From Curtobacterium sp. MCLR17_007 (GTDB taxonomy: Bacteria; Actinomycetota; Actinomycetes; Actinomycetales; Microbacteriaceae): a stretch of DNA of 64,000 nucleotides. The stretch spans positions 1,116,001 through 1,180,000 of the forward strand of contig NZ_CP126271.1 of NCBI RefSeq assembly GCF_003234655.2. Direction: 5' to 3'. Below, in pieces: positions 1 through 64,000 of this stretch. Position 1 is the stretch's first letter, and every line of letters begins with the position of its first letter. The notes under the pieces were generated by a model. The model saw nothing but the letters and a program-made list of their open reading frames with translations, did no database searches and was not told the DNA's origin. The translations under genes and the position numbers were made by a program.

Positions 1-1152
1 CGCCGCCGCGGCGTGCGGGGTCGCGGTGGCCCATCCGAGGTGCGGACGCGGACGGCCGGACGGGAGGCCCGGCTCGGCTCCGCTGCGCGCGGCCAGTTCC
101 GAGACGGCCGCGTCCAGGGCGCGGGCGTCCAGTTGGTCGTCCGGCAGCACCACGACGGGGGCCCCCGACGCGGCCAGCGCCCGGGCGTTCGCGGTCTGGT
201 GGTCGTCGGTGGCGCCGGGGAACGGGACCAGGACGGCGGGCACGCGCAGGTGTTCGACCTCGGCGACGGTGCAGGCCCCGGCGCGGGTGACGACGACGTC
301 GGCGGCCGCGTAGGCCGAGGCCATGTCCTCGATGTGGGACACGACGGTGACGACGCGGTCGGCGCTGCGCTCACGGAGCCCGCGTCGGACGTCGTCGGCG
401 TGGACGCCGCTGGCCTTGAGCAGGACCCGCACGGGACGGTCCTGCCAGTTGGTCGCCCCGAGCTCGACGACGACGCGGTCGATCGAGACCGCGCCGAGGC
501 TGCCGCCCGAGACGACCACGAACCGCTCGTGCGGTTCGATGCCGAAGGCCCGTCGCGCAGCGTCGCGCATCGCTGCACGGTCGCACGACGCCAGCGCGGC
601 GGAGATCGGGATGCCGACACGGCGAACGTCGGAGCACCCGGCGAAGGTGCCGTCGGTCGGGTCGAACGCGGTGGCGACCCGACCTGCGAGCCGTGCGGCC
701 AGGACGTTGGCCAACCCGGGGGTGGCGTTCGACTCGTGGACCAGGACCGGCAGGCGCAGGGTCCACGCCGCGACGACGGCGGGGACACTGGGGTAGCCGC
801 CGACGCCGATCACCACGTCCGCCCGACGCTGTCGCAGCTGGCGCCGCGCGCGGAGCACGCAGCGCACGAACCGGGCCGGGAACCCGAGCGCCGAGCCGGT
901 CAGCCGGCGTGGGACGGGACGCATCGGAGTGGTGTCGAGCCGGTACCCGGCGGCGGGGACGAGCCGGGCCTCCAGGCGGTCGGGGGTCCCGGAGAAGGTG
1001 ACGACCGCGCCGGGCGCGAGTCGTTCGACGGCGGCGGCCACGGCGAGCCCGGGGTAGATGTGCCCACCGGTGCCGCCGGCCGCGACGACGACGCGGAGCG
1101 GTCGTGCCCCGTCGGCGGTCCGTGGGTTCGTGTTCGAGTGCAGCATGACCAT
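1..1152 (-). CDS. MurG-like UDP-GlcNAc glycosyltransferase (C-terminus beyond the left edge)
   Basis: Reading the minus strand from the ATG pair at 1152/1146 gives an open frame to base 1 (about 384 codons, no stop). It has the MurG landmarks in order: a GGTGGHIYPG nucleotide-binding loop near residue 25, GVGGYPSVP, HESNATPGLAN, SGGSLGA, and TRAGACTVAE followed by DDHQTANA, so the donor-site Glu and Gln are kept. MurG transfers GlcNAc to lipid I to make lipid II at the inner membrane face. Two things are odd. The gene sits 39 bp after a sensor kinase gene rather than beside visible dcw cell-division genes, and it is already longer than the usual 360 residues. It may therefore be a MurG paralogue rather than the housekeeping enzyme. 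Family call is firm; the exact substrate is inferred. Confidence 0.8.
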   Translation of the reverse strand, partial: MVMLHSNTNPRTADGARPLRVVVAAGGTGGHIYPGLAVAAAVERLAPGAVVTFSGTPDRLEARLVPAAGYRLDTTPMRPVPRRLTGSALGFPARFVRCVLRARRQLRQRRADVVIGVGGYPSVPAVVAAWTLRLPVLVHESNATPGLANVLAARLAGRVATAFDPTDGTFAGCSDVRRVGIPISAALASCDRAAMRDAARRAFGIEPHERFVVVSGGSLGAVSIDRVVVELGATNWQDRPVRVLLKASGVHADDVRRGLRERSADRVVTVVSHIEDMASAYAAADVVVTRAGACTVAEVEHLRVPAVLVPFPGATDDHQTANARALAASGAPVVVLPDDQLDARALDAAVSELAARSGAEPGLPSGRPRPHLGWATATPHAAAA

Positions 1153-1191
1153 GCCGACAGGGTCGGACGGGGACGTGACGCGAACATGAGG

Positions 1192-2565
1192 TCAGTCGGC
1201 CGTCGGGCCTCCGGCGCTGCGCAGCGTGATCCGGATCGTCGTGCCGGTGCCCGACGGCCCCGCGTGCGCGGAGACGGACCCGCCCGACGCCGCGCAGATC
1301 TGCGCGGCGATCGCCAGGCCGAGTCCCGAGCCGTGCCGGCCCCGGGCCGACGCTGCCCGGTGGAAGCGGTCGAAGACGCGCTGCCGGTCCTCGGGCGGGA
1401 TGCCGATGCCGCCGTCGGTCACCTCGATCGACGTGGTGTCCGCCGTGACGCGGACCCGGACGTCGACCGGGGTGCCCTCGCCGTACTTCCCGGCGTTGTC
1501 CAGGACGACGTCGAGGAGCCGACGGAGCCGCCCCGACGCGATCACGACGGGCGCTCTGGCGACGGGTGCCGCTTCGTCGGCTGCGTGCACCGTGACGGAG
1601 ACGTCCCAGCGGCGGGCGGTGGTGTCCGCGACCTCGTGCAGGGCCGTGACGAGGTCCTCGGAGTCGAGGGAGCCTGCGTCGTGCCGGTCACCCCGCGCCA
1701 GCTCGGACAGGTCGTCGACGGTCAGCTGCATCGCGCGGAGCTCCTCGGACACCGCCAGGCGCAGCGCTCGCTGCGTGCCCGGGTCGAGCGCACGGTCGCC
1801 GCCGAGCAGCTGCAGGTTCGTCCGGAGCGTCGTGAGCGGCGTGCGGAGCTCGTGCGAGGCGTCCGCGACGAAGTCCCGCTGCCGGTCGCTCGCTGCCGCC
1901 AGCCGCGCGAGCATGTCGTCGAAGGCATCGGCGAGACGTCCGAGCTCGTCGTTGCGGTGCACCTCGACCCGGGCGTGCGGGTCGGCAGTGTCACGGACCC
2001 GGCGCACCGCGGCGTCGAGCGACTGGATCGGGCGCAAACCCACGGCCGCCACCACGTACCCGAGGACCGCCGCCAGCACGATGGACAGCGCACCGGCACC
2101 TGCCAGGGCGATCCACGTGCGCCGGACCGCGACCTCGGTCTGGGCGAGGGGGATCCCGACCATAACCGCCTCACCGTCGCGGACGGGCACCACCAGGACC
2201 CGGACACCGTCCTGCGTCGACCGTGCACTCGCGCGCTCGCCGGTCGCCACCCGGTGCGCCGCCGCCGTGAGCACGAGCGGACCCCGCCCGGACCCCACGG
2301 CGTCGTCCCGGGTGACCTCGCGCGCGCACGCCGGTTCGACCACGTACCGGCACTCGCTCGCCGCGTCGCCCGTGTAGCCGGCGTCCGTCTGCAGGAGCCG
2401 CTGCACCCGGGTGGCCTCGCGCTGCAGCGCGGTGTCGAGCGCACCGTGCAGCTGCGTGGTGACCACGAACCCGGTGAGCACCGCGACGAGCAGCCCGGCC
2501 AGCGCGACCGCCCCGGCGACCAGCGCTGCGAGTCGTCGGCGTAGCGACCCGGTCCGGGTCCTCAC
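1192..2565 (-). CDS. two-component sensor histidine kinase
   Basis: About 457 residues. A short basic N-terminus precedes a first membrane segment (LAALVAGAVALAGLLVAVL). A roughly 100-residue extracytoplasmic loop and a second membrane segment (ALSIVLAAVLGYVVAAVGL) follow, then a HAMP linker. The HisKA box reads DASHELRTPL with the phospho-accepting His. The ATPase domain has the N box (VVLDNAGKYG), G1 (VTDGGIGIP) and G2 (GSGLGLAIA). The chosen GTG start at 2565 overlaps the TGA of the upstream response regulator (GTGA), the normal coupling for an RR-HK pair. Upstream in-frame sequence is an arginine-rich shadow of the regulator gene and was discarded. The signal it senses is not evident. Confidence 0.9.
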   Translation of the reverse strand: MRTRTGSLRRRLAALVAGAVALAGLLVAVLTGFVVTTQLHGALDTALQREATRVQRLLQTDAGYTGDAASECRYVVEPACAREVTRDDAVGSGRGPLVLTAAAHRVATGERASARSTQDGVRVLVVPVRDGEAVMVGIPLAQTEVAVRRTWIALAGAGALSIVLAAVLGYVVAAVGLRPIQSLDAAVRRVRDTADPHARVEVHRNDELGRLADAFDDMLARLAAASDRQRDFVADASHELRTPLTTLRTNLQLLGGDRALDPGTQRALRLAVSEELRAMQLTVDDLSELARGDRHDAGSLDSEDLVTALHEVADTTARRWDVSVTVHAADEAAPVARAPVVIASGRLRRLLDVVLDNAGKYGEGTPVDVRVRVTADTTSIEVTDGGIGIPPEDRQRVFDRFHRAASARGRHGSGLGLAIAAQICAASGGSVSAHAGPSGTGTTIRITLRSAGGPTAD

Positions 2566-3251
2566 GGTTCGAGCCGGTAGCCGAGGCCCCGCACGGCCTT
2601 GACGGCGGGGTTGCCGGTGGCGGCGACGAGCTTGCGGCGGACCGCGCTGACCAGGACGTCGAGCGCGTTGGACGCCGGGGGAGCGGCGCCGTCCCACACG
2701 GCGTCCACGAGCTCGTCGCGCGTCCGTGTCCGCGTCGGATCGCGGAACAGGAGCTCGGCGACGACGGACTCGGACCGGGTGAGGTCGACCGGGCCGCTCG
2801 CGGTGTGCAGGACGCGCTGGGCGGCGTCGAGCGTCACGCCCGCCCAGGTCGGCCGGTCGTCGGTCGACGTGCGGGTGCCGCCACCCCGCCGGACCAGTGC
2901 GCGGACACGGGCGCGGAGCTCGTCGACGTCGAACGGCTTGCCGAGGTAGTCATCGGCACCCGCGTCGAGCCCGTCGACGCGTTCGTCCGGGCGGTGGTGG
3001 GCGGTGAGCATCATCACCGGGACCGCGTCGCCCGCCGCACGGAGGGCCCGGCAGACGCCGAGTCCGTCGAGGAACGGCATCGCCAGGTCGAGGACGACGG
3101 CGTCGGGGTCGTGCGCGACGACCGCGGTCAGTGCCTGACGCCCGTCGGGCGCGGTGACGACCCGGTGGCCGTCGGTCTCGAGCGCCACCCGGATGCCGAG
3201 CAGGACGTTCGGGTCGTCGTCCACCACGAGGACGGTCGTTCGCTGTGCCAT
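2562..3251 (-). CDS. OmpR/PhoB-family response regulator
   Basis: About 229 residues from ATG 3251 (an in-frame ATG at 3260 is an alternative). The receiver domain has the acidic pair (VVDDDPN), the phospho-acceptor Asp in VLDLAMPFLDG, the conserved Thr in MLTAHH and the Lys in LGKPFDVDEL. The C-terminal half is a winged-helix DNA-binding domain (LTRSESVVAELLFRDP ... VRGLGYRLEP). It is co-transcribed with the kinase at 1192-2565 and probably with the MurG-like gene after it, so it may control cell-wall functions (inference). A 16-bp inverted repeat lies directly over the start region and is a possible autoregulatory site. Confidence 0.9.
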   Translation of the reverse strand: MAQRTTVLVVDDDPNVLLGIRVALETDGHRVVTAPDGRQALTAVVAHDPDAVVLDLAMPFLDGLGVCRALRAAGDAVPVMMLTAHHRPDERVDGLDAGADDYLGKPFDVDELRARVRALVRRGGGTRTSTDDRPTWAGVTLDAAQRVLHTASGPVDLTRSESVVAELLFRDPTRTRTRDELVDAVWDGAAPPASNALDVLVSAVRRKLVAATGNPAVKAVRGLGYRLEP

Positions 3252-3255
3252 GCGG

Positions 3256-3271
3256 GACATGCTGACATGTC
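3256..3271. promoter_or_regulatory. inverted repeat at the response-regulator start
   Basis: GACATG-CTGA-CATGTC is a perfect 6-bp inverted repeat with a 4-bp spacer. It lies just upstream of ATG 3251, overlapping the alternative ATG at 3260. The position suits an operator for autoregulation of the RR-HK-MurG-like unit. Function is inferred from symmetry and position only. Confidence 0.4.
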
Positions 3272-3324
3272 GCCGGTCAGCGTTGGCTGGAGACAAGCGT
3301 CCTGTGGAGGGAAGGGCCCTGTGG

Positions 3325-3395
3325 AGGGGATGACGGGAATCGAACCCGCGTAGCCAGTTTGGAAGACTGGGGCTCTACCATTGAGCTACATCCCC
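3325..3395 (-). tRNA. tRNA-Gly (anticodon TCC)
   Basis: The minus strand folds as a 71-nt cloverleaf. The acceptor stem is GGGGATG/CATCCCC, the D arm is GCTC...GAGC, and the anticodon stem CCAGT/ACTGG carries loop CTTCCAA (anticodon TCC). The T arm carries loop TTCGATT with one G-T wobble pair. The discriminator is T and CCA is not encoded. It reads GGA/GGG glycine codons. Confidence 0.95.
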
Positions 3396-3447
3396 GCGCA
3401 CGTGCACGAAGCACAGCGGGACAACCATACCGGACGAACCGCACTCG

Positions 3448-3750
3448 ATGATCCTGCCCCCACCGGACGCGTCCGCCCAGCGCACCATCCGGCGCTCGCG
3501 CATCGTGTCGTACGTGCTGGTCCTCCTCGCCGCCGTGGTGCTCTCGCTCCGTCCCGACCTGTTCGGCGACCCACAGACCCAGCCGGTGCACGCACTCCTG
3601 CACGTGTGGCGGATCGTCCTCGGGCTCGTGCTCGCCGTCGCCGCGCTCGCCGTGCAGGTGGCGGTCGGGGTCCGGTGGCGCCAGCGCCTGCGGCAGCAGT
3701 TGCCCACAGCTGAGGAGCCACCCGGGAACGGGACACCGTCGGACCGCTAG
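3448..3750 (+). CDS. small two-TM membrane protein, unknown function
   Basis: 100 residues lying between tRNA-Gly and tRNA-Pro. Two hydrophobic segments are visible ([14 protein letters not shown] near residues 21-34 and [20 protein letters not shown] near 56-75). They are separated by a short polar loop and followed by a basic, proline-rich tail. The ATG at 3448 is preceded only by a weak ribosome-binding sequence. No family is recognised. A coding role is supported by the membrane pattern and sensible codon use, not by homology I can name. Confidence 0.6.
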
Positions 3751-3808
3751 ACTCATCGGCGTCGCATGCGCCCTACCCGGTGTTCGCGAGCACCCTGGCC
3801 CAGTCAAA

Positions 3809-3885
3809 CGGGGCGTAGCTCAGCTTGGTAGAGCGCCCGCTTTGGGAGCGGGAGGTCGCAGGTTCGAATCCTGTCGCCCCGACCA
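3809..3885 (+). tRNA. tRNA-Pro (anticodon TGG)
   Basis: 77-nt cloverleaf including an encoded 3' CCA. The acceptor stem is CGGGGCG/CGCCCCG, the D arm is GCTC/GAGC, and the anticodon stem CCCGC/GCGGG has loop TTTGGGA (anticodon TGG). The T loop is TTCGAAT. Discriminator A73. It lies 35 bp ahead of the trigger-factor start and may be processed from the same region of transcript. Confidence 0.96.
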
Positions 3886-3920
3886 GGACACATCACCGAC
3901 AACCATCAGGAGAACCCCCC

Positions 3921-5231
3921 TTGGCCAACAGCACCGTCGACAAGGTGAGCGAGACCCGCGTCAAGCTCACGGTGAACGTGACGCCGGAAGATCTCAAGCC
4001 GAGCATCGACCACGCGTACAAGCACATCGCCGAGCAGATCAACATCCCCGGCTTCCGCAAGGGCAAGGTCCCGCCGGCGATCGTCGACCAGCGTGTCGGC
4101 CGCGGCGAGGTCCTGAACCACGCCGTCGGCGACGCGATCGACACCTTCTACCGCCAGGCGGTCGACGAGCAGGAGCTGCGCATCCTCGGCCGTGCCGAGG
4201 CCGACGTCTCCGAGCTCCCGAACGTCAACGACTTCACCGGCGACCTCGTCCTCACCTTCGAGGTGGACGTCCGTCCCGAGTTCGACCTGCCCGACTACAG
4301 CTCCTACGAGCTGACGGTCGACGCGGTCGAGGTCTCCGACGACGAGATCGAGGAAGAGCTGCAGAACCTCCGCACGCGCTTCGGCACGCTCGTCACGGTC
4401 GACCGTCCGGCGACCAAGGGCGACTTCGCCCAGATCGACCTGACCGCCACCATCGGCGACGACGAGGTCGACTCGGCCACCGGCGTCTCCTACGAGCTCG
4501 GCTCGGGCGACCTGCTCGAGGGCATCGACGAGGCGCTCGAGTCCCTGACCGCGGGCGAGTCCACCACCTTCGAGTCGAAGCTCGTCGGCGGCGACCGCGA
4601 GGGCGAGACCGCCCAGATCGCCGTGACCGTCACCGCCGTCAAGGAGCGCGAGCTCCCCGAGGCCGACGACGAGTTCGCCCAGATCGCCAGCCAGTTCGAC
4701 ACCATCGACGAGCTCAAGGGCGACCTCAAGGAGCAGATCGCGAAGTCCAAGACCTTCGGTCAGGGTTCCGCGGCGCGCGACGCCCTCGTCGAGAAGCTGC
4801 TCGAGGACGTCAACATCCCGATCTCCGAGAAGCTGATCGAGGACGAGGTCCACCGTCACCTCGAGCAGGAGAACCGCCTCGAGGACGACGAGCACCGCAA
4901 GGAAGTGGCCGAGTCCAGCGAGACCGCGTTCCGCTCGCAGATCCTGCTCGACTCCATCGCCGAGAAGGAGTCGATCCAGGTCTCGCAGGAAGAGCTCACG
5001 CAGTACCTGATCCAGGCCGCCGCGCAGTACGGCATGGAGCCCGGCGAGTTCATCAAGGTGATCGACCAGAACGGCCAGATCCCCGGCATGGTCGGCGAAG
5101 TCGCCCGTTCCAAGGCCGTCGCCACGGTCCTCAGCAAGGTGACCGTCAAGGACAGCAACGGCGGCGACGTCGACCTGTCCGCGTTCACCGCGGGTGTCGC
5201 ACAGGAGCCGGCCACGGCCGACGCCGAGTAG
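3921..5231 (+). CDS. tig: trigger factor, ribosome-associated chaperone
   Basis: 436 residues from a TTG start with an AGGAG ribosome-binding site 8 bp upstream (3908-3912); the start matches the family's usual N-terminus ([16 protein letters not shown]). The N-terminal ribosome-binding domain carries the signature GFRKGKVPP near residue 45, which docks on ribosomal protein L23. A central FKBP-type prolyl isomerase domain (around 150-240) and a long helical C-terminal chaperone arm follow, ending in an acidic tail. Trigger factor shields nascent chains at the exit tunnel. It stands before clpP1-clpP2, the common bacterial order linking folding with proteolysis, but a strong palindromic terminator separates it from clpP1. 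Confidence 0.97.
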
Positions 5232-5259
5232 TCCGGCAGTCGACGCGACCGCGTCACCA

Positions 5260-5297
5260 ACAGGAGGCACGGTGCCAGCTGGCACCGTGCCTCCTGT
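5260..5297 (+). terminator. 38-bp perfect palindrome after tig
   Basis: Two 19-bp arms meet at the self-complementary centre AGCT (arm ACAGGAGGCACGGTGCCAG and its reverse complement). As RNA it makes a 17-bp stem with a 4-nt loop. The downstream tract is not a clean T-run, so termination may be imperfect or the hairpin may also protect the tig 3' end. Confidence 0.75.
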
Positions 5298-5325
5298 CTG
5301 TTCGTGGCCGGGTTTCCGGCCGCCC

Positions 5326-5343
5326 GCATTGCCGACAGCGAAC
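5326..5343 (+). promoter_or_regulatory. candidate ClgR box upstream of clpP1
   Basis: The sequence GCATTGCCGACAGCGAAC has a TGC-CGACA-GCG-AAC core. The actinobacterial Clp-gene activator ClgR recognises, as I recall, CGC-YNANR-GCG followed by A/T-rich bases; here only the first core base and one flank base differ. It lies 68 bp before the clpP1 ATG. A closer match occurs before clpX at 8504-8517. Confidence 0.45.
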
Positions 5344-5410
5344 AGGCGCGAAGTGGTGCGTTGCAACCGATAAGTTCGACATCAAGCGACAACTGAACGG
5401 GAGCTTTTCC

Positions 5411-6040
5411 ATGGCCGAAGCAACACTGAACCCCAGTGTTTTTGACCGCCTTCTGAGAGACCGGATCGTGTGGCTCGGCTCCGAGGTCCGCGACGACAAC
5501 TCGAACGAGATCGCAGCCAAGCTGCTGCTGCTCGCCGCCGAGGACCCTGAGAAGGACATCTACCTCTACATCAACTCGCCCGGTGGTTCGATCACCGCGG
5601 GCATGGCGATCTACGACACGATGCAGTTCGTGCCGAACGACATCGTCACCGTGGGCATCGGCCTCGCCGCCTCGATGGGGCAGTTCCTGCTCTCGTCGGG
5701 CACGCCCGGCAAGCGCTACATCACCCCGAACGCCCGTGTGCTCCTGCACCAGCCGTCCGGTGGCTTCGGCGGCACCGCCGCGGACATCCAGACGCAGGCG
5801 AAGGTCATCCTCGACATGAAGCAGCGCATGGCCGAGCTGACCGCCGAGCAGACCGGCAAGTCCATCGAGCAGGTCCTCGTGGACAACGACCGCGACAACT
5901 GGTTCTCGGCGCAGGAAGCGCTGGACTACGGGTTCGTCGACCACCTGCGCGCATCCGCGTCCGAGGTCGTGGGCGGTGGTGGCACGGTCGCCGACGGCGA
6001 GACGCCCACCGCGGCAGCCGACCCCGACGCCCAGTCCTGA
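5411..6040 (+). CDS. clpP1: ATP-dependent Clp protease proteolytic subunit 1
   Basis: 209 residues from ATG 5411. The serine-protease triad is complete: Ser88 in GLAASMGQF, His113 in LLHQPSGG and Asp162 in DRDNWF. The C-terminal 25 residues are a Gly/Ala-rich acidic tail. Actinobacteria use two different ClpP rings (ClpP1 and ClpP2) that assemble as a mixed tetradecamer fed by ClpX or ClpC. clpP2 follows 26 bp downstream, so the two are almost surely one transcript. A ClgR-like box lies in the 5' region. Confidence 0.97.
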
Positions 6041-6066
6041 CCCCCACCGAAGAAAAGGAAACGAGA

Positions 6067-6726
6067 ATGCATCTCCCCATGCTCGGTGGCGCGCAGAACG
6101 TCCCGGCTCCCTCCGATCGGTACATCCTCCCGAGCTTCGAAGAGCGCACGGCCTACGGCTACAAGCGGCAGGACCCGTACGCGAAGCTGTTTGAGGACCG
6201 CATCGTGTTCCTCGGCGTCCAGGTCGACGACGCGTCGGCTGACGACGTCATGGCCCAGCTGCTCGTGCTCGAGTCGATGGACCCCGACCGCGACATCGTG
6301 ATGTACATCAACTCGCCCGGTGGCTCGTTCACCGCGATGACGGCGATCTACGACACGATGCAGTACATCCGCCCGCAGATCCAGACGGTCTGCCTCGGGC
6401 AGGCCGCCTCGGCGGCGTCCGTGCTGCTCGCCGGTGGAACGCCCGGCAAGCGTCTGGCGCTGCCGAACGCCCGCGTGCTCATCCACCAGCCCGCGGTCCA
6501 GCAGGGCGGCGGTCAGGCGTCCGACATCGAGATCCAGGCGGCGGAGATCCTCCGCATGCGCACCTGGCTCGAGGAGACGCTGTCGAAGCACTCCAACAAG
6601 ACCGCCGAACAGGTCAACCACGACATCGAGCGCGACAAGATCATGTCCGCGGCCGAAGCCGTCGAGTACGGCCTGATCGACCAGGTGCTGACGAGCCGGA
6701 AGAACCTCCCCGCGCTCGCCCGCTAG
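6067..6726 (+). CDS. clpP2: ATP-dependent Clp protease proteolytic subunit 2
   Basis: 219 residues from ATG 6067, with AAAGGAAA just upstream as ribosome-binding site; a Met at residue 5 is an alternative. The triad is Ser115 in GQAASAASV, His140 in LIHQPAV and an Asp in ERDKIM near 190. The N-terminus is longer than in ClpP1 (a 40-residue lead-in with [17 protein letters not shown]), as is usual for the second subunit. It partners ClpP1 in the barrel and, with ClpX encoded 1.9 kb downstream, degrades tagged and damaged proteins. Confidence 0.97.
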
Positions 6727-6731
6727 CAGCA

Positions 6732-6775
6732 ACGACGAAGGGCCCCGCACCGACCGGTGCGGGGCCCTTCGTCGT
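6732..6775 (+). terminator. long bidirectional hairpin terminator after clpP2
   Basis: Two 21-base arms, 6732-6752 and 6755-6775, are exact reverse complements with only two bases between them; the core is GGGCCCCGCACCG. It begins 5 bp after the clpP2 stop and can also stop transcripts arriving from the opposite copper operon. Confidence 0.85.
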
Positions 6776-7007
6776 GCGTGGCGGTCGTCCTGGAGGCTGC
6801 TCGTGCCGCGCCGACGTCGCATGACACGCCGCCGGGTTGGCGCCGAGGTCGCAGAATCTGCCGCGCCGGCCAGCCCGGAGCGGCAGTTCGCGCGACCTCG
6901 ATGGACGTGAGCGGCGCGTCGTGCGACCTCGGCGGGGCAGGCCGGGCCCGGCAGGCAGGCAGGCCGGGCGGGCGGGCGGGCCGGCCGGGCGGGGCAGGCG
7001 GGCCGCG
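6776..7007. repeat. 232-bp intergenic region with inverted and simple repeats
   Basis: No gene is seen between clpP2 and copC. Bases 6844-6864 (starting CGAGGTCGC and ending CTGCCGC) and 6880-6900 form an imperfect inverted repeat with three mismatches over 21 bases. Bases about 6945-7000 are a low-complexity run of GCAG and GGGC units. This looks like decayed extragenic palindrome plus slippage-prone sequence. Confidence 0.5.
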
Positions 7008-7655
7008 TCAGTCCTCGGTGTCGTCGGGGTCCGCCGCGGGCGCGGGGCGGCGCCGGACCAGCAGCAGCACGGTGACGACCGCGGCGACGAGCACGAGTCC
7101 ACCGGCGCCGATGAACAGCGCGTCGGACGCCGAGGAGTCCCCGCTGCCCGACGCGGTCCCGGTCGTGGTGTCCGACGACGACCCCGCAGACGCGCAGGCC
7201 GGCGGCTTCGCCGAGCCTGCCGCGGGGATGAACCCGGTCGGGGCCTTCCACGTGAAGGCGTACTCGTCCGAGACGGTGTGCCCGTCCGCGGAGACGATCT
7301 GCCACTCGACCTGGTACTTCCCGGATGCGCCGAGCGAGGCCGTCGTGGTCATCGAGGGGCCGTCGATCGCGACGCAGCCGTCCTCGTGGTAGCGGCCGTC
7401 CGGGCCGACGACGCGGAACGCGAACCCCGAGCCGGTCCCGCCGATGTCGAGCAGCTTGTCGTTCGTGGTGATCTCGAACGCCTTCGGCAGGGACGTCAGG
7501 GTTCCGTCGACCGCGGGCGTCGACGCGATCAGGTAGTTGTGCGCGTTCGCCGGACCGGCGAGCCCGAAGACCGCACCGCCGACGGCCAGGAGGACCGTGG
7601 CGGCGCCCGCCAGGAGCCTGCTGGCCGGCGCGCGCCGGGTCGACGACCGCGTCAC
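7008..7655 (-). CDS. CopC-domain copper-binding membrane-anchored protein
   Basis: 215 residues. A signal peptide (LLAGAATVLLAVGGAVFGLAGPANA) ends immediately before His, giving the mature N-terminal His (HNYLIASTPAVDG) that ligates copper in CopC proteins. A second conserved His is in SADGHTVSDEYAF. After the roughly 120-residue beta-sandwich come a Ser/Thr/Gly linker, one membrane segment (ALFIGAGGLVLVAAVVTVLLLV) and an acidic tail, so it stays on the outer face of the membrane. It follows a YcnI-like gene with ATGA overlap. Together they look like a copper-binding or copper-handling operon, as in other actinobacteria. No CopD partner is seen here. Confidence 0.88.
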   Translation of the reverse strand: MTRSSTRRAPASRLLAGAATVLLAVGGAVFGLAGPANAHNYLIASTPAVDGTLTSLPKAFEITTNDKLLDIGGTGSGFAFRVVGPDGRYHEDGCVAIDGPSMTTTASLGASGKYQVEWQIVSADGHTVSDEYAFTWKAPTGFIPAAGSAKPPACASAGSSSDTTTGTASGSGDSSASDALFIGAGGLVLVAAVVTVLLLVRRRPAPAADPDDTED

Positions 7656-8401
7656 TTGGTGCTGCGGCGTCTGGTGGCGGCGACCGCCACGACCAGTCCG
7701 GCTGCGCCGAGCACCAGACCGCCGAGGCCGAGGAACCGGCCGACCAGGTCGGGCTCGGAGGCCGAGGCGCCGGTCGTCGAGGACGAGGCAGCGGCCGCCG
7801 TGGGCGCGTCGTCGTCGGTGGCGGCAGCCGCGTCGTCGTCACCGTCGGTGCTGGCCGAGGCTGCCGTCAGCGTGATCGAGGGCGCCGGGTGCTCGGGCTC
7901 CGCCTGACCGGCCTTCTGCGCCTGGTCCCACTCGGTCGAGCCCTGCTCGCAGGTCTGGGTGACGGGCAGCGAGACGACGTCGCCCGCCTTGCCGTCCGGC
8001 AGCGAGAACGACAGCGAGAACGTGTCGCGCTCGTCGGCGGGGAGCGGGGTCTTCGCCGTGTACGTGACGCTGGTGACCCGTTCGCCGGCGTCCGCGGTGG
8101 ACTCGTCGTCCGAGGCAGCGGACGCGCTCGTGTAGGGCTCGGTCGTCTTCGTGATGTCCCAGTTCGGGTTCACCGTCGGTGTGACCTCGATGACCGAGGA
8201 CGGCACGTGGAACTGCAGCTTGGTCGTGGGGGAGCCGTCGCAGCCGTGCGGGACCGAGAACGTGGCCGTCGTGTAGGAGTTCGCAGCGGTGCTGGTGCTC
8301 GTCGCCTCGACGTGGGCACTGGCGGAGGCGGCGGTGCCGAGAACGATGGCTGCGGCGACCGCGACGGTCGCTGCGCTGCCGACGGCGAGGCGCTTCTGCA
8401 T
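7652..8401 (-). CDS. YcnI-like copper-binding protein (DUF1775)
   Basis: 249 residues from ATG 8401. The signal peptide (VAVAAAIVLGTAASASA) ends just before HVEATSTS. In this family the mature N-terminal His helps bind Cu(II) together with a conserved Trp, and here a Trp lies in NPNWDITKTTEP. The domain ends near residue 170. An Ala/Ser/Asp-rich linker and a C-terminal membrane helix (GLGGLVLGAAGLVVAVAAT) with a basic anchor follow. It is first in the two-gene copper operon with copC. A 15-bp palindrome at 8460-8474 lies upstream and is the obvious candidate operator. Confidence 0.88.
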   Translation of the reverse strand: MQKRLAVGSAATVAVAAAIVLGTAASASAHVEATSTSTAANSYTTATFSVPHGCDGSPTTKLQFHVPSSVIEVTPTVNPNWDITKTTEPYTSASAASDDESTADAGERVTSVTYTAKTPLPADERDTFSLSFSLPDGKAGDVVSLPVTQTCEQGSTEWDQAQKAGQAEPEHPAPSITLTAASASTDGDDDAAAATDDDAPTAAAASSSTTGASASEPDLVGRFLGLGGLVLGAAGLVVAVAATRRRSTK

Positions 8402-8459
8402 GGGGTGGATCCTCTCACGGTGGGACTGGGCACGTACCGGTGGTGGACGGGCGCGCTGC

Positions 8460-8474
8460 TCTACAACTTGTAGA
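8460..8474. promoter_or_regulatory. palindromic operator candidate for the copper operon
   Basis: TCTACAA-C-TTGTAGA is a perfect 7-bp inverted repeat around one base, 58 bp before the ycnI start. It resembles the TACA...TGTA boxes bound by BlaI/CopY-type repressors, although those usually have an even spacer. It lies between the divergent ycnI and clpX genes. The regulator is not in this window. Confidence 0.5.
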
Positions 8475-8503
8475 ACTCGTGGTCCCAACGTAGCAGGACG
8501 CAA

Positions 8504-8517
8504 CGCCCAGGGCGAAC
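8504..8517 (+). promoter_or_regulatory. candidate ClgR box upstream of clpX
   Basis: CGC-CCAGG-GCG-AAC fits the CGC-YNANR-GCG core of the ClgR consensus as I recall it, with AAC on the 3' side. It is 120 bp before the clpX ATG. It shares layout with the box at 5326-5343 before clpP1, which suggests co-regulation of protease and unfoldase. Confidence 0.5.
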
Positions 8518-8636
8518 GCGCCCGTGGAAACGCGCTCGGCGTCGCCGTGACTGTCGTCGGATGCGGTTAGGCTCGGGTCCACGACGACCTCGTGCACCGG
8601 CGCATCGGTGCACGTCGACCAGGGAAGGCTGCGAGC

Positions 8637-9917
<1,281 letters not shown>

Positions 9918-9935
9918 CTTCCTCGGTCCCGCGCG

Positions 9936-10012
9936 TCGCACTCTCGCACGGACATCGCGCCCCGGTTCCCCGGGGCGCGATGTCCGTATCGGGGTGCGAT
10001 GCGGTCAGCGTG
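9936..10012. repeat. nested extragenic palindrome (copy A)
   Basis: Inner arms at 9949-9965 and 9970-9986 (CGGACATCGCGCCCCGG and its complement) are perfect over 17 bp with a 4-base loop. They are flanked by TCGCAC on the left and GGTGCGA on the right, then GCGGTCAGCGTG. The same architecture recurs at 31268-31342 after ndk. It follows the clpX stop by about 20 bp and probably also ends that transcript. Confidence 0.7.
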
Positions 10013-10044
10013 ACGGTCGCGGACGCCGCGCCACCTGCCCCCGT

Positions 10045-12069
10045 CTACTCCAGCCCGCGGCGGCGCAGCAGCGGTCCGACCTCGGCGTCGCGCCCGCGGA
10101 ACCCGCGGAAGGCCTCGATCGGGTCCTGCGCCCCGCCGACCCCGAGCACCATCGTGGCGAAACGACGCCCGGCGGCCCGGTCGAGTCCACCGTGGTCGCG
10201 GAACCACTCCACCGTGTCGGCGTCCAGGACCTCGCTCCAGATGTAGCCGTAGTAGCCGGCGTCGTAGCCGCCCGAGAACGTGTGGGCGAAGTACGTCGAC
10301 GAGTAGCGCGGCGGGACGGCGACGACGTCGATGCCCGCGTCGGCCAGCGCCTGGCGTTCGAACGCCTCGACGTCGGTGACCGCATCGGCCCCGGCCTTCG
10401 ACAACCGGTGCCAGGCTTGGTCGAGCAGTGCCGCGGCGAGGTACTCCGTGGTGGAGAACCCCTCGTTGAAACCCGCGGAGTCGCTCAGACCGAGGACGAG
10501 CTCGGGTGGCATCGACGCACCGGTCTCGTGGTGCTTCGCGTAGTTCGCGAGCACCTCGGGCCACGACACCCACATCTCGTTCACCTGGCTCGGGAACTCG
10601 ACGAAGTCCCGCTCGACGTTCGTGCCGGAGAACCGCGGGTACGTGGTGCGGGCGATGAGTCCGTGCAGCGCGTGCCCGAACTCGTGGAACAGCGTCTCGA
10701 CCTCGTCCTGGATCAACAGCGTCGTCGAGCCCGCTGCGGGCTTCGCGACGTTGAGGTTGTTCACGACGACCGGCAGCGTCCCCATCAGGGCGGACTGCTC
10801 GACGATCGGGTTCATCCACGCGCCACCGCGCTTGCCGTCTCGCGTGTACAGGTCGAGCAGGTACAGGCCGACGGGGGCGTCCTCTTCGTCGGTGACCTCG
10901 AACACGCGGACCTCGTCGTTGTACCCGTGCAGGTCCGGGCGCTCGGCGAACTTCAGCCCGTAGAGCGCATTGGCGGCGAAGAACACCCCGTCGTGCAGCA
11001 CCCGGTCGGCCTCGAGGTAGGGGCGAGTGGCCGAGGCGTCTGCCGCGAACTGCTCCCCGCGCAGGATCTCGGTCGCGTAGGCCCAGTCCCATGACTCGAC
11101 GTCGTACCCGACGGTGCGGGACCGGACCGCGCGCTCGTCGTCGGCGTTCGCGGCGGCTGCCGGCACCAGGGACGACAGCAGACCGTCGACCGCCTCGGGG
11201 GTCTTGGCGGTCTCGTCCGCGGTGACGACGGCGGCGTGGTTCGGGAACCCGAGCAGTTCGGCGCGCTCGGCACGCAGCCGGACGATGCGCAGGAGCACGT
11301 CGCGGTTGTCGTGCTCGTTGCCGCGGCGGCCGCGGGACAGCGACGCGCGCATGATCCGCTCGCGCAGTCCCCGGTCGGCCAGGGACGACAGCCACGGGTG
11401 TCCCGTGTAGAGCGGCAGCGTGATGAGCCAGCCCTCGAGCCCGCGGTCCGTGGCGGCACCGGCCGCGGCGGACTTGGCACCGTCGTCGAGCCCGACCAAC
11501 TCCTGCTCGTCCGTGACGTGCACGGCCAGGTCGTTCGTCTCGTCGAGCAGGTTGCGCTCGAACGTGGTGGTCAGCGTCGAGAGCTCCTGGTTGATCGCGG
11601 TCAGGCGCTCCTTGCCCGCGTCGTCCAGTCCGGCGCCCGCCAGCGTCATCTCGGTGGCGGTGCGCTCGACCAGCCGGAGGTCCTCGCCCGTGAGCCCCGC
11701 CTCGGTCGCGCCGTCGAGCACCGCCCGGACGCGCGCGTACAGGCGGGAGTCGAGCGTGATCGCGTCGCGGTGGGCAGCCAGCAGCGGGGAGACCTCGGCC
11801 TCGAGGTCGTGGAGCTCGGGCGTCGAGTCCGCCGAGGACAGGGTGAAGAACACCATGCTCACCCGGGTCAACAGCTGGCCGGAGCGTTCGAGCGCCACGA
11901 GGGTGTTCTCGAAGGTCGGGGCGTCCGGGTTCGTGGCGATCGCCTCGACCTCGGCGCGCTGCTCGGCCATGCCGGCGTCGAACGCCGGGCGGTGGTGCTC
12001 GAGCCGGACCTGGTCGAACGGGGGGAGTGCGTACGGGAGCGTGCTCGGTGCATCGAACGGCGTCGTCAT
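10045..12069 (-). CDS. M3-family zinc oligopeptidase
   Basis: About 674 residues from ATG 12069 (a GTG codon sits just before it at 12072). The zinc-binding HEFGH is at residues 462-466 (LFHEFGHALHGL), with a downstream Glu in VERDFVEFPSQ about 25-30 residues later as third ligand. The C-terminal region (YFAHTFSGGYDAGYYGYIWSEVLDAD) is diagnostic of the oligopeptidase A/Dcp group. There is no signal peptide, so it acts in the cytoplasm on short peptides, plausibly clearing Clp products. It is a single gene on its transcript as far as can be seen. Confidence 0.93.
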   Translation of the reverse strand: MTTPFDAPSTLPYALPPFDQVRLEHHRPAFDAGMAEQRAEVEAIATNPDAPTFENTLVALERSGQLLTRVSMVFFTLSSADSTPELHDLEAEVSPLLAAHRDAITLDSRLYARVRAVLDGATEAGLTGEDLRLVERTATEMTLAGAGLDDAGKERLTAINQELSTLTTTFERNLLDETNDLAVHVTDEQELVGLDDGAKSAAAGAATDRGLEGWLITLPLYTGHPWLSSLADRGLRERIMRASLSRGRRGNEHDNRDVLLRIVRLRAERAELLGFPNHAAVVTADETAKTPEAVDGLLSSLVPAAAANADDERAVRSRTVGYDVESWDWAYATEILRGEQFAADASATRPYLEADRVLHDGVFFAANALYGLKFAERPDLHGYNDEVRVFEVTDEEDAPVGLYLLDLYTRDGKRGGAWMNPIVEQSALMGTLPVVVNNLNVAKPAAGSTTLLIQDEVETLFHEFGHALHGLIARTTYPRFSGTNVERDFVEFPSQVNEMWVSWPEVLANYAKHHETGASMPPELVLGLSDSAGFNEGFSTTEYLAAALLDQAWHRLSKAGADAVTDVEAFERQALADAGIDVVAVPPRYSSTYFAHTFSGGYDAGYYGYIWSEVLDADTVEWFRDHGGLDRAAGRRFATMVLGVGGAQDPIEAFRGFRGRDAEVGPLLRRRGLE

Positions 12070-12116
12070 CACCCCACCCTAGGACGCCGCCCTGGCAGCG
12101 GCAGCGGGGACGGGCG

Positions 12117-12698
12117 CTACCGCGTCGCGGCGTCGATCAGCGTCGCCGCCGCTCGGCGGGCGTGCCGAGCGGGCGCGGTGTCCCCGGCGATCGCGGCGGT
12201 GGTCTGCGCGCCCTCGGCCAGCAGGGCCAGCTGCGCGGCGAGCTCCTCGGCCAGCGAAGGGTCGTCCACCGCCTGTGACGTCAGCCCGGCGACGAAGCGC
12301 TGGAAGGACTCCTTGTGGTCGCGCGCGATGGCGGCGACCGCCGGCGAGGTCGCGCCGAGCTCACCGAACGCGTTGATGAACCCGCAGCCGCGGAAGGTGT
12401 CGTCACCGAACCACGACTCGAGGAAGTCGTACATCGCCAGCAGCTTGTCCCGCGGGGTGGTGGCCGCGTTCACCGCCTGTGCGATGCCGTGCTCCCAGAA
12501 CTCGTGCCGCCCGGTCAGCACCGCGGCGATCAGCTGGTCCTTGCCCGGGAACGCCGCGTACAGCTTCTTGAGCGAGACCCCTGCCCCGGTGCGGATCTCG
12601 TCCATCCCGACGGTCTGGATGCCCCGGGCGTAGAAGAGCTCGTCCGCGACGTCGACGATGTGCGCCCGGGTGTCCGGTGTGACCGTTCCCGCTGCCAT
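12117..12698 (-). CDS. TetR-family transcriptional regulator
   Basis: 193 residues from ATG 12698. The N-terminal helix-turn-helix is clear (IVDVADELFYARGIQTVGMDEIRTGAGVSLKKLYAAFPGK split over residues 12-51), followed by an all-helical ligand domain. The pattern YAAFPGKDQLIAAVL and the ligand domain resemble the TetR C-terminal domain of AcrR-like repressors. It lies 47 bp downstream of the oppositely read intergenic end of the oligopeptidase gene, on the same strand. Its target is unknown; no adjacent transporter or enzyme is divergently placed. Confidence 0.88.
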   Translation of the reverse strand: MAAGTVTPDTRAHIVDVADELFYARGIQTVGMDEIRTGAGVSLKKLYAAFPGKDQLIAAVLTGRHEFWEHGIAQAVNAATTPRDKLLAMYDFLESWFGDDTFRGCGFINAFGELGATSPAVAAIARDHKESFQRFVAGLTSQAVDDPSLAEELAAQLALLAEGAQTTAAIAGDTAPARHARRAAATLIDAATR

Positions 12699-12804
12699 CG
12701 TCCGTCCCCGTCCGCTCGTCACCACCACGCCCGTGCCGGGAACGGTGGTTCTCCAGTGTACGACAGGACCGGGATGCACAGCAGGGGCGGGGCAGACCGA
12801 GCGG

Positions 12805-13056
12805 TCAGTCCTCTTCTGCCGCGTCGTCCGGGTTCGTCACCTGGGCGCGGCCGGCGTCGTCGAGGTGGATCGACGTGCCGTCGTCGAGTTCGACGCGCGG
12901 CTTGCCCTCGAGGTAGGTCAGCGTCCAGCCCCACGCCGCCGTGTCGACCGACTCGGCGGACAGCTCGTCCTCGACTCGTCGCACCGCGACCACCAGGGCC
13001 TCGTCGAGCCGTGAGGGTGCCACGGCACCGACGTTCCATCGTGTGCCCAACTGCAT
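12805..13056 (-). CDS. small conserved-looking protein, unknown function
   Basis: 83 residues from ATG 13056 with a strong AGGAGG ribosome-binding site 6 bp upstream. The sequence (MQLGTRWNVGAVAPSRLDEALV ... WGWTLTYLEGKPRVELDDGTSI) looks like a compact soluble fold with beta strands and an acidic C-terminus. It follows valS on the same strand across a tandem-repeat hairpin region. No domain is recognised. Good codon use and an ideal ribosome-binding site support it being real. Confidence 0.75.
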   Translation of the reverse strand: MQLGTRWNVGAVAPSRLDEALVVAVRRVEDELSAESVDTAAWGWTLTYLEGKPRVELDDGTSIHLDDAGRAQVTNPDDAAEED

Positions 13057-13080
13057 CCGAGCCTCCTGGCCGTGTGGGGT

Positions 13081-13138
13081 GACGCCCCGCCGGACGGTGC
13101 CGGCGGGGGAGACGCCCCGCCGGACGGTGCCGGCGGGG
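13081..13138 (-). repeat. tandem direct repeat forming twin hairpins between valS and the small gene
   Basis: Two identical 28-bp units (13081-13108 and 13111-13138) at 30-bp spacing. Each contains CCCCGCCG...CGGCGGGG, an 8-bp inverted repeat with a short loop. They sit 9 bp after the valS stop. They can act as a double attenuator or terminator before the 83-residue gene, and the unit number could vary by slippage. Confidence 0.7.
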
Positions 13139-13147
13139 CGGATGGGA

Positions 13148-15742
13148 CTAGGCCGGCTGCTCGGCCAGCTCGATCTCGACGACGGCGAGCTCCGGGCCGT
13201 CGACGAACGACAGGTCCTGGATCCGGCCGACGGCCGCCAGGTCGACCGCGGCGCGCTCGACGAGTTGCCGCGTCTGGGCCGGCGCGGCCACGACGGCGCG
13301 CGTGACCGGCGTCTTCTGCGAGGCCTTGGCGGCGGTCTTCGCGCCACGGATCCCGATGAGCGCCTGGCCGACGGCGGCGAGCAACCCCGTCTCCGACGCG
13401 TCGACCGGCAGCTCGGCCGCAGTCGGCCACGCCGCGCGGTGCACGCTGGTGTCGTGGGTCCAGGCCCACACCTCTTCGGTGGCGAACGGGAGGAACGGTG
13501 CCAGCAGGCGCAGCAGCGCGTCGATCGCAGCGCGCAGCGCCAGGACCGCACTCGCCTGGGTCTCGTGCGTCGCGTCCGGTGCGGTGCCGTAGGCGCGCTC
13601 CTTGACGAGCTCGAGGTAGTCGTCGCAGAACGTCCAGAAGAAGCGCTCGGTGACCTCGAGGGCGCGGGCGTGGTCGTAGCCCTCGAACGCCGCGGTGGCC
13701 TGGTCGATGGTCGACCCGAGCGCCGCGAGCATGTCGACGTCGAGCGCCTCGGTCACCCGGCTGGCGCCCTCGGGCAGCGGGAAGCCGTGCACGAACTTCG
13801 CCGCGTTGAGCACCTTGATCGCCAGACGACGACCGACCTTGATCTGCTTCGGGTTCTGCGGGTCGAACGCCGCGTCGGTGCCCAGCTTGGACGATGCCGC
13901 CCAGTAGCGGACGGCGTCGGCACCGTGCTGCTCGAGGACCGACATCGGCGTGACGACGTTGCCCTTCGACTTCGACATCTTCTTGCGGTCGGGGTCGACG
14001 ATGAAGCCGGAGATGCTGGCGTGCTTCCACGGCACTTGCGTCGCCTCGAGCTGGCTGCGGAGCACGGTGGTGAACAGCCACGTGCGGATGATGTCCTGGG
14101 CCTGCGGGCGGACGTCGTACGGGTAGACCAGACCGTAGAGCTCGGGGTCGGTCTCCCACTTGCCCGCCAGCTGGGGGGTCAGCGACGAGGTGGCCCAGGT
14201 GTCCATGACGTCGAGCTCGCCCTGGAAGCCACCGGGGACGCCGCGCTGGTCGGCGGAGTACCCCGGTGCCGGCTCGGACGACGGGTCGACGGGGAGCTGC
14301 GCCTCGGTCGGGACGATCGGCTGGTCGAACACCGGGTTGCCGTCGGCGTCGAGCGGGTACCAGACCGGGATCGGCACACCGAAGAAGCGCTGGCGCGAGA
14401 TGAGCCAGTCGCCGGACAGGCCGCCGACCCAGTTGTCGTAGCGGACGCGCATGAAGTCGGGGTGGAAGCCGATCTCCTGGCCGCGCTGGCGCAGGGTGGC
14501 CTTGAGCTGTTCGTCGCGGGCACCGTTGACGATGTACCACTGGCGGGTCGAGACGATCTCGAGCGGCTTGTCGCCCTTCTCGAAGAACTTCACCGGGTGC
14601 TGGATGGTCTTCACGTCGCCCACCAGTTCACCGGACTCGGTCAGGGCGTCCACGACGACCTTCTTGGCGGAGAACACGGTCTTGCCGGCCATCTCGGCGT
14701 ACAGCTCCTGGCCGCGCGACGACTCGATCCACGTCGGCGCGTCGGAGCGCACGCGCCCGTCGAACCCGATCACCGCGCGGTTCGGCAGCTGCAGCTCGCG
14801 CCACCAGACGACGTCGGTCGTGTCACCGAAGGTGCAGACCATCGCGATGCCGGCGCCCTTGTCCTTCTGGGCCAGGTGGTGTGCGAGCACCGGGACCTCG
14901 ACGTCGAACAGGGGGGAGCGGACGGTGGTGCCGAACAGGTCCTGGAAGCGCTCGTCGTCCGGGTGTGCGACCAGGGCCACGCACGCCGGGAGCAGCTCGG
15001 GACGGGTGGTCTGGATGACGACGTCGCCCTGGCCGTCCGTTCGGTGGAACGCGATGCCGTGGTAGGCGCCCGGCATGTCCTTGTCCTCGAGCTCAGCCTG
15101 GGCGACCGCGGTCCGGAACGTGACGTCCCAGAGCGTCGGGGCGTCGGCCTGGTAGGCCTCGCCGCGCTCGAGGTTGCGCAGGAACGCCCGCTGGGCGCTC
15201 GCGCGGGAGGTGGCGTCGATCGTGCGGTACGACTGCGTCCAGTCGACGGACAGGCCGAGGGTGCGGAAGAGCTCCTCGAACTGCTGCTCGTCCTGCACGG
15301 TCAGCTGGTCGCACAGCTCGATGAAGTTGCGCCGCGAGATCGGCAGCTGGTCGGCGGCCTTGCTCGACTTGCCGTCGCCGCCCTCGAACGGCGGCGTGAA
15401 GTCGGGGTCGTAGGGGAGCGACGGGTCGCAGCGGACGCCGTAGTAGTTCTGCACGCGGCGCTCGGTGGGGAGACCGTTGTCGTCCCAGCCCATCGGGTAG
15501 AAGACGTGCTTGCCGCGCATGCGCTCGAACCGGGCCTTGAGGTCGGTGTGCGTGTACGAGAACACGTGGCCGATGTGCAGGGAGCCCGAGGCGGTGGGGG
15601 GCGGGGTGTCGATCGAGTACACGGCGTCGCGGTGTCCGGCGGCGTCGCGGTCGAAGCGGTAGGTGCCCTGCGCTTCCCAGACCGGTCCCCAGACCTGCTC
15701 GAGTCCGTCCACCGTGGGCTTGTCGGGCATGGGCTTGGTCAT
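13148..15742 (-). CDS. valS: valyl-tRNA synthetase
   Basis: 864 residues from ATG 15742, with GAAAGG 8 bp upstream. Class I signatures are present: the HIGH motif at 56-59 (GSLHIGHVFSYTHTD) and KMSKSKGN near residue 587. Between them lies the CP1 editing domain with the usual TTRPE-like segment (VVIQTTRPELLPACVA). The C-terminal anticodon-binding helical domain ends in a short coiled tail. It charges tRNA-Val. Its 5' region (247 bp, divergent from the symporter gene) shows no T-box. Confidence 0.97.
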   Translation of the reverse strand: MTKPMPDKPTVDGLEQVWGPVWEAQGTYRFDRDAAGHRDAVYSIDTPPPTASGSLHIGHVFSYTHTDLKARFERMRGKHVFYPMGWDDNGLPTERRVQNYYGVRCDPSLPYDPDFTPPFEGGDGKSSKAADQLPISRRNFIELCDQLTVQDEQQFEELFRTLGLSVDWTQSYRTIDATSRASAQRAFLRNLERGEAYQADAPTLWDVTFRTAVAQAELEDKDMPGAYHGIAFHRTDGQGDVVIQTTRPELLPACVALVAHPDDERFQDLFGTTVRSPLFDVEVPVLAHHLAQKDKGAGIAMVCTFGDTTDVVWWRELQLPNRAVIGFDGRVRSDAPTWIESSRGQELYAEMAGKTVFSAKKVVVDALTESGELVGDVKTIQHPVKFFEKGDKPLEIVSTRQWYIVNGARDEQLKATLRQRGQEIGFHPDFMRVRYDNWVGGLSGDWLISRQRFFGVPIPVWYPLDADGNPVFDQPIVPTEAQLPVDPSSEPAPGYSADQRGVPGGFQGELDVMDTWATSSLTPQLAGKWETDPELYGLVYPYDVRPQAQDIIRTWLFTTVLRSQLEATQVPWKHASISGFIVDPDRKKMSKSKGNVVTPMSVLEQHGADAVRYWAASSKLGTDAAFDPQNPKQIKVGRRLAIKVLNAAKFVHGFPLPEGASRVTEALDVDMLAALGSTIDQATAAFEGYDHARALEVTERFFWTFCDDYLELVKERAYGTAPDATHETQASAVLALRAAIDALLRLLAPFLPFATEEVWAWTHDTSVHRAAWPTAAELPVDASETGLLAAVGQALIGIRGAKTAAKASQKTPVTRAVVAAPAQTRQLVERAAVDLAAVGRIQDLSFVDGPELAVVEIELAEQPA

Positions 15743-15989
15743 GGCTGCGCCTTTCGATCGGTATGTGCGGCACCGAGTCCGTGATGAGGTGCCTGAGTGT
15801 CCACGCGTGACACGTGGTGCCACCGATCGTACCGGTTCCGACGACTCCCAGACAGTGGCCGCTGGAGCGCTCCACTGGGGACCTGCTAGTCTGTCGGGGT
15901 TTGTCCGGCGAGCGCGAGCTCGTGGGGAGCTGCAACGTCGCCGTCCCGTCGGACGCCCGAAGGACGCTCAGCACACCGGAGGAACACCC
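15743..15989. other. divergent intergenic region valS / symporter
   Basis: 247 bp without a gene. Visible elements are an inverted repeat CAGTGG (15853-15858) / CCACTG (15872-15877) and a -10-like TAGTCT at 15887-15892 reading toward the symporter, about 98 bp before its GTG. A convincing -35 partner is not seen. The region must hold both divergent promoters. Confidence 0.4.
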
Positions 15990-17543
15990 GTGACACCCAG
16001 CAACGCACCGAAGACGCACGGCGATCGCCCGCTGCGCACGAAGCGCGCCGCCGAGCGCGCCCGCAGGAAGATGACGAGCGACGACGTCACCGTCGTCGAG
16101 GAGTCGCTCCTCAAGCGCGCCGTCGCCGCCGCCGCCCTCGGCAACGCGATGGAGTGGTTCGACTTCGGCATCTTCGCCTACCTGACGGTCACGATCTCCC
16201 AGGTCTTCCTGCCACAGGGCGACCCGGCATCGAACATCGTCGCGACGTTCGGCTTCTTCGCCGCCGCGTTCATCGTGCGCCCGATCGGCGGTGCGGTCTT
16301 CGGGCCCATCGGTGACCGGATCGGCCGCCAGAAGGTCCTCGCGCTCACGATGATCCTGATGGCCGCGGGCACGCTCATGATCGGCCTGATCCCGTCGTAC
16401 GACACGATCGGGTTCTGGGCGCCGGTGCTGCTGCTGGTGGCCCGGTTCGTGCAGGGCTTCTCCACCGGCGGTGAGTACGGCGGGGCCGCGACCTTCATCG
16501 CCGAGTACTCCCCGGACAAGCGCCGCGGGTTCATGGGCTCGTGGCTGGAGTTCGGCACGCTGGCCGGCTACGTGCTCGGTGCCTCGATCGTGACCGGGCT
16601 GCAGTTCGGCCTGTCCGAGGACGCCCTGCTCAGCTGGGGCTGGCGCATTCCGTTCATCGTCGCCGGTCCGCTCGGCCTGATCGGCCTGTACCTGCGGCTC
16701 AAGCTCGAGGAGACCCCGGCCTTCCAGAAGCAGCAGGAGCAGGCGGCCGAGCGCGAGTCGCAGAAGACGCCCTTCCTCAAGCTCTTCGCCGAGAACTGGC
16801 GTGCGCTCGTCATCTGCATCGGCCTGGTCCTGGTCTTCAACGTGACCGACTACATGCTCCTGTCGTACATGCCGACCTACCTCGAGCAGAACCTCGGGCA
16901 GAACGCCACGTTCGGCCTGATCCTCATCGTCATCGTGATGATCCTGATGATGGTCGTCATCACGTTCGGGGGCCGGCTGTCCGACCGCTTCGGCCGTCGC
17001 CCGGTGCTCGCCGCCGGCTGCATCGGCTTCTTCCTGTTCTCGTGGCCCGCGCTGCAGCTCGTGCAGACCGGCACCGGGGTCGGGGTGTTCTTCGGCCTGC
17101 TGATCCTCGGGGTCGTGCTCGTCACGTTCACGTCGACGATGCCCTCGACGCTCCCCGCCCTGTTCCCGACGATCATCCGCTACGGCGCCCTGGCCATCGC
17201 GTTCAACGTGTCGGTCTCGCTGTTCGGCGGCACGACCCCGCTCGCGACGGCGGCGCTCATCAACGGGGCGAAGGACGCCGGCTTCGGCTGGGCCGAGGAC
17301 ATCCCCGCGTTCTACCTGATGGCGGCTGCCGTGATCGGGCTCGTCGCGGTGTACTTCACCAAGGAGACCGCGTCGGCACCGCTCATGGGCTCCGGTCCGA
17401 CCGTCGCGTCCGAGGAAGAGGTCGCCCAGGTCATCGACGAGTACAACGACCCGTCGTCCGAGTTCGCGCAGTCGGACTGGGCGAAGGAGTTCTCGACCAG
17501 CGAGATCCCGGTCGTCGCTGCTGACGGCCCCCAGAAGGGCTGA
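15990..17543 (+). CDS. MFS transporter, metabolite:H+ symporter (ProP-like) family
   Basis: 517 residues from GTG 15990, with GGAGG 7 bp upstream. The first membrane helix carries AAALGNAMEWFDFGIFAYL, a hallmark of the MHS branch that includes ProP (proline/betaine) and related osmolyte or organic-acid symporters. The family loop motifs follow (GPIGDRIGRQKVL, STGGEYGGAATFIAEY, GGRLSDRFGRRPV) and twelve helices can be traced. A 40-residue basic N-terminal extension and a 60-residue acidic C-terminal tail flank the core. Substrate cannot be read from sequence; proline, betaine or ectoine are the family-based guesses. It stands alone with its own terminator. Confidence 0.9.
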   Translation: MTPSNAPKTHGDRPLRTKRAAERARRKMTSDDVTVVEESLLKRAVAAAALGNAMEWFDFGIFAYLTVTISQVFLPQGDPASNIVATFGFFAAAFIVRPIGGAVFGPIGDRIGRQKVLALTMILMAAGTLMIGLIPSYDTIGFWAPVLLLVARFVQGFSTGGEYGGAATFIAEYSPDKRRGFMGSWLEFGTLAGYVLGASIVTGLQFGLSEDALLSWGWRIPFIVAGPLGLIGLYLRLKLEETPAFQKQQEQAAERESQKTPFLKLFAENWRALVICIGLVLVFNVTDYMLLSYMPTYLEQNLGQNATFGLILIVIVMILMMVVITFGGRLSDRFGRRPVLAAGCIGFFLFSWPALQLVQTGTGVGVFFGLLILGVVLVTFTSTMPSTLPALFPTIIRYGALAIAFNVSVSLFGGTTPLATAALINGAKDAGFGWAEDIPAFYLMAAAVIGLVAVYFTKETASAPLMGSGPTVASEEEVAQVIDEYNDPSSEFAQSDWAKEFSTSEIPVVAADGPQKG

Positions 17544-17565
17544 CGGGAGGCCCCGCTCACCACGT

Positions 17566-17614
17566 CGAGACGCCGCCCTGCCCGCGAGACACCGCGGTGC
17601 AGGGCGGCGTCTCG
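17566..17614 (+). terminator. hairpin terminator between symporter and ABC ATPase genes
   Basis: Arms 17566-17581 and 17599-17614 (CGAGACGCCGCCCTGC and its complement) are perfect over 16 bp, enclosing a smaller CCGCG/CGCGG stem. It serves two convergent genes. Confidence 0.75.
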
Positions 17615-17649
17615 CGTCCGCAGGGGTGTCTCGCCTGGGCAGCCGCGTC

Positions 17650-18462
17650 TCACCCGCGCGGGCCGGCCGTCAGCCGCTCTGCCGCCCGCAGCAGCGCGAT
17701 GGTCACCGGGTGCTCCGGGTGCGCGAAGACCCGCGCAGCCGGGCCGTGCTCGACGGCGACACCCGCGTCGACCACGAGCACGTCGTCCGCCATCCGCCGG
17801 ACGGCCCGCAGGTCGTGCGACACGAAGACCATCGCCACCCCGGTGTCGTCGCGGAGCCGTTCGAGCAGCGTCAGCACCGCGTCCTGGACCGTCGCGTCGA
17901 GGGCGGTCACGGGCTCGTCGAGCACCAGCACGTCGGGCGAGGTCGCCAGCGCCCGGGCGATCGCCAGTCGCTGCCGCTGCCCACCCGACAGCGTGCCGGG
18001 GGACCGCCCGCGCAGCGCGGGGTCGAGGTCGACCTGGCGGAGCGCCGCGTCGACGCGGGGGCCGAGCGAGCCCGTCGCCCGGCGGGCACCGCCGTCCGAC
18101 ATCGCGTCGGCGAGCACCCGTTCGACGCTCCACCGTTCGTCGAAGGTCGCGCCGGGGTCCTGCACGACGGCTGCGATCCGACCTCGTCGCGAACGGCGGT
18201 CGCGCTCGGGCAGGGGCGCCCACCGAGTCCCGTCGAGCGCGACCGAGCCGGTGTCGGGCGTCTCGAGGCCGAGCAGCATCCGCGCGACGGTGGTCTTGCC
18301 CGACCCGGACGCTCCGACGACGCCGAGCACCCGACCGGGGCCGAGTCCGAACGACACCCCGGCCACCACCTCGGTACCGTCGTACGCCTTGTGCAGGTCG
18401 TCGGCCGCGAGCGCCGACCTCGCACCGTGCGAGGTTGTGCCTCCGTGCGAGGTTCCCTCCAT
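17650..18462 (-). CDS. ABC transporter ATP-binding domain, second half (DppF/OppF-like)
   Basis: The frame from ATG 18462 gives about 270 residues with Walker A GASGSGKTT, signature LSGGQRQRLAIARAL, Walker B VLVLDEPVTALD and the switch His in VFVSHDLR. It is the second ATPase of a peptide/nickel-type importer. The frame is also open upstream to 18723 without a plausible ribosome-binding site. It sits one frame away from the preceding ATPase domain (18590-19367), joined by a repeat-filled linker. In relatives these two domains are often one fused protein of about 540 residues, so this is probably the distal half of a frameshifted fused gene. The start given is the best one if it is a separate gene. 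Confidence 0.7.
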   Translation of the reverse strand: MEGTSHGGTTSHGARSALAADDLHKAYDGTEVVAGVSFGLGPGRVLGVVGASGSGKTTVARMLLGLETPDTGSVALDGTRWAPLPERDRRSRRGRIAAVVQDPGATFDERWSVERVLADAMSDGGARRATGSLGPRVDAALRQVDLDPALRGRSPGTLSGGQRQRLAIARALATSPDVLVLDEPVTALDATVQDAVLTLLERLRDDTGVAMVFVSHDLRAVRRMADDVLVVDAGVAVEHGPAARVFAHPEHPVTIALLRAAERLTAGPRG

Positions 18463-18560
18463 GGTGCGAGGCTCGGACCCTGCCACCGTGGATGGAAGCT
18501 CGCACCATGCGTCGGCCGGCTCGTCGGGGGTCGCACCGTGCGAGGTTGCACCCGCTCCCG
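18418..18560. repeat. cluster of CCTCGCAC/GTGCGAGG palindromes in the ATPase linker
   Basis: Perfect or near-perfect copies of a CCTCGCACCGTGCGAGG-like palindrome occur near 18419-18435, with half-sites at 18442-18452, 18461-18471, 18505-18513 and 18533-18546. In the coding frame of the second ATPase they produce TSHGA/TSHGG repeats. The cluster separates the two ATPase domains and adjoins the G-rich tract where the frame changes. Confidence 0.6.
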
Positions 18561-18589
18561 CTCCCGCTCTCGCTCCCGCATCCCGCACC

Positions 18590-19367
18590 CGCCCCCGCCC
18601 CCGCGGCCCGCGGCCGCGACGAGCGCCCGGGTCACCGGGTGCGACGGCGCCCGCAGCACCTCGGACACCGTCCCCTGCTCGATGACCGACCCGGCGTCGA
18701 GCACCACCACCCGGTCGGCCCACCCGGCGACGAGCCCCAGGTCATGCGTCACGACGAGCAGCCCCGCGCCGCGGGACTGGGCGCGTCGGAGCTGGTCCAT
18801 CACGCGCACCGCGACCCCCGCGTCGAGCGCCGTCGTCGGTTCGTCCGCGACGACGAGCGCCGGCGAGCCGACGGTCGCGGCGGCGATCAGCGCACGCTGC
18901 CGCATCCCCCCGGACAGTGTGCCCGCGAGGCGTCCGTCCGACGCGATCGCCGGGTCGAGACCGACGTCGGCGAGCGCGGCGCGCACGGCGTCCACGCGCT
19001 CGTGTGCGCGCATCTCGGTGTGCAGCCGCAGGACGTCACCGACCTCGCGCCCGACGGGACGCAGCGGGTCCAGCGCGCCGAGGGCCTCCTGGCCGACGTA
19101 GCCGACCCGCGAGCCGCGCACCGAACGCCACCGACGTTCGGAGAAGGCGCGGGCGTCGAGGCCGGCGACCTCGAGCCGGTCGGCCCGGACGACCGCCCCG
19201 GTGGCCGACAGGCCGAGCAGTGCCCGCACGGTGACGCTCTTGCCCGACCCGGAGGCGCCGACGAGCGCGACGCACTCGCCGGCGTCGACGCGCAGGTCGA
19301 CGTCGGTGACGAGCGGCGTGCCGTCGATCGCGACGCGGAGCCCGCGGACGTCGAGCACCGCGCTCAC
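18590..19367 (-). CDS. ABC transporter ATP-binding domain, first half (DppD/OppD-like)
   Basis: Starts at GTG 19367, overlapping the permease stop (GTGA). The roughly 255-residue domain has Walker A GASGSGKSVT, signature LSGGMRQRALIAAA, Walker B LVVADEPTTALD and VTHDLGLVA, ending at HPVTRALVAAAGRG. Beyond that the frame stays open to 17907 but reads nonsense (RERERE, then basic repeats) over the second ATPase. Real coding therefore leaves this frame near the two C5 runs (G5 on the coding strand) at 18592-18602. Adding one G there would fuse it in frame to the second ATPase. It could be a true mutation, a sequencing error in a homopolymer, or slippage-dependent expression. Confidence 0.75.
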
Positions 19368-20239
19368 CGCAGGGCCCCGGTCCGACGCAGCGCACGGCCG
19401 AGCACCGTGACGGCGGTCGCGAGCACGACGATCGCCAGTCCCGGGAACGCACTCATCCACGGGGCGGTCTGCAGGTACGTGCGGCCGTCGGCGAGCATCG
19501 CACCCCACTCCGGAGCGGGCGGCGGCGTCCCGACGCCGAGGTAGCTCAGCGCCGACGCCCACACGACGGCCTGGCCGACCCCGAGCGTCCCGACGGCGAC
19601 GACCGGCCAGAGTGCGGCGGGCAGCACGTGCCGGACCACGATGCGGGCCGGCGCCCGGCCCTGCAGGACGGCGGTCTCGACCACCTGCGAGCCGCGTGCG
19701 GAGCGCACCAGGCCGCGGACGATGCGGGCGTAGCCGGGGGCGGTCGCGAACCCGACGGCGAGCATCGCGGGGACCGGTCCCGGACCGGTCACGGCGATCA
19801 CGACCAGCGCGACGAGCAGCAGGGGCAGTGCGAAGGCGACCTCGGTGACGCGGCCGATGACGGCGTCCAGCAACCGACCGCCGAGTCCGGCGACGACGCC
19901 GAGCACCACGCCGACACCGCCGCCGACCAGCGTCGCGACGACGCCGACGACCAGGCTCGCGCGGGTGCCGGCGACGACCCGGGCCAGGACGTCGCGGCCG
20001 GACTCGTCGGTGCCGAACGGATGCCCGGCCCCGGGCGGCAGCAGCGCATCGGCGGGGTGCACGGCGAGCGGGGCGCCACCGCCGAGCGCGTCCGGCCAGA
20101 TCGCCGCGACGACGGCGAGCGCGACGACGGCGGCGGCGACCGTGCCGGCCACGCCGAGCCCGCGGGCACGACCCCGTGCGGTCGCCGCGCTCGTGGACGA
20201 CGTGCCGGCCTGGAGGCTCGGTTCGGCGATCCCGCTCAT
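19364..20239 (-). CDS. ABC transporter permease (DppC/OppC-like)
   Basis: 291 residues from ATG 20239, overlapping the upstream permease stop by ATGA. After a short Ala/Thr-rich N-terminus comes a first membrane helix (VAGTVAAAVVALAVVAAI). The family's periplasmic-type segment HPFGTDESGRDVLARVV follows, then five helices with the cytoplasmic coupling motif (ETAVLQGRAPARIVVRHVLP; the EAA-like Gly is present). It pairs with the DppB-like permease to form the membrane channel of a peptide/nickel-type importer. Confidence 0.9.
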   Translation of the reverse strand: MSGIAEPSLQAGTSSTSAATARGRARGLGVAGTVAAAVVALAVVAAIWPDALGGGAPLAVHPADALLPPGAGHPFGTDESGRDVLARVVAGTRASLVVGVVATLVGGGVGVVLGVVAGLGGRLLDAVIGRVTEVAFALPLLLVALVVIAVTGPGPVPAMLAVGFATAPGYARIVRGLVRSARGSQVVETAVLQGRAPARIVVRHVLPAALWPVVAVGTLGVGQAVVWASALSYLGVGTPPPAPEWGAMLADGRTYLQTAPWMSAFPGLAIVVLATAVTVLGRALRRTGALR

Positions 20240-21267
20240 CGCACGTCCGTCCCGGGGCCGGTCGCCGGACGGTGCGGCACCCGCGGCCGGGTCGCCGCTG
20301 CGCGACGGGCCTGGCGGGGGTCGACCACGCGTTCGACCAGGTCGGCGACCGCGAGCACGACGACGTACGCCGCCGCGGACACGAGCGCGATGCCCGCGAC
20401 GAGGGGCATGTCCCGCTGCGCGACGGCGCTGACGAGGGCGCGCCCGATGCCGGGGAGCGCGAAGACCGACTCGACGACGACGGCTCCGGACACCAGCGAT
20501 CCGAAGGCCCACGCGGACAGGGCGATCCCGGGCAGGGCCGCGTGTCGCAGCAGGTGCCGCCCGAACACCCCCGCGCGGGTCTCGCCCCGTCCGCGCGCCG
20601 CGAGCGCGAAGGCGGACCGCTGTGCGTCGACCACGCCGTCGCGGACGGTCTCGGCGAGGTAGCCGGCGACGGGGACCGCGACGGTGAGCACCGGCAGCAC
20701 CCAACCGCGCACGGTGCCGTCGCTGACTGCCGGCACCCAGCCGAGGGAACTCGCGAACACCACGATGAGCACGCTGCCCAGCCAGAAGTGCGGCATGACG
20801 CTGGCGGTGACGCTCAGCGCCGACGTCAGTGCTGCCGCGATCCGGCCCCGCTGCGTCGACCACCACGCGGCGACGAGGGCGAGCGCCCAGGCGACGACGA
20901 GCCCGGCGACGGCGAGGGTCAGGGTGACGGGGAGCTGTTGCGCCAGGAGCGTGGCGACGGGGGTGCGGAACGCGTAGGAGTCGCCGAGCTGCCCGGTCGC
21001 CAGGCGTCCGAGGAAGACGGCGTACTGGGCGATGACCGGCTGGTCGAAGCCGTACTCCAGGCGGACTCGGGCGACGGCGTCGGGGGAGGCCTGGGAGCCC
21101 GGGCCACCGAGCACCGCGAGCGCCGGGTCCCCGGGGATCAGCCGGATCGCGACGAAGACGATGGTCGCCACGGCCCACAGCACCCCGATGCCGCCGAGGG
21201 CGCGGCGGAGCAGCCACAGCGTCCAGCCGGACCACCCGGCGGACCGCGGGGTGCGCGTCGGGGTCAC
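20236..21267 (-). CDS. ABC transporter permease (DppB/OppB-like)
   Basis: 343 residues from GTG 21267 with an AGGAGG ribosome-binding site. The N-terminal helix and the IRLIPGDPALAVLG segment are typical of DppB. Six membrane helices and the coupling loop (FALAARGRGETRAGVFGRHLLRHA) follow. The C-terminal 35 residues are an Arg/Pro-rich cytoplasmic tail. It lies 26 bp after the binding-protein gene and overlaps dppC-like by ATGA, so the transporter genes form one operon. Confidence 0.9.
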   Translation of the reverse strand: MTPTRTPRSAGWSGWTLWLLRRALGGIGVLWAVATIVFVAIRLIPGDPALAVLGGPGSQASPDAVARVRLEYGFDQPVIAQYAVFLGRLATGQLGDSYAFRTPVATLLAQQLPVTLTLAVAGLVVAWALALVAAWWSTQRGRIAAALTSALSVTASVMPHFWLGSVLIVVFASSLGWVPAVSDGTVRGWVLPVLTVAVPVAGYLAETVRDGVVDAQRSAFALAARGRGETRAGVFGRHLLRHAALPGIALSAWAFGSLVSGAVVVESVFALPGIGRALVSAVAQRDMPLVAGIALVSAAAYVVVLAVADLVERVVDPRQARRAAATRPRVPHRPATGPGTDVR

Positions 21268-21293
21268 ACCGGGCCTCCTGGTCGTGCTGGACG

Positions 21294-22925
21294 TCAGCGG
21301 TCGATCCACGCCGTGCCGAACCACGGCGTGGAGACGGCGGTGGTCCGGATGCCGTGGACGGACGAGCGGTACAGGAAGTGGTTCTGCTGGTCGTAGAGCG
21401 GCAGCACGGTCCGCGACTCGAGGATCCGCCGCTGCGCCTGCTGGTAGAGGTCGCCGCGTGCGGAGCGGTCCGCGGTCTGGGCGGCCCGCTGCAGCAGGGC
21501 GTCGACCTCGGGGTCGTCGAGCTGCGCCAGGTTCGCGAAGTACCCCGACGGTGCCGGCGTGATGCTGGCGCTGTCGTACAGGATGCGGAGCACGTCGGCA
21601 CCGACCTTGGTGTACGGGGCGCTGACGACGTCGTACTGGTTCTTCGCCAGGGCGGCGTACCAGCTGGACAGGTCGAGTTCCTCGAGCTGGACCTTGATGC
21701 CGACCTCCGCCTCGGAGGCCTGGATCTGCTGGAACAGGCTGCGCTCGGCCGGAACCGACTGGTTCGTCGACACCGGGAAGGTGACGGTGAGCTGCTGGCC
21801 GTCCTTGACACGGATGCCGTCCGAACCGACCTTCCAGCCGGCGTCGTCGAGCAGCTGCTTCGCGGTGCTCGGGCGGTACGCGAACAGCGACTTGTCCGAG
21901 TACCCGAACGGCTCGACGCTGGACAGCAGCGAGTACGAGCGCTTTGCGGTGCCGAGGAACAGCGACCGGATGCCCGGGTCGATCTGGGCACCGGCGATGA
22001 AGGCCTTGCGGACCGCTTCGTCGCGGAAGACCCCGTGGCCGGAGTTCAGCTCGAGTCGGTTGGATGCGCCCGGTCGCGGGGCGTCGAGGTCGCGGATGGC
22101 GGCCTTCGACGATGCGGCCTTGAGCTGGTCGGGCTGGGCGTTGTCGATGACGTCGACCTGGCCGGACTGCAGGGCGGCGTACCGCGAGGTGGAGTCGGGC
22201 AGGAACCGCCAACTGATGCCGGACAGCCGCGGCTCGGTCGTTCCCCAGTACTTCGTGTTCCTGACGAGGGTGACGCGGTCGCCGTGCTTCCAGTCCGTGA
22301 TGCGGAACGGGCCGGTGCCGACGGGGGACTCGCAGTTGGCGGCCTGGGTGCGCTGCAGGGCCTTCGGGGACTCCATGCCGACCCACGGCTGCGAGAAGGA
22401 CTCGAGCAGGGCGCTGTCGGGCCGGCTGAGCGACAGTGTGACGGTGTGGTCGTCGGTCGCGGTCGCCTTGTCGATCGACTGGAGCGCCAGGTAGCCCGTG
22501 CTCGACGCCGTCGCCGGGTCCTGCACGTGCTCGATGTTCGCGACGACGGCGGACGCGTCGAACGGGGTGCCGTCGGTGAAGGTGACGTCGTCCCGCAGCG
22601 TGAAGGTGAGGGTCGTGCCGTCGTCGCTCGTGGTCCACTTCGTCGCGAGCGACGGGGTGGGCTTGCCGTCGTCCAGCCCGACCAGCTCGTCGATGTACTG
22701 CGTCGAGAGCAGCGCCTGCGGGTAGTTGCCCCCGACGTGCGGGTCGAGGCACGTGGGCTCGGCGTCGCCCGAGGCGTAGGTCAGCGTGCCACCGGAGACC
22801 GGCGTGCTGGCGGCGGTGCTCGGGCCACCGCCGGTGCAGGCGGTGAGGGCGACGAGGAGCGCTGTGGCCCCCGCGATGCTGCCGGCGATGCGCGCGCGAC
22901 GTTTCTGTACTCGGTCCAAGATCAT
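21294..22925 (-). CDS. extracellular solute-binding lipoprotein, family 5 (peptide/nickel type)
   Basis: 543 residues from ATG 22925. The lipobox LTAC puts the lipid-modified Cys at residue 30, so the mature protein is anchored on the outer face of the membrane. The SBP family 5 fold is evident (LDPHVGGNYPQALLSTQYIDELV, then PVGTGPFRITDWKHGDRVTLVRN, and QIQASEAEVGIKVQLEELD). Likely ligands are oligopeptides or similar; the specificity is not readable. It is first gene of the importer operon and starts only 32 bp from a divergent TetR gene, which may repress it. Confidence 0.92.
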   Translation of the reverse strand: MILDRVQKRRARIAGSIAGATALLVALTACTGGGPSTAASTPVSGGTLTYASGDAEPTCLDPHVGGNYPQALLSTQYIDELVGLDDGKPTPSLATKWTTSDDGTTLTFTLRDDVTFTDGTPFDASAVVANIEHVQDPATASSTGYLALQSIDKATATDDHTVTLSLSRPDSALLESFSQPWVGMESPKALQRTQAANCESPVGTGPFRITDWKHGDRVTLVRNTKYWGTTEPRLSGISWRFLPDSTSRYAALQSGQVDVIDNAQPDQLKAASSKAAIRDLDAPRPGASNRLELNSGHGVFRDEAVRKAFIAGAQIDPGIRSLFLGTAKRSYSLLSSVEPFGYSDKSLFAYRPSTAKQLLDDAGWKVGSDGIRVKDGQQLTVTFPVSTNQSVPAERSLFQQIQASEAEVGIKVQLEELDLSSWYAALAKNQYDVVSAPYTKVGADVLRILYDSASITPAPSGYFANLAQLDDPEVDALLQRAAQTADRSARGDLYQQAQRRILESRTVLPLYDQQNHFLYRSSVHGIRTTAVSTPWFGTAWIDR

Positions 22926-22957
22926 GGCTGGTCGAGTCTAGCGGTTGAATGGGGACC

Positions 22958-23557
22958 ATGGACGAACCGATCCGCCGCGGGGGACGGCCGCGCCGCTCGA
23001 GTGCCGAGGTGCTCGCGGACGCTGCCGCCGAGCTCTTCCTCGAGCAGGGGTACGCACGCACCACGGTGGACCAGATCGCCGTGCGCGCGGGTGTCAGCCG
23101 TGCCACGTTCTTCAACTACTTCCCGACGAAGTCCGACGTGATGTGGCTCGAGCTCGACGCCGCCGTCGGGGCACTCCCGCAGCTGCTAGCGGGGTCGACC
23201 GAGACCTCGGCGGTCCGCGCGGTCGAGGACGCGCTGCTCGCCGCCGCCCGCGCCCACGACCCCGACCGGGTGCCGTGGGCGATCGCGCAGGCCGAGGTGA
23301 TGGGGATCGGGCAGGAGCTCGTCGCCAGCGTCGCGGCACGGGTGGCAGCGCAGCACGCGGCGGTCGCGGCGTTCGTGGCCAGGCGGACCGGGGAGCACGC
23401 CGGGGCGCTGTGGCCGCAGACGGTCGCCGGCGCGATGCTCGGGGCGGCGGCCGCGGCGTTCGGGGTCTGGGTGACGGACGGGGTGTCGCGACGGCCGCTC
23501 GTCGAGTACGTCGGGGCGGCGCTGACCCCGGTGGTGGCGGGGCTCGACGCGCGCTGA
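22958..23557 (+). CDS. TetR-family regulator, divergent from the ABC importer
   Basis: About 199 residues from ATG 22958 (ATG 22949 is an in-frame alternative). The N-terminal HTH is canonical (DAAAELFLEQGYARTTVDQ, then VRAGVSRATFFNYFPTKSDVM). The remaining 140 residues are Ala-rich helices of a ligand/dimer domain. The gap to the divergent importer gene is only 23-32 bp, so promoters and operator must overlap. Local control of the importer is the natural inference. Confidence 0.88.
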   Translation: MDEPIRRGGRPRRSSAEVLADAAAELFLEQGYARTTVDQIAVRAGVSRATFFNYFPTKSDVMWLELDAAVGALPQLLAGSTETSAVRAVEDALLAAARAHDPDRVPWAIAQAEVMGIGQELVASVAARVAAQHAAVAAFVARRTGEHAGALWPQTVAGAMLGAAAAAFGVWVTDGVSRRPLVEYVGAALTPVVAGLDAR

Positions 23558-23665
23558 GTGGCCGGGCTGCTCCGCGCGCTGCCGGTTCCGCCCCGGTGTC
23601 GCGGGGTGCCTGCTAGGTTCGCGGTGCGCCGTCCAGTGGGGGAGGCGCTGACGAACCGGGGGACC

Positions 23666-24229
23666 ATGTCCGACACGCCTGCGCAGAACCAGCCGAACCA
23701 GCCGAACGGCCAGCCGCCCTACCAGCAGCCGCCGTTCCAGCCGGGCGGCCAGCCGCCGTACCAGCAGCAGCCGGCGGGGCAGCCGCCGTTCCAGCCGTCC
23801 TCACCGCCGCCGCAGCAGTCCCGGGGGCGGCGCGTGCTCATCGCCGTGGTCGGCATCGTCGTCGCGGTCATCGTCGCGGTGCTCGTCCGCCAGGGGTTCA
23901 ACGCGGCCTTCGGCGAGTCCAAGCAGGACATCGTCAACGAGGGCGTCAAGCAGATCCGCGAGCAGTCGGACCTGCCGAAACAGGTCGACTCCGTCACGAC
24001 GTGGACCGGCGTGTCCGCCGAGGACGGCACGATCCACTACCGCTACACGGTGCAGGCGGACCCGTCGCAGCTCGACGAGACCGCGCTGCACGACAGCGTC
24101 CTGCAGCAGCTGTGCGCGACCACCGAGACCAAGAAGCTGCTGGACCGCGACATCGCGATGCGGTACTCCTACGGGTTCGACGGGTCCAGCAAGAAGGTCG
24201 ACATGACGTTCACGAAGGCGGACTGCTAG
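23666..24229 (+). CDS. membrane-anchored protein with Pro/Gln-rich cytoplasmic N-terminus
   Basis: 187 residues from ATG 23666. Residues 5-45 are a repetitive Pro/Gln/Gly tract (QPPYQQPPFQPGGQPPYQQ), followed by basic SRGRR and a single membrane helix (VLIAVVGIVVAVIVAVLV). The outside domain of about 115 residues contains one Cys pair (LCATTETKK and the terminal KADC). The last Cys is the C-terminal residue. The architecture resembles many actinobacterial DUF4190-like or secreted-domain proteins, but I cannot name a family. Its TAG overlaps the TAG of the convergent transporter gene in a shared CTAG. Confidence 0.8.
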   Translation: MSDTPAQNQPNQPNGQPPYQQPPFQPGGQPPYQQQPAGQPPFQPSSPPPQQSRGRRVLIAVVGIVVAVIVAVLVRQGFNAAFGESKQDIVNEGVKQIREQSDLPKQVDSVTTWTGVSAEDGTIHYRYTVQADPSQLDETALHDSVLQQLCATTETKKLLDRDIAMRYSYGFDGSSKKVDMTFTKADC

Positions 24230-25254
24230 GCCCGGAGCGTCCCGGCGCCGCCGGACGCGACGTCCTCGACCGTGCCGTCGCGCACGGTTTCGGGGACGTG
24301 GTCGTCGGTGGGGACCAGCGCGGTGTCGTCGGGGTAGCTCAGCGTCAGGACTGCTTCCTCGATGTACTGGCTGTCCTCGAGCGACTTCTCGACGTCCCGA
24401 AGTCGGACCGCCACATGTGACTCGTCCTCGTTGCCGGTCAGGTCGACGGCGGCGACCAGGTAGACCTTCGACGGGCCGACGAACTCCAGGTGCAGGTACG
24501 TCACGCGCTCGATCTGCTTGCGCGAGAGCAGCTCGACGAGCACCGCGTTCTCGAGCTCGGGCGAGGTGCTCTCGCCGACCAGGAACCGGCGGTTGCGGTC
24601 GATGAGGATGATCGCGACGACGCCCAGCAGCACGCCGACCGCGATCGACCCGATCGCGTCGAAGACGGCCAGGCCGGTGAGCTGGTGCAGGAAGACGCCC
24701 AGGAAGGCGATGACCAGGCCGACCAGCGCGGCGGCGTCCTCGGCGAAGACGGCGCGCAGGGTCGGGTTCGAGGACTGCAGCACGTGCCGGAGCACGGGCA
24801 CCTTCCGCTTCGTCGCCGCGCCGTGCGCCTGCCGGTACGCCTGCAGGAAGCTCGTGCCCTCGAGACAGAACGACAGGGCGAGCACGATGTAGTTGAGCAG
24901 GACGTCCTCGGCGGGTCCGGTCTCCCCGAGCTCGGAGATGCCGTGGTAGATCGACACGATCGCGCCCGCGGTGAACAGTCCGAACGCGGCGAACATCGAC
25001 CAGATGTAGGTCTCACGACCGTACCCGAGCGGGTGTGCCACATCCCGCTTCTTGGCACCGCGACGCTCGGCGATGAGCAGGAAGACCTCGTTGCCGGTGT
25101 CTGCCCACGAGTGCGCTGCCTCGGCCACCATCGACGCGGACCCGGACAGGAGCGCGGCGATCGACTTCGCGATGGCGACGAGCAGGTTCGCGCCGAAGGC
25201 GATGACGACGGTGAGCAAGGACTCGGGACGGTCCTGCTGTTCAGACGAGGGCAT
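24226..25254 (-). CDS. cation diffusion facilitator (ZnT9-like) transporter
   Basis: 342 residues from ATG 25254; GGAGGA abuts the start closely, and in-frame Met codons further upstream (for example 25299) are possible. Six membrane helices precede a cytoplasmic C-terminal domain. Helix 2 carries HSWADTGNE (the HxxxD metal site). Helix 5 reads FAEDAAALVGLVIAF, and DAIGSIAVGVLLG follows, matching the SLC30A9/ZnT9-like branch rather than ZitB/YiiP, in which both helices hold full metal-binding pairs. Zn or other divalent export by proton antiport is the family role; members of this branch are less well defined. Confidence 0.88.
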   Translation of the reverse strand: MPSSEQQDRPESLLTVVIAFGANLLVAIAKSIAALLSGSASMVAEAAHSWADTGNEVFLLIAERRGAKKRDVAHPLGYGRETYIWSMFAAFGLFTAGAIVSIYHGISELGETGPAEDVLLNYIVLALSFCLEGTSFLQAYRQAHGAATKRKVPVLRHVLQSSNPTLRAVFAEDAAALVGLVIAFLGVFLHQLTGLAVFDAIGSIAVGVLLGVVAIILIDRNRRFLVGESTSPELENAVLVELLSRKQIERVTYLHLEFVGPSKVYLVAAVDLTGNEDESHVAVRLRDVEKSLEDSQYIEEAVLTLSYPDDTALVPTDDHVPETVRDGTVEDVASGGAGTLRA

Positions 25255-25289
25255 TCCTCCAGCATGCTCCCGATGGGTAGACTCGGGAC

Positions 25290-25480
25290 CAACAGACATC
25301 GATCCGGCCATCACCGGGGAGTCTCCGGAAGAACGCGGCACGTCTCGACGGGCCGTCAGTAGAACCGGACGGGTTCGGGACCGTCACCACCCCGACGACG
25401 AGCGGTCACTCCGGCAACCCGGGGTGGCAAGCGAGGTGGTACCGCGGAGCACTGCTCCGTCCTCGTGGAGAGCAATCGAA
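25290..25480 (+). promoter_or_regulatory. T-box riboswitch for ileS (translational type)
   Basis: The leader before ileS has the T-box core GGTGGTACCGCGG at 25435-25447, which pairs with the uncharged tRNA 3' end. An Ile specifier ATC lies at 25310-25312 inside GGCCATCACCGGGGAG. The region after the core (GGAGCACTGCTCC, then CCGTCCTC) can alternately sequester or free the AGGAG ribosome-binding site at 25486-25490. This fits the short stem-I, translation-controlling T-boxes known before actinobacterial ileS. A -10-like TAGACT at 25278-25283 would start the transcript near 25290. Confidence 0.9.
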
Positions 25481-25496
25481 CCCACAGGAGCAACCG

Positions 25497-28400
25497 GTGC
25501 GATACCCACTTCATCGTGATGCAGACGACGCTGCCGGCGTCACCCCGTCGCCGTCCTTCCCCGCGGTCGAGCAGGGGATCCTCGCCTTCTGGAAGCGCGA
25601 CGACACGTTCCAGGCATCGATCGACGCTCGCCAGGGCTGCGACGAGTGGGTCTTCTACGACGGCCCGCCCTTCGCCAACGGTCTGCCGCACTACGGGCAC
25701 CTGCTGACCGGCTACGCCAAGGACGTCTTCCCGCGCTACCAGACCATGCGCGGCAAGCAGGTCCACCGCCGTTTCGGCTGGGACACGCACGGGCTCCCCG
25801 CCGAGCTCGAGGCGATGCGCCAGCTCGGCATCACCGAGAAGCACGAGATCGACGAGATGGGCGTCGACGTCTTCAACGCCGCCGCCAAGAAGTCGGTGCT
25901 GCAGTACACCGACGAGTGGCAGCAGTACGTCACGCGCCAGGCACGCTGGGTCGACTTCGAGGACGACTACAAGACCCTCGACGTCACCTACATGGAGAGC
26001 GTGCTCTGGGCGTGGAAGCAGCTCTGGGACAAGGGGCTGGCGTACGAGGGCTTCCGGGTCCTGCCGTACTGCTGGAACGACCAGACCCCGCTGTCCAACC
26101 ACGAGCTGCGCATGGACGACGACGTCTACCAGATGCGTCAGGACCAGTCCGTCACGGTCTCGTTCCCGCTGCGGGGCGCGCGCGCTGCGGAGCTCGGGCT
26201 CGACGGCGTGCGTGCGCTCGCCTGGACGACCACCCCGTGGACGCTGCCGACGAACGCCGCCCTGGCGGTCGGCCCTGCGGTCTCGTACGTGGTGCTGCCG
26301 GCCGGTCCAGCAGGTTCGGCTGACGGTGCCGACGCCGGCTCGGTCTCGTACATGCTGGCTGCGGACACCGTGGCCGCGTACGCCAAGGACCTCGGCTACG
26401 CGTCGCCGGACGACGCCGTCGCGGCGGTCACCCGCACGCTCGTCGGGACTGAACTCGACGGCGTCGAGTACGAGCGCCTGTTCGACTTCCTGGCCGATGC
26501 CGAGGGCATGGAGAACGCCTGGCAGATCCTGGTGGCCGACTACGTCGAGACCGGCGAGGGCACCGGCATCGTGCACCAGGCCCCGGCCTACGGCGCCGAC
26601 GACCAAGAGGTCTGCGCCGCCGCGGGCATCCCCGTCGTGCTCTCGCTCGACGAGGGCGGGGTGTTCACGTCGCAGTTCCCGCTCGTCGCCGGGCAGCTGT
26701 GGTCCGACGCCAACAAGCCGCTGACCAAGGCCGTCCGCGACGCCGGGCGGCTGCTGCGCCAGGCCTCGTACGAGCACAGCTACCCGCACTGCTGGCGCTG
26801 CCGCAAACCCCTCATCTACAAGGCCGTCTCGTCCTGGTTCGTCCGGGTCACCGAGTTCCGCGACCGGATGGGCGAGCTCAACCAGGACATCAACTGGGTG
26901 CCGGACAACGTCAAGGACGGCCAGTTCGGCAAGTGGGTCGGCAACGCGATCGACTGGTCGGTGTCACGCAACCGGTACTTCGGCACCCCGATCCCGGTGT
27001 GGGTCTCCGACGACCCGGAACACCCGCGCACCGACGTGTACGGCTCGCTCGCCGAGATCGAGCGCGACTTCGGACGCCTGCCGGTGAACGCCGACGGAGA
27101 GGTCGACCTGCACCGTCCCTTCATCGACGAGCTCACGCGGCCGAACCCGGACGACCCCACGGGTGGGTCGACGATGCGCCGCATCTCCGACGTGTTCGAC
27201 GTCTGGTTCGACTCCGGGTCGATGCCGTACGCCCAGGTGCACTACCCGTTCGAGAACCGCGAGTGGTTCGACACCCACAGTCCGGCTGACTTCATCGTCG
27301 AGTACATCGGGCAGACCCGCGGCTGGTTCTACGTCATGCACGCGCTGTCCACGGCGCTGTTCGACCGGCCTGCGTTCACGAACGTGGTCAGCCACGGCAT
27401 CGTGCTCGGCTCCGACGGACAGAAGATGTCGAAGTCGCTCCGGAACTACCCGGACGTCTCCGAGGTGTTCGACCGCGACGGCGCCGATGCGATGCGCTGG
27501 TTCCTGATGTCCTCGTCGGTGATCCGCGGCGGCAACCTCGTCGTCACCGAAGAGGGGATCCGGCAGGGCGTCCGCGAGTTCCTGCTGCCGTTCTGGTCGA
27601 CGTACTACTTCTTCACGCTGTACGCGAATGCGTCCGGGCCCGAGGGCCACCAGGCGTCCCGCCGCACGGACTCGACCGACGTGCTCGACCGGTACCTGCT
27701 CGCGAAGACCCGCCTGCTCGTCACCGACGTCACGACGCACCTCGACGCACTCGACACCCCGCTGGCAGCCCAGGCCATCCGCGACTTCGCCGACGTGCTG
27801 ACCAACTGGTACGTCCGCCGGTCCCGCGACAAGTTCTGGCTCGGCGCGGCGTCGTCGGAATCGGCGAGGGCCGCGTTCGACACCCTGTACACCGCGCTCG
27901 AGACCCTGGCCCGGGTGGCCGCGCCGCTCGCACCGCTGGTCTCGGAAGAGGTCTGGAAGGGCCTGACCGGCGGGCGGAGCGTGCACCTGACGGACTTCCC
28001 GAGCGCGGACGAGTTCCCCGCCGACGACGCCCTCGTCGCCGCGATGGACCGGGTGCGCGACGTCGCCTCGAAGGGGCTCGCGCTCCGCAAGGCCACGGGC
28101 AAGCGCGTCCGGCTGCCGCTGGCGACCCTGACGCTCGTCGTGCCGGACACCGCAGCCGTCGAGCCGTTCGTGGACATCCTCCGCGACGAGCTCAACGTCA
28201 AGCGGGTCGTCCTCGAACCCCAGGCCGAGGAGTCCCTGGCGCAGTACGGCATCGAGCGGAAGCTCGCCGTCAACGCCCGTGCCGCCGGACCGCGCATCGG
28301 CAAGGCCGTGCAGCAGGTCATCCCCGCCGCCAAGCGCGGCGACTGGGTCGCGACCGAGTCCGGGGTGACCGTCGGCGGCATCGACCTGGTCGAGGGCGAG

Positions 28401-28760
28401 TACACGCTCGACCTCACCGTGGCCGACGCGTCGACGGCCGTGGCGTTCCTCGACGGGGGTGGCTTCGTGGTGCTCGACACCGACACCACGCCCGAGCTCG
28501 AGGCCGAGGGGCTCGCCCGCGACGTCGTCCGCGCCGTCCAGCAGGCCCGCCGCGACGCCGACCTCGACGTCAGCGACCGCATCGTGTTGACGCTGGGTAC
28601 CGACGAGGGTGCCGCGGACGCGGTCCGCACCCACCGCGAGCTGATCGCCGGGGAGACCCTGGCGACGACCGTCGACGTGGTCACCACCACGTTCGGCAAG
28701 GACGAGGGCACCGCCGTCGGCGACGGAGCCAAGGTGACTGTGGAGGTGGCACGCGCATGA
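25497..28760 (+). CDS. ileS: isoleucyl-tRNA synthetase
   Basis: 1087 residues from GTG 25497, with AGGAG 6 bp upstream inside the T-box control region. The HIGH-equivalent is GLPHYGH at 62-68 and KMSKS is at 643-647. The editing domain contains [19 protein letters not shown]. The length and the C-terminal domain resemble the eukaryote-like IleRS type common in actinobacteria, which is associated with low mupirocin sensitivity (family knowledge, not tested here). The stop overlaps the folC start by ATGA. Confidence 0.97.
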
Positions 28761-30232
28761 GCGACCGTGACGACAACGACCCGTTCGACCCCTTCGACGC
28801 GGCCGGTCCCGCCGCGGACGGCATCGAGATCCCGGTGGGCCCGCCCGCCGATGCCGACCCGATCGAGGCCGTGCCCTTCGGTGGTGACGACGCCGAGGTC
28901 AAGCGGGTGGAGGCCGCGCTCTACGCCCGCATCGGCGAGCAGTCGCCCGAGCACCGCCTGACCGCCACGCGTCGCGCCGTCGAGCTCCTCGGCGACCCGC
29001 ACCTGGCGTACCCGGTGATCCACCTGACGGGCACGAACGGCAAGACCTCGACGGCGCGGATGACCGAGAGCATCGTCCGCGCGCACGGGCTGCGGACCGG
29101 GCTCATGACGAGCCCGCACCTGGTGTCGATCCGCGAACGGATCGTCATCGACGGCCAGCCCATCGCACCGGACCGCTTCGTCGAGAACTGGGACGACATC
29201 ACGCCGATCCTGGCCATGACGGACAAGGAGCTCACCGACAAGGGCGAGCTCCCGCTGACGTTCTTCGAGGCGCTGACCGTCCTGGCGCTCGCGTGCTTCG
29301 CCGAGGCGCCCGTCGACGTCGCCGTGATCGAGGTCGGCATGGGCGGCGAGTGGGACTCCACCAACGTCGTGCAGAGCCAGGTGCAGGTGTTCACCCCGAT
29401 CGCGATCGACCACGCCAAGCAGCTCGGCAACACCGTCGCCGAGATCGCCCGCACCAAGTCGGGGATCATCAAGCCGTCGTCGGCCGTCGTGTCGAGCGCG
29501 CAGGTCCCCGAGGCGCTCGCCGAACTCGAGCGGGCGGCCGAGCTCACCGAGTCGTCGCTCGCCGTCGAGGGCACCGGGTTCTCCGTGGTCGACGTGACCC
29601 CGGCCGTCGGCGGGCAGCTCGTCACCGTGCAGGGCGTCGCCGGTCGCTACGACGACCTGTTCCTGCCGCTGTTCGGCGCACACCAGGCCCACAACGCCGC
29701 CGTCGCGATCGCCGCGGTCGAGTCGTTCATCGGTCGGGGCGCGCAGCCGCTCGACCAGGACGTCCTCAGCGAGGGCCTCGCCGGTGCCACCAGCCCGGGT
29801 CGGCTGCAGCCCATCGCGCAGGACCCGACGGTGGTCGTCGACGCCGCGCACAACCCGCACGGCGCCAGGGCGTTGGCCGACGCGCTGCCCGTCGCGTTCC
29901 CCTCCGGACACGTGGTCGGTGTCGTCGGGATCCTCGCCGACAAGGACGCCCGGGGCTTCGTCCGAGCGCTGAAGGACACCGTCGCGACGTTCGTCGTGAC
30001 GCAGCCGCCGGGGGAGCGCGCCCTCGACGCCGACACGTTCGCCCGGGTCGTCGTCGACGAGGTGGGCAACGACCGCGTGGTCGTCGAGCCGTCGCTGGCA
30101 CAGGCCCTGTCGGAAGCGCGCGACCTGGCGGACGAGGCCGAGGCGGACGACGCCATGGTGCTCGTCGCCGGCTCCATCGTGATGGTGGGCGCGGTCATGG
30201 ACCTGGTCCACACCGAGGGGGAGTCGAAGTGA
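28757..30232 (+). CDS. folC: folylpolyglutamate synthase / dihydrofolate synthase
   Basis: 491 residues. The ATP-binding loop [11 protein letters not shown] is at 89-99, the second substrate loop is at [15 protein letters not shown], and the carboxylated-Lys/Mg region is [14 protein letters not shown]. The C-terminal domain has [15 protein letters not shown]. It adds glutamate to (dihydro)folates. The first 45 residues are an acidic Asp/Pro-rich extension absent from most homologues. It overlaps ileS upstream (ATGA) and the DUF4233 gene downstream (GTGA), so the ileS-folC-DUF4233 set is translationally coupled. Confidence 0.96.
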
Positions 30233-30642
30233 CGGACGGACCACGGGCCTCCCGTCCGGGTCGCACGCCCCGGACCCGCCGTCCGCGACGCGACCGCGGG
30301 GCCCGCGAGAGCCTGCTGTCGATCACGCTCGTCCTCGAGGCGATCATGTTCTTCTTCCCGATGCTCGTCGTGTTCGGCAAGCACACGCTGCCGGCCGGTG
30401 TCGCCTTCGGCGGCGGGCTCGCGGCGATCGTCGTGCTGGCGCTGGCGTCGCGCCTGACCGGTACCCGTGCCGGTGTAGGGTTCGGGTGGCTGCTGCAGGC
30501 GGCCATCCTCGCCACCGGCTTCATCGAGCCGTTCATGGTCGTGGTGGGCCTGGTGTTCCTGGCGCTGTGGGTGTTCTGCTTCGTCAAGGGCGGTCAGCTC
30601 GACCGTCAGAACGCCGCCCGCCGAGCCGCTGCCGGCGACTGA
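30229..30642 (+). CDS. DUF4233 four-TM membrane protein
   Basis: 137 residues from GTG 30229, overlapping the folC stop (GTGA). A basic 25-residue N-terminus (PRTRRPRRDRGARESLL) is followed by four membrane helices, including LEAIMFFFPMLVVFG and GFGWLLQAAILATGFIEPFMVVVGLVFLALWVF. DUF4233 proteins occur right after folC in many actinobacteria; their function is unknown to me. Family assignment rests on position and on the ESLLSITLVLEAIMFFFPM pattern. Confidence 0.85.
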   Translation: MTDGPRASRPGRTPRTRRPRRDRGARESLLSITLVLEAIMFFFPMLVVFGKHTLPAGVAFGGGLAAIVVLALASRLTGTRAGVGFGWLLQAAILATGFIEPFMVVVGLVFLALWVFCFVKGGQLDRQNAARRAAAGD

Positions 30643-30680
30643 TCCGAATCCACCCCTCCAGAACCTCAGGGAGCACCGCT

Positions 30681-31100
30681 GTGTCCGACTTCGAAGAGAC
30701 CCTCGTCCTCGTCAAGCCCGACGGCGTCGCCCGCCAGCTCACCGGTGAGATCCTGCGCCGGATCGAGGCCAAGGGCTACGAGATCGTCGACCTGAAGATG
30801 CTGACCGCACCGCGCGACCTGCTCGACGCGCACTACGAGGAACACCAGGGCAAGCCGTTCTTCGAACCGCTGGTCGAGTTCATGCAGTCCGGCCCGGTCG
30901 TCGCCGTGCGCGTCGCCGGCAACGCGGCGATCGCGGGCTTCCGCTCGCTCGCCGGCACCACCGACCCGACCGGCGCCGCGCCCGGCACCATCCGCGGTGA
31001 CCTCGGCCGCGACTGGGGCCTCAAGGTCCAGCAGAACCTGGTGCACGGCTCGGACAGCCCCGAGTCCGCCGCGCGCGAGCTCGGCCTCTGGTTCGCCTGA
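30681..31100 (+). CDS. ndk: nucleoside diphosphate kinase
   Basis: 139 residues from GTG 30681 with CAGGGAG upstream. The phosphorylated His122 lies in NLVHGSDS, and the nucleotide-binding pattern is PGTIRGDLG. Length and motifs are standard. It equilibrates nucleoside tri- and diphosphates and is the last gene of the ileS-folC-ndk run, followed by a very strong hairpin terminator. Confidence 0.97.
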   Translation: MSDFEETLVLVKPDGVARQLTGEILRRIEAKGYEIVDLKMLTAPRDLLDAHYEEHQGKPFFEPLVEFMQSGPVVAVRVAGNAAIAGFRSLAGTTDPTGAAPGTIRGDLGRDWGLKVQQNLVHGSDSPESAARELGLWFA

Positions 31101-31153
31101 GCGGTCGCCGCGCCTGACGGCGCTCGCGCTCGCTGCTGCGCTTCCGCGCAACC

Positions 31154-31197
31154 GAAAGCGCCCCGCGCCACGTGACCACGTGGCGCGGGGCGCTTTC
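31154..31197 (+). terminator. strong hairpin terminator after ndk
   Basis: Arms 31154-31174 and 31177-31197 (beginning GAAAGCGCCCCGCGCC) are exact complements over 21 bases with a two-base centre, flanked by A-rich/T-rich ends (GAAAG...CTTTC), so it works in both directions. Confidence 0.85.
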
Positions 31198-31215
31198 CGT
31201 TGTGCGAGCGGCAGC

Positions 31216-31254
31216 GGGCCGCTGCCGCGGGCCGCTGCCGCGGGCCGCTGCCGC
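31216..31254. repeat. three tandem copies of a 13-bp unit
   Basis: GGGCCGCTGCCGC is repeated exactly three times head to tail between the ndk terminator and the palindrome at 31268. There is no reading frame of note. It looks like a slippage-type minisatellite. Confidence 0.7.
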
Positions 31255-31267
31255 GGCGCACGCTGCC

Positions 31268-31342
31268 TCGCACCCCTGCGCCGACGTCGCGCCCCCGCAG
31301 GACGGGGCGCGACGTCCGCCCGGGGGTGCGATCCGTCAGCGT
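31268..31342. repeat. nested extragenic palindrome (copy B)
   Basis: Inner arms GACGTCGCGCCCC (31283-31295) and its complement (31304-31316) are nested within outer arms TCGCACCCC (31268-31276) and GGGGTGCGA (31323-31331), followed by TCCGTCAGCGTG. The order and much of the sequence match copy A at 9936-10012. The rest of 31101-31420 holds no gene that I can support. Confidence 0.7.
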
Positions 31343-31420
31343 GTGCCGCCGCGGCGCGGCGCCCCGAACGACGACGGCCCCGCACTCCGGGAGCGCGGGG
31401 CCGTCCTGACGGGGAGCGGG

Positions 31421-32287
31421 CTACTTGACCGCGCCACCGTTCTGCTCGACGAACGCGGCGAAGGCGTCGGCGTCGGTCCAGGCGCTGGTGCCCTGGGCGT
31501 TGTACTGCTTGCCGTTCACGATCACGGTCGGGGTGCCGGTGAGCTTGTCGAGCGACGAGTTCGCGAGCGGCTCGGTCAGCACGCGGTTCGTGGCGTCACC
31601 GACCCATCCGGCGAAACGCTGGTCCGTGATGCAGGACTGCACGTTCTTGTTCGTGGCGCCGGCCTTCTTCGCGATCGAGGCCAGCTGGTCGTTCGTCAGG
31701 CCCTTCGTACCCTCGGACGGCTGGTTCTCGTAAAAGGCCGAGTTGACGTCGAGGAAGGCGTCGGGGTCGTAGTTCGCGACACACGCTGCGGCTGCTGCTG
31801 AACGCGTGGAGTACTTCGAGCCGAGCGACGAGCGGTCGAGCAGGTTGAACGGGTGGATCTCGAGCGTGGCGGAGCCGTTCGCGACCCACTGCTTGATCTG
31901 CTTCATGTTGCCGGTCTCGAACTGGTTGCAGATCGGGCACATGTAGTCCTCGTACACCGTGATGTTCGCGATCGAGTCGTCCTGCTTCGTGGCGGTCGGC
32001 GTGCCGCCCTCGGGGATGGCCTTGGTCGTGACGGGCACGATCTTGCCGTTCTGCCCCTGGAACACGATGCCGTCGCTGGCCATGTTCTTGGGACCGGGAC
32101 CGGCAGGCTGGATCGAGTTCGCGATCACCAGCACGATGACGGCGACGATCGCCAGGGACCCCACGATGATGCCGCTGATCGTCAGGGTCTTGTTGCGGCG
32201 CCGGCGGGCCTTCTCCTTCTCGCGCTGAGCCGCGGCACGTTCCCGTGCGGCGTTCCGGCGGGCCTTCTTGCTCTCGTTGTCGCTCAT
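31421..32287 (-). CDS. membrane-anchored DsbA-family thiol oxidoreductase
   Basis: 288 residues. A highly basic cytoplasmic N-terminus (about 33 residues, Arg/Lys/Ala-rich) leads into one membrane helix (ISGIIVGSLAIVAVIVLVIA). The outer thioredoxin-fold domain has the redox motif CPIC at 117-120 and the cis-Pro loop TGTPTVIVNG near 255. Two further Cys (AAAACVANY and QSCITDQ) could form a structural disulfide. It oxidises exported proteins. VKOR, encoded 106 bp upstream on the same strand, is its likely re-oxidant, as in Mycobacterium. Confidence 0.92.
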   Translation of the reverse strand: MSDNESKKARRNAARERAAAQREKEKARRRRNKTLTISGIIVGSLAIVAVIVLVIANSIQPAGPGPKNMASDGIVFQGQNGKIVPVTTKAIPEGGTPTATKQDDSIANITVYEDYMCPICNQFETGNMKQIKQWVANGSATLEIHPFNLLDRSSLGSKYSTRSAAAAACVANYDPDAFLDVNSAFYENQPSEGTKGLTNDQLASIAKKAGATNKNVQSCITDQRFAGWVGDATNRVLTEPLANSSLDKLTGTPTVIVNGKQYNAQGTSAWTDADAFAAFVEQNGGAVK

Positions 32288-32393
32288 CGGGAACGAGCGT
32301 AACGGGTGCCGGTGTGCCGACGGGCTCTGCTGGCTGAGAAGAGCCCAGGAGTCCGGTGACGTGTCACCGATGGTCGGTGACCCGGTCGCCGGT

Positions 32394-32993
32394 TCAGATG
32401 AAGTCGAGGACCCGCGGGAACATGATCAGGATCGTCACCGCGATGACCAGGTAGTTCGCCAGCGGGAACGCCCAGCAGAACGGCAGCAGCGCCCGCCCGA
32501 CCCGACGCGCCCGGGGACCGAAGGTGCCGCGCGACATGTTCCAGATGGTGAACACCCAGAACATGGGGATGGTCATCGCCCAGACGAGCATGCACCAGGG
32601 GCACAGCGCGCCGATCGACCACACGGTCTGGGTGAAGAGCCAGGTGACGAAGACCCATGCCACGAGGAGCCCGGCGTTGAACGCCACGAGGAAGCCCCGC
32701 GAACCGCGGAACCCCGCGAGCAGCACGGCGCCGACGGCGATCGGCGCGACGAAGCCCATCAGTCCCAGCAGCGGGTTCGGGAAGCCGAGCAGGTGTCCCT
32801 GTGCACTCGTCATCACGTCCGAGCAGTTGATGAACGGGTTGACGTCGCAGCTGAGCGCCGCCTTCGGGTTCTCGTACTTCGCGAACTCGTCGAGGACGAG
32901 TCGGAACGCCGCGTACAGGGCGACCGCCCCGGTGACGAGCAGCAGCACGGCGACGGCGACGGGACGACGGGTGGTGGGTGCAGTCGTGGTCAC
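32394..32993 (-). CDS. VKOR-family quinone-linked disulfide reoxidase
   Basis: 199 residues from GTG 32993. The loop pair Cys49/Cys57 (SCDVNPFINCSD) and the active CPWC (131-134) at the end of a membrane helix are all present, with four or more membrane helices. VKOR passes electrons from DsbA-like partners to quinone. It is followed by the DsbA-like gene, giving a complete oxidative-folding pair. An upstream in-frame start at 33035 exists but would put a polar HCys-containing stretch ahead of the conserved N-terminus, so GTG 32993 is preferred. Confidence 0.9.
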   Translation of the reverse strand: MTTTAPTTRRPVAVAVLLLVTGAVALYAAFRLVLDEFAKYENPKAALSCDVNPFINCSDVMTSAQGHLLGFPNPLLGLMGFVAPIAVGAVLLAGFRGSRGFLVAFNAGLLVAWVFVTWLFTQTVWSIGALCPWCMLVWAMTIPMFWVFTIWNMSRGTFGPRARRVGRALLPFCWAFPLANYLVIAVTILIMFPRVLDFI

Positions 32994-33052
32994 GCCGACA
33001 TGATGACACGTTCGTTCTGCGCCTTCCTCCGTCACGCGTGCGATGATGGGGA

Positions 33053-33136
33053 GGTCACACGGGAGATCCGTGTGGCACAGCGAGCTTTCCGGGCACCAGC
33101 CCGGGTGAACAGGTGCGGTGAGAGCGCACCGTGACC
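33053..33136 (+). ncRNA. structured leader upstream of RNase E/G with a P12-like hairpin
   Basis: Three hairpins can be drawn by eye. CACACGG/CCGTGTG is at 33056-33062 and 33068-33074. CCGGGC/GCCCGG with loop ACCA is at 33089-33104. GGTGCG/CGCACC with loop GTGAGAG is at 33112-33130. GGTCAC at 33053 and GTGACC at 33131-33136 could close or compete with the whole. The third hairpin and its preceding GGGTGAAC closely resemble the GGGUGAAA...GGUGCGGUAAGAGCGCACC segment (P12) of bacterial RNase P RNA. The remaining 187 bp to the rne ATG hold no gene I can support. This is a cis-regulatory candidate; it was not folded by software. Confidence 0.5.
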
Positions 33137-33322
33137 GGACGACGCGTCACTCCGACGCCGAACCGAGCGGAGCCGGGTGCTCCGGACGGTCCGAGCGCAC
33201 GGCAGGTCGACGCCGGACGGTCACTGACCAGCGAGTGCGGGCGGCGTCGCCGCCGTCCGCCACAACGACAGGATTCCCGCCGCCCCTCGGGGTGGGAGCG
33301 GGGCTGAGGAGTGCACCAGGCC

Positions 33323-36265
33323 ATGGTGGAGAACGACAACAACAGCAACCAGAACACCGACGATGCCGCACCGAAGCGACGCGGCCGCCTGTTCGGCGGA
33401 CGCCGCGCCCGGTCGGCAGGCACCCTGGAGGCCCGCAACGGCTCACAGGGACCGGCCGACGGTGCCGACACGGCGACCCCGGACACCGGGTTGGTCGAGC
33501 AGACCGGCACGGATGCGGCGCCCGAGACGGGCTCCGTCTCGGTGGAGGTGCAGTCGGTCACGACGACCGACGCCCCGGACGACGTCAGCACGTTGACCGG
33601 TGACGTCCCGGTCGTCGACGTCGCCGCAGCGGCCGCCGAGGCCGAGGCCACCGCGGTCGAGGAGTCGGGCGCGACCGAGGAGCCGGACACGGTCGAGCAG
33701 TCGGGCACGGACGTGCAGTCGGACGTCGTCGCTCCGGTCGAGTCGCACGAGGCCGATGCGGTCGCCCCGGAGCAGGCCGTCGAGACGGCACCGGAGCAGG
33801 CCGACGCGGTCGCGCCGCCGGAGCCCGTCGTCCCCCGTGCCACCTCGACACTCAGCCTGATCTTCCACGCCCCGGTCCTGCCGGAGCTGCCGGCCCGCTC
33901 GTCGCGCATCGACCGCTCGGACCGGTTCGACCGCTCGGACCGGTTCGACCGTTCCGAGGGCACCGACCGGGCCGAGCGCTCGGAGCGGTCCGACTGGGAC
34001 GACGACGACGAGGACTTCGGCGGTGGCAGCCGCCGCCGCACGCGCCGTCGGGGCACGAGCGCCGACCGCGAGCCGCGTGACCACCAGGAGCCGCGTCGCC
34101 GCGAGGTCGAGCTCATCACCGAGCCCCAGCGGATCAAGGGCTCCACCCGCCTCGAGGCGAAGAAGCAGCGCCGTCGCGACGGCCGTGACGCCGGGCGCCG
34201 CCGCCAGGTCGTGACCGAGGACGAGTTCCTCGCCCGCCGTGAGAGCGTCGACCGCCAGATGATCGTCCGCTCGAGCGCGCAGAAGATCGAGATCGGCGTC
34301 ATCGAGGACAACGTCCTCGCCGAGCACTACGTCACCAAGTCCCACAACGTCTCCCTCATCGGGAACGTGTACCTGGGCAAGGTGCAGAACGTCCTGCCCT
34401 CGATGGAGGCGGCGTTCGTCGACATCGGCCGCGGTCGCAACGCCGTGCTCTACGCCGGTGAGGTCGACTGGAACTCGGTCGAGACGGGCAACCACGGCCG
34501 TCGCATCGAGGCCGCGCTCAAGCCGGGGGACAAGGTCCTCGTGCAGGTCACGAAGGACCCGGTCGGCCACAAGGGCGCCCGCCTGACCAGCCAGGTCTCG
34601 CTGCCGGGCCGCTACCTGGTCTACGTGCCGAACGGCTCGATGAACGGCATCTCGCGCAAGCTCCCGGACACCGAGCGTGCCCGCCTGAAGAAGATCCTCA
34701 AAGAGGTCCTGCCGGAGCACGCGGGCGTCATCGTCCGCACCGCTGCGGAGGGCGCGACCGAGGAGCAGCTCACCCGCGACGTGCAGCGCCTGACCGCGCA
34801 GTGGGAGGCCATCCAGAAGAAGGTCGAGCACGGGCACGCCCCGGTCATGCTCCACTCGGAGCCGGACCTGCTCGTCAAGATCGTGCGTGACGTCTTCAAC
34901 GAGGACTTCACGAAGCTGATCATCGACGGCGATGCCGCACGCGAGACCATCGAGGAGTACCTCGACGCCGTCGCGCCCGACCTCAAGGACCGCGTCGAGC
35001 TCTACGACGGCCCGGACTCCTTCGAGGAGCACCGTCTCAACGAGCAGATCGAGAAGGCCCTCGACCGCAAGGTCTGGCTGCCGTCCGGCGGTTCGCTCGT
35101 GATCGACCGCACCGAGGCCATGACGGTCGTCGACGTCAACACGGGCAAGTTCGTCGGTTCCGGGGGCAACCTCGAGGAGACCGTCACCAAGAACAACCTC
35201 GAGGCCGCCGAGGAGCTCGTCCGTCAGCTCCGCCTGCGGGACATCGGCGGCATCATCGTCGTCGACTTCATCGACATGGTGCTCGAGACGAACCGTGACC
35301 TCGTGCTGCGCCGCCTGATGGAGTGCCTGAGCCGCGACCGCACGAAGCACCAGGTCGCCGAGGTCACCTCGCTCGGCCTCGTGCAGATGACCCGCAAGAA
35401 GATCGGCGTCGGGCTGCGCGAGTCGCTCGAAGAGGTCAACGCGAAGGTCAACGACAACAACGCTGACCCGGGCCCGTCGAAGGGCCGCCGCAAGGCCCGC
35501 AGCGGGAACGACAGCGGCAACGGCAACGGGAACGGCAACCAGAACGGACAGCGCGGTGGCGCTGACCAGAAGCCGTCGCAGGCGCACCAGATCACCGACG
35601 ACGTGAAGAACGCGCTGTCCCGGATCGCGGCGTCGACCATCGCGCACGACGAGGTCGCCGCGTCCGTCCCGTCCACCCCCACCTCGGCGCCGTCGCACGA
35701 GGCACCCGCTGCAGCGTCTGGGTCGTCCTCGGATGCCGGTGCCCCGGACAACGAGCCCGAGTCCACCGGTGGCGGCAAGCGTCGTCGCCGGCGCGGGGGT
35801 CGTGCGAGCTCCGAGCAGTCCGCGCCCACCGCGACCGAGGGCATCCTGACGGTGTCGGCACCGTCCTCGACCACGGCGCCCGCTGCGGCGTCGGAGTCGA
35901 CGGCTCCCGAGGCCGGCGCGCCCGTGTCCGCCGCACCGCAGCGCGCGACGGAGCCGGCCGCGTCAGCTGCTCCGGACCAGGCGGCTGCGCCGACCCGGCG
36001 TCGCGTGTCCTCCTCGGCCCCGGTGACCCCGGCCGACACGACCGTCGCGATCCTCGACATCCCCGTCGCGGTGACGAAGCGCGAGGCCCGCAAGGCGCCG
36101 GATGCCGACTCGCTCCTGGACTCGGTGCTGCAGGCGCTGCCCGAGCCCAAGCAGCCCGGCCAGGGTCGTTCGCGGTCCCGTCGCGTGTCGTCGGGCAGCA
36201 TCAGCGCCCCGGCGACGTCCGGCGAGACCCCGACCGACGACGGCGCCGTGATCCTGGGGAACTGA
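33323..36265 (+). CDS. rne: ribonuclease E/G
   Basis: About 980 residues from ATG 33323; AGGAG at 33307-33311 lies 11 bp upstream, and a GTG at 33311 is in frame. A 300-residue disordered N-terminal extension (acidic Val/Ala/Asp-rich, then RSDRFDRSDRFDRSE repeats and Arg-rich RRRTRRR) precedes the S1 domain (NVYLGKVQNVLPSMEAAFVDIG) and the catalytic DNase-I-like domain. The Mg-binding motif is MTVVDVNTGKFVG with a second acidic site at VVDFIDM. A roughly 270-residue Pro/Ala/Ser-rich C-terminal tail follows. As in other actinobacteria, the core sits between unstructured arms. It starts mRNA decay and rRNA processing. Confidence 0.95.
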   Translation: MVENDNNSNQNTDDAAPKRRGRLFGGRRARSAGTLEARNGSQGPADGADTATPDTGLVEQTGTDAAPETGSVSVEVQSVTTTDAPDDVSTLTGDVPVVDVAAAAAEAEATAVEESGATEEPDTVEQSGTDVQSDVVAPVESHEADAVAPEQAVETAPEQADAVAPPEPVVPRATSTLSLIFHAPVLPELPARSSRIDRSDRFDRSDRFDRSEGTDRAERSERSDWDDDDEDFGGGSRRRTRRRGTSADREPRDHQEPRRREVELITEPQRIKGSTRLEAKKQRRRDGRDAGRRRQVVTEDEFLARRESVDRQMIVRSSAQKIEIGVIEDNVLAEHYVTKSHNVSLIGNVYLGKVQNVLPSMEAAFVDIGRGRNAVLYAGEVDWNSVETGNHGRRIEAALKPGDKVLVQVTKDPVGHKGARLTSQVSLPGRYLVYVPNGSMNGISRKLPDTERARLKKILKEVLPEHAGVIVRTAAEGATEEQLTRDVQRLTAQWEAIQKKVEHGHAPVMLHSEPDLLVKIVRDVFNEDFTKLIIDGDAARETIEEYLDAVAPDLKDRVELYDGPDSFEEHRLNEQIEKALDRKVWLPSGGSLVIDRTEAMTVVDVNTGKFVGSGGNLEETVTKNNLEAAEELVRQLRLRDIGGIIVVDFIDMVLETNRDLVLRRLMECLSRDRTKHQVAEVTSLGLVQMTRKKIGVGLRESLEEVNAKVNDNNADPGPSKGRRKARSGNDSGNGNGNGNQNGQRGGADQKPSQAHQITDDVKNALSRIAASTIAHDEVAASVPSTPTSAPSHEAPAAASGSSSDAGAPDNEPESTGGGKRRRRRGGRASSEQSAPTATEGILTVSAPSSTTAPAAASESTAPEAGAPVSAAPQRATEPAASAAPDQAAAPTRRRVSSSAPVTPADTTVAILDIPVAVTKREARKAPDADSLLDSVLQALPEPKQPGQGRSRSRRVSSGSISAPATSGETPTDDGAVILGN

Positions 36266-36267
36266 GG

Positions 36268-36909
36268 GTGGTCGGGGACCCGACGCGTGCGTTCGCTCCC
36301 GGTGCCTCACGCGAGGGCACCGCAGGCGCGCTGATCGCCGTCGTCGGGGTCCTCGCCGTCCAGGCCGTGTCCGGGCTCGCCGGCATGCTCGGCACCAGCC
36401 TGTACATCGGCCCGTTCGCCTTCCACGGCGGGCAGAACATCGTCCTCGAGTTCGCCACCGCGGTGTTCGTCAGCCCGTTCCCGTTCTACGTCGGGGCGTT
36501 CCTGACGCTCGCGTTCCTGACACCGGTCACCCGGCGCAGCCCACTGCCGACGGTGCTGCTGCGTGCCGTCCTCGGCGGTGCGGGCGGCACGGTCGCGCTG
36601 GCACTCGTCGGCGTGTTCACCGGCGCGTACGGCGCGGTCGCCGACGGGCCACGACACCTGGTCACCGACGTGCTCACGACACCGCTGCAGCGGGGCGTGC
36701 CCCTGACGGCGATCCTGCTGGCCGCCGCGACGGTGGCCTGGCTGTGGCTCGGTCGCCCGCGTGGTTCCTCCCGGACGTCCGGCCGGCGCGCCGGCGCGCC
36801 GGGCACCACGCCGGGGACGGTCCGACCCGCCGACGCCGTCCCGCCGCCCTCGTTCCCGCAGCAGCCGCCGCGTCCGCCCGCGGGCCAGTGGGGTCCGCCC
36901 CGCACCTGA
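36268..36909 (+). CDS. membrane protein of unknown function downstream of rne
   Basis: 213 residues from GTG 36268, two bases after the rne stop, so it is translationally linked to it. Four hydrophobic helices (for example GALIAVVGVLAVQAVSGLAGML, PFYVGAFLTLAFLTPV, AGGTVALALVGVFTGAYG, LTAILLAAATVAWLWLG) precede a 45-residue Pro/Arg/Gly-rich cytoplasmic tail. No family recognised. Position suggests nothing firm beyond co-transcription with rne. Confidence 0.8.
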   Translation: MVGDPTRAFAPGASREGTAGALIAVVGVLAVQAVSGLAGMLGTSLYIGPFAFHGGQNIVLEFATAVFVSPFPFYVGAFLTLAFLTPVTRRSPLPTVLLRAVLGGAGGTVALALVGVFTGAYGAVADGPRHLVTDVLTTPLQRGVPLTAILLAAATVAWLWLGRPRGSSRTSGRRAGAPGTTPGTVRPADAVPPPSFPQQPPRPPAGQWGPPRT

Positions 36910-37129
36910 CGCGTGCCGTGCGCTGTCCCCCCGTCCCCCCAGGTTCCAGAATTCTGGCATCTCGAGGTGTCGGACCGGCGAGACGCGTCACTGCGTGGAC
37001 CGTGAGCGGCAGGTCCCCACACCGCGACCAGCAGCGGGCCGCCGGCGCGGTCGCCGCAGAGCGCTCGGACGGGAGGACCGTGGCGGGCCCGCACCGGGCC
37101 TCCAGGCCGTCGTTCGTCGCGCGGCGCCG
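36910..37129. other. convergent intergenic region with a 12-bp palindrome
   Basis: No gene is seen in 220 bp. CCAGAATTCTGG at 36946-36957 is a perfect palindrome, notably AT-richer than its surroundings. It lies 37 bp after a stop codon and between two convergent genes, so it is more likely an isolated protein-binding site or chance than a promoter operator. Confidence 0.35.
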
Positions 37130-37402
37130 TCAGGTGGCGCGCTTGTCGCGCTGCGCCACGCGCAGACCGCTCCCGATCAGGCGGAGGACGAGCTCTCGGC
37201 CCGACACCGCCTGGGCCCCGAGTGCGACGAGTTCGTCGTAGCGGGCGAGCGGCACGTCGTAGTGGTCGTGGTCGAACGCGCGGCGCGGCACACCGGCGCG
37301 TGCAGCGAAGGCGTGGAGTTCCGCGTAGGATGTGTCACTGACGAGGTGCGACCACACGGTTTCGTGTGCGGGCCACGTCGGCGGGTCGATCAACACGGTC
37401 AC
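37130..37402 (-). CDS. DUF4031 protein
   Basis: 90 residues from GTG 37402. The sequence MTVLIDPPTWPAHETVWSHL and the segment SYAELHAFAARAGVPRRAFDHDHYDVP match the DUF4031 family, small cytoplasmic proteins with conserved Asp/His/Tyr residues suggesting a metal or phosphate site. Function unknown. The start sits close to the oppositely directed rplU promoter. Confidence 0.85.
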   Translation of the reverse strand: MTVLIDPPTWPAHETVWSHLVSDTSYAELHAFAARAGVPRRAFDHDHYDVPLARYDELVALGAQAVSGRELVLRLIGSGLRVAQRDKRAT

Positions 37403-37427
37403 TCCGACAGACTACGTGTGTCGCCGT

Positions 37428-37457
37428 TTGACCGGACCCATGGGCATCGAGTATTCT
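37428..37457 (+). promoter_or_regulatory. promoter for rplU-rpmA
   Basis: TTGACC (37428-37433) and TATTCT (37452-37457) are 18 bp apart and 130 bp before the rplU start. This is the best sigma70-type promoter for the ribosomal-protein genes. The resulting leader of about 125 nt contains several GC-rich inverted repeats but no motif I can name. Confidence 0.65.
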
Positions 37458-37587
37458 CGTTCCTCGGTGTCACTGTGCCGTCCGGTCAGCTGGCCGTACC
37501 GCCTGTGGCTGGTCATCGGTTCCGACCGACCCGATCGTGCCCGGGCACCCGAGACTTCCCTCAAGCAGAGTTACGTAAGGATTCCAC

Positions 37588-37896
37588 GTGGTTTACGCAG
37601 TAGTGCGCGCCGGCGGCCGTCAGGAGAAGGTCGAGGTCGGCACGATCATCACCATCGATCGCGCCAAGGCCGATGACCAGGGCAACATCGAGCTCGCGCC
37701 CGTGCTCCTCGTGGACGGTGACTCGATCACCTCCGCCGCGTCCGACCTGGCCAAAGTGACCGTCACCGCCGAGGTGCTCGGTGACCTCCGCGGCAAGAAG
37801 GTCATCATCCAGAAGTTCAAGAACAAGACCGGTTACAAGAAGCGCCAGGGCTTCCGCGCGGACCTCACGCGCGTCAAGGTCACGAAGATCGCGTAA
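37588..37896 (+). CDS. rplU: 50S ribosomal protein L21
   Basis: 102 residues from GTG 37588, with AAGGA 6 bp upstream. Contains the L21 pattern ([14 protein letters not shown] near the start and [21 protein letters not shown] near the end). It binds 23S rRNA and is first in the rplU-rpmA-obg cluster. Confidence 0.97.
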
Positions 37897-37910
37897 GGCG
37901 GGAGACAGAC

Positions 37911-38162
37911 ATGGCACACAAGAAGGGTGCGAGTTCCACTCGCAACGGCCGCGACTCGAACGCACAGCGCCTCGGTGTGAAGCGCTTCGGCGGACAGGTC
38001 GTCAACGCCGGTGAGATCATCGTCCGCCAGCGCGGCACGCACTTCCACCCGGGCGCCAACGTCGGCCGCGGTGGCGACGACACGCTGTTCGCGCTGGCCG
38101 CCGGCTCGGTCGAGTTCGGGACCAAGGGTGGCCGCAAGGTCATCAACATCGTCAACGCGTAA
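37911..38162 (+). CDS. rpmA: 50S ribosomal protein L27
   Basis: 83 residues from ATG 37911. [19 protein letters not shown] is the standard N-terminus that reaches toward the peptidyl transferase centre, with no cleavable Firmicute-type extension. It follows rplU by 14 bp with GGGAG as ribosome-binding site. Confidence 0.97.
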
Positions 38163-38188
38163 GCGTTCCCGACGACGCAAGTTCTTGG

Positions 38189-38220
38189 AAGAGGGGCAGG
38201 CCGAGCGCCTGCCCCTCTTT
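38189..38220 (+). terminator. intrinsic terminator between rpmA and obg
   Basis: Arms AAGAGGGGCAGGC (38189-38201) and its complement (38207-38219) with loop CGAGC, followed by TTTCTC. It is one of the few terminators here with a T-rich tail. It would split ribosomal proteins from obg, perhaps with read-through. Confidence 0.85.
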
Positions 38221-38263
38221 CTCATTCCTGTACGGCCCCATTCCTACGAAAGTGTGACAACCG

Positions 38264-39787
38264 ATGGCGACGTTCGTCGACGACGTGGTCCTGCACCTCA
38301 GCGCGGGGAACGGCGGCAACGGCTGCGTGTCCGTCCGTCGCGAGAAGTTCAAGCCGCTGGCCGGCCCGGACGGTGGCAACGGCGGTGACGGTGGCGACAT
38401 CGTGCTCGTCGCCGACCCGCAGGTGACGACCCTGCTCGGGTACCACCGGTCTCCGCACCGGTCCAGCAAGAACGGCCAGCCCGGCATGGGGGACATGCGC
38501 AGCGGGATCTCCGGCGAGGTCCTCGAGCTGCCGGTCCCCGTCGGCACCGTCGTGTACGACGAGAACGGCGACCTGCTCGCCGACATGACCGAAGCCGGCA
38601 TGCGCGTCGTCGTCGCGCAGGGCGGTCAGGGCGGCCTCGGCAACGCCGCCCTCGCGACCACCAAGCGCAAGGCCCCCGGCTTCGCGTTGCTCGGCACCGA
38701 TGGCGAGGGCGGCGACGTCCGGCTCGAGCTGAAGACGATCGCCGACGTCGCACTGGTCGGGTTCCCGAGCGCCGGCAAGTCCTCGCTCATCGCCGCGGTC
38801 TCCGCCGCCAAGCCGAAGATCGCCGACTACCCCTTCACGACCCTGACGCCGAACCTGGGTGTCGTCGAGTCCGGCGAGGTCCGCTTCACCGTTGCCGACG
38901 TCCCCGGCCTGATCGAGGGCGCGTCCGAGGGCAAGGGCCTGGGGCTCGAGTTCCTGCGCCACGTCGAACGCTGCGAGGTGTTGCTGCACGTCATCGACTG
39001 CGCCACGCTCGACCCGGGCCGCGACCCGGTCAGCGACCTCGACGTCCTGCTCGCCGAGCTCGAGCGCTACCCGGTCCCCGAGGGGCAGGTCCCGCTGCTC
39101 GAGCGTCCGCAGCTCATCGCGCTCAACAAGGTCGACGTCCCGGACGCCGCCGAGCTCGCCGCGTTCGTCACCCCCGAGCTCGAGGCCCGCGGCTACCGCG
39201 TGTTCCCGATCTCGACCGCCTCGCACGCCGGGCTCCGCGAGCTCTCGTTCGCGCTCGCCGGCATCGTCGAAGCGGCCCGCGCGGCTGCCGCAGCCGAGCC
39301 GGTCCAGGAGCGCATCGTCATCCGTCCGAAGGCCGTCGACGCGAAGGGCGGGTTCACCGTCCGTGCCGAGGGCGGCGAGGAGCACCGCTTCTACCGGGTC
39401 CGTGGTTCCAAGCCCGAGCGCTGGGTGCAGCAGACGGACTTCGAGAACGAGGAGGCGATCGGCTACCTGGCCGACCGGCTCGCCAAGCTCGGCGTCGAGG
39501 ACGGCCTGTTCAAGGCCGGCGCCGTCGCCGGGTCCACGGTCGTCATCGGTGGCGACGGCGGCATGATCTTCGACTGGGAGCCCACACTCACGTCCACCGC
39601 CGAGCTCATCACGAGCGCGCGCGGAACCGACGCCCGTGTCGACATGAACATGCGGCCGACCCGCAACCAGCGCCGCGAGGAGTACTTCGAGCGCATGGAC
39701 GCCAAGGCCGCCGCGCGCGCCGAGCTCGAGTCCGAGCGCAAGTCCGGTCTGTGGGCCGACGACGACGCCGTCGAGGGCAAGGACTGA
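38264..39787 (+). CDS. obg: GTPase Obg (ribosome-associated)
   Basis: 507 residues from ATG 38264. The glycine-rich OBG fold fills residues 1-158. The G domain has G1 GFPSAGKSS (166-174), G2 Thr in YPFTTLTP, G3 DVPGL and G4 NKVD. A C-terminal OCT domain (roughly 315-400) and an extra 100-residue tail follow, as in actinobacterial forms. It takes part in late 50S assembly and stress signalling. proB starts 8 bp after its stop. Confidence 0.97.
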
Positions 39788-39794
39788 CCCCGGC

Positions 39795-40607
39795 ATGACC
39801 GACACGACCGGCCAGCCCGCACTCGGGGCCGTCCGTCAGCGCGCGGACGTCCCACGTGCCCGGCGCATCGTGGTCAAGGTCGGGTCCTCGTCGGTCAGCG
39901 GCGAGGCAACCGCGCAGATCGGCCCGCTGGTCGATGCGCTGGCCGCCGCCCACGGCCGGGGGACCGAGGTCGTCCTGGTCTCCTCCGGCGCGATCGCCAC
40001 CGGGTTCCCGTTCCTCGGGCTCGCGGGCAAGCCGGACGACCTCGCCACGCAGCAGGCGGCAGCTGCCACCGGGCAGAACGTCCTGATGTTCCGGTACCAG
40101 CAGCAGCTCGACCGGCACGCGCTCATCGCCGCCCAGGTCCTGCTCACCGCCGGCGACCTGCAGAACCCGACACACCGCGTGAACGCGCAGCGGGCGATGG
40201 ACCGGTTGCTCGCCCTGCGGGTGCTGCCGATCGTCAACGAGAACGACACCGTGGCGACGCACGAGATCCGGTTCGGCGACAACGACCGACTCGCCGCCCT
40301 GGTCGCACGGTTGCTCGGTGCCGATGCCCTCGTGCTGCTGTCGGACGTCGAGTCGCTCTACACGCGTCCTCCCGAGCAGCCGGGTGCCGAGCGCATCGAC
40401 GAGGTCCCGTTCGGGGACGAGCTCGCCGGGGTGACGTTCGGCTCGATCGGCGCGGCCGGGGTCGGCACCGGGGGAGCGGGCACCAAGGTCGCCGCTGCCC
40501 GACTCGCCGCCGAGGCCGGCACGTCCGTGCTCGTGACCGCCACGGCGCTGGTGGCACAGGCACTGGACGGCGACCACGTCGGGACCTGGTTCCACGCCGC
40601 GCCCTAG
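39795..40607 (+). CDS. proB: glutamate 5-kinase
   Basis: 270 residues from ATG 39795. The amino-acid kinase core is complete (VVKVGSSSVSG, VSSGAIATG, VNENDTVATHEIRFGDNDRLAALVA). There is no C-terminal PUA domain, so it is shorter than the 360-residue Escherichia enzyme but like other short actinobacterial forms. It makes glutamyl-5-phosphate for proline and hands it to ProA, encoded 9 bp downstream. Confidence 0.96.
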   Translation: MTDTTGQPALGAVRQRADVPRARRIVVKVGSSSVSGEATAQIGPLVDALAAAHGRGTEVVLVSSGAIATGFPFLGLAGKPDDLATQQAAAATGQNVLMFRYQQQLDRHALIAAQVLLTAGDLQNPTHRVNAQRAMDRLLALRVLPIVNENDTVATHEIRFGDNDRLAALVARLLGADALVLLSDVESLYTRPPEQPGAERIDEVPFGDELAGVTFGSIGAAGVGTGGAGTKVAAARLAAEAGTSVLVTATALVAQALDGDHVGTWFHAAP

Positions 40608-40616
40608 ACTCCTGTC

Positions 40617-41912
40617 ATGTCCAGCCCTGTCACGTCGCTGCCCGCACGCGTGCCCACCGGAGCCGTGCCGAGCCTCCAGGACCGGCTCGTCGCTGCCCGC
40701 GCCGCGGCGCAGGTGCTGGCCACCTCGACCACGGCGGTCAAGGACGCGGCGCTCCGTGCGATCGCCGCGTCGCTCCGGGCGGGCGCGGACGACGTCGTGT
40801 TCGCGAACCACGCCGACCTGGTCGCGGGTGAGGACGCCGGGCTGTCGTCCGGGCTGCTCGACCGGCTCCGGCTCGACCCCGAGCGCATCGAGTCCCTCGC
40901 TGCCGCAGTCGAGCAGGTCGTCGGTCTGACGGACCCCGTCGGGCAGTCGGTCCGGGGGTCGGTCCTGCCGAACGGGCTGCAGCTCTCGCAGGTCCGGGTC
41001 CCGTTCGGGGTCGTCGGGGCGATCTACGAGGCGCGGCCGAACGTCACCGTCGACATCGCGAGCCTGGCGCTCAAGAGCGGCAACGCGGTGGTGCTGCGGG
41101 GCGGGTCCGCTGCCGAGCGCACGAACGCCGTCCTGGTCGCCCGCATCCAGGACGCCGTCGCGTCGGTGGGACTGCCGCGGGAGCTGGTCCAGACCATCGA
41201 CCCGTTCGGTCGTGCCGGTGCAACCGAGCTCATGCGTGCGCGAGGCCTGGTCGACGTCCTCATCCCGCGTGGCAGCGCATCGCTGATCCAGACGGTCGTC
41301 ACCGAGTCGCGGGTCCCCGTGATCGAGACCGGGGCCGGGGTCGTGCACGTGTTCCTCGACGCGTCGGCGCCGCTCGACCGGTCCGTCGACATCGTCCTCA
41401 ACAGCAAGGTGCAGCGGCCGAGCGTGTGCAACGCGCTCGAGACCCTGCTGGTGCACCGCGACGCGGCCGAGCGGCTGCTCCCGACCCTCGCCGCACGGCT
41501 GCGCGCTGCCGGGGTCACCCTGCGCGGCGACGACGAGACCCGGGCCGTCGTCCCCGGTGTGCTCCGCGCGACCGAGGCAGACTGGGCGACCGAGTCGATG
41601 GACCTCGACCTGTCGATCCGGGTGGTCGCCGACGTCGACCAGGCCATGGCGCACATCGCCGAGTACTCCACGCACCACACCGAGTCGATCGTGACGAACG
41701 ACGTCGACACGTCCGAGCGGTTCCTCGCCGCGGTGGACTCCGCCGTGGTGATGGTGAACGCCTCGACGCGGTTCACCGACGGCGGCGAGTTCGGCTTCGG
41801 CACCGAGGTCGGGATCTCCACGCAGAAGCTGCACGCGCGTGGCCCGATGGGGCTGCCGGAACTCACGAGCACGAAGTGGGTCGTGCGCGGACAGGGTCAG
41901 ATCCGCGGCTAG
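40617..41912 (+). CDS. proA: glutamate-5-semialdehyde dehydrogenase
   Basis: 431 residues from ATG 40617. The catalytic Cys271 is in [10 protein letters not shown], and the NADPH-binding and substrate segments ([28 protein letters not shown]) are standard. It reduces glutamyl-5-phosphate to the semialdehyde that cyclises toward proline. Gene order obg-proB-proA is common in actinobacteria. Confidence 0.97.
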
Positions 41913-41953
41913 ACTGACCTGCAGCCTTCCTCGACCGATCGGAGCACCGCACC

Positions 41954-42154
41954 ATGACCGTCCTCGCACAAGCAGCCGAGCACGCCTCGTCGGTGCCCGC
42001 GTTCATCTTCCCGGTCGTGGCTGCAGCGTTCTTCGCGTTCCTCGGCTTCGTGACCTGGTCCTTCCGCGACGTGGCCTACCGCCACTCCAACAAGTTCGAA
42101 GCGACCCGCACCCACGAGACCGGTGTGGACGAGTTCGGCCACACCAAGATCTGA
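41954..42154 (+). CDS. small single-TM protein between proA and nadD
   Basis: 66 residues from ATG 41954. One membrane helix ([22 protein letters not shown]) is followed by a charged cytoplasmic tail ([24 protein letters not shown]). No family recognised. The spacing (12 bp before nadD, 41 bp after proA) and good codon pattern indicate a genuine operon member. Confidence 0.75.
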
Positions 42155-42165
42155 CGCGCCGCTCG

Positions 42166-42765
42166 ATGCTCGAGAGCTCGGGACGGCCCCGCATCGGTGT
42201 GATGGGCGGCACGTTCGACCCCATCCACCACGGTCACCTCGTGGCGGCGTCCGAAGTCGCCAAGTCGTTCGACCTCGACGAAGTGGTGTTCGTCCCCACC
42301 GGACAGCCCTACATGAAGTCGGGCGTCACGGACGCTGAACACCGCTACCTGATGACGGTCATCGCGACCGCGTCCAACCCCATGTTCACGGTCAGCCGCG
42401 TCGACATCGACCGTCCGGGTCCGACCTACACGGTGGACACGTTGCAGGACCTGCACGAACAGCGTCCTGACGCTCAGCTCGTCTTCATCTCGGGCGCAGA
42501 CGCTGTCCAGCAGATCGTCGACTGGAAGGACCATGATGGGCTCTGGGACCTCGCGCACTTCGTCGCGGTCACGCGTCCGGGGCACAACCTGAGCATCACC
42601 GGACTCCCCGAGCGCGACGTAAGCTTGCTCGAAGTCCCGGCGCTGGCCATCTCGTCGACCGATTGTCGCGAACGGGTGCGACGCGGGAACCCCGTGTGGT
42701 ACTTGGTCCCGGACGGCGTCGTCCAGTACATCACCAAGCACCATCTGTATCGGAGCGTTGCATGA
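42166..42765 (+). CDS. nadD: nicotinate-nucleotide adenylyltransferase
   Basis: 199 residues from ATG 42166; no clear ribosome-binding site, so it may be coupled to the 66-residue gene ending 11 bp upstream. The nucleotidyltransferase motif [11 protein letters not shown] spans 14-24, and the second motif [10 protein letters not shown] (usually ISSTxxR) lies near the end. It converts NaMN to deamido-NAD. Its TGA overlaps the next ATG. Confidence 0.95.
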
Positions 42766-44222
42766 GTCCGTCCGACGCGCAGCCGCCGTCCGACGCGCAG
42801 CCGCCACTGTCGCGGCGCCAGGCGCGCGAGCGTGAGCGCGCCGCCTCGGCAGGCGCACAGCCCGCGACCCCACCCCCGACCGTCGCAGCACCGGCCACCG
42901 GTTCGTCCGACAGCGGCCGCCGCCGACCGGGGTCCCACGTGGCGCCCGTGGGTGCGGCCCCGTCCCAGACGTCCGGCCGACCCGAGTCCGCCCCGGGTGC
43001 GGTGGCCATCGCACCCGTCCCGCAGGGCGTGCCCGACCTGCCGCCCGCCTCGGCGACCGAGATCGTCCCCGGCACCGGCGGGCTCACCCGTCGGCAGATC
43101 CGGTTGATGCGCGAGGCCGAGGGCCAGGCGGTCCGTCCGGTCCCGCTCCAGAACCCCACCCCGCAGTCGTCGGACCGCACCGTGCAGGACGTCCTGGGCA
43201 CCGTCGCGTCCCTGCACGACGACGATGGCGCCACCACGCCGCCCACGGCACCGTCCGGCTTCGCCGGCAACCGCGCGCCGGCCGTCCCGGTCCCCGACGC
43301 GTCGACACCGATGAACCCGCCGACGCCGCCCGAGCCGGAGCCGGAATCGGACCCCGTCGTGGCTCCGTCGGACTGGCAGGAACCGGCGGCCGAGGTCACC
43401 GAGCTCGACCCGGCTGCCGTCGAGCAGGCCACGTCGGCCGACGGGTCGCCCGACGCGATCGAACCGCTCGAGACCGCGGCCGCGCACGCCGAGGAACCCC
43501 GCCGGCACCGGTCCACCTGGGCGCCGCAGTCCGACGACGACACGCAGCCGTCACCCGCACCCGACACGTCCGACGACAGCGGCCTTGCCCCCGCGGCTGC
43601 GACTCCCGGCGTGTTCCCCCTGGTGCTCGACGGTGACGTCGACGACAGCGACGACGACACCAACGAGGTCCCGGTCCAGGCCGAGGCGCCCGGAGTCGCC
43701 TTCCGTCGTCCAGCCGAGCCGAAGCCGCTGACCACCGCGTTCGAGCCGCCCGTCGGACACTGGTCCACCCAGGCGCACGACTCGAACGACACCGAGGTCC
43801 ACGACGAGGAGACCGGTACCCGTCGCGTCGCCGAGACCCGGACGAACGCGATCATCCTGCCGAACTCCGCCCTCGCCGACCCGACCGGTGCGCTCAACGC
43901 GACCGGCGAGGTCATCCTGACCGGCTCGATCGACCTGCCGGCGTCGCTGTCCTCGACCGGGTCGCACCGGCCGATCGACGGCGCCGAGGTCGACCGTCTG
44001 CTCGAGCAGCACGACGAGCAGCCCGAGACGGACGCCAGCCCGGTGCGGGCGAGCCGCGCGGTGTCGAGCCACACGTCGACGCGGCAGGTGGTGCTCGCTG
44101 CGGCAAAGCCCAAGGAGTCCCGCGCGCCGATGATCCTGTTCATCACCGTCGGGGGCATCTGCGTCGCGGCAGCCGCCGTCATCGTGGTCGCGCTCGTGTC
44201 GACGAACTTCTTCGGGTCCTGA
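42762..44222 (+). CDS. large disordered protein with C-terminal membrane anchor
   Basis: 486 residues from ATG 42762, overlapping nadD by ATGA. Residues 1-455 are Pro/Ala/Asp/Thr-rich and probably disordered. Exceptions are a conserved-looking [15 protein letters not shown] near 107-121, echoing an earlier [13 protein letters not shown], and [32 protein letters not shown] near 365-396. A membrane helix ([23 protein letters not shown]) ends the protein, leaving only STNFFGS outside. It is a tail-anchored cytoplasmic protein of unknown function in the nadD-rsfS interval. Confidence 0.8.
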
Positions 44223-44327
44223 CCGGTCCGTCCGGTCACCCCTGAGCCCTCCCTCGCCGCCGTCGGTGGCGTGGCCTATGATCGTGTCGCGTCCGGCAGA
44301 GTGCTGGACGACAACCGGAAGGACTCC

Positions 44328-44717
44328 GTGACCGCCTCCTCTCGCGCACTGGAACTCACGCAGGTCGCCGCTCGCGCGGCTGACGCCAAGCAGGCCGAAG
44401 ACCTCGTCGCACTCGACGTGACGGGCCCCCTGCAGCTCACTGACGTGTTCCTGCTGGCCACCGGGCGCAACGAGCGCAACGTGATGGCCATCGCCGATGA
44501 GGTCGAGGACCGGATGCTCCAGGCGGGTGCGAAGACGCTCCGTCGCGAAGGCCGCAGCGAAGGTCGGTGGGTCCTCATCGACTTCGGCGACGTCGTCGTG
44601 CACGTCTTCCACGAGGAAGACCGGCAGTACTACTCGCTCGAGCGGCTCTGGTCGGACTGCCCGACGATCTCGCTCGAGATCGGTGCCGACGCAGCGACCG
44701 CCGAGCACTCCGCGTAG
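44328..44717 (+). CDS. rsfS: ribosomal silencing factor RsfS
   Basis: 129 residues from GTG 44328 with GGAAGGA 5 bp upstream. The RsfS/DUF143 pattern is clear (DVTGPLQLTDVFLLATGRNERNV split; then EGRWVLIDFGDVVVHVF and REYYSLE-like RQYYSLERLW). It binds L14 and blocks subunit joining in starvation. Its place after nadD is the classic arrangement. Confidence 0.95.
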   Translation: MTASSRALELTQVAARAADAKQAEDLVALDVTGPLQLTDVFLLATGRNERNVMAIADEVEDRMLQAGAKTLRREGRSEGRWVLIDFGDVVVHVFHEEDRQYYSLERLWSDCPTISLEIGADAATAEHSA

Positions 44718-44843
44718 CGAGCCCCCGACGCGCCCGGGGGACGGCATCGATTTCCTCCCCGGGGTCGACGATGGTGTACGCTGCACTGGTGCCTCTGGGA
44801 GACCAGGGGAACGAAAGTGCCGGACACGGGAAAGTGTCCGCAT

Positions 44844-44916
44844 GGGTCTGTGGCGCAGCTGGTAGCGCACCTGCATGGCATGCAGGGGGTCAGGGGTTCG
44901 AGTCCCCTCAGATCCA
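44844..44916 (+). tRNA. tRNA-Ala (anticodon GGC)
   Basis: 73-nt cloverleaf. Acceptor GGGTCTG/CAGATCC has one G-T pair, the D arm is GCGC/GCGC, and the anticodon stem CCTGC/GCAGG has loop ATGGCAT (anticodon GGC). The T loop is TTCGAGT. Discriminator A; the following bases are CCC, so CCA is not encoded. A 7-bp hairpin (CGGACAC/GTGTCCG, 44821-44840) lies directly before it and may be a precursor feature. Confidence 0.95.
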
Positions 44917-44940
44917 CCCAAACAACATAGCTCGACCCAG

Positions 44941-44977
44941 ACGAAGCCCCGCTGATCACCGGTCAGTGGGGCTTCGT
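44941..44977. terminator. terminator for tRNA-Ala overlapping the glycosyltransferase 3' end
   Basis: ACGAAGCCCC (44941-44950) and GGGGCTTCGT (44968-44977) enclose an inner CTGA/TCAG pair. The stop codon of the convergent glycosyltransferase lies inside the loop region, so the hairpin serves both directions and forms part of that gene. Confidence 0.75.
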
Positions 44978-46191
44978 CGTTCTCCGCCTCGACGGTCATC
45001 GACCACACGGTCGTAGACCTCGACGATCGCCCGGGTCTGCTGCTCCACCCGGCTGCGCGCCGCGACCATCGCGCGACTGGCCGTCGTGACCAGGGCCGGG
45101 TCCGCACGCAGGCGGCGGATCGTGGACACCAGACCGTCGGCGTCGGGCGTCGGTGGGCAGAAGCCACCGTGCTCCGGCACCACCTCGGCGAGGTCCGGGT
45201 CGGTGTGCACGACGGGCAGTCCGGACGCGATCGCCTCGAGCATCACCATCGGCTGGTTGTCGAAGCCTGACGAACTCGAGACCAGCAGGTGGGCGTCGTG
45301 CATCGCGTGGAGGACCTGTCGGTGCGACACCGCCCCGTGCAGGACGACCGGCGTGTCCCGAGCGGCTCGGCGCACCGCCGACCGAGCGACCCCGTCGCCG
45401 TACACGTGGACCTCCACGCCGTCGGGGAACCGGTGCGCGGCGTCGACGAGCACCTCCGGACGCTTCTCCGGGGACAGCCGCCCCACCCACACGATGCGCA
45501 AGGGATCGCCCGCGTGCAGCAGGCGCACGTGACCGGGGCCGACAGCCGCGAGCACGGACGGCTCGAGCCCGTTGGACACCACCGACACCGGGGTGCGTAC
45601 GCCGCGGTCGACGAGTCGCCGGGCGAAGTGCGCGGACGGCACGACGACGTGGTCGCTCGCCCGGGACTGCGCGAGCATCACCCGCCACATCCGCCGGGCA
45701 GCCCGGGTCGCGGTGTCCGCGGAGTCGGCCGCCACCGTGATGCCGGCGTGGCTCACCTGACCACCGTGCAGGCGTGCGAGCAGCGCGGTCGTCACGCCGG
45801 GGAGCGGCAGCACGTGCTGCGTGTACACGTCGATGCGACCGTGCATGGTGTGCACCACCGGCAGACCCAGGTCATCGGCCGCGCGGACGCCGCCGAGCGC
45901 GGCGAACATCTCGGAGTGGGTGTGCACGACGTCGATCCCACGCGCGGCGAACTCGCGCCGGAGCACGGACCGCACCCGGGCCGGTGTCCAGGCGAACGGG
46001 TAGCCGTCGGGGCGGAACACCGGGGACACCGGGAGGCCGACCACCCCCGGGTCGGTGGACGTGGTCGCGAGGGGACAGAACACCGTGACGTCGTGGCCCG
46101 CGCTCCGGAGGCTCTCGGCGAGCGCCCGGACGGCGGTCTGCACGCCGCCGAGCGTCGGCAGGTAGTAGTCGGTGACCAGGGCGATCCGCAC
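44956..46191 (-). CDS. GT4-family glycosyltransferase
   Basis: 411 residues from GTG 46191. The N-terminal Rossmann domain has MRIALVTDYYLPTLGGVQT and VVHTHSEMFAALGG. The C-terminal domain has VWVGRLSPEKRPEVLVDAA and the nucleotide-sugar site FDNQPMVMLEAIASGLPVV, in which the first Glu of the usual EX7E motif is not in its normal place. Such enzymes glycosylate lipids or sugars at the membrane (mannosyl or glucosyl transfer); acceptor unknown. It is divergent from the reductase/MBL/KAS III unit, with only 39 bp between the starts. Confidence 0.88.
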   Translation of the reverse strand: MRIALVTDYYLPTLGGVQTAVRALAESLRSAGHDVTVFCPLATTSTDPGVVGLPVSPVFRPDGYPFAWTPARVRSVLRREFAARGIDVVHTHSEMFAALGGVRAADDLGLPVVHTMHGRIDVYTQHVLPLPGVTTALLARLHGGQVSHAGITVAADSADTATRAARRMWRVMLAQSRASDHVVVPSAHFARRLVDRGVRTPVSVVSNGLEPSVLAAVGPGHVRLLHAGDPLRIVWVGRLSPEKRPEVLVDAAHRFPDGVEVHVYGDGVARSAVRRAARDTPVVLHGAVSHRQVLHAMHDAHLLVSSSSGFDNQPMVMLEAIASGLPVVHTDPDLAEVVPEHGGFCPPTPDADGLVSTIRRLRADPALVTTASRAMVAARSRVEQQTRAIVEVYDRVVDDRRGGERRSPTDR

Positions 46192-46197
46192 GACCGG

Positions 46198-46223
46198 AGC
46201 CTAGGGGACCCGCCCCCTAGGAT
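46198..46223. promoter_or_regulatory. back-to-back leaderless promoters in a shared palindrome
   Basis: CCTAGGGG (46200-46207) and CCCCTAGG (46214-46221) form an 8-bp inverted repeat with a 6-bp spacer. Each half provides a -10-like hexamer. TAGGAT (46218-46223) lies 7 bp before ATG 46231, and on the other strand TAGGCT (46203-46198) lies 6 bp before GTG 46191. Both mRNAs would then begin at or next to the start codon. Confidence 0.55.
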
Positions 46224-46230
46224 CGTCGGC

Positions 46231-47199
46231 ATGGGGGAGCGGGTACTCGTCACGGGCGCGAGCGGGTTCCTCGGCGGGTACGTCGTCCGGGACCTCCGCG
46301 CACACGGGTACGTCGTCGTCGCCGCCGGCCGCCGTGCCGAGGCGCTCCCGGACGGGCCGACCTTCGTGGGGGACCTGGACGATCTGGGACGCGCTGGCGC
46401 GCCCGACACCGGACCCGTCGACGTGGTGGTGCACTGTGCCGCGCTGTCCTCGCCCTGGGGCCGGTGGGCGGAGTTCGAGCACGCGAACGTCACCGGGACG
46501 GCACGGGTGCTGGGGTACGCACGCCGTGTCGGAGCACGTCGGCTCGTGCACATCTCGTCCCCGGGGATCTACGCCGCCCCGCGCGACCGGCTGGCGATCC
46601 GCGAGGACCAGGTGGACCCGAGCCGCCCGATGAACCACTACATCCGGTCGAAGCTGCACGCCGAGGCCCTCGTCCGCGCAGCGACGGGCCCGGAGACCGT
46701 CGTGCTGCGCCCGCGCGGGATCATCGGCGTCGGGGACCCGGCGCTCGTCCCGCGGTTGCTGCGGGTGCACGAGCGCGTCGGGGTCCCGCTCCTGCACGGC
46801 GGTCGGGGGCTCGTCGACCTGACGGCGGTCGAGAACGTGGCGCTCGCCGTCCGGTTGGCGGTCGAGGTGCCCGAGGCGCAGGGTCGCGCGTTCAACGTCA
46901 CGAACGGCGACCCGCGGCCGTTCGTCGAGCTGCTCGACCAGCTGTTGACCGGTCTCGGCCTGCCGCTGCGGCATCGTCCGCTGCCCGCCGGTGCCGTGTA
47001 CGGGATCGCGGCCGCGCTCGAGGCCGTCTGCGGTGTGCTCCCCGGCCGCCCCGAGCCGCCCGTCACGCGGTACACCGTGTCCACGATCACCCACTCGCAG
47101 ACGCTCGACATCAGCCGTGCCCGTGACGTGCTCGGGTACGCGCCGGCCGTCACGCTCGACGCGAGCCTGGCCAGCTACGCGGAGCACCGACGTGGGTAG
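46231..47199 (+). CDS. NAD(P)-dependent epimerase/reductase, 3beta-HSD/OleD-like
   Basis: 322 residues from ATG 46231. The Rossmann motif TGASGFLGG is at 8-16, VVVHCAALSSPWG at 67-77, and the catalytic Tyr137/Lys141 pair is in HYIRSK, with Ser109-110 before it. LRPRGIIGVGDPALVPRLL and the later VDLTAVENVALA pattern resemble 3beta-hydroxysteroid dehydrogenase and OleD-type 2-alkyl-3-ketoacid reductases more than sugar epimerases. It overlaps the MBL gene by 8 bp. The ketoacyl synthase two genes on supports a role on a beta-keto acid (inference). Confidence 0.82.
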   Translation: MGERVLVTGASGFLGGYVVRDLRAHGYVVVAAGRRAEALPDGPTFVGDLDDLGRAGAPDTGPVDVVVHCAALSSPWGRWAEFEHANVTGTARVLGYARRVGARRLVHISSPGIYAAPRDRLAIREDQVDPSRPMNHYIRSKLHAEALVRAATGPETVVLRPRGIIGVGDPALVPRLLRVHERVGVPLLHGGRGLVDLTAVENVALAVRLAVEVPEAQGRAFNVTNGDPRPFVELLDQLLTGLGLPLRHRPLPAGAVYGIAAALEAVCGVLPGRPEPPVTRYTVSTITHSQTLDISRARDVLGYAPAVTLDASLASYAEHRRG

Positions 47200-47989
47200 C
47201 CTCCGCGCGTTCGCGGGCGGGACGACCTCGCACGGCATGCACCAGCTGCTGCGCGGGGCTCCGCGCGAGCGGCGGGTGTTCCCCGCCGGGGTGTTCCTGT
47301 ACGAGGCGGACGACCGCCGGGTGCTGTTCGACACCGGCTACGCCGAGCACCCCTGGCGGACCGGTGCCGCCGGGTGGGCGTACCGCCGGCTGTTGCCGCC
47401 GGACGTGCCGCCCGGCGCGACGGTCGCCGAACAGCTCGACCCCGCGACGGTCACGCACGTGGTGCTCTCGCACCTGCACCCGGACCACGTGGGCGGTCTG
47501 CGGTCGTTCCCGCACGCGACGCTGGTCGTCACCGAGGCGGTGCACCGAGCGATGCAGCGTCCCCGCGTGCGCGAGGGGGTGCTGCGCGGTCTCCTGCCGA
47601 CGGCGGCACGTCCGGGACCCGTCCACGTCGTCCCCCGATCGGCGTTCCGACCCGGTCCGCTCGGCCTGGACACCGCTGACCTGTTCGACGACGGGTCGTA
47701 CCTGCTCGTCGACCTGCCGGGGCACGCTGACGGGCACCTCGGCGCCCTGGTGGAGGACCGGGTGCTGGTGGCCGGTGACGCGGCCTGGGGCCGCGACCTG
47801 CTGGGGCAGGAACACCGGATCCGCGCGGTGCCACGCGCCGTCGCGCACGACGCCGACGCCCAGGCCCGGACGGCACGGACGCTGCTCGACGCCGAGCGTG
47901 CCGGTGTGCGCCTGGCGTTCAGCCACGACGCACACCCGACGGGCGTCGACCTGCTCGCACCGAGACCGCACCACCTGGGGGGACCATGA
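47192..47989 (+). CDS. MBL-fold metallo-hydrolase
   Basis: 265 residues from GTG 47192, overlapping the reductase gene by 8 bp and KAS III by ATGA. The metal site HLHPDH is at 94-99, and further ligands are in LPGHADGHLG, VAGDAAWG and FSHDAHPTG. The layout matches the lactonase/quorum-quenching and AttM/AiiA-like group of the superfamily rather than glyoxalase II. Its tight coupling to a reductase and a ketoacyl synthase suggests hydrolysis of a lactone or thioester made by them (inference). Confidence 0.85.
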   Translation: MGSLRAFAGGTTSHGMHQLLRGAPRERRVFPAGVFLYEADDRRVLFDTGYAEHPWRTGAAGWAYRRLLPPDVPPGATVAEQLDPATVTHVVLSHLHPDHVGGLRSFPHATLVVTEAVHRAMQRPRVREGVLRGLLPTAARPGPVHVVPRSAFRPGPLGLDTADLFDDGSYLLVDLPGHADGHLGALVEDRVLVAGDAAWGRDLLGQEHRIRAVPRAVAHDADAQARTARTLLDAERAGVRLAFSHDAHPTGVDLLAPRPHHLGGP

Positions 47990-48993
47990 AGACCTGTCGC
48001 ATCACCGGCTGGGGCACGTACCTGCCCGACGACACCGTGACGTTCGCCACCCGGTCGGGGACCGCCACGCGCTACCGCGTCGCGGACGACGTGTCGCAGC
48101 TCGACATGCTCGTCGCAGCGGCCGACCGGGCGATCCGCCGGGCCGACCTGGGACCGGACGACGTCGACTGTGTGATCGCGGCGTGCGCCGCTGGCGTCCA
48201 ACCGATCCCGTGCACGGCTGCCCTTGTGATGGAACGCGTCGCCCCCGGGGCACGCGCCGCGGCCTTCGACGTGAACTCCACCTGCACGAGCTTCATCACC
48301 GCGCTCGACATCGCGTCGCGCTACCTGGCCGACGGGGTGTACGAGCACGTCCTGATCGTGTCGGGGGACGTCGGGTCACGGTTCCTCGACCCGGCGGAGC
48401 GGGAGTCCTGGGAACTGTTCTCGGACGCGGCGGCCGCCGTCGTGGTGAGCCGCGCCGGGGCCACCCCTGCGGACCGCCCCGACGTCGACGCGCGCCCCGA
48501 CGTCGACGTCCTCCCCGACGTCGACGTCCGCCCCGGCGTCCTGGCCAGCCTGCAGCAGACCTGGCCAGCACACGCGCACGACACCGAGCTGCGCGGTGGC
48601 CTCTCCCGGTTCCCGGCCCAGGACTACGCCGACGGCGACCCGGCCGACTACCGCTTCGACATGCACGGCCGTCGTGCGCTCATGGGCATGCTCCGGGTCC
48701 TGCCGGGGTTCTTCGAGCGGTTCTTCACCGCGGCCGGGATCGGCGTCGAGGACCTGGACCTGGTCGTGCCGCACCAGGCGAGCGGAGCGCTCGGCATCGC
48801 GATGCGCCGGGTCGGCATCCCCGACGGCGCCTACGTCGACGCGGTCGCGGAGTACGGCAACATGGTCTCCGCCTCGGTGCCGTACACGCTGGCGACGTGC
48901 CTGGACGACGGCCGGGTGCGCCGCGGCGACACGGTGCTGCTGTGCGGGACGGCGGCAGGCCTGACCGCGAACGCACTCGCGCTGCGCCTGTGA
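47986..48993 (+). CDS. 3-oxoacyl-ACP synthase III-like condensing enzyme
   Basis: 335 residues from ATG 47986. The thiolase-fold triad is complete: Cys100 in VNSTCTSFITAL, His263 in VPHQASGAL and Asn292 in EYGNMVSAS. It is unlikely to be the housekeeping FabH, since no fab genes are adjacent. An in-frame run of 18-bp repeats (48478-48540) inserts PDVDAR/PDVDVL/PDVDVR at residues 165-185, in a surface loop after SRAGATPADR. Together with the reductase and MBL genes it forms a three-gene unit that may make or modify a beta-keto lipid. Confidence 0.88.
   Translation: MKTCRITGWGTYLPDDTVTFATRSGTATRYRVADDVSQLDMLVAAADRAIRRADLGPDDVDCVIAACAAGVQPIPCTAALVMERVAPGARAAAFDVNSTCTSFITALDIASRYLADGVYEHVLIVSGDVGSRFLDPAERESWELFSDAAAAVVVSRAGATPADRPDVDARPDVDVLPDVDVRPGVLASLQQTWPAHAHDTELRGGLSRFPAQDYADGDPADYRFDMHGRRALMGMLRVLPGFFERFFTAAGIGVEDLDLVVPHQASGALGIAMRRVGIPDGAYVDAVAEYGNMVSASVPYTLATCLDDGRVRRGDTVLLCGTAAGLTANALALRL
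48478..48540. repeat. 18-bp in-frame tandem repeat within the KAS III gene
   Basis: Three full units (48478-48495, 48496-48513, 48514-48531) plus a half unit, each beginning CCCGACGTCGAC, encode PDVD followed by two variable residues. Whole-codon units allow length change without frame loss. Confidence 0.8.
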
Positions 48994-49021
48994 CGCACCC
49001 GCGCGCCGCTACGCTGAGCGC

Positions 49022-49945
49022 ATGAGCACCGACGCCCCGCTGTCCGGCACGCAGCTGACCATCTCCGCCGCCGGCTCCACCGCCCGGATCGCGACCGTCG
49101 GGGCGACGCTCCGCTCCCTGCAGCACGACGACCGTGACCTGGTCGTGCCCTTCGACGCCGACCAGGTCCGTCCCGCGTTCCGCGGCGCCGTGCTGGCCCC
49201 GTGGCCGAACCGCGTCGTCGACGGCCGGTACACGTTCGACGGCGACGAGCACGAGCTCGCGCTCACCGAGCCGAAGCGCTCGCACGCGCTGCACGGACTG
49301 GCCGCCTGGACGGACTTCGACGTCGAGTCCGTCGCCGCCGACCGCGTCGTGCTCAGCACCACCGTGCAGGCGCAGGAGGGCTACCCCTTCCGCGTGGTCG
49401 TCCGGGTCGAGTACCGGATCGACGCCGACGGGCTGCACACGACGGTCACCGGCACGAACACCGGCGACCGTCCGGCGCCGTGGGGGACCGGTCCGCACCC
49501 GTACCTGGTCGCGGGCGCCGGCACGGTCGACGACTGGGCGCTGACGCTGCCCGCGGCGGAGGTGCTCGAGGTCACGCCCGACCGTCTGATGCCGACCGAC
49601 CTGGTCCCCGTGCACGACGAGTTCGACCTGCGCACGGCGACGCCGATCGGCACCCGGTTCATCGACCATGCCTTCACCGGCTTCGACCGTGACGCCGAGG
49701 GCACCGCGACCATCACGCTGACGGCGGCGGACGGTCACGGCGTTCGGATGCTCTTCGGCACGGACTGCCCGTGGGCCCAGGTGCACACCGCCGACCACGT
49801 CGTGCCCGAGTACCACCGCGTCGGACTGGCCGTCGAACCGATGACGTGCGCCCCGGACGCGTTCAACGCCGGACACGACCGGGGGCTCGTCGTGCTCGAA
49901 CCCGGTGCGTCGCACCCCGCCTCGTGGACGATCCAGGCGGTCTGA
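49022..49945 (+). CDS. aldose 1-epimerase family protein
   Basis: 307 residues from ATG 49022. The galactose-mutarotase fold signatures are present: PWPNRVVDGRY (60-70), HALHG (88-92), GPHPYL with His159, and the catalytic-base Glu293 in VLEPGASH. It interconverts sugar anomers. Substrate may be glucose, galactose or another hexose. It overlaps the following pabB gene by 22 bp. Confidence 0.92.
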   Translation: MSTDAPLSGTQLTISAAGSTARIATVGATLRSLQHDDRDLVVPFDADQVRPAFRGAVLAPWPNRVVDGRYTFDGDEHELALTEPKRSHALHGLAAWTDFDVESVAADRVVLSTTVQAQEGYPFRVVVRVEYRIDADGLHTTVTGTNTGDRPAPWGTGPHPYLVAGAGTVDDWALTLPAAEVLEVTPDRLMPTDLVPVHDEFDLRTATPIGTRFIDHAFTGFDRDAEGTATITLTAADGHGVRMLFGTDCPWAQVHTADHVVPEYHRVGLAVEPMTCAPDAFNAGHDRGLVVLEPGASHPASWTIQAV

Positions 49946-51429
49946 CCCCGCGGATCGCGTCGCGTCGGCTCGACGCGGTCGACCTCGAGGCGCTCGCCGT
50001 CGGACAGGACGGCGAGTTCGTCTGGCTCGACTCGGCCCTGCCCGCGGGGGCCCCGCCACGCGCTCGGGACCGAGCACGCTGGTCCGTCCTGGCGCCGTGC
50101 GACGGCCCGTTCGCCACGCGGTTCCGGCACGAGGCACGGCGCGCGGTGCTCGACGTGCCCACGGCCGCCGCGACGTGGTTCGGCCCGAGCCGCTCCGAGG
50201 ACCGCCCCGCCTTCGCCGTGCTGCGCGACCTGCTGTGCCGGACGCCGACACTCGAGGAACCACTCCCCGGACTCGGCTTCGCGCTCGGCTGGGTCGGGTT
50301 CCTCGGCTACGAGCTCGGCCGTGAGTCGGGCGGTGCGGACCGGACCGCCCGGCGACACGCCGACGCCGAGCTGTGGTTCGTGGACCGGGCGGTCGTCGTC
50401 CGCGACGACGGCGCGGCGTGGGCGCTCGCCCTGGTGAGCGACGCGGAACCGGCGGCGACGTCGGCGAACCAGGCGTGGCTCGAGTCGGTGACCGGTCCGC
50501 CGACCGTTCCGAGCGGGACCGTCGGCACCACGAGCCTCCCGACCGGTGTGGCGGCGACCGGTCGCGTCACGCGCGCCGCCCACGAGCGTTCGGTCGACGC
50601 GTGCCGCGCCGAGATCCGTGAGGGCAACGCCTTCCAGGTGTGTCTCACGACCGTCTTCACCCTGCCGGTGGCCGGACGGGAGGCCCTGGTCGACTCCGAC
50701 GCGGACCCGCAGCTCGCCGAGTACCTGCGGATGCGGGCGGTCGACCCCGTCCCGTTCGCTGCGTACCTGCGGCTCGGCCCGCTGCGTGTGGCCAGCCGGT
50801 CGCCGGAGCGGTTCCTGCGGATCGGGGCGGACGGGACGGTGCTGGCGGAGCCGATCAAGGGGACTCGCCGACGGTCCCCGGACCCGGTGGCGGACCGGAC
50901 GGTCCGGGCGGAGCTGGCGGCGAGCGTGAAGGACCGGGCCGAGAACGTGATGATCGTGGACCTCATGCGGAACGACCTGCTGCGGACGGCGGTGCCGGGG
51001 TCGGTGCACGTCGACCGCCTGTGCGACGTCGAGACGTACGCCAGCGTGCACCAGATGGTGTCGACGATCGGTGCGCGGGTGCCGGAGGGGACCTCGCGGG
51101 CGGAGGTCGTGCGGGCGGCGTTCCCACCGGGGTCGATGACGGGGGCGCCGAAGACCAGCGCGATGGCGATCGCCGACCGGCTCGAGGACGCGCCGCGCGG
51201 GGTCTACTCGGGCGTGATCGGGTACTTCTCGGCGAGCGGGGCGGTCGACCTGTCGGTGGTGATCCGCACACTGGTGACGGTGGTCGGTCCTGCGGGGTCC
51301 GCGGTCTCGCGCACGCTCGGAGCCGGCGGGGCGGTGACCTGGTCGTCCGTCGCGGCGGACGAGGCGACCGAGGTCGAGACGAAGACGCGCTCGGTCCTCG
51401 GCAGTCTGGGGGCCGTCGCCCGCTGGTGA
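49924..51429 (+). CDS. pabB: aminodeoxychorismate synthase component I
   Basis: About 501 residues from GTG 49924, the only good start, lying within the end of the epimerase gene. The chorismate-binding domain has PIKGTRRR at 310-317, DLMRNDL, and PPGSMTGAPK. The Lys in PIKGT is the PabB hallmark (anthranilate synthase has PIAGT), so it makes aminodeoxychorismate for folate rather than anthranilate. The N-terminal 190 residues are the usual regulatory domain. No glutamine amidotransferase gene is nearby, so PabA must be elsewhere. Confidence 0.9.
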   Translation: MDDPGGLTPRIASRRLDAVDLEALAVGQDGEFVWLDSALPAGAPPRARDRARWSVLAPCDGPFATRFRHEARRAVLDVPTAAATWFGPSRSEDRPAFAVLRDLLCRTPTLEEPLPGLGFALGWVGFLGYELGRESGGADRTARRHADAELWFVDRAVVVRDDGAAWALALVSDAEPAATSANQAWLESVTGPPTVPSGTVGTTSLPTGVAATGRVTRAAHERSVDACRAEIREGNAFQVCLTTVFTLPVAGREALVDSDADPQLAEYLRMRAVDPVPFAAYLRLGPLRVASRSPERFLRIGADGTVLAEPIKGTRRRSPDPVADRTVRAELAASVKDRAENVMIVDLMRNDLLRTAVPGSVHVDRLCDVETYASVHQMVSTIGARVPEGTSRAEVVRAAFPPGSMTGAPKTSAMAIADRLEDAPRGVYSGVIGYFSASGAVDLSVVIRTLVTVVGPAGSAVSRTLGAGGAVTWSSVAADEATEVETKTRSVLGSLGAVARW

Positions 51430-51449
51430 CCCGTCGCGGGCATCCGGTT

Positions 51450-51465
51450 TCGAACGCGTGTTCGA
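51450..51465. promoter_or_regulatory. SOS (LexA) box 1
   Basis: TCGAACGCGTGTTCGA is a perfect TCGAAC-N4-GTTCGA operator, 20 bp after the pabB stop and 79 bp before the imuA' ATG. It is the distal of two perfect boxes. Confidence 0.88.
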
Positions 51466-51493
51466 CCGGGTTGTCCGCGGATGTCAGACCCGA

Positions 51494-51522
51494 TTGACAT
51501 CATCGAACACATGTTCGAATAT
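51494..51522 (+). promoter_or_regulatory. SOS promoter with LexA box 2 in the spacer (leaderless)
   Basis: TTGACA (51494-51499) and GAATAT (51517-51522) are separated by 17 bp. A second perfect LexA box, TCGAACACATGTTCGA (51503-51518), fills the spacer. Bound LexA would block RNA polymerase directly. The expected transcription start, about 7 bp after the -10, falls on ATG 51529, giving a leaderless mRNA. Confidence 0.85.
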
Positions 51523-51528
51523 GAGGGC

Positions 51529-52443
51529 ATGCAAACGGCGGCGGCACTCCGGTCGCCCGACTCCGAACGGGGCGGGCGGAGCGATGCTGCGTCGGGGCGT
51601 GCTGCGCCGGGGCGTGCTGCGCCGGTGCGTGCTGCGTCGGCGCGTGCTGCACGCGGCAGTGACCACCTGGGGGACGCCCGGGCGGCGCTCGACCGGATCA
51701 CGTCGCTGCGGTCCCGTGTCTCGGACATGGAGTCCACCCGGGTCGACACCGCCGGGCTCCCCACGGCGCCGGCACTCGAACCGCTGCTGCCCGGCGGGGC
51801 GATCCGCGCCGGGGGCACGTACGCGGTGCCCGAGTCGGTGCTGCTCGCGATGACCATGCTGCAGGCGGCATCGGCAGCGGGGGCGTGGTGCGCGGTCGTG
51901 GGTGTGCCGTCCTTCGGGGTCGAGGCCGCGGCTGCCGCGGGGATCGACCTCGAACGACTCGTCCTGGTGCCCGACCCGGGTGACCAGTGGCTCGCCGTGA
52001 CGGCGGCGATGGCCGACGTCGCCCAGATCGTCCTGACCCGCCCGCTCGGCCGGATCGTGCCCGGTGACGTCGCGCGGCTCTCGGCGCGGTTGCGGCAGCG
52101 CGGCGGAGCCCTCGTCGCACTCGGCTCGTGGCCGGGGGCTGACGTCACGCTGCGGGTCACCGCGTCGACGTGGAGCGGCATCGGGCAGGGGCACGGGCAC
52201 CTGACCGAACGGCGCGCCACCGTGACGGCGACCGGGCGAGCGGGAGCCATGCGTCCGATCAGCACCGAGCTGCTCCTGCCGGCGGCCGACGGTGCCGTCC
52301 GAGCAGCGACCGTGGCACCGGTGGCGCTGCCCGGCGGCGGCTCGGGTGTCTCGGACATCTCGGTCGGCTCGGGTGGCTCGGGTGTCGCTGGTGTCGAGCG
52401 GGGCGACGAACGTGGCATGCGACCCGTGGCGGTGGCGTCGTGA
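51529..52443 (+). CDS. imuA': ImuA'-like mutasome protein
   Basis: 304 residues from ATG 51529; an ATG further upstream (51481) would include the LexA box and promoter and is rejected. After an Ala/Arg-rich N-terminus (ASGRAAPGRAAPVRAASARAAR) the RecA-like fold is seen (LEPLLPGGAIRAGGTYAVPES, AAGAWCAVVGVPSFGVEAAA, LVALGSW) without a convincing Walker A. This matches the actinobacterial ImuA' protein that connects ImuB and DnaE2 in SOS mutagenesis. It overlaps imuB by GTGA. Confidence 0.88.
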   Translation: MQTAAALRSPDSERGGRSDAASGRAAPGRAAPVRAASARAARGSDHLGDARAALDRITSLRSRVSDMESTRVDTAGLPTAPALEPLLPGGAIRAGGTYAVPESVLLAMTMLQAASAAGAWCAVVGVPSFGVEAAAAAGIDLERLVLVPDPGDQWLAVTAAMADVAQIVLTRPLGRIVPGDVARLSARLRQRGGALVALGSWPGADVTLRVTASTWSGIGQGHGHLTERRATVTATGRAGAMRPISTELLLPAADGAVRAATVAPVALPGGGSGVSDISVGSGGSGVAGVERGDERGMRPVAVAS

Positions 52444-54068
52444 TCGCCCAGGGGCGTGTGCGCGCCGACGCGATCGCCCGTGGCGGGGCGCTGCCGGAAC
52501 CGCCACCCACCCGCACCATCGTGCTCTGGTGCCCGGACTGGCCGGTGATCGCCGCCGCCCGCGCTGCCGGCTGCCCACCGGAGCAGCCCTTCGCCGTGGT
52601 GGCGAAGGGCCTGGTGTTCGCCAGCTCGGCGTCGGCCCGCCAGCAGGGCGTCGCCCGGGGCATCCGGCTCCGTGAAGCCCAGGCGCGCTGTCCCGGGCTC
52701 GTCGTGCAGCCCTACGACGACGCCCTCGACCACCGCGCGTTCGAGCCGGTCATCCGCGCGGTCGAAGCCGCGGTCCCGGGCGTCGAGGTGGTGCGCCCCG
52801 GCACCCTCGCCCTGCGCTCCCGGGGTCCGGCGCGGTACTACGGCGGTGAACGTGCGGCGGCGGCGACCCTGGCGGGCATCGCGGCCGACCACGGGGCGCC
52901 CATGGTCCGTGCCGGTGTCGCGGACACCCCCTTCGCGGCGGAGCAGGCCGCTCGTGCCCGTCCGGTGCGTCCGGGCGAACGGGTCCGGATCGTGCCGGTC
53001 GCGGCGTCGGCGGAGTTCCTGGCGGGGCTGCCGCTCGGCGTGCTCGGCGACCCCGACCTGGCGACCGTGCTGGACCGGCTCGGGATCACCACCCTCGGGG
53101 CGTTCGCCCGGCTCAGCGACGAGCAGGTCCGCGACCGGTTCGGTGTCCCCGGGGCGTTCCTGCACCGGTTGGCGGCCGGACGCGACCCGCGCGAGGTCGC
53201 AGCACGCGACATCCCGCCCGAACTCCGGGTGGAAGCATCGTTCGAGCCGCCGCTCGACCGCGCCGACCAGGTCGCGTTCGCCTTCCGACGGTCGGCCGAC
53301 GACTTCGCGGCACGGCTCCGGGCCGCGGGACTCGTGGCCACCACCATCCGTGTCGGCATCGTCGACGAACGGGACATCCTGCTCGAGCGCACCTGGGCGC
53401 ACCCGCGCTGGTTCGACGCCGCCGACGTGGTCGACCGCGTGCGCTGGCAGCTCGCGGGCGGGGTCGACCCCACCGGACTCGAAGCCCCGGTGACCTCGGT
53501 CGTGCTCGACCCGGTCGCCGTCGACGACATGGCGAACCACGAGCGTGGGCTGTGGGGGTCGGGTCCGGACGAGCGCGTGCACCACGGGCTCGCGCGCATC
53601 CAGGGCATGGTCGGACACGACGGCGTGGTCAGTCCGCGCGTCGGCGGCGGCCGGACCCTGTCCGAGCGAATCGTCCTCGTCCCCTGGGGTGACGCCCCGC
53701 CGGGTGGTGAGCGGGCACTGGCGACCGTGCGCGACCGGCCGTGGCCCGGCAGGCTCCCGGGGCCACCGCCCGCCACGGTGCTCGAACGCCCGCGGCCGGT
53801 CGACGTGATCGCGGCGGACGGCACCGGGGTGGGCGTCGACGAGCGCGGCGTGCTCTCGGGTGCACCCGAGCGCTTCCGCGCCGACGGCGACCGCGGCGGG
53901 GGGTTCGCGGCGGTGACGGCGTGGGCCGGACCCTGGCCCCTGGTCGTGCGCTGGTGGGAAGCGGGCGGTCGACGGCTGCATCGCCTGCAGCTCGTCGATG
54001 CCGAGGGCCGAGCCTGGTACCTCGTGCTCGCCGACCACCGCTGGTGGGCAGAAGCGGTCGCGACGTGA
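52440..54068 (+). CDS. imuB: ImuB, inactive Y-family polymerase-like protein
   Basis: 542 residues from GTG 52440. The N-terminal Y-family domain (VLWCPDWPVIAAARAAGCPPEQPF) lacks the catalytic acidic pattern of active enzymes (DMDAFFA in Pol IV), as expected of ImuB, which recruits DnaE2 to the sliding clamp rather than polymerising. The thumb and little-finger-like regions (LGVLGDPDLATVLDRLGITTLGAFARL) follow. The C-terminal WWEAGG...YLVLADHRWWAEAV is the usual ImuB tail. A clamp-binding motif was not securely placed. Confidence 0.9.
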   Translation: MIAQGRVRADAIARGGALPEPPPTRTIVLWCPDWPVIAAARAAGCPPEQPFAVVAKGLVFASSASARQQGVARGIRLREAQARCPGLVVQPYDDALDHRAFEPVIRAVEAAVPGVEVVRPGTLALRSRGPARYYGGERAAAATLAGIAADHGAPMVRAGVADTPFAAEQAARARPVRPGERVRIVPVAASAEFLAGLPLGVLGDPDLATVLDRLGITTLGAFARLSDEQVRDRFGVPGAFLHRLAAGRDPREVAARDIPPELRVEASFEPPLDRADQVAFAFRRSADDFAARLRAAGLVATTIRVGIVDERDILLERTWAHPRWFDAADVVDRVRWQLAGGVDPTGLEAPVTSVVLDPVAVDDMANHERGLWGSGPDERVHHGLARIQGMVGHDGVVSPRVGGGRTLSERIVLVPWGDAPPGGERALATVRDRPWPGRLPGPPPATVLERPRPVDVIAADGTGVGVDERGVLSGAPERFRADGDRGGGFAAVTAWAGPWPLVVRWWEAGGRRLHRLQLVDAEGRAWYLVLADHRWWAEAVAT

Positions 54069-54141
54069 CGGCCACCACGCAGGTCGGGACGGCCACGCAG
54101 GTCGGGACGACCGACGAGACGACCACGACGAAGGGCACCTG

Positions 54142-57100
54142 ATGGGCTACAGCAACCCGCCGATCCCGTGGTCGGAGTTCGAGCGTGCCCTCTCCGACGA
54201 GCGGAGCCCGGGTTCGGGGCACGCCGGCGACGGCGGGGACAGTCCCGCGTGGTCCCGCAAGCGCGAGCCCTACGCCCCCGCCTCCCGAGCGGACGGCGCG
54301 GTCGACGGGCCACCCACCGTGCCGTACGCCGAACTGCACGCGCACTCGACCTTCAGCTTCCTCGACGGTGCCAGCCAGCCCGAGCACCTGTTCGAGGAAG
54401 CTGCCCGTCTGCGGCTGCACGCCCTGGCGCTCACCGACCACGACGGCCTGTACGGTGCCGCCCGCATGGCCGAGGTGGCCGAGGCGTACCCGACCGTCGG
54501 CACCGTCTACGGCACCGAGCTCTCCCTCGGGCTGACGGCGCCGCAGAACGGCGTGCCCGACCCCGAGGGCTCGCACCTGCTGCTGCTCGCCGACGGCCAG
54601 GACGGCTACCACCGCCTGGCGGGGGCCATCACGAGCGCGCACCTGGCGGCCGGGTCCGAGAAGGGGCGGCCGCGCTACGACCTCGACGACCTGGCCGCCC
54701 GGGCGGACGGACACTGGCGCGTGCTCACCGGCTGCCGGAAGGGCACGGTGCGACAGGCGCTCGACCAGGGCGGCGAGTCAGCGGCCGACACCGCGCTGCG
54801 GGCACTGCTCGACCGGTTCGGCACCGGCAACGTCGTCGTGGAGCTGCTCGACCACGGCGACCCGCTCGACAGCGCCCGGAACGACGTCCTGGCCGCGCTG
54901 GCCACCCGGCACGCGCTGCCGCTCGTCGCCACGGGCAACGTCCACTACGCCACCCCGGACCGCTTCCCGGTGGCGACGGCACTCGCCGCCGTCCGCGCGC
55001 GGCGCAGCCTCGACGAGATCGACGGCTGGCTCCCGGCCGCCGACACGGCGCACCTGCGGTCGGGCGTCGAGATGGCCAGGCGGTTCGCGCGCTACCCGGG
55101 TGCGATCGAGAACACCGTCCGGATCGCGGACGAGATCGGGTTCCGGCTCAGGACGGTCAAGCCCGGGCTGCCCGACCTCGACGTCCCGGACGGACACACG
55201 GCGATGTCGTGGCTGCGGGAGCTCACGTGGACGGGGGCACGACAGCGCTACCCGGGCAGCGCTGACGGGGTCGACCCGCACAAGCGAGCGCGCATCGAGC
55301 GCGAGCTCGCGGTGATCGAGGACAAGAACTTCCCCGGCTACTTCCTCATCGTGCGGGACATGGTGCAGTACGCCCGTGGCAGGGGCATCCTCTGCCAGGG
55401 GCGCGGCTCTGCGGCGAACTCGGCGGTCTGCTACCTGCTCGAGATCACCGCGGTCGACTCGATCCGGTACGGGCTGCCCTTCGAGCGGTTCCTGTCGGCG
55501 ATGCGCGACGAAGAGCCCGACATCGACGTGGACTTCGACTCCGACCGACGCGAAGAGGTCATCCAGTACGTCTACGACAAGTACGGCCGGTACAACGCCG
55601 CTCAGGTCGCGAACGTCATCACCTACCGGCCGAAGGGCGCCGTCCGCGACATGGCGAAGGCGCTCGGTCACAGTCCCGGTCAACAGGACGCCTGGTCGAA
55701 GCAGGTCGAGCGGTGGGGGTCGGTGACCGAGAGCCAGGACCACGACATCCCGCCGGCGGTCGTCGGGCTGGCCAGCGACGTCCTCGGGTTCCCGCGGCAC
55801 CTCGGCATCCACTCCGGTGGCATGGTCCTGACCGACCGCCCGGTGGGCGAGGTCGTGCCGATCGAGCACGCCCGGATGGACGGCCGCACCGTGCTGCAGT
55901 GGGACAAGGACGACTGCGCCTACATGGGGCTCGTGAAGTTCGACATGCTCGGGCTCGGCATGCTCGCTGCGCTGCAGTACTCGTTCGACCTGGCGGCCGA
56001 GCACTGCGGGGAGCGCTGGGAGATGCACTCCATCCCCAAGGAAGAGCAGGGCGTCTACGACCAGCTGTGCCGTGCGGACACGATCGGGGTGTTCCAGGTC
56101 GAGTCCCGGGCGCAGATGGGCACCCTGCCCCGGTTGCTGCCGCGGCGGTTCTACGACCTGGTGATCGAGGTGGCGCTGGTCCGTCCCGGCCCGATCCAGG
56201 GCGGCGCCGTGCACCCGTACATCCGCCGACGCACCGGCGAGGAACCCATCACCTACATGCACCCCTCGCTCGAGCCGGTGCTCGAGCGGACCCTCGGCGT
56301 GCCGCTGTTCCAGGAGCAGCTCATGCAGATGGCCATCGCTGTCGGCAACTGCTCCGGCGACGACGCCGACCTGCTGCGGCGGGCGATGGGGTCGAAGCGC
56401 GGCCACGAGAAGATCGACCGGCTGCGCGACAAGCTCTACGCGGGCATGGCGGACAACGGCATCCACGGTGCCGACGCCGACGCGATCTACGCGAAGATCC
56501 AGGCGTTCGCCAACTTCGGCTTCGCGGAGAGCCACTCGATCAGCTTCGCCCTGATCGTCTACGCCAGCGCGTGGATGCGGTTGCACTACCCGGGGGCGTT
56601 CCTGGCGGCGCTGCTCCGTGCGCAGCCGATGGGCTTCTACTCACCCCAGACGCTGGTGGCCGACGCCCGGCGGCACGGGGTGCAGGTGCTCCGGCCGGAC
56701 ATCCTGCGGTCCGGGGTCGACGCGACGCTCGAGCCGGTCGACGGCGCGGTGCCGAGCGACGGTGCGGTGCCGGGCGGCGGCGCGGTGCCGGGCGGCGGCG
56801 CGGTGCCGAGCAGCGGCGCGGTGCCGGGCGGCGGTCACGGTGACGACGCCTGTCTCGCCACCGAGCAGCCGCCCGTGCTGCCCTTCGACAAGGCGTTGCC
56901 CGACGACACGGCGCGGCACCGGCGCGACGGCGCCTCGGCGGTGCGACTCGGGCTGGCCGAGGTGGCCTCGCTCGGTCGGAAGACCGCCGAGCGGATCGTC
57001 GCCGAGCGCGATGCGAACGGTGCCTTCGTGGACATGTCCGACCTGGCCCGCCGGGTCGGGCTGACGACGGCGCAGCTCGAGGCCCTGGCAGCCGCCGACG

Positions 57101-57639
57101 CGTTCGCGCCGTTCGGTGTCGACCGCCGCGGAGGGATGTGGTCCGCGGCGCAGGCGGCGGCCGAACGACCCGACCAGCTCCCCGACACCCAGGTCGTCGT
57201 GCAGCCGCCGCTGTTCGGGCAGATGACGAGCGGCGACGTCCTGATCGCCGACATGTGGTCGACGGGCATGACCACCGACGACCACCCGGTGTCGCACGTC
57301 CGCCCGGGGCTGGACGCCAGACGGGTGCTCAGTGTCGACGACCTGGCAACGGCGGAGACCGGACGGCGCATCGAGGTCGGTGGCATCGTGACGCACCGGC
57401 AGCGCCCGGCGACCGCGTCGGGGATCACGTTCCTCAACGTCGAGGACGAGACCGGGCTGGTGAACGTGATCTGCAGCGTCGGGGTGTGGGGGCGCTACCG
57501 ACGGGTGGCGCGGGAGTCACCGGCGGTGGTGGTGCGGGGCATCCTCGAGCGGTCACCCGACGGGGTCGTCAACGTGGTGGCTGACCGGATCGAGCGCCTG
57601 TCCCTGTCCGTCCGGACGCGCTCCCGCGACTTCCAGTGA
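54142..57639 (+). CDS. dnaE2: error-prone DNA polymerase DnaE2
   Basis: 1165 residues from ATG 54142, with GAAGGG 9-13 bp upstream. The PHP domain starts at AELHAHSTFSFLDGA and HALALTDHDGLYG. The polymerase core has EPDIDVDFDSDRREEVI (catalytic acids) and the palm/fingers segment NFGFAESHSISFALIVYASAW. A C-terminal helix-hairpin-helix and OB-fold (GGIVTHRQRPATASGITFLNVEDETG) follow. A Gly/Pro-rich insertion (GAVPxx five times) interrupts residues 868-897. As the third SOS-cassette gene it does the error-prone bypass synthesis with ImuA' and ImuB. Confidence 0.95.
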   Translation: MGYSNPPIPWSEFERALSDERSPGSGHAGDGGDSPAWSRKREPYAPASRADGAVDGPPTVPYAELHAHSTFSFLDGASQPEHLFEEAARLRLHALALTDHDGLYGAARMAEVAEAYPTVGTVYGTELSLGLTAPQNGVPDPEGSHLLLLADGQDGYHRLAGAITSAHLAAGSEKGRPRYDLDDLAARADGHWRVLTGCRKGTVRQALDQGGESAADTALRALLDRFGTGNVVVELLDHGDPLDSARNDVLAALATRHALPLVATGNVHYATPDRFPVATALAAVRARRSLDEIDGWLPAADTAHLRSGVEMARRFARYPGAIENTVRIADEIGFRLRTVKPGLPDLDVPDGHTAMSWLRELTWTGARQRYPGSADGVDPHKRARIERELAVIEDKNFPGYFLIVRDMVQYARGRGILCQGRGSAANSAVCYLLEITAVDSIRYGLPFERFLSAMRDEEPDIDVDFDSDRREEVIQYVYDKYGRYNAAQVANVITYRPKGAVRDMAKALGHSPGQQDAWSKQVERWGSVTESQDHDIPPAVVGLASDVLGFPRHLGIHSGGMVLTDRPVGEVVPIEHARMDGRTVLQWDKDDCAYMGLVKFDMLGLGMLAALQYSFDLAAEHCGERWEMHSIPKEEQGVYDQLCRADTIGVFQVESRAQMGTLPRLLPRRFYDLVIEVALVRPGPIQGGAVHPYIRRRTGEEPITYMHPSLEPVLERTLGVPLFQEQLMQMAIAVGNCSGDDADLLRRAMGSKRGHEKIDRLRDKLYAGMADNGIHGADADAIYAKIQAFANFGFAESHSISFALIVYASAWMRLHYPGAFLAALLRAQPMGFYSPQTLVADARRHGVQVLRPDILRSGVDATLEPVDGAVPSDGAVPGGGAVPGGGAVPSSGAVPGGGHGDDACLATEQPPVLPFDKALPDDTARHRRDGASAVRLGLAEVASLGRKTAERIVAERDANGAFVDMSDLARRVGLTTAQLEALAAADAFAPFGVDRRGGMWSAAQAAAERPDQLPDTQVVVQPPLFGQMTSGDVLIADMWSTGMTTDDHPVSHVRPGLDARRVLSVDDLATAETGRRIEVGGIVTHRQRPATASGITFLNVEDETGLVNVICSVGVWGRYRRVARESPAVVVRGILERSPDGVVNVVADRIERLSLSVRTRSRDFQ
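56743..56832. repeat. five 18-bp in-frame repeats within dnaE2
   Basis: Five units of 18 bp, each with core GCGGTGCC, encode GAVP plus two of Ser/Gly/Asp. They lie in the linker between the fingers region and the tandem HhH domain. The count can change without frameshift. Confidence 0.8.
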
Positions 57640-57644
57640 CGTCG

Positions 57645-59093
57645 TCAGGAGACCGCGGGGACGCGGATCGTGACCTCGAGCCCACCGGACCGGACGTTCC
57701 GCAGCGACGCCGTGCCGCCCGCGCGCTCGGCGACGGCCCGGACGATCGCGAGGCCCAGCCCCGAGCCTCCCGGCAGCGGGATCACCCCGGTGGCCGGGTC
57801 GGGCACGGGTCGGGACTTCCGCGCCTCGTCCGGACGGGTGAAGCGGTCGAAGGCCACGGCGACGAAGGTCTCGGGCACACCCGGGCCGTCGTCCGTGACC
57901 TGCAGCTCGCCCACGTCACCGTCGGCGCGCCAGGTCACCAGGACGCCGCCTCCACGGGGGAGCGCCGCCACGGCGTTCCCGGCGATGTTCGTGACGAGCT
58001 GCGCCATGCCACCGGTGTCCAGGTGGTACTGCGGGTCGGGGCCGTCGTCACCGCCCGACCGCGGCGGTTCGAGGTCGAAGTCGACGGTGACGTCCTTCGT
58101 GCTGGCGATCAGGCGGACCCGGTCGACGGCCGCCATCACCTCGTCGCCGAGGTCCGACCAGGCGGTCAGCGGGCGCTGGTCACCGTCCTCGGACCGACGC
58201 TCCGACTCCTCGATGCGGGACAGGGTCAGCAGGTCGTTCGCCAGGCGCGACAGCCGGGCGACGCTGTTCTTCGCCCGTTCGATGTGGTTGGCGAGCGCCT
58301 CGGCGTCGTCGGCGTCGAGCGAGGCCAGGTCGAGCTGGGTCGTCAGGATCGCCAGTGGCGTGCGGAGCTCGTGCGACGCGTCGGACACCATCTGGCGCTC
58401 GCGTTCGGTTGTCTGCCGCGTCCTGGCCAGGAAGGCGTTGAGGGTCGTGGCGAGGGACGCGAGTTCGTCCTGCGCGGGGCCGACCGGCAGCTCGGCGCGT
58501 TCCGGGGCGACCGACAGGCGCTCCGCCTCGCGGCGCATCCGGTTGACCGGACGGAGCGCCGCGGTCGCGAGCACCCACGACGCGATGCCGAACGCCACCA
58601 GGATCGCCAGTCCGGTGATCGACAGGGTGGTGGTCAGGTCGTCGACGACGATGGCCTCGGCCTGCGAGTTGCGGGCGGCGACCACGGTCCACCGTCCCGC
58701 GCCGTTCACCGGGTGCTCCACGACCACGCGGTACTCGGATCCGGACACGTCGATGAGCGAGGTCCCCGCGGGTGTCGACCGCAGGCTGCCGAGGGCGCGT
58801 TCGACGCGGTCAGGCATGGTCGAGAGCTGGATCTCACCCGTGGGGGAGACCACGGCGACGAGCTGCGCGTTGCCGGGCGGTGACAGCTCCGGGTCGCTGT
58901 CCACCTCGAGCGTCGCCACGTACGGGTCAGCGTCGGCGTCGAGCAGCGTCCGGGTGGCGGACGCCACGACGCTCACGACCTGGAAGCGCATGACCAGGAC
59001 GAGCAGCACGATCACCACGGCGGCGATGGCCGTCGAGCCGATCGTGATCCGTGAACGGAGCGAGAGCAGGCCGAGTGGCCTGATGAGACGCAT
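57645..59093 (-). CDS. two-component sensor histidine kinase
   Basis: 482 residues from ATG 59093. The membrane helix ITIGSTAIAAVVIVLLVLVM precedes an extracytoplasmic domain of about 130 residues. A second helix (LSITGLAILVAFGIASWVLATAAL) follows, then HAMP, the HisKA box DASHELRTPLAIL with the phospho-acceptor His, and an ATPase domain. In it the N box reads VTNIAGNAVAALPRGG (Asn in IAGNA), with GGSGLGLAIVRAV. It pairs with the regulator 21 bp upstream. Its 3' end is only 5 bp from the convergent dnaE2 stop, with no terminator between. Confidence 0.9.
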   Translation of the reverse strand: MRLIRPLGLLSLRSRITIGSTAIAAVVIVLLVLVMRFQVVSVVASATRTLLDADADPYVATLEVDSDPELSPPGNAQLVAVVSPTGEIQLSTMPDRVERALGSLRSTPAGTSLIDVSGSEYRVVVEHPVNGAGRWTVVAARNSQAEAIVVDDLTTTLSITGLAILVAFGIASWVLATAALRPVNRMRREAERLSVAPERAELPVGPAQDELASLATTLNAFLARTRQTTERERQMVSDASHELRTPLAILTTQLDLASLDADDAEALANHIERAKNSVARLSRLANDLLTLSRIEESERRSEDGDQRPLTAWSDLGDEVMAAVDRVRLIASTKDVTVDFDLEPPRSGGDDGPDPQYHLDTGGMAQLVTNIAGNAVAALPRGGGVLVTWRADGDVGELQVTDDGPGVPETFVAVAFDRFTRPDEARKSRPVPDPATGVIPLPGGSGLGLAIVRAVAERAGGTASLRNVRSGGLEVTIRVPAVS

Positions 59094-59114
59094 CGGGGGT
59101 GTGGACGGGACGCG

Positions 59115-59792
59115 TCAGGAGCCGAGCAGGTCGAGGCGGTAGCCCCGACCGCGCACAGTGGCGATGGCGACGGTGGCCTCGTGCGACGTCAGCTTCTTGC
59201 GCAGGTACGAGATGTACTGCTCGACGACGTTGGGGTCGACGTGCTGGGACCCGTCCCACACCTCTTCGAGGATCTTCGGCCGGTCGACGACCGTGCCGAC
59301 CGAGCGGGCGAGCAACCGCAGCAGCGCGAACTCCGTCGGGCTGACGGCGACGCGCTGGCCCTGGATCGAGACCCGCCGCGCCTCGGAGTCGATGGAGACG
59401 TCACCGACCTCGATGGTGCGCGGGGCGCCGGTGGCCTCGCGGCGCGCGAGGGCGCGCAGGCGTGCAGTGAGCTCGGCGAAGGCGAACGGCTTGGTGAGGT
59501 AGTCGTCGGCACCGGCGTCCAGGCCGAACACCCGGTCGTCCACGCCGTCACGCGCGGTCACGAGCAGGATGCGCACCGGGTCCTCGCGTTCACGGATGCG
59601 TCGCGCGAGCTCGAACCCGGACATCCCCGGCATCATGACGTCGACGACGGCCAGGTCGAACGCCTGGTCGCCGAGCGCGATGAGCGCCTCGACACCGTTC
59701 TCGACCGCCGTGACGCGGTACCCCTCGGCGGCGAGACCGCGCTCCATGAGGGCACGCATCTCGTCGTCGTCCTCGACCACCAACAGCCGCAT
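59115..59792 (-). CDS. OmpR/PhoB-family response regulator
   Basis: 225 residues from ATG 59792, with a strong AGGAGG 7 bp upstream. The receiver has VVEDDDEMR, the phospho-acceptor Asp in VVDVMMPGMSGFEL, the Thr in LVTARDG and the Lys in TKPFAF. The C-terminal winged helix ends VATVRGRGYRLDLLGS-like. It lies 21 bp upstream of its cognate kinase. Likely targets are envelope functions; none is adjacent. Confidence 0.92.
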   Translation of the reverse strand: MRLLVVEDDDEMRALMERGLAAEGYRVTAVENGVEALIALGDQAFDLAVVDVMMPGMSGFELARRIREREDPVRILLVTARDGVDDRVFGLDAGADDYLTKPFAFAELTARLRALARREATGAPRTIEVGDVSIDSEARRVSIQGQRVAVSPTEFALLRLLARSVGTVVDRPKILEEVWDGSQHVDPNVVEQYISYLRKKLTSHEATVAIATVRGRGYRLDLLGS

Positions 59793-59995
59793 AGTGGACC
59801 TCCTGGGACCCACTCTGGCATCGAACCGGGCCTTCGTGGCGTTCCCACGGCCATCCCGACTGAATCTCGTCTCAGTCAGTCCCCGTCCTGCCCCGGTGCT
59901 GCCCCGCGATCGAGGGACATGAGTTGCTCCCTGTGCGCTTGGTAAGATCCGCCTGGACGCTGTACCCGACAGAACGTCCTGTTCCTGGGGGACCC

Positions 59996-60301
59996 ATGAT
60001 CAACCAACCCGACCACCCCGCCATCGCCCGACTGCGCGTCGAACTCGACGCCGCATGGAAGGGCATGCGCACCCTGGACGAGGTCGACGACGACCTGCGC
60101 GACCGGATCGTCGCCGAGCTGCGGGCCGCGGTGCCGGACGTCGCCGGCCGCGCCGCGCGCGAGGCCGGACACGAGGCCGTCGTCGCCGAGATCCGACGGT
60201 TCGCCGACGACGACGCGCACGCTCCCGACGGCGCGACCGGCACCATCTGGGGCGAGATCGTCGACACCGCTTCCGTCGCCGCCACGGCCGGCTGCCGGTA
60301 G
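59996..60301 (+). CDS. small helical protein, unknown function
   Basis: 101 residues from ATG 59996. The sequence is strongly helical and acidic (LRVELDAAWKGMRTLDEVDDDLRDRIVAELRAAVPDV), with a short C-terminal hydrophobic stretch. No domain is recognised. TAAGAT at 59943-59948 could be a -10, but I see no clean -35. It is convergent with the FUSC gene. Moderate confidence that it is a gene. Confidence 0.55.
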   Translation: MINQPDHPAIARLRVELDAAWKGMRTLDEVDDDLRDRIVAELRAAVPDVAGRAAREAGHEAVVAEIRRFADDDAHAPDGATGTIWGEIVDTASVAATAGCR

Positions 60302-60314
60302 CGACCCACCCGCC

Positions 60315-61379
60315 TCAGTCGTCCTCGCCGAGCAGCTCCTCGCGCACGCGCCGGACGTCCTCGAGCAGTGCGCCGATCAGGATCCAGTGGCGGGAGTTCG
60401 GCCGCACGACCTCGAGCGGCGCCGTCAGCGCGGGACCGTCCGACGGCTCGGGTACGGCCTCGGACGCCGACGCCAGCTCCGTCGACTCCACCTGCCGCCC
60501 GAGGGCCCGCAGGTCGGCGCCGATCCGGGCGACCTCCGTCGCGATGCGTCCCACCATCGGGTCGGACCGCAGATCGGGCGCGGTGTTGTCGCGGATCGCC
60601 CGGGTCATCCCGGTCACCCGCGTGACCAGGACCCGCAGGTGCTCGGCCACGGCGACGTCGCGTTCCAGGATCGTCCGGTGCCTGCCTCCGCGCGGGTTCA
60701 TCGTCAGCGACTCTTGCGCCGACGCCAGTGACGCCTCGGCCTGCGCGTGCTGCTGTCGGAGCGCTCTCGCCCGCAGCAACGCCTCGTGCCAGCGGTCGTG
60801 GTCCCACCCCTCGGTCAGGCCGATCGCGACGCGTTCGAAGGCCGCTGCCGTGTCCCGCGCCAGCCGTGCGACGGCCAGGTGACCCGGCCGCAGGAGCACG
60901 GGCGGCACGATGACCGCGTTGACGACGAGTGCCACGACCGCGCCGAGCACGGTCTCGAGGACCCGGTCGGCCGAGTAGTTCGGCGTGACCACCCCCGCCG
61001 TCAGCACGAGCATCCCGCTGATCCCGACCTGCGTGGCCGAGGTCGGTGTCAGGCGCAGGGCCCAGGCGATCAGGACCGCGAGCACGATCACGAGCAGCAC
61101 GACCCACACCGAGTCGCCGAGCAGGAAGTGCAGCCCGGTCGCGAGCACGACCCCGAGCACGACCCCGGCACTCCGCTCGAGGCCCTTGACGAACGACTGG
61201 TTGATGCTCGGCTGCACCACGAGGAGGGCGGCGATGGCCGCGAAGGTCGGGAACGGCCCCTGGATCACGAGGCGGCAGAGCAACACGGCCGCGACCACGG
61301 CGACCGCGGTCTTGACGACCTGCAGCAGGGGTGTGCGCTTCGAGCTGCGGAGGCGCGCGACCGGGTTCACGACGCCCAC
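60315..61379 (-). CDS. FUSC-type membrane protein (aromatic-acid exporter-like)
   Basis: 354 residues from GTG 61379 (GTG 61370 is an alternative). Six membrane helices in the first 190 residues include the FUSC-type segment FPTFAAIAALLVVQPSINQSFVKGLERSAGVVLG split over helices 2-3, then LAVLIAWALRLTP. The C-terminal 160 residues form a cytoplasmic helical domain (coiled-coil-like, RARALRQQHAQAEASLASAQESL). Members export aromatic acids or are fused to other domains; role not established here. It is divergent from the phosphotransferase gene with 26 bp between starts. Confidence 0.88.
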   Translation of the reverse strand: MGVVNPVARLRSSKRTPLLQVVKTAVAVVAAVLLCRLVIQGPFPTFAAIAALLVVQPSINQSFVKGLERSAGVVLGVVLATGLHFLLGDSVWVVLLVIVLAVLIAWALRLTPTSATQVGISGMLVLTAGVVTPNYSADRVLETVLGAVVALVVNAVIVPPVLLRPGHLAVARLARDTAAAFERVAIGLTEGWDHDRWHEALLRARALRQQHAQAEASLASAQESLTMNPRGGRHRTILERDVAVAEHLRVLVTRVTGMTRAIRDNTAPDLRSDPMVGRIATEVARIGADLRALGRQVESTELASASEAVPEPSDGPALTAPLEVVRPNSRHWILIGALLEDVRRVREELLGEDD

Positions 61380-61405
61380 GCTAGCCACGGTCCGCACGCC
61401 GAGCC

Positions 61406-62695
61406 GTGCACGAAGGGGACGAATCTGCGCCGACACTGTTGACTGATCCCGTGTGGCCGAATCACGAGCGCGTCATCCCGGAGGCCTTCGTCGGCTCCGG
61501 GACCTCCGTCGTGGCCGCACGCGCCCACTCGGTCGAGCCCTCGGGCAACGGGTACCTCTACGGCTACGAGGTCGACACCGTCGACGGTGCCGGTCAGCGG
61601 GCCACGGTCCTGACGTACGTCGACACCGGCGGCAACCACGACCAGAACAGCGCGCTGGTCACCGACCCGGCCACGAACGAGCCGGTGTCGGTGTGGGCGT
61701 ACCCGAACGACCCGGGTCTGCCGGTCCTGCCGCAGGTCACCTACCGCGACGCCGTGGCCGAGCTCCTCACCACGCTCGGCATGCCAGTGACCAACCCCAC
61801 GCTGACGGTGGCCGCCTACCGACCGGGCAAGCGTGCCGTCGTCAGGGTCGACGCGCCCGAGGGCACGCTCTTCCTCAAGGTGGTCCGGCCGCACCGCGTC
61901 GCGCCGATCGCGAAGACCCACGAGCAGTTCGTCGCAGCGGGGCTCCCGGTGCCGCGCGTGCTCTCGAGCCGCGGGGACGGTCTGCTCGTCCTCGAGCGCA
62001 TCCGCGGCGTGCCGGCGGGCAGCCGCATCCTCGACATCGCCGACGACCCGCGCTTCGTGGCGTCGCTCGCGGCGCTCTCCGGCCGGATCGCCACGGTGCC
62101 GATGACCCAGCAGGCCCGCGCCGACGCGATGGACCACGCCGACTGGCACCGCCGCACCCTGGTCGCCGCGCTGCCGCAGGACGCGCAGCAGATCGACGAG
62201 CTCTACGACGCCATCGGTCGCCGCTCGATCGGTTGGGCGGCGGCGACCAAGCAGGTCGTGCACGGCGACCTGCACCTCGAGCAGGTCTTCGTCGACGAGG
62301 CCGAGCCGTGGCGCATCTCCGGCCTCCTCGACATCGACACCGCCGGCTGGGGCTACCCCGTCCGCGACATCGGTGCCGTGGTCGCCCACCTCGTGGTCAC
62401 CGGGTTGTGGCACCGCTCGCGTGGTGACGTCGACCGTGGCGCGGCCGCGGAGCGGCTCGCCGACGCCATCGCCCGCGACTGGGCGGCGCGCAACCCGCTC
62501 GAGGTCGAGCGTCTGGGACCCGCGATCGGCGCGCAGCTGCTCGCGCACGCCGGCGGCCAGGCCACCACCGGCTCCGCCAACGGGATCGCGACCGCGGAGC
62601 AGCTGCTGGCGGCGACCCGTGCGGCGCTCGCGGTGCCGGCCACGGGCCTCCCGTCCGACGACGCCAGCCGTCCGCGGTCCGCACCGCGCGTCTGA
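61406..62695 (+). CDS. aminoglycoside-phosphotransferase-fold kinase
   Basis: 429 residues from GTG 61406. An N-terminal domain of about 115 residues (VDTVDGAGQRATVLTYVDTGGNH) is followed by a protein-kinase-like fold. Catalytic HGDLHLEQVFV is near 289-299 and the Mg-binding LLDIDTAGWG near 311-320. The ATP-binding Lys is in LFLKVVRPH. The APH family phosphorylates small molecules (antibiotics, choline, sugars); substrate cannot be read. It is divergent from the FUSC transporter gene, 26 bp away. Confidence 0.85.
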   Translation: MHEGDESAPTLLTDPVWPNHERVIPEAFVGSGTSVVAARAHSVEPSGNGYLYGYEVDTVDGAGQRATVLTYVDTGGNHDQNSALVTDPATNEPVSVWAYPNDPGLPVLPQVTYRDAVAELLTTLGMPVTNPTLTVAAYRPGKRAVVRVDAPEGTLFLKVVRPHRVAPIAKTHEQFVAAGLPVPRVLSSRGDGLLVLERIRGVPAGSRILDIADDPRFVASLAALSGRIATVPMTQQARADAMDHADWHRRTLVAALPQDAQQIDELYDAIGRRSIGWAAATKQVVHGDLHLEQVFVDEAEPWRISGLLDIDTAGWGYPVRDIGAVVAHLVVTGLWHRSRGDVDRGAAAERLADAIARDWAARNPLEVERLGPAIGAQLLAHAGGQATTGSANGIATAEQLLAATRAALAVPATGLPSDDASRPRSAPRV

Positions 62696-62710
62696 GACGC
62701 GGACACCGAC

Positions 62711-62752
62711 CAGGAGGCCCGACGCGCGCGGGGAGCGTCGAGTCGCCTCCTG
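62711..62752 (+). terminator. hairpin terminator after the phosphotransferase gene
   Basis: CAGGAGGC (62711-62718) pairs with GCCTCCTG (62745-62752), and inside it CGACGC pairs with GCGTCG. It starts 16 bp after the stop codon. Confidence 0.7.
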
Positions 62753-63100
62753 GGGCGGTCCGGGAGTAAACTGACCGCGCACGCACCGCGTGCCCGCGCG
62801 TCGCGTCGTCCCCTGGCGCAACGGTCGACCACTTGGTCGGCATGGGCACCGGGTCCGCGACCGCCCTGGGACGACCCAGTCCTGCAGCGTCGCGTGCGTG
62901 CGACGGCGCCGGATCCTCCGCGCAGACCGTCGCATCGGCAGGACGTCACCCGGCGTCCTCGGTGGGATCGGTCGTCCACACGTCGTGGGGATCGGCGGGC
63001 CACGGTGGCTCGCTGCCGGCATCGGTGCGACGGACGCACCGACGAGACTTCCGCCCGCTCGGGCGGCTCGCCCCGGTCGCGGGGCGGAACAGGAGGAGCC
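62753..63100 (+). other. long leader region of the SNF2-like helicase gene
   Basis: 348 bp in which I see no supportable gene on either strand. TAAACT at 62767-62772 could be a -10 for a transcript with a leader of about 330 nt. Two short hairpins (CCGCCCGCTCGGGCGG and GCCCCGGTCGCGGGGC-like) lie at about 63050-63085, directly before the AGGAGG ribosome-binding site of the helicase gene. Confidence 0.4.
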
Positions 63101-64000
63101 TTGGCTCGATCAGGCACGCGGCGTGCAGCCGGTGGGACGCGGACCGCGTCACGCCGGACCAGGCCGCTCGACAACGACGGTGTCATCCCGGTGCTCGCCC
63201 GCGCAGTGCGCGAGGTCGAGGCCGCCGCGCAGCGCGGTCCGCTGAAGACGACGAACCGCACGAAGTTCCAGGCGGTGGCGCTGCTCATGCGCGAGGAACG
63301 CGCTCGGGTCAAGGCCGACTCGACCCTGACGGACGCGCAGCGTGCCGAGCAGATGAAGCGGCTCGACGGCGTGGCGACGATCCTGGCGAAGACCGCTGCC
63401 CGCGACACCAGCGTGATCCAGCTGCTGACGGAAGAGGCATCGGTCTCCGAGGCCACCCGCACCGTCAAGCGCGACATGATGATCGCCGGCGGCGTCGAGA
63501 TGCAGCCGGAGGACCTGGTCATCGCCGCCGAGCCGGCACCGGTCTCCACGACCCAGGAGCGCGCCGTGGTCCCGCAGGCCGTGGTGCAGCGACAGCTCGC
63601 GAACCCGTTCCTGCCGCCGGACTTCGCCCTCGCCGACCAGCCCGTCGCCCACCCCCGTCGCCTGGCGAACTGGGAGCTGTTCGGCCCGCTCTTCAAGTCG
63701 TTCGAGTACGGCGCCGGTGGTGGCGCGGCATCGATGCCGCTGCCCGACCCCTCCTCGCTCGACACCCTCTCCGGCACGGCGCTCATGAAGCACCAGGCGG
63801 AGCTCGTGGCCTCGGCGGCACAGGGACACCGCACCTTCCTGCTCGCCGACGAGCCCGGTCTCGGCAAGACGGCCCAGTCCCTGCTGGCGGCCGAGGCAGC
63901 CAAGGCCTACCCACTGCTCGTGGTGGTGCCGAACGTCGTCAAGACCAACTGGGCGCGAGAGGCCGCCCGCTGGGTCCCGAACCGCCGTGCGACCGTCATC
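63101..64000 (+). CDS. SNF2-like DEAD/DEAH helicase (N-terminal part, runs off the right edge)
   Basis: 300 codons from a TTG start with a strong AGGAGG 5 bp upstream, continuing in frame to the window end. A 240-residue basic/helical N-terminal domain precedes the helicase core. That core begins with the Q-motif-like KHQAELVASAAQGHRTFLL and has Walker A ADEPGLGKT (residues about 248-256), followed by LLVVVPNVVKTNWAREAARWVP. This order is typical of SNF2-family ATPases that remodel DNA-protein complexes. No nuclease or methylase domain is yet visible; the remainder lies outside. Confidence 0.85.
   Translation, partial: MARSGTRRAAGGTRTASRRTRPLDNDGVIPVLARAVREVEAAAQRGPLKTTNRTKFQAVALLMREERARVKADSTLTDAQRAEQMKRLDGVATILAKTAARDTSVIQLLTEEASVSEATRTVKRDMMIAGGVEMQPEDLVIAAEPAPVSTTQERAVVPQAVVQRQLANPFLPPDFALADQPVAHPRRLANWELFGPLFKSFEYGAGGGAASMPLPDPSSLDTLSGTALMKHQAELVASAAQGHRTFLLADEPGLGKTAQSLLAAEAAKAYPLLVVVPNVVKTNWAREAARWVPNRRATVI

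Follow-up and report, generated by a model that had tools for sequence, protein, structure and literature searches.

The GC-rich hairpins directly upstream of the RNase E/G gene (rne) of Curtobacterium sp. MCLR17_007 raise the question of whether they form a functional leader RNA, and if so which ribonuclease it serves. A sequence-only reading had proposed that the leader senses or autoregulates the level of RNase E or RNase P, and had likened its last hairpin to the P12 element of RNase P RNA. In the window, by which we mean the whole 64-kb stretch of DNA that was analysed, the ORF list places the leader folds between a divergent minus-strand ORF for a membrane protein (32394-33035), which we take to resemble vitamin K epoxide reductase, and rne (33323-36265). 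The domain PF10150 (Pfam) is found at the rne place in the strain's own genome, and the RNase E query segment of the Curtobacterium loci L081-L084 is 85-90% identical to that of the window. The features of the locus are as follows (↓, predicted cut):

33039..33047, plus strand: -10-like word TGCGATGAT, predicted leader promoter (sequence; pattern in relatives)
33054..33076, plus strand: hairpin 1, predicted transcript 5' end; stem 33054-33062 with 33068-33076, loop 33063-33067 (fold and covariation)
33077..33088, plus strand: linker with RNCUU (A-G↓C-U-U, 33083-33087), predicted to be cut by RNase E at 33084↓33085
33089..33104, plus strand: hairpin 2, CCGGGC/GCCCGG with a loop of 4 (fold and covariation)
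33112..33130, plus strand: hairpin 3, GGTGCG-GTGAGAG-CGCACC, RNase P-like (fold and covariation)
33131..33305, plus strand: remaining leader, conserved in the genus; RNAalifold stems without any pair changed on both sides
33306..33311, plus strand: Shine-Dalgarno-like GAGGAG (sequence)
33314..33328, plus strand: possible start-codon hairpin CACCA-GGCCA-TGGTG (family counts)
33323..36265, plus strand: rne, RNase E/G (ORF); ATG at 33323, earlier in-frame GTG at 33311

Further upstream in the window, at about 31050-31400 and downstream of an ORF that presumably is ndk, ORFs on both strands have the words KRPAPR and HVARGAF in common; this points to an inverted or a multiple repeat.

Covariation of the three hairpins within Curtobacterium

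The three hairpins are present in the sequence and in predicted folds at the positions first proposed for them, hairpin 2 comprising 7 pairs when 33088-33105 is counted in. Hairpin 3 as given above is that of the centroid of 33040-33140; minimum-energy folds pair its parts differently. The folding energy is mildly unusual (z -1.8 for 33040-33140 and -2.7 for 33051-33139), the minus strand also reaching -2.8. A DNA search matched 76 of 149 relatives, the majority being congeners, and the genus alignment (A1) was made from 24 of the best 30 loci, with L006, L009, L010, L020, L025 and L027 left out. Across these 24 sequences 95.0% of the cells of the three hairpins are paired and 10 of the 21 pairs are changed on both sides. 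Doubly changed cells number 43 versus 11.6 in shuffles, with none of 500 shuffles as high, and the covariation values collapse once the pairing partners are slid. By hairpin, pairs changed on both sides amount to 5/9 in hairpin 1, 2/6 in hairpin 2 and 3/6 in hairpin 3, the last being paired in 100% of cells (24/24 sequences) through stems as different as GGTGCG/CGCACC, GGCACG/CGTGCC, GGTGCT/AGCACC and GGTGCC/GGCGCC. A stem closing round all three hairpins (GUC/GAC) has no pair changed on both sides and is not claimed. Conservation within the genus reaches from the leader to the rne start codon.

A covariance model of the genus leader (R1) matched 20 of 199 genomes at E<=1, good scores being confined to members of the genus (the window's own genome G000, with G052 and G056, above 80 bits; G041, 46.7 bits). 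A match in G150 (E 0.006) lies at about 1593940, away from rne at 1883731, and was rejected. The expectation that the helices would be conserved and covary upstream of rne in relatives was thus borne out, all three covarying within the genus and hairpins 1 and 2 across the family, and we regard the structure of the leader as well supported.

A module next to the predicted promoter in Microbacteriaceae

We collected the regions upstream of rne from 77 Microbacteriaceae genomes, one per genus, and from 20 genomes of other families. The -10-like pattern TG[CTG]GATA[AC]T, from which the word in the window deviates by one base, precedes rne in 60 of the 77 family loci and in 6 of the 20 others; a promoter scan of 32950-33400 returned no sigma-70 site. 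As far as such a pattern can tell, finding this conserved word in front of hairpin 1 speaks against transcription starting only after 33136. The word TGCGATACT (TGTGATACT in L134) is also seen upstream of rne in L131, L134, L136, L148, L149, L151, L239, L248 and L258, which are loci from actinobacterial families other than Microbacteriaceae. A short leaderless ORF past it in these nine loci was considered and rejected, the frame being open for 145-624 codons upstream in eight of them (all but L248). This ORF matches no Pfam or NCBIfam family, and its 57 relatives include three with radical SAM names and one with PF10105. In these loci the word looks like part of the C-terminal coding end of the upstream gene, where it encodes C-A-I-L, and we therefore do not extend the promoter reading to other families.

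From the 60 family loci with the strict word 57 were kept, L174, L200 and L225 being excluded for implausible promoter-to-start geometry. In these 57 leaders the promoter word is usually followed by two hairpins with a linker between them. The family alignment (A2), which was structure-blind, comprises 48 leaders and the window, that is, 49 sequences from 48 genera; L165, L175, L177, L184, L207, L212, L215, L230 and L234 were excluded from it by eye for odd spacing, a choice that favours the model. In it changes on both sides affect each of the 10 pairs modelled for hairpin 1 and 3 of the 4 modelled for hairpin 2, and 77.7% of cells pair; the covariation score was reached by 0/500 shuffles and the count of doubly changed pairs by 2/500. 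Refitting 46 sequences to the model gave the same covariation picture, in an alignment of a kind that leans towards structure.

A model of this module (R2) scored the window at 27.6 bits, 8 more than the runner-up within the 64 kb, the window being itself part of the model. Among 110 family genomes 58 were matched at E<=0.1, with one match each, and 57 of these 58 matches precede the RNase E domain by 1.0-1.7 kb; because of this placement in whole genomes, the module is best read as a cis-element tied to RNase E. R2 recovered 43 of the 49 genomes that it was built from and missed 6, and of 61 genomes outside the model 15 were matched, 14 of them at rne (13 in genera already represented in the model) and one elsewhere (G410). 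The remaining 52 of the 110 family genomes gave no match, and the module is either not universal or too diverged for R2. In 58 loci mostly of other families R2 found nothing convincing, two matches with E 0.54 and 0.80 not being taken.

A conserved linker site resembling RNase E cleavage sites

The linker between hairpins 1 and 2 carries RNCUU, 25-50 nucleotides past the promoter word, in 48 of the 57 family leaders, with 39 matches at 40-44 nucleotides; elsewhere in the leaders the pattern occurs in 14 of 380 windows of comparison, and 8 of the 9 leaders that lack it have R-Y-U-U at the same place. According to text excerpts of PMC10641625, mycobacterial RNase E prefers RR↓CNU in vivo and RN↓CNU in vitro. 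The AG↓CUU of the Curtobacterium leader (33083-33087) fits RN↓CNU, a preference that is mycobacterial and not derived from Microbacteriaceae. The openness of RNCUU is not significantly above the leader average, either in thermodynamic folds (0.406 vs 0.379, p 0.19) or in local folds (0.487 vs 0.436, p 0.10). In the local fold the six bases before the site and the three that follow the C tend to be unpaired and the R-N-C itself is often paired; in 16 of the 48 leaders RNCUU stands in a GCC-6nt-GGC context that is able to pair. In L230 and in L110, a Cryobacterium, a GCTTAA linker after hairpin 1 is tandemly repeated about three to four times, which looks like a multiplication of the predicted cut site. 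A pseudoknot between a linker GGCUU and a UAGCC loop, looked for by eye, was inconsistent between genera and was dropped.

Recurrence of the hairpin 3 loop

Hairpins of at least 4 bp with a GUGA-N-AG loop are found in 14 of the 57 family leaders, 13 of them outside Curtobacterium, versus a mean of 0.06 in shuffles and none for five control loops. The loops observed are GUGACAG or GUGAGAG, on varying stems, and L189, L193 and L196 each have two copies in one leader with differing stems. Directly before the GUGA-N-AG hairpin, 11 of the 14 leaders have a hairpin with a UAGCCAGU-type loop, a pattern that occurs in 23 of the 57 leaders versus 0.81 when shuffled and that was written after the sequences had been viewed. 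In an alignment of this hairpin pair (A4, 13 sequences) 6 of 10 pairs are changed on both sides and 97.7% of cells pair, a share that is partly by construction since the sequences were selected for both hairpins.

At E<=0.05 a model of the hairpin pair (R3) found 45 places in 41 of 149 family genomes. For 34 of these the position of rne is known (23 by script and 11 weaker ones by eye), 27 lying upstream of rne and 7 elsewhere; at E<=0.0033 all 20 of 20 places lie upstream of rne, 8 of the 20 genomes being outside the model. Curtobacterium has hairpin 3 without the UAGCCAGU-type neighbour and gives no R3 match. Across the class R3 matched 5 of 196 genomes at E<=0.02, and tblastn found no RNase E in the loci of about 3 kb; these matches were put down to chance. 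A GUGACAG hairpin also occurs upstream of rne in a Salinibacterium MAG (L097) and in two Nocardioides loci (L139 and L140), where it need not be of common origin. Another hairpin, GCNACC-AGAGCCANNAGCC-GGTNGC, appears to recur in the middle of the leader in named family loci such as L085, L088, L099 and L103.

Relationship to known rne leaders

None of the Rfam families scores at its cut-off in the leader. Neither RF00040 (rne5) nor RF01756 (rne-II) matches in the 64-kb window or in 16 named Microbacteriaceae-type rne loci, and neither appears up to E 5 in 32950-33400. Like the Curtobacterium leader, the enterobacterial rne5 is structured and lies directly upstream of rne, and feedback by RNase E, known for E. 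coli, is what we propose here; the Curtobacterium leader differs from rne5 in having no Rfam match, apparently in its hairpins, and in its C-type linker site. RNase E feedback through the E. coli leader is a precedent cited in PMC10989929 and PMC10641625. The rne-II RNA of Pseudomonadales, according to excerpts of PMC2864571 a conserved structured RNA upstream of RNase E genes, is alike in kind, with a different lineage and no Rfam match to the present leader. In Synechocystis RNase E cuts its own rne 5' UTR at a single conserved U-rich site, with autoregulation indicated (PMC10989929, excerpts). That site is a run of six U, whereas the one predicted here is RN-C-U-U between two covarying hairpins.

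Among actinobacteria, replacement of the rne promoter and 5' UTR in M. smegmatis lengthened the half-life of the rne transcript (PMC10641625); in the text of that paper the string 'autoregulat' occurs once, in the reference list. Within the excerpts of PMC3848588 and PMC10126417 rne leaders are unmentioned, and the parts of the open-licence PMC literature that were covered yielded no description of an actinobacterial rne leader RNA. The leader belongs to neither known Rfam family of rne leaders; because structured rne leaders are already known as a kind and neither family fits, we regard it as a new form within that kind.

Proposed function of the leader

The leader is conserved and covarying, is placed at rne and contains a conserved site that fits a published cleavage preference. 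We give roughly an even chance to the proposal that 33053-33322 is a structured 5' UTR of rne and a cis-element that most likely lets RNase E restrain its own synthesis. The rne transcript would begin at hairpin 1, at about 33053, with its 5' end shielded; RNase E would enter internally and cut the linker between hairpins 1 and 2 at RN↓YUU, which we infer to be 33084↓33085 here. The cut would leave a 5'-monophosphate end, so that the rne mRNA would decay faster. With RNase E engaged on other RNAs, the leader would survive and more enzyme would be made, closing the feedback. The GUGA(C/G)AG loop of hairpin 3 might be read by RNase E or a partner, which is a guess.

A possible though doubtful alternative is that the leader is a conserved stability or translation element, which sets a fixed level of rne mRNA or is acted on by a protein or small RNA in trans, with no RNase E feedback. 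Covarying hairpins with a fixed GUGA(C/G)AG loop would suit such a binding site, and the RNCUU site is not especially open in folds. The possible start-codon hairpin is also common, CACCA/TGGTG being present at the start in 51 of the 75 family loci with an assigned start; compensating changes in it are few, the pair was not seen in 19 loci of other families, and its conservation may have reasons other than a hairpin. On its own, however, this alternative leaves unexplained both the conserved RNCUU of the linker and the near-exclusive placement at rne.

It appears improbable that the leader acts as a riboswitch or transcription attenuator in response to a small molecule or stress. The leader is indeed long and structured, with several conserved loops, but no intrinsic terminator is found on the plus strand in 32950-33400, no Rfam riboswitch matches in the window or the 16 named rne loci, and the number of stems and loops varies between genera, unlike a fixed ligand pocket. 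Still less credible is a free-standing small RNA encoded upstream of rne and not part of its mRNA: its own -10-like word and compact structured 5' end would suit one, but again no plus-strand terminator was found before rne, and conservation in the genus continues to the rne start codon.

The resemblance to RNase P RNA bears on the remaining part of the original proposal, that RNase P might be sensed. The strain has a single RNase P RNA, located elsewhere (G000:C1:1689018-1689374, 277.4 bits), with the P12 hairpin CGGTGGT-GTAAGAG-ACCACC, which is unlike hairpin 3 in stem and loop; the likeness noted earlier is presumably to the P12 consensus of other bacteria. Host P12 and hairpin 3 have in common the loop form G-U-R-A-N-A-G of P12 in type A RNase P RNA (RF00010), and differ in stem, flanks and everything else. 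The preceding GGGTGAAC (GGGTGAA box), also taken as RNase P-like, did not hold up, being present in 1 of 30 genus rows and, as 1 of 19 regex matches, in this strain only. That hairpin 3 copies or mimics part of P12 in order to sense RNase P is therefore barely conceivable: the letters are close in this strain and the loop form agrees with host P12, but the host stem differs and its loop is GUAAGAG, hairpin 3 stems covary freely in the genus, the box is confined as described, GUAA-N-AG hairpins occur in 0 of 57 family leaders, and RF00010, like the rest of Rfam, has no match in the leader. Hence what stands of the initial interpretation is the conserved structured leader, with the tie to RNase E as its best reading, and the RNase P-like letters themselves; the link to RNase P falls away.

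Returning to feedback by RNase E, we suggest tentatively that the rne mRNAs of Microbacteriaceae may open with a modular sensor of a new type, made up of a 5' lock hairpin, a C-type RNase E cut site and GUGA(C/G)AG hairpins, single or in tandem, to which RNase E or a degradosome partner would bind. If true, this would be an independent invention of rne feedback, and the loops would define a new RNA-protein recognition pair. The covered parts of the open-licence PMC literature did not explain how the level of RNase E is set in actinobacteria. Because the leader offers a defined element with defined loops and a predicted site of cleavage, RNase E feedback outside proteobacteria and cyanobacteria becomes directly testable. 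If the feedback is real, unrelated leader RNAs would do the same job in several lineages.
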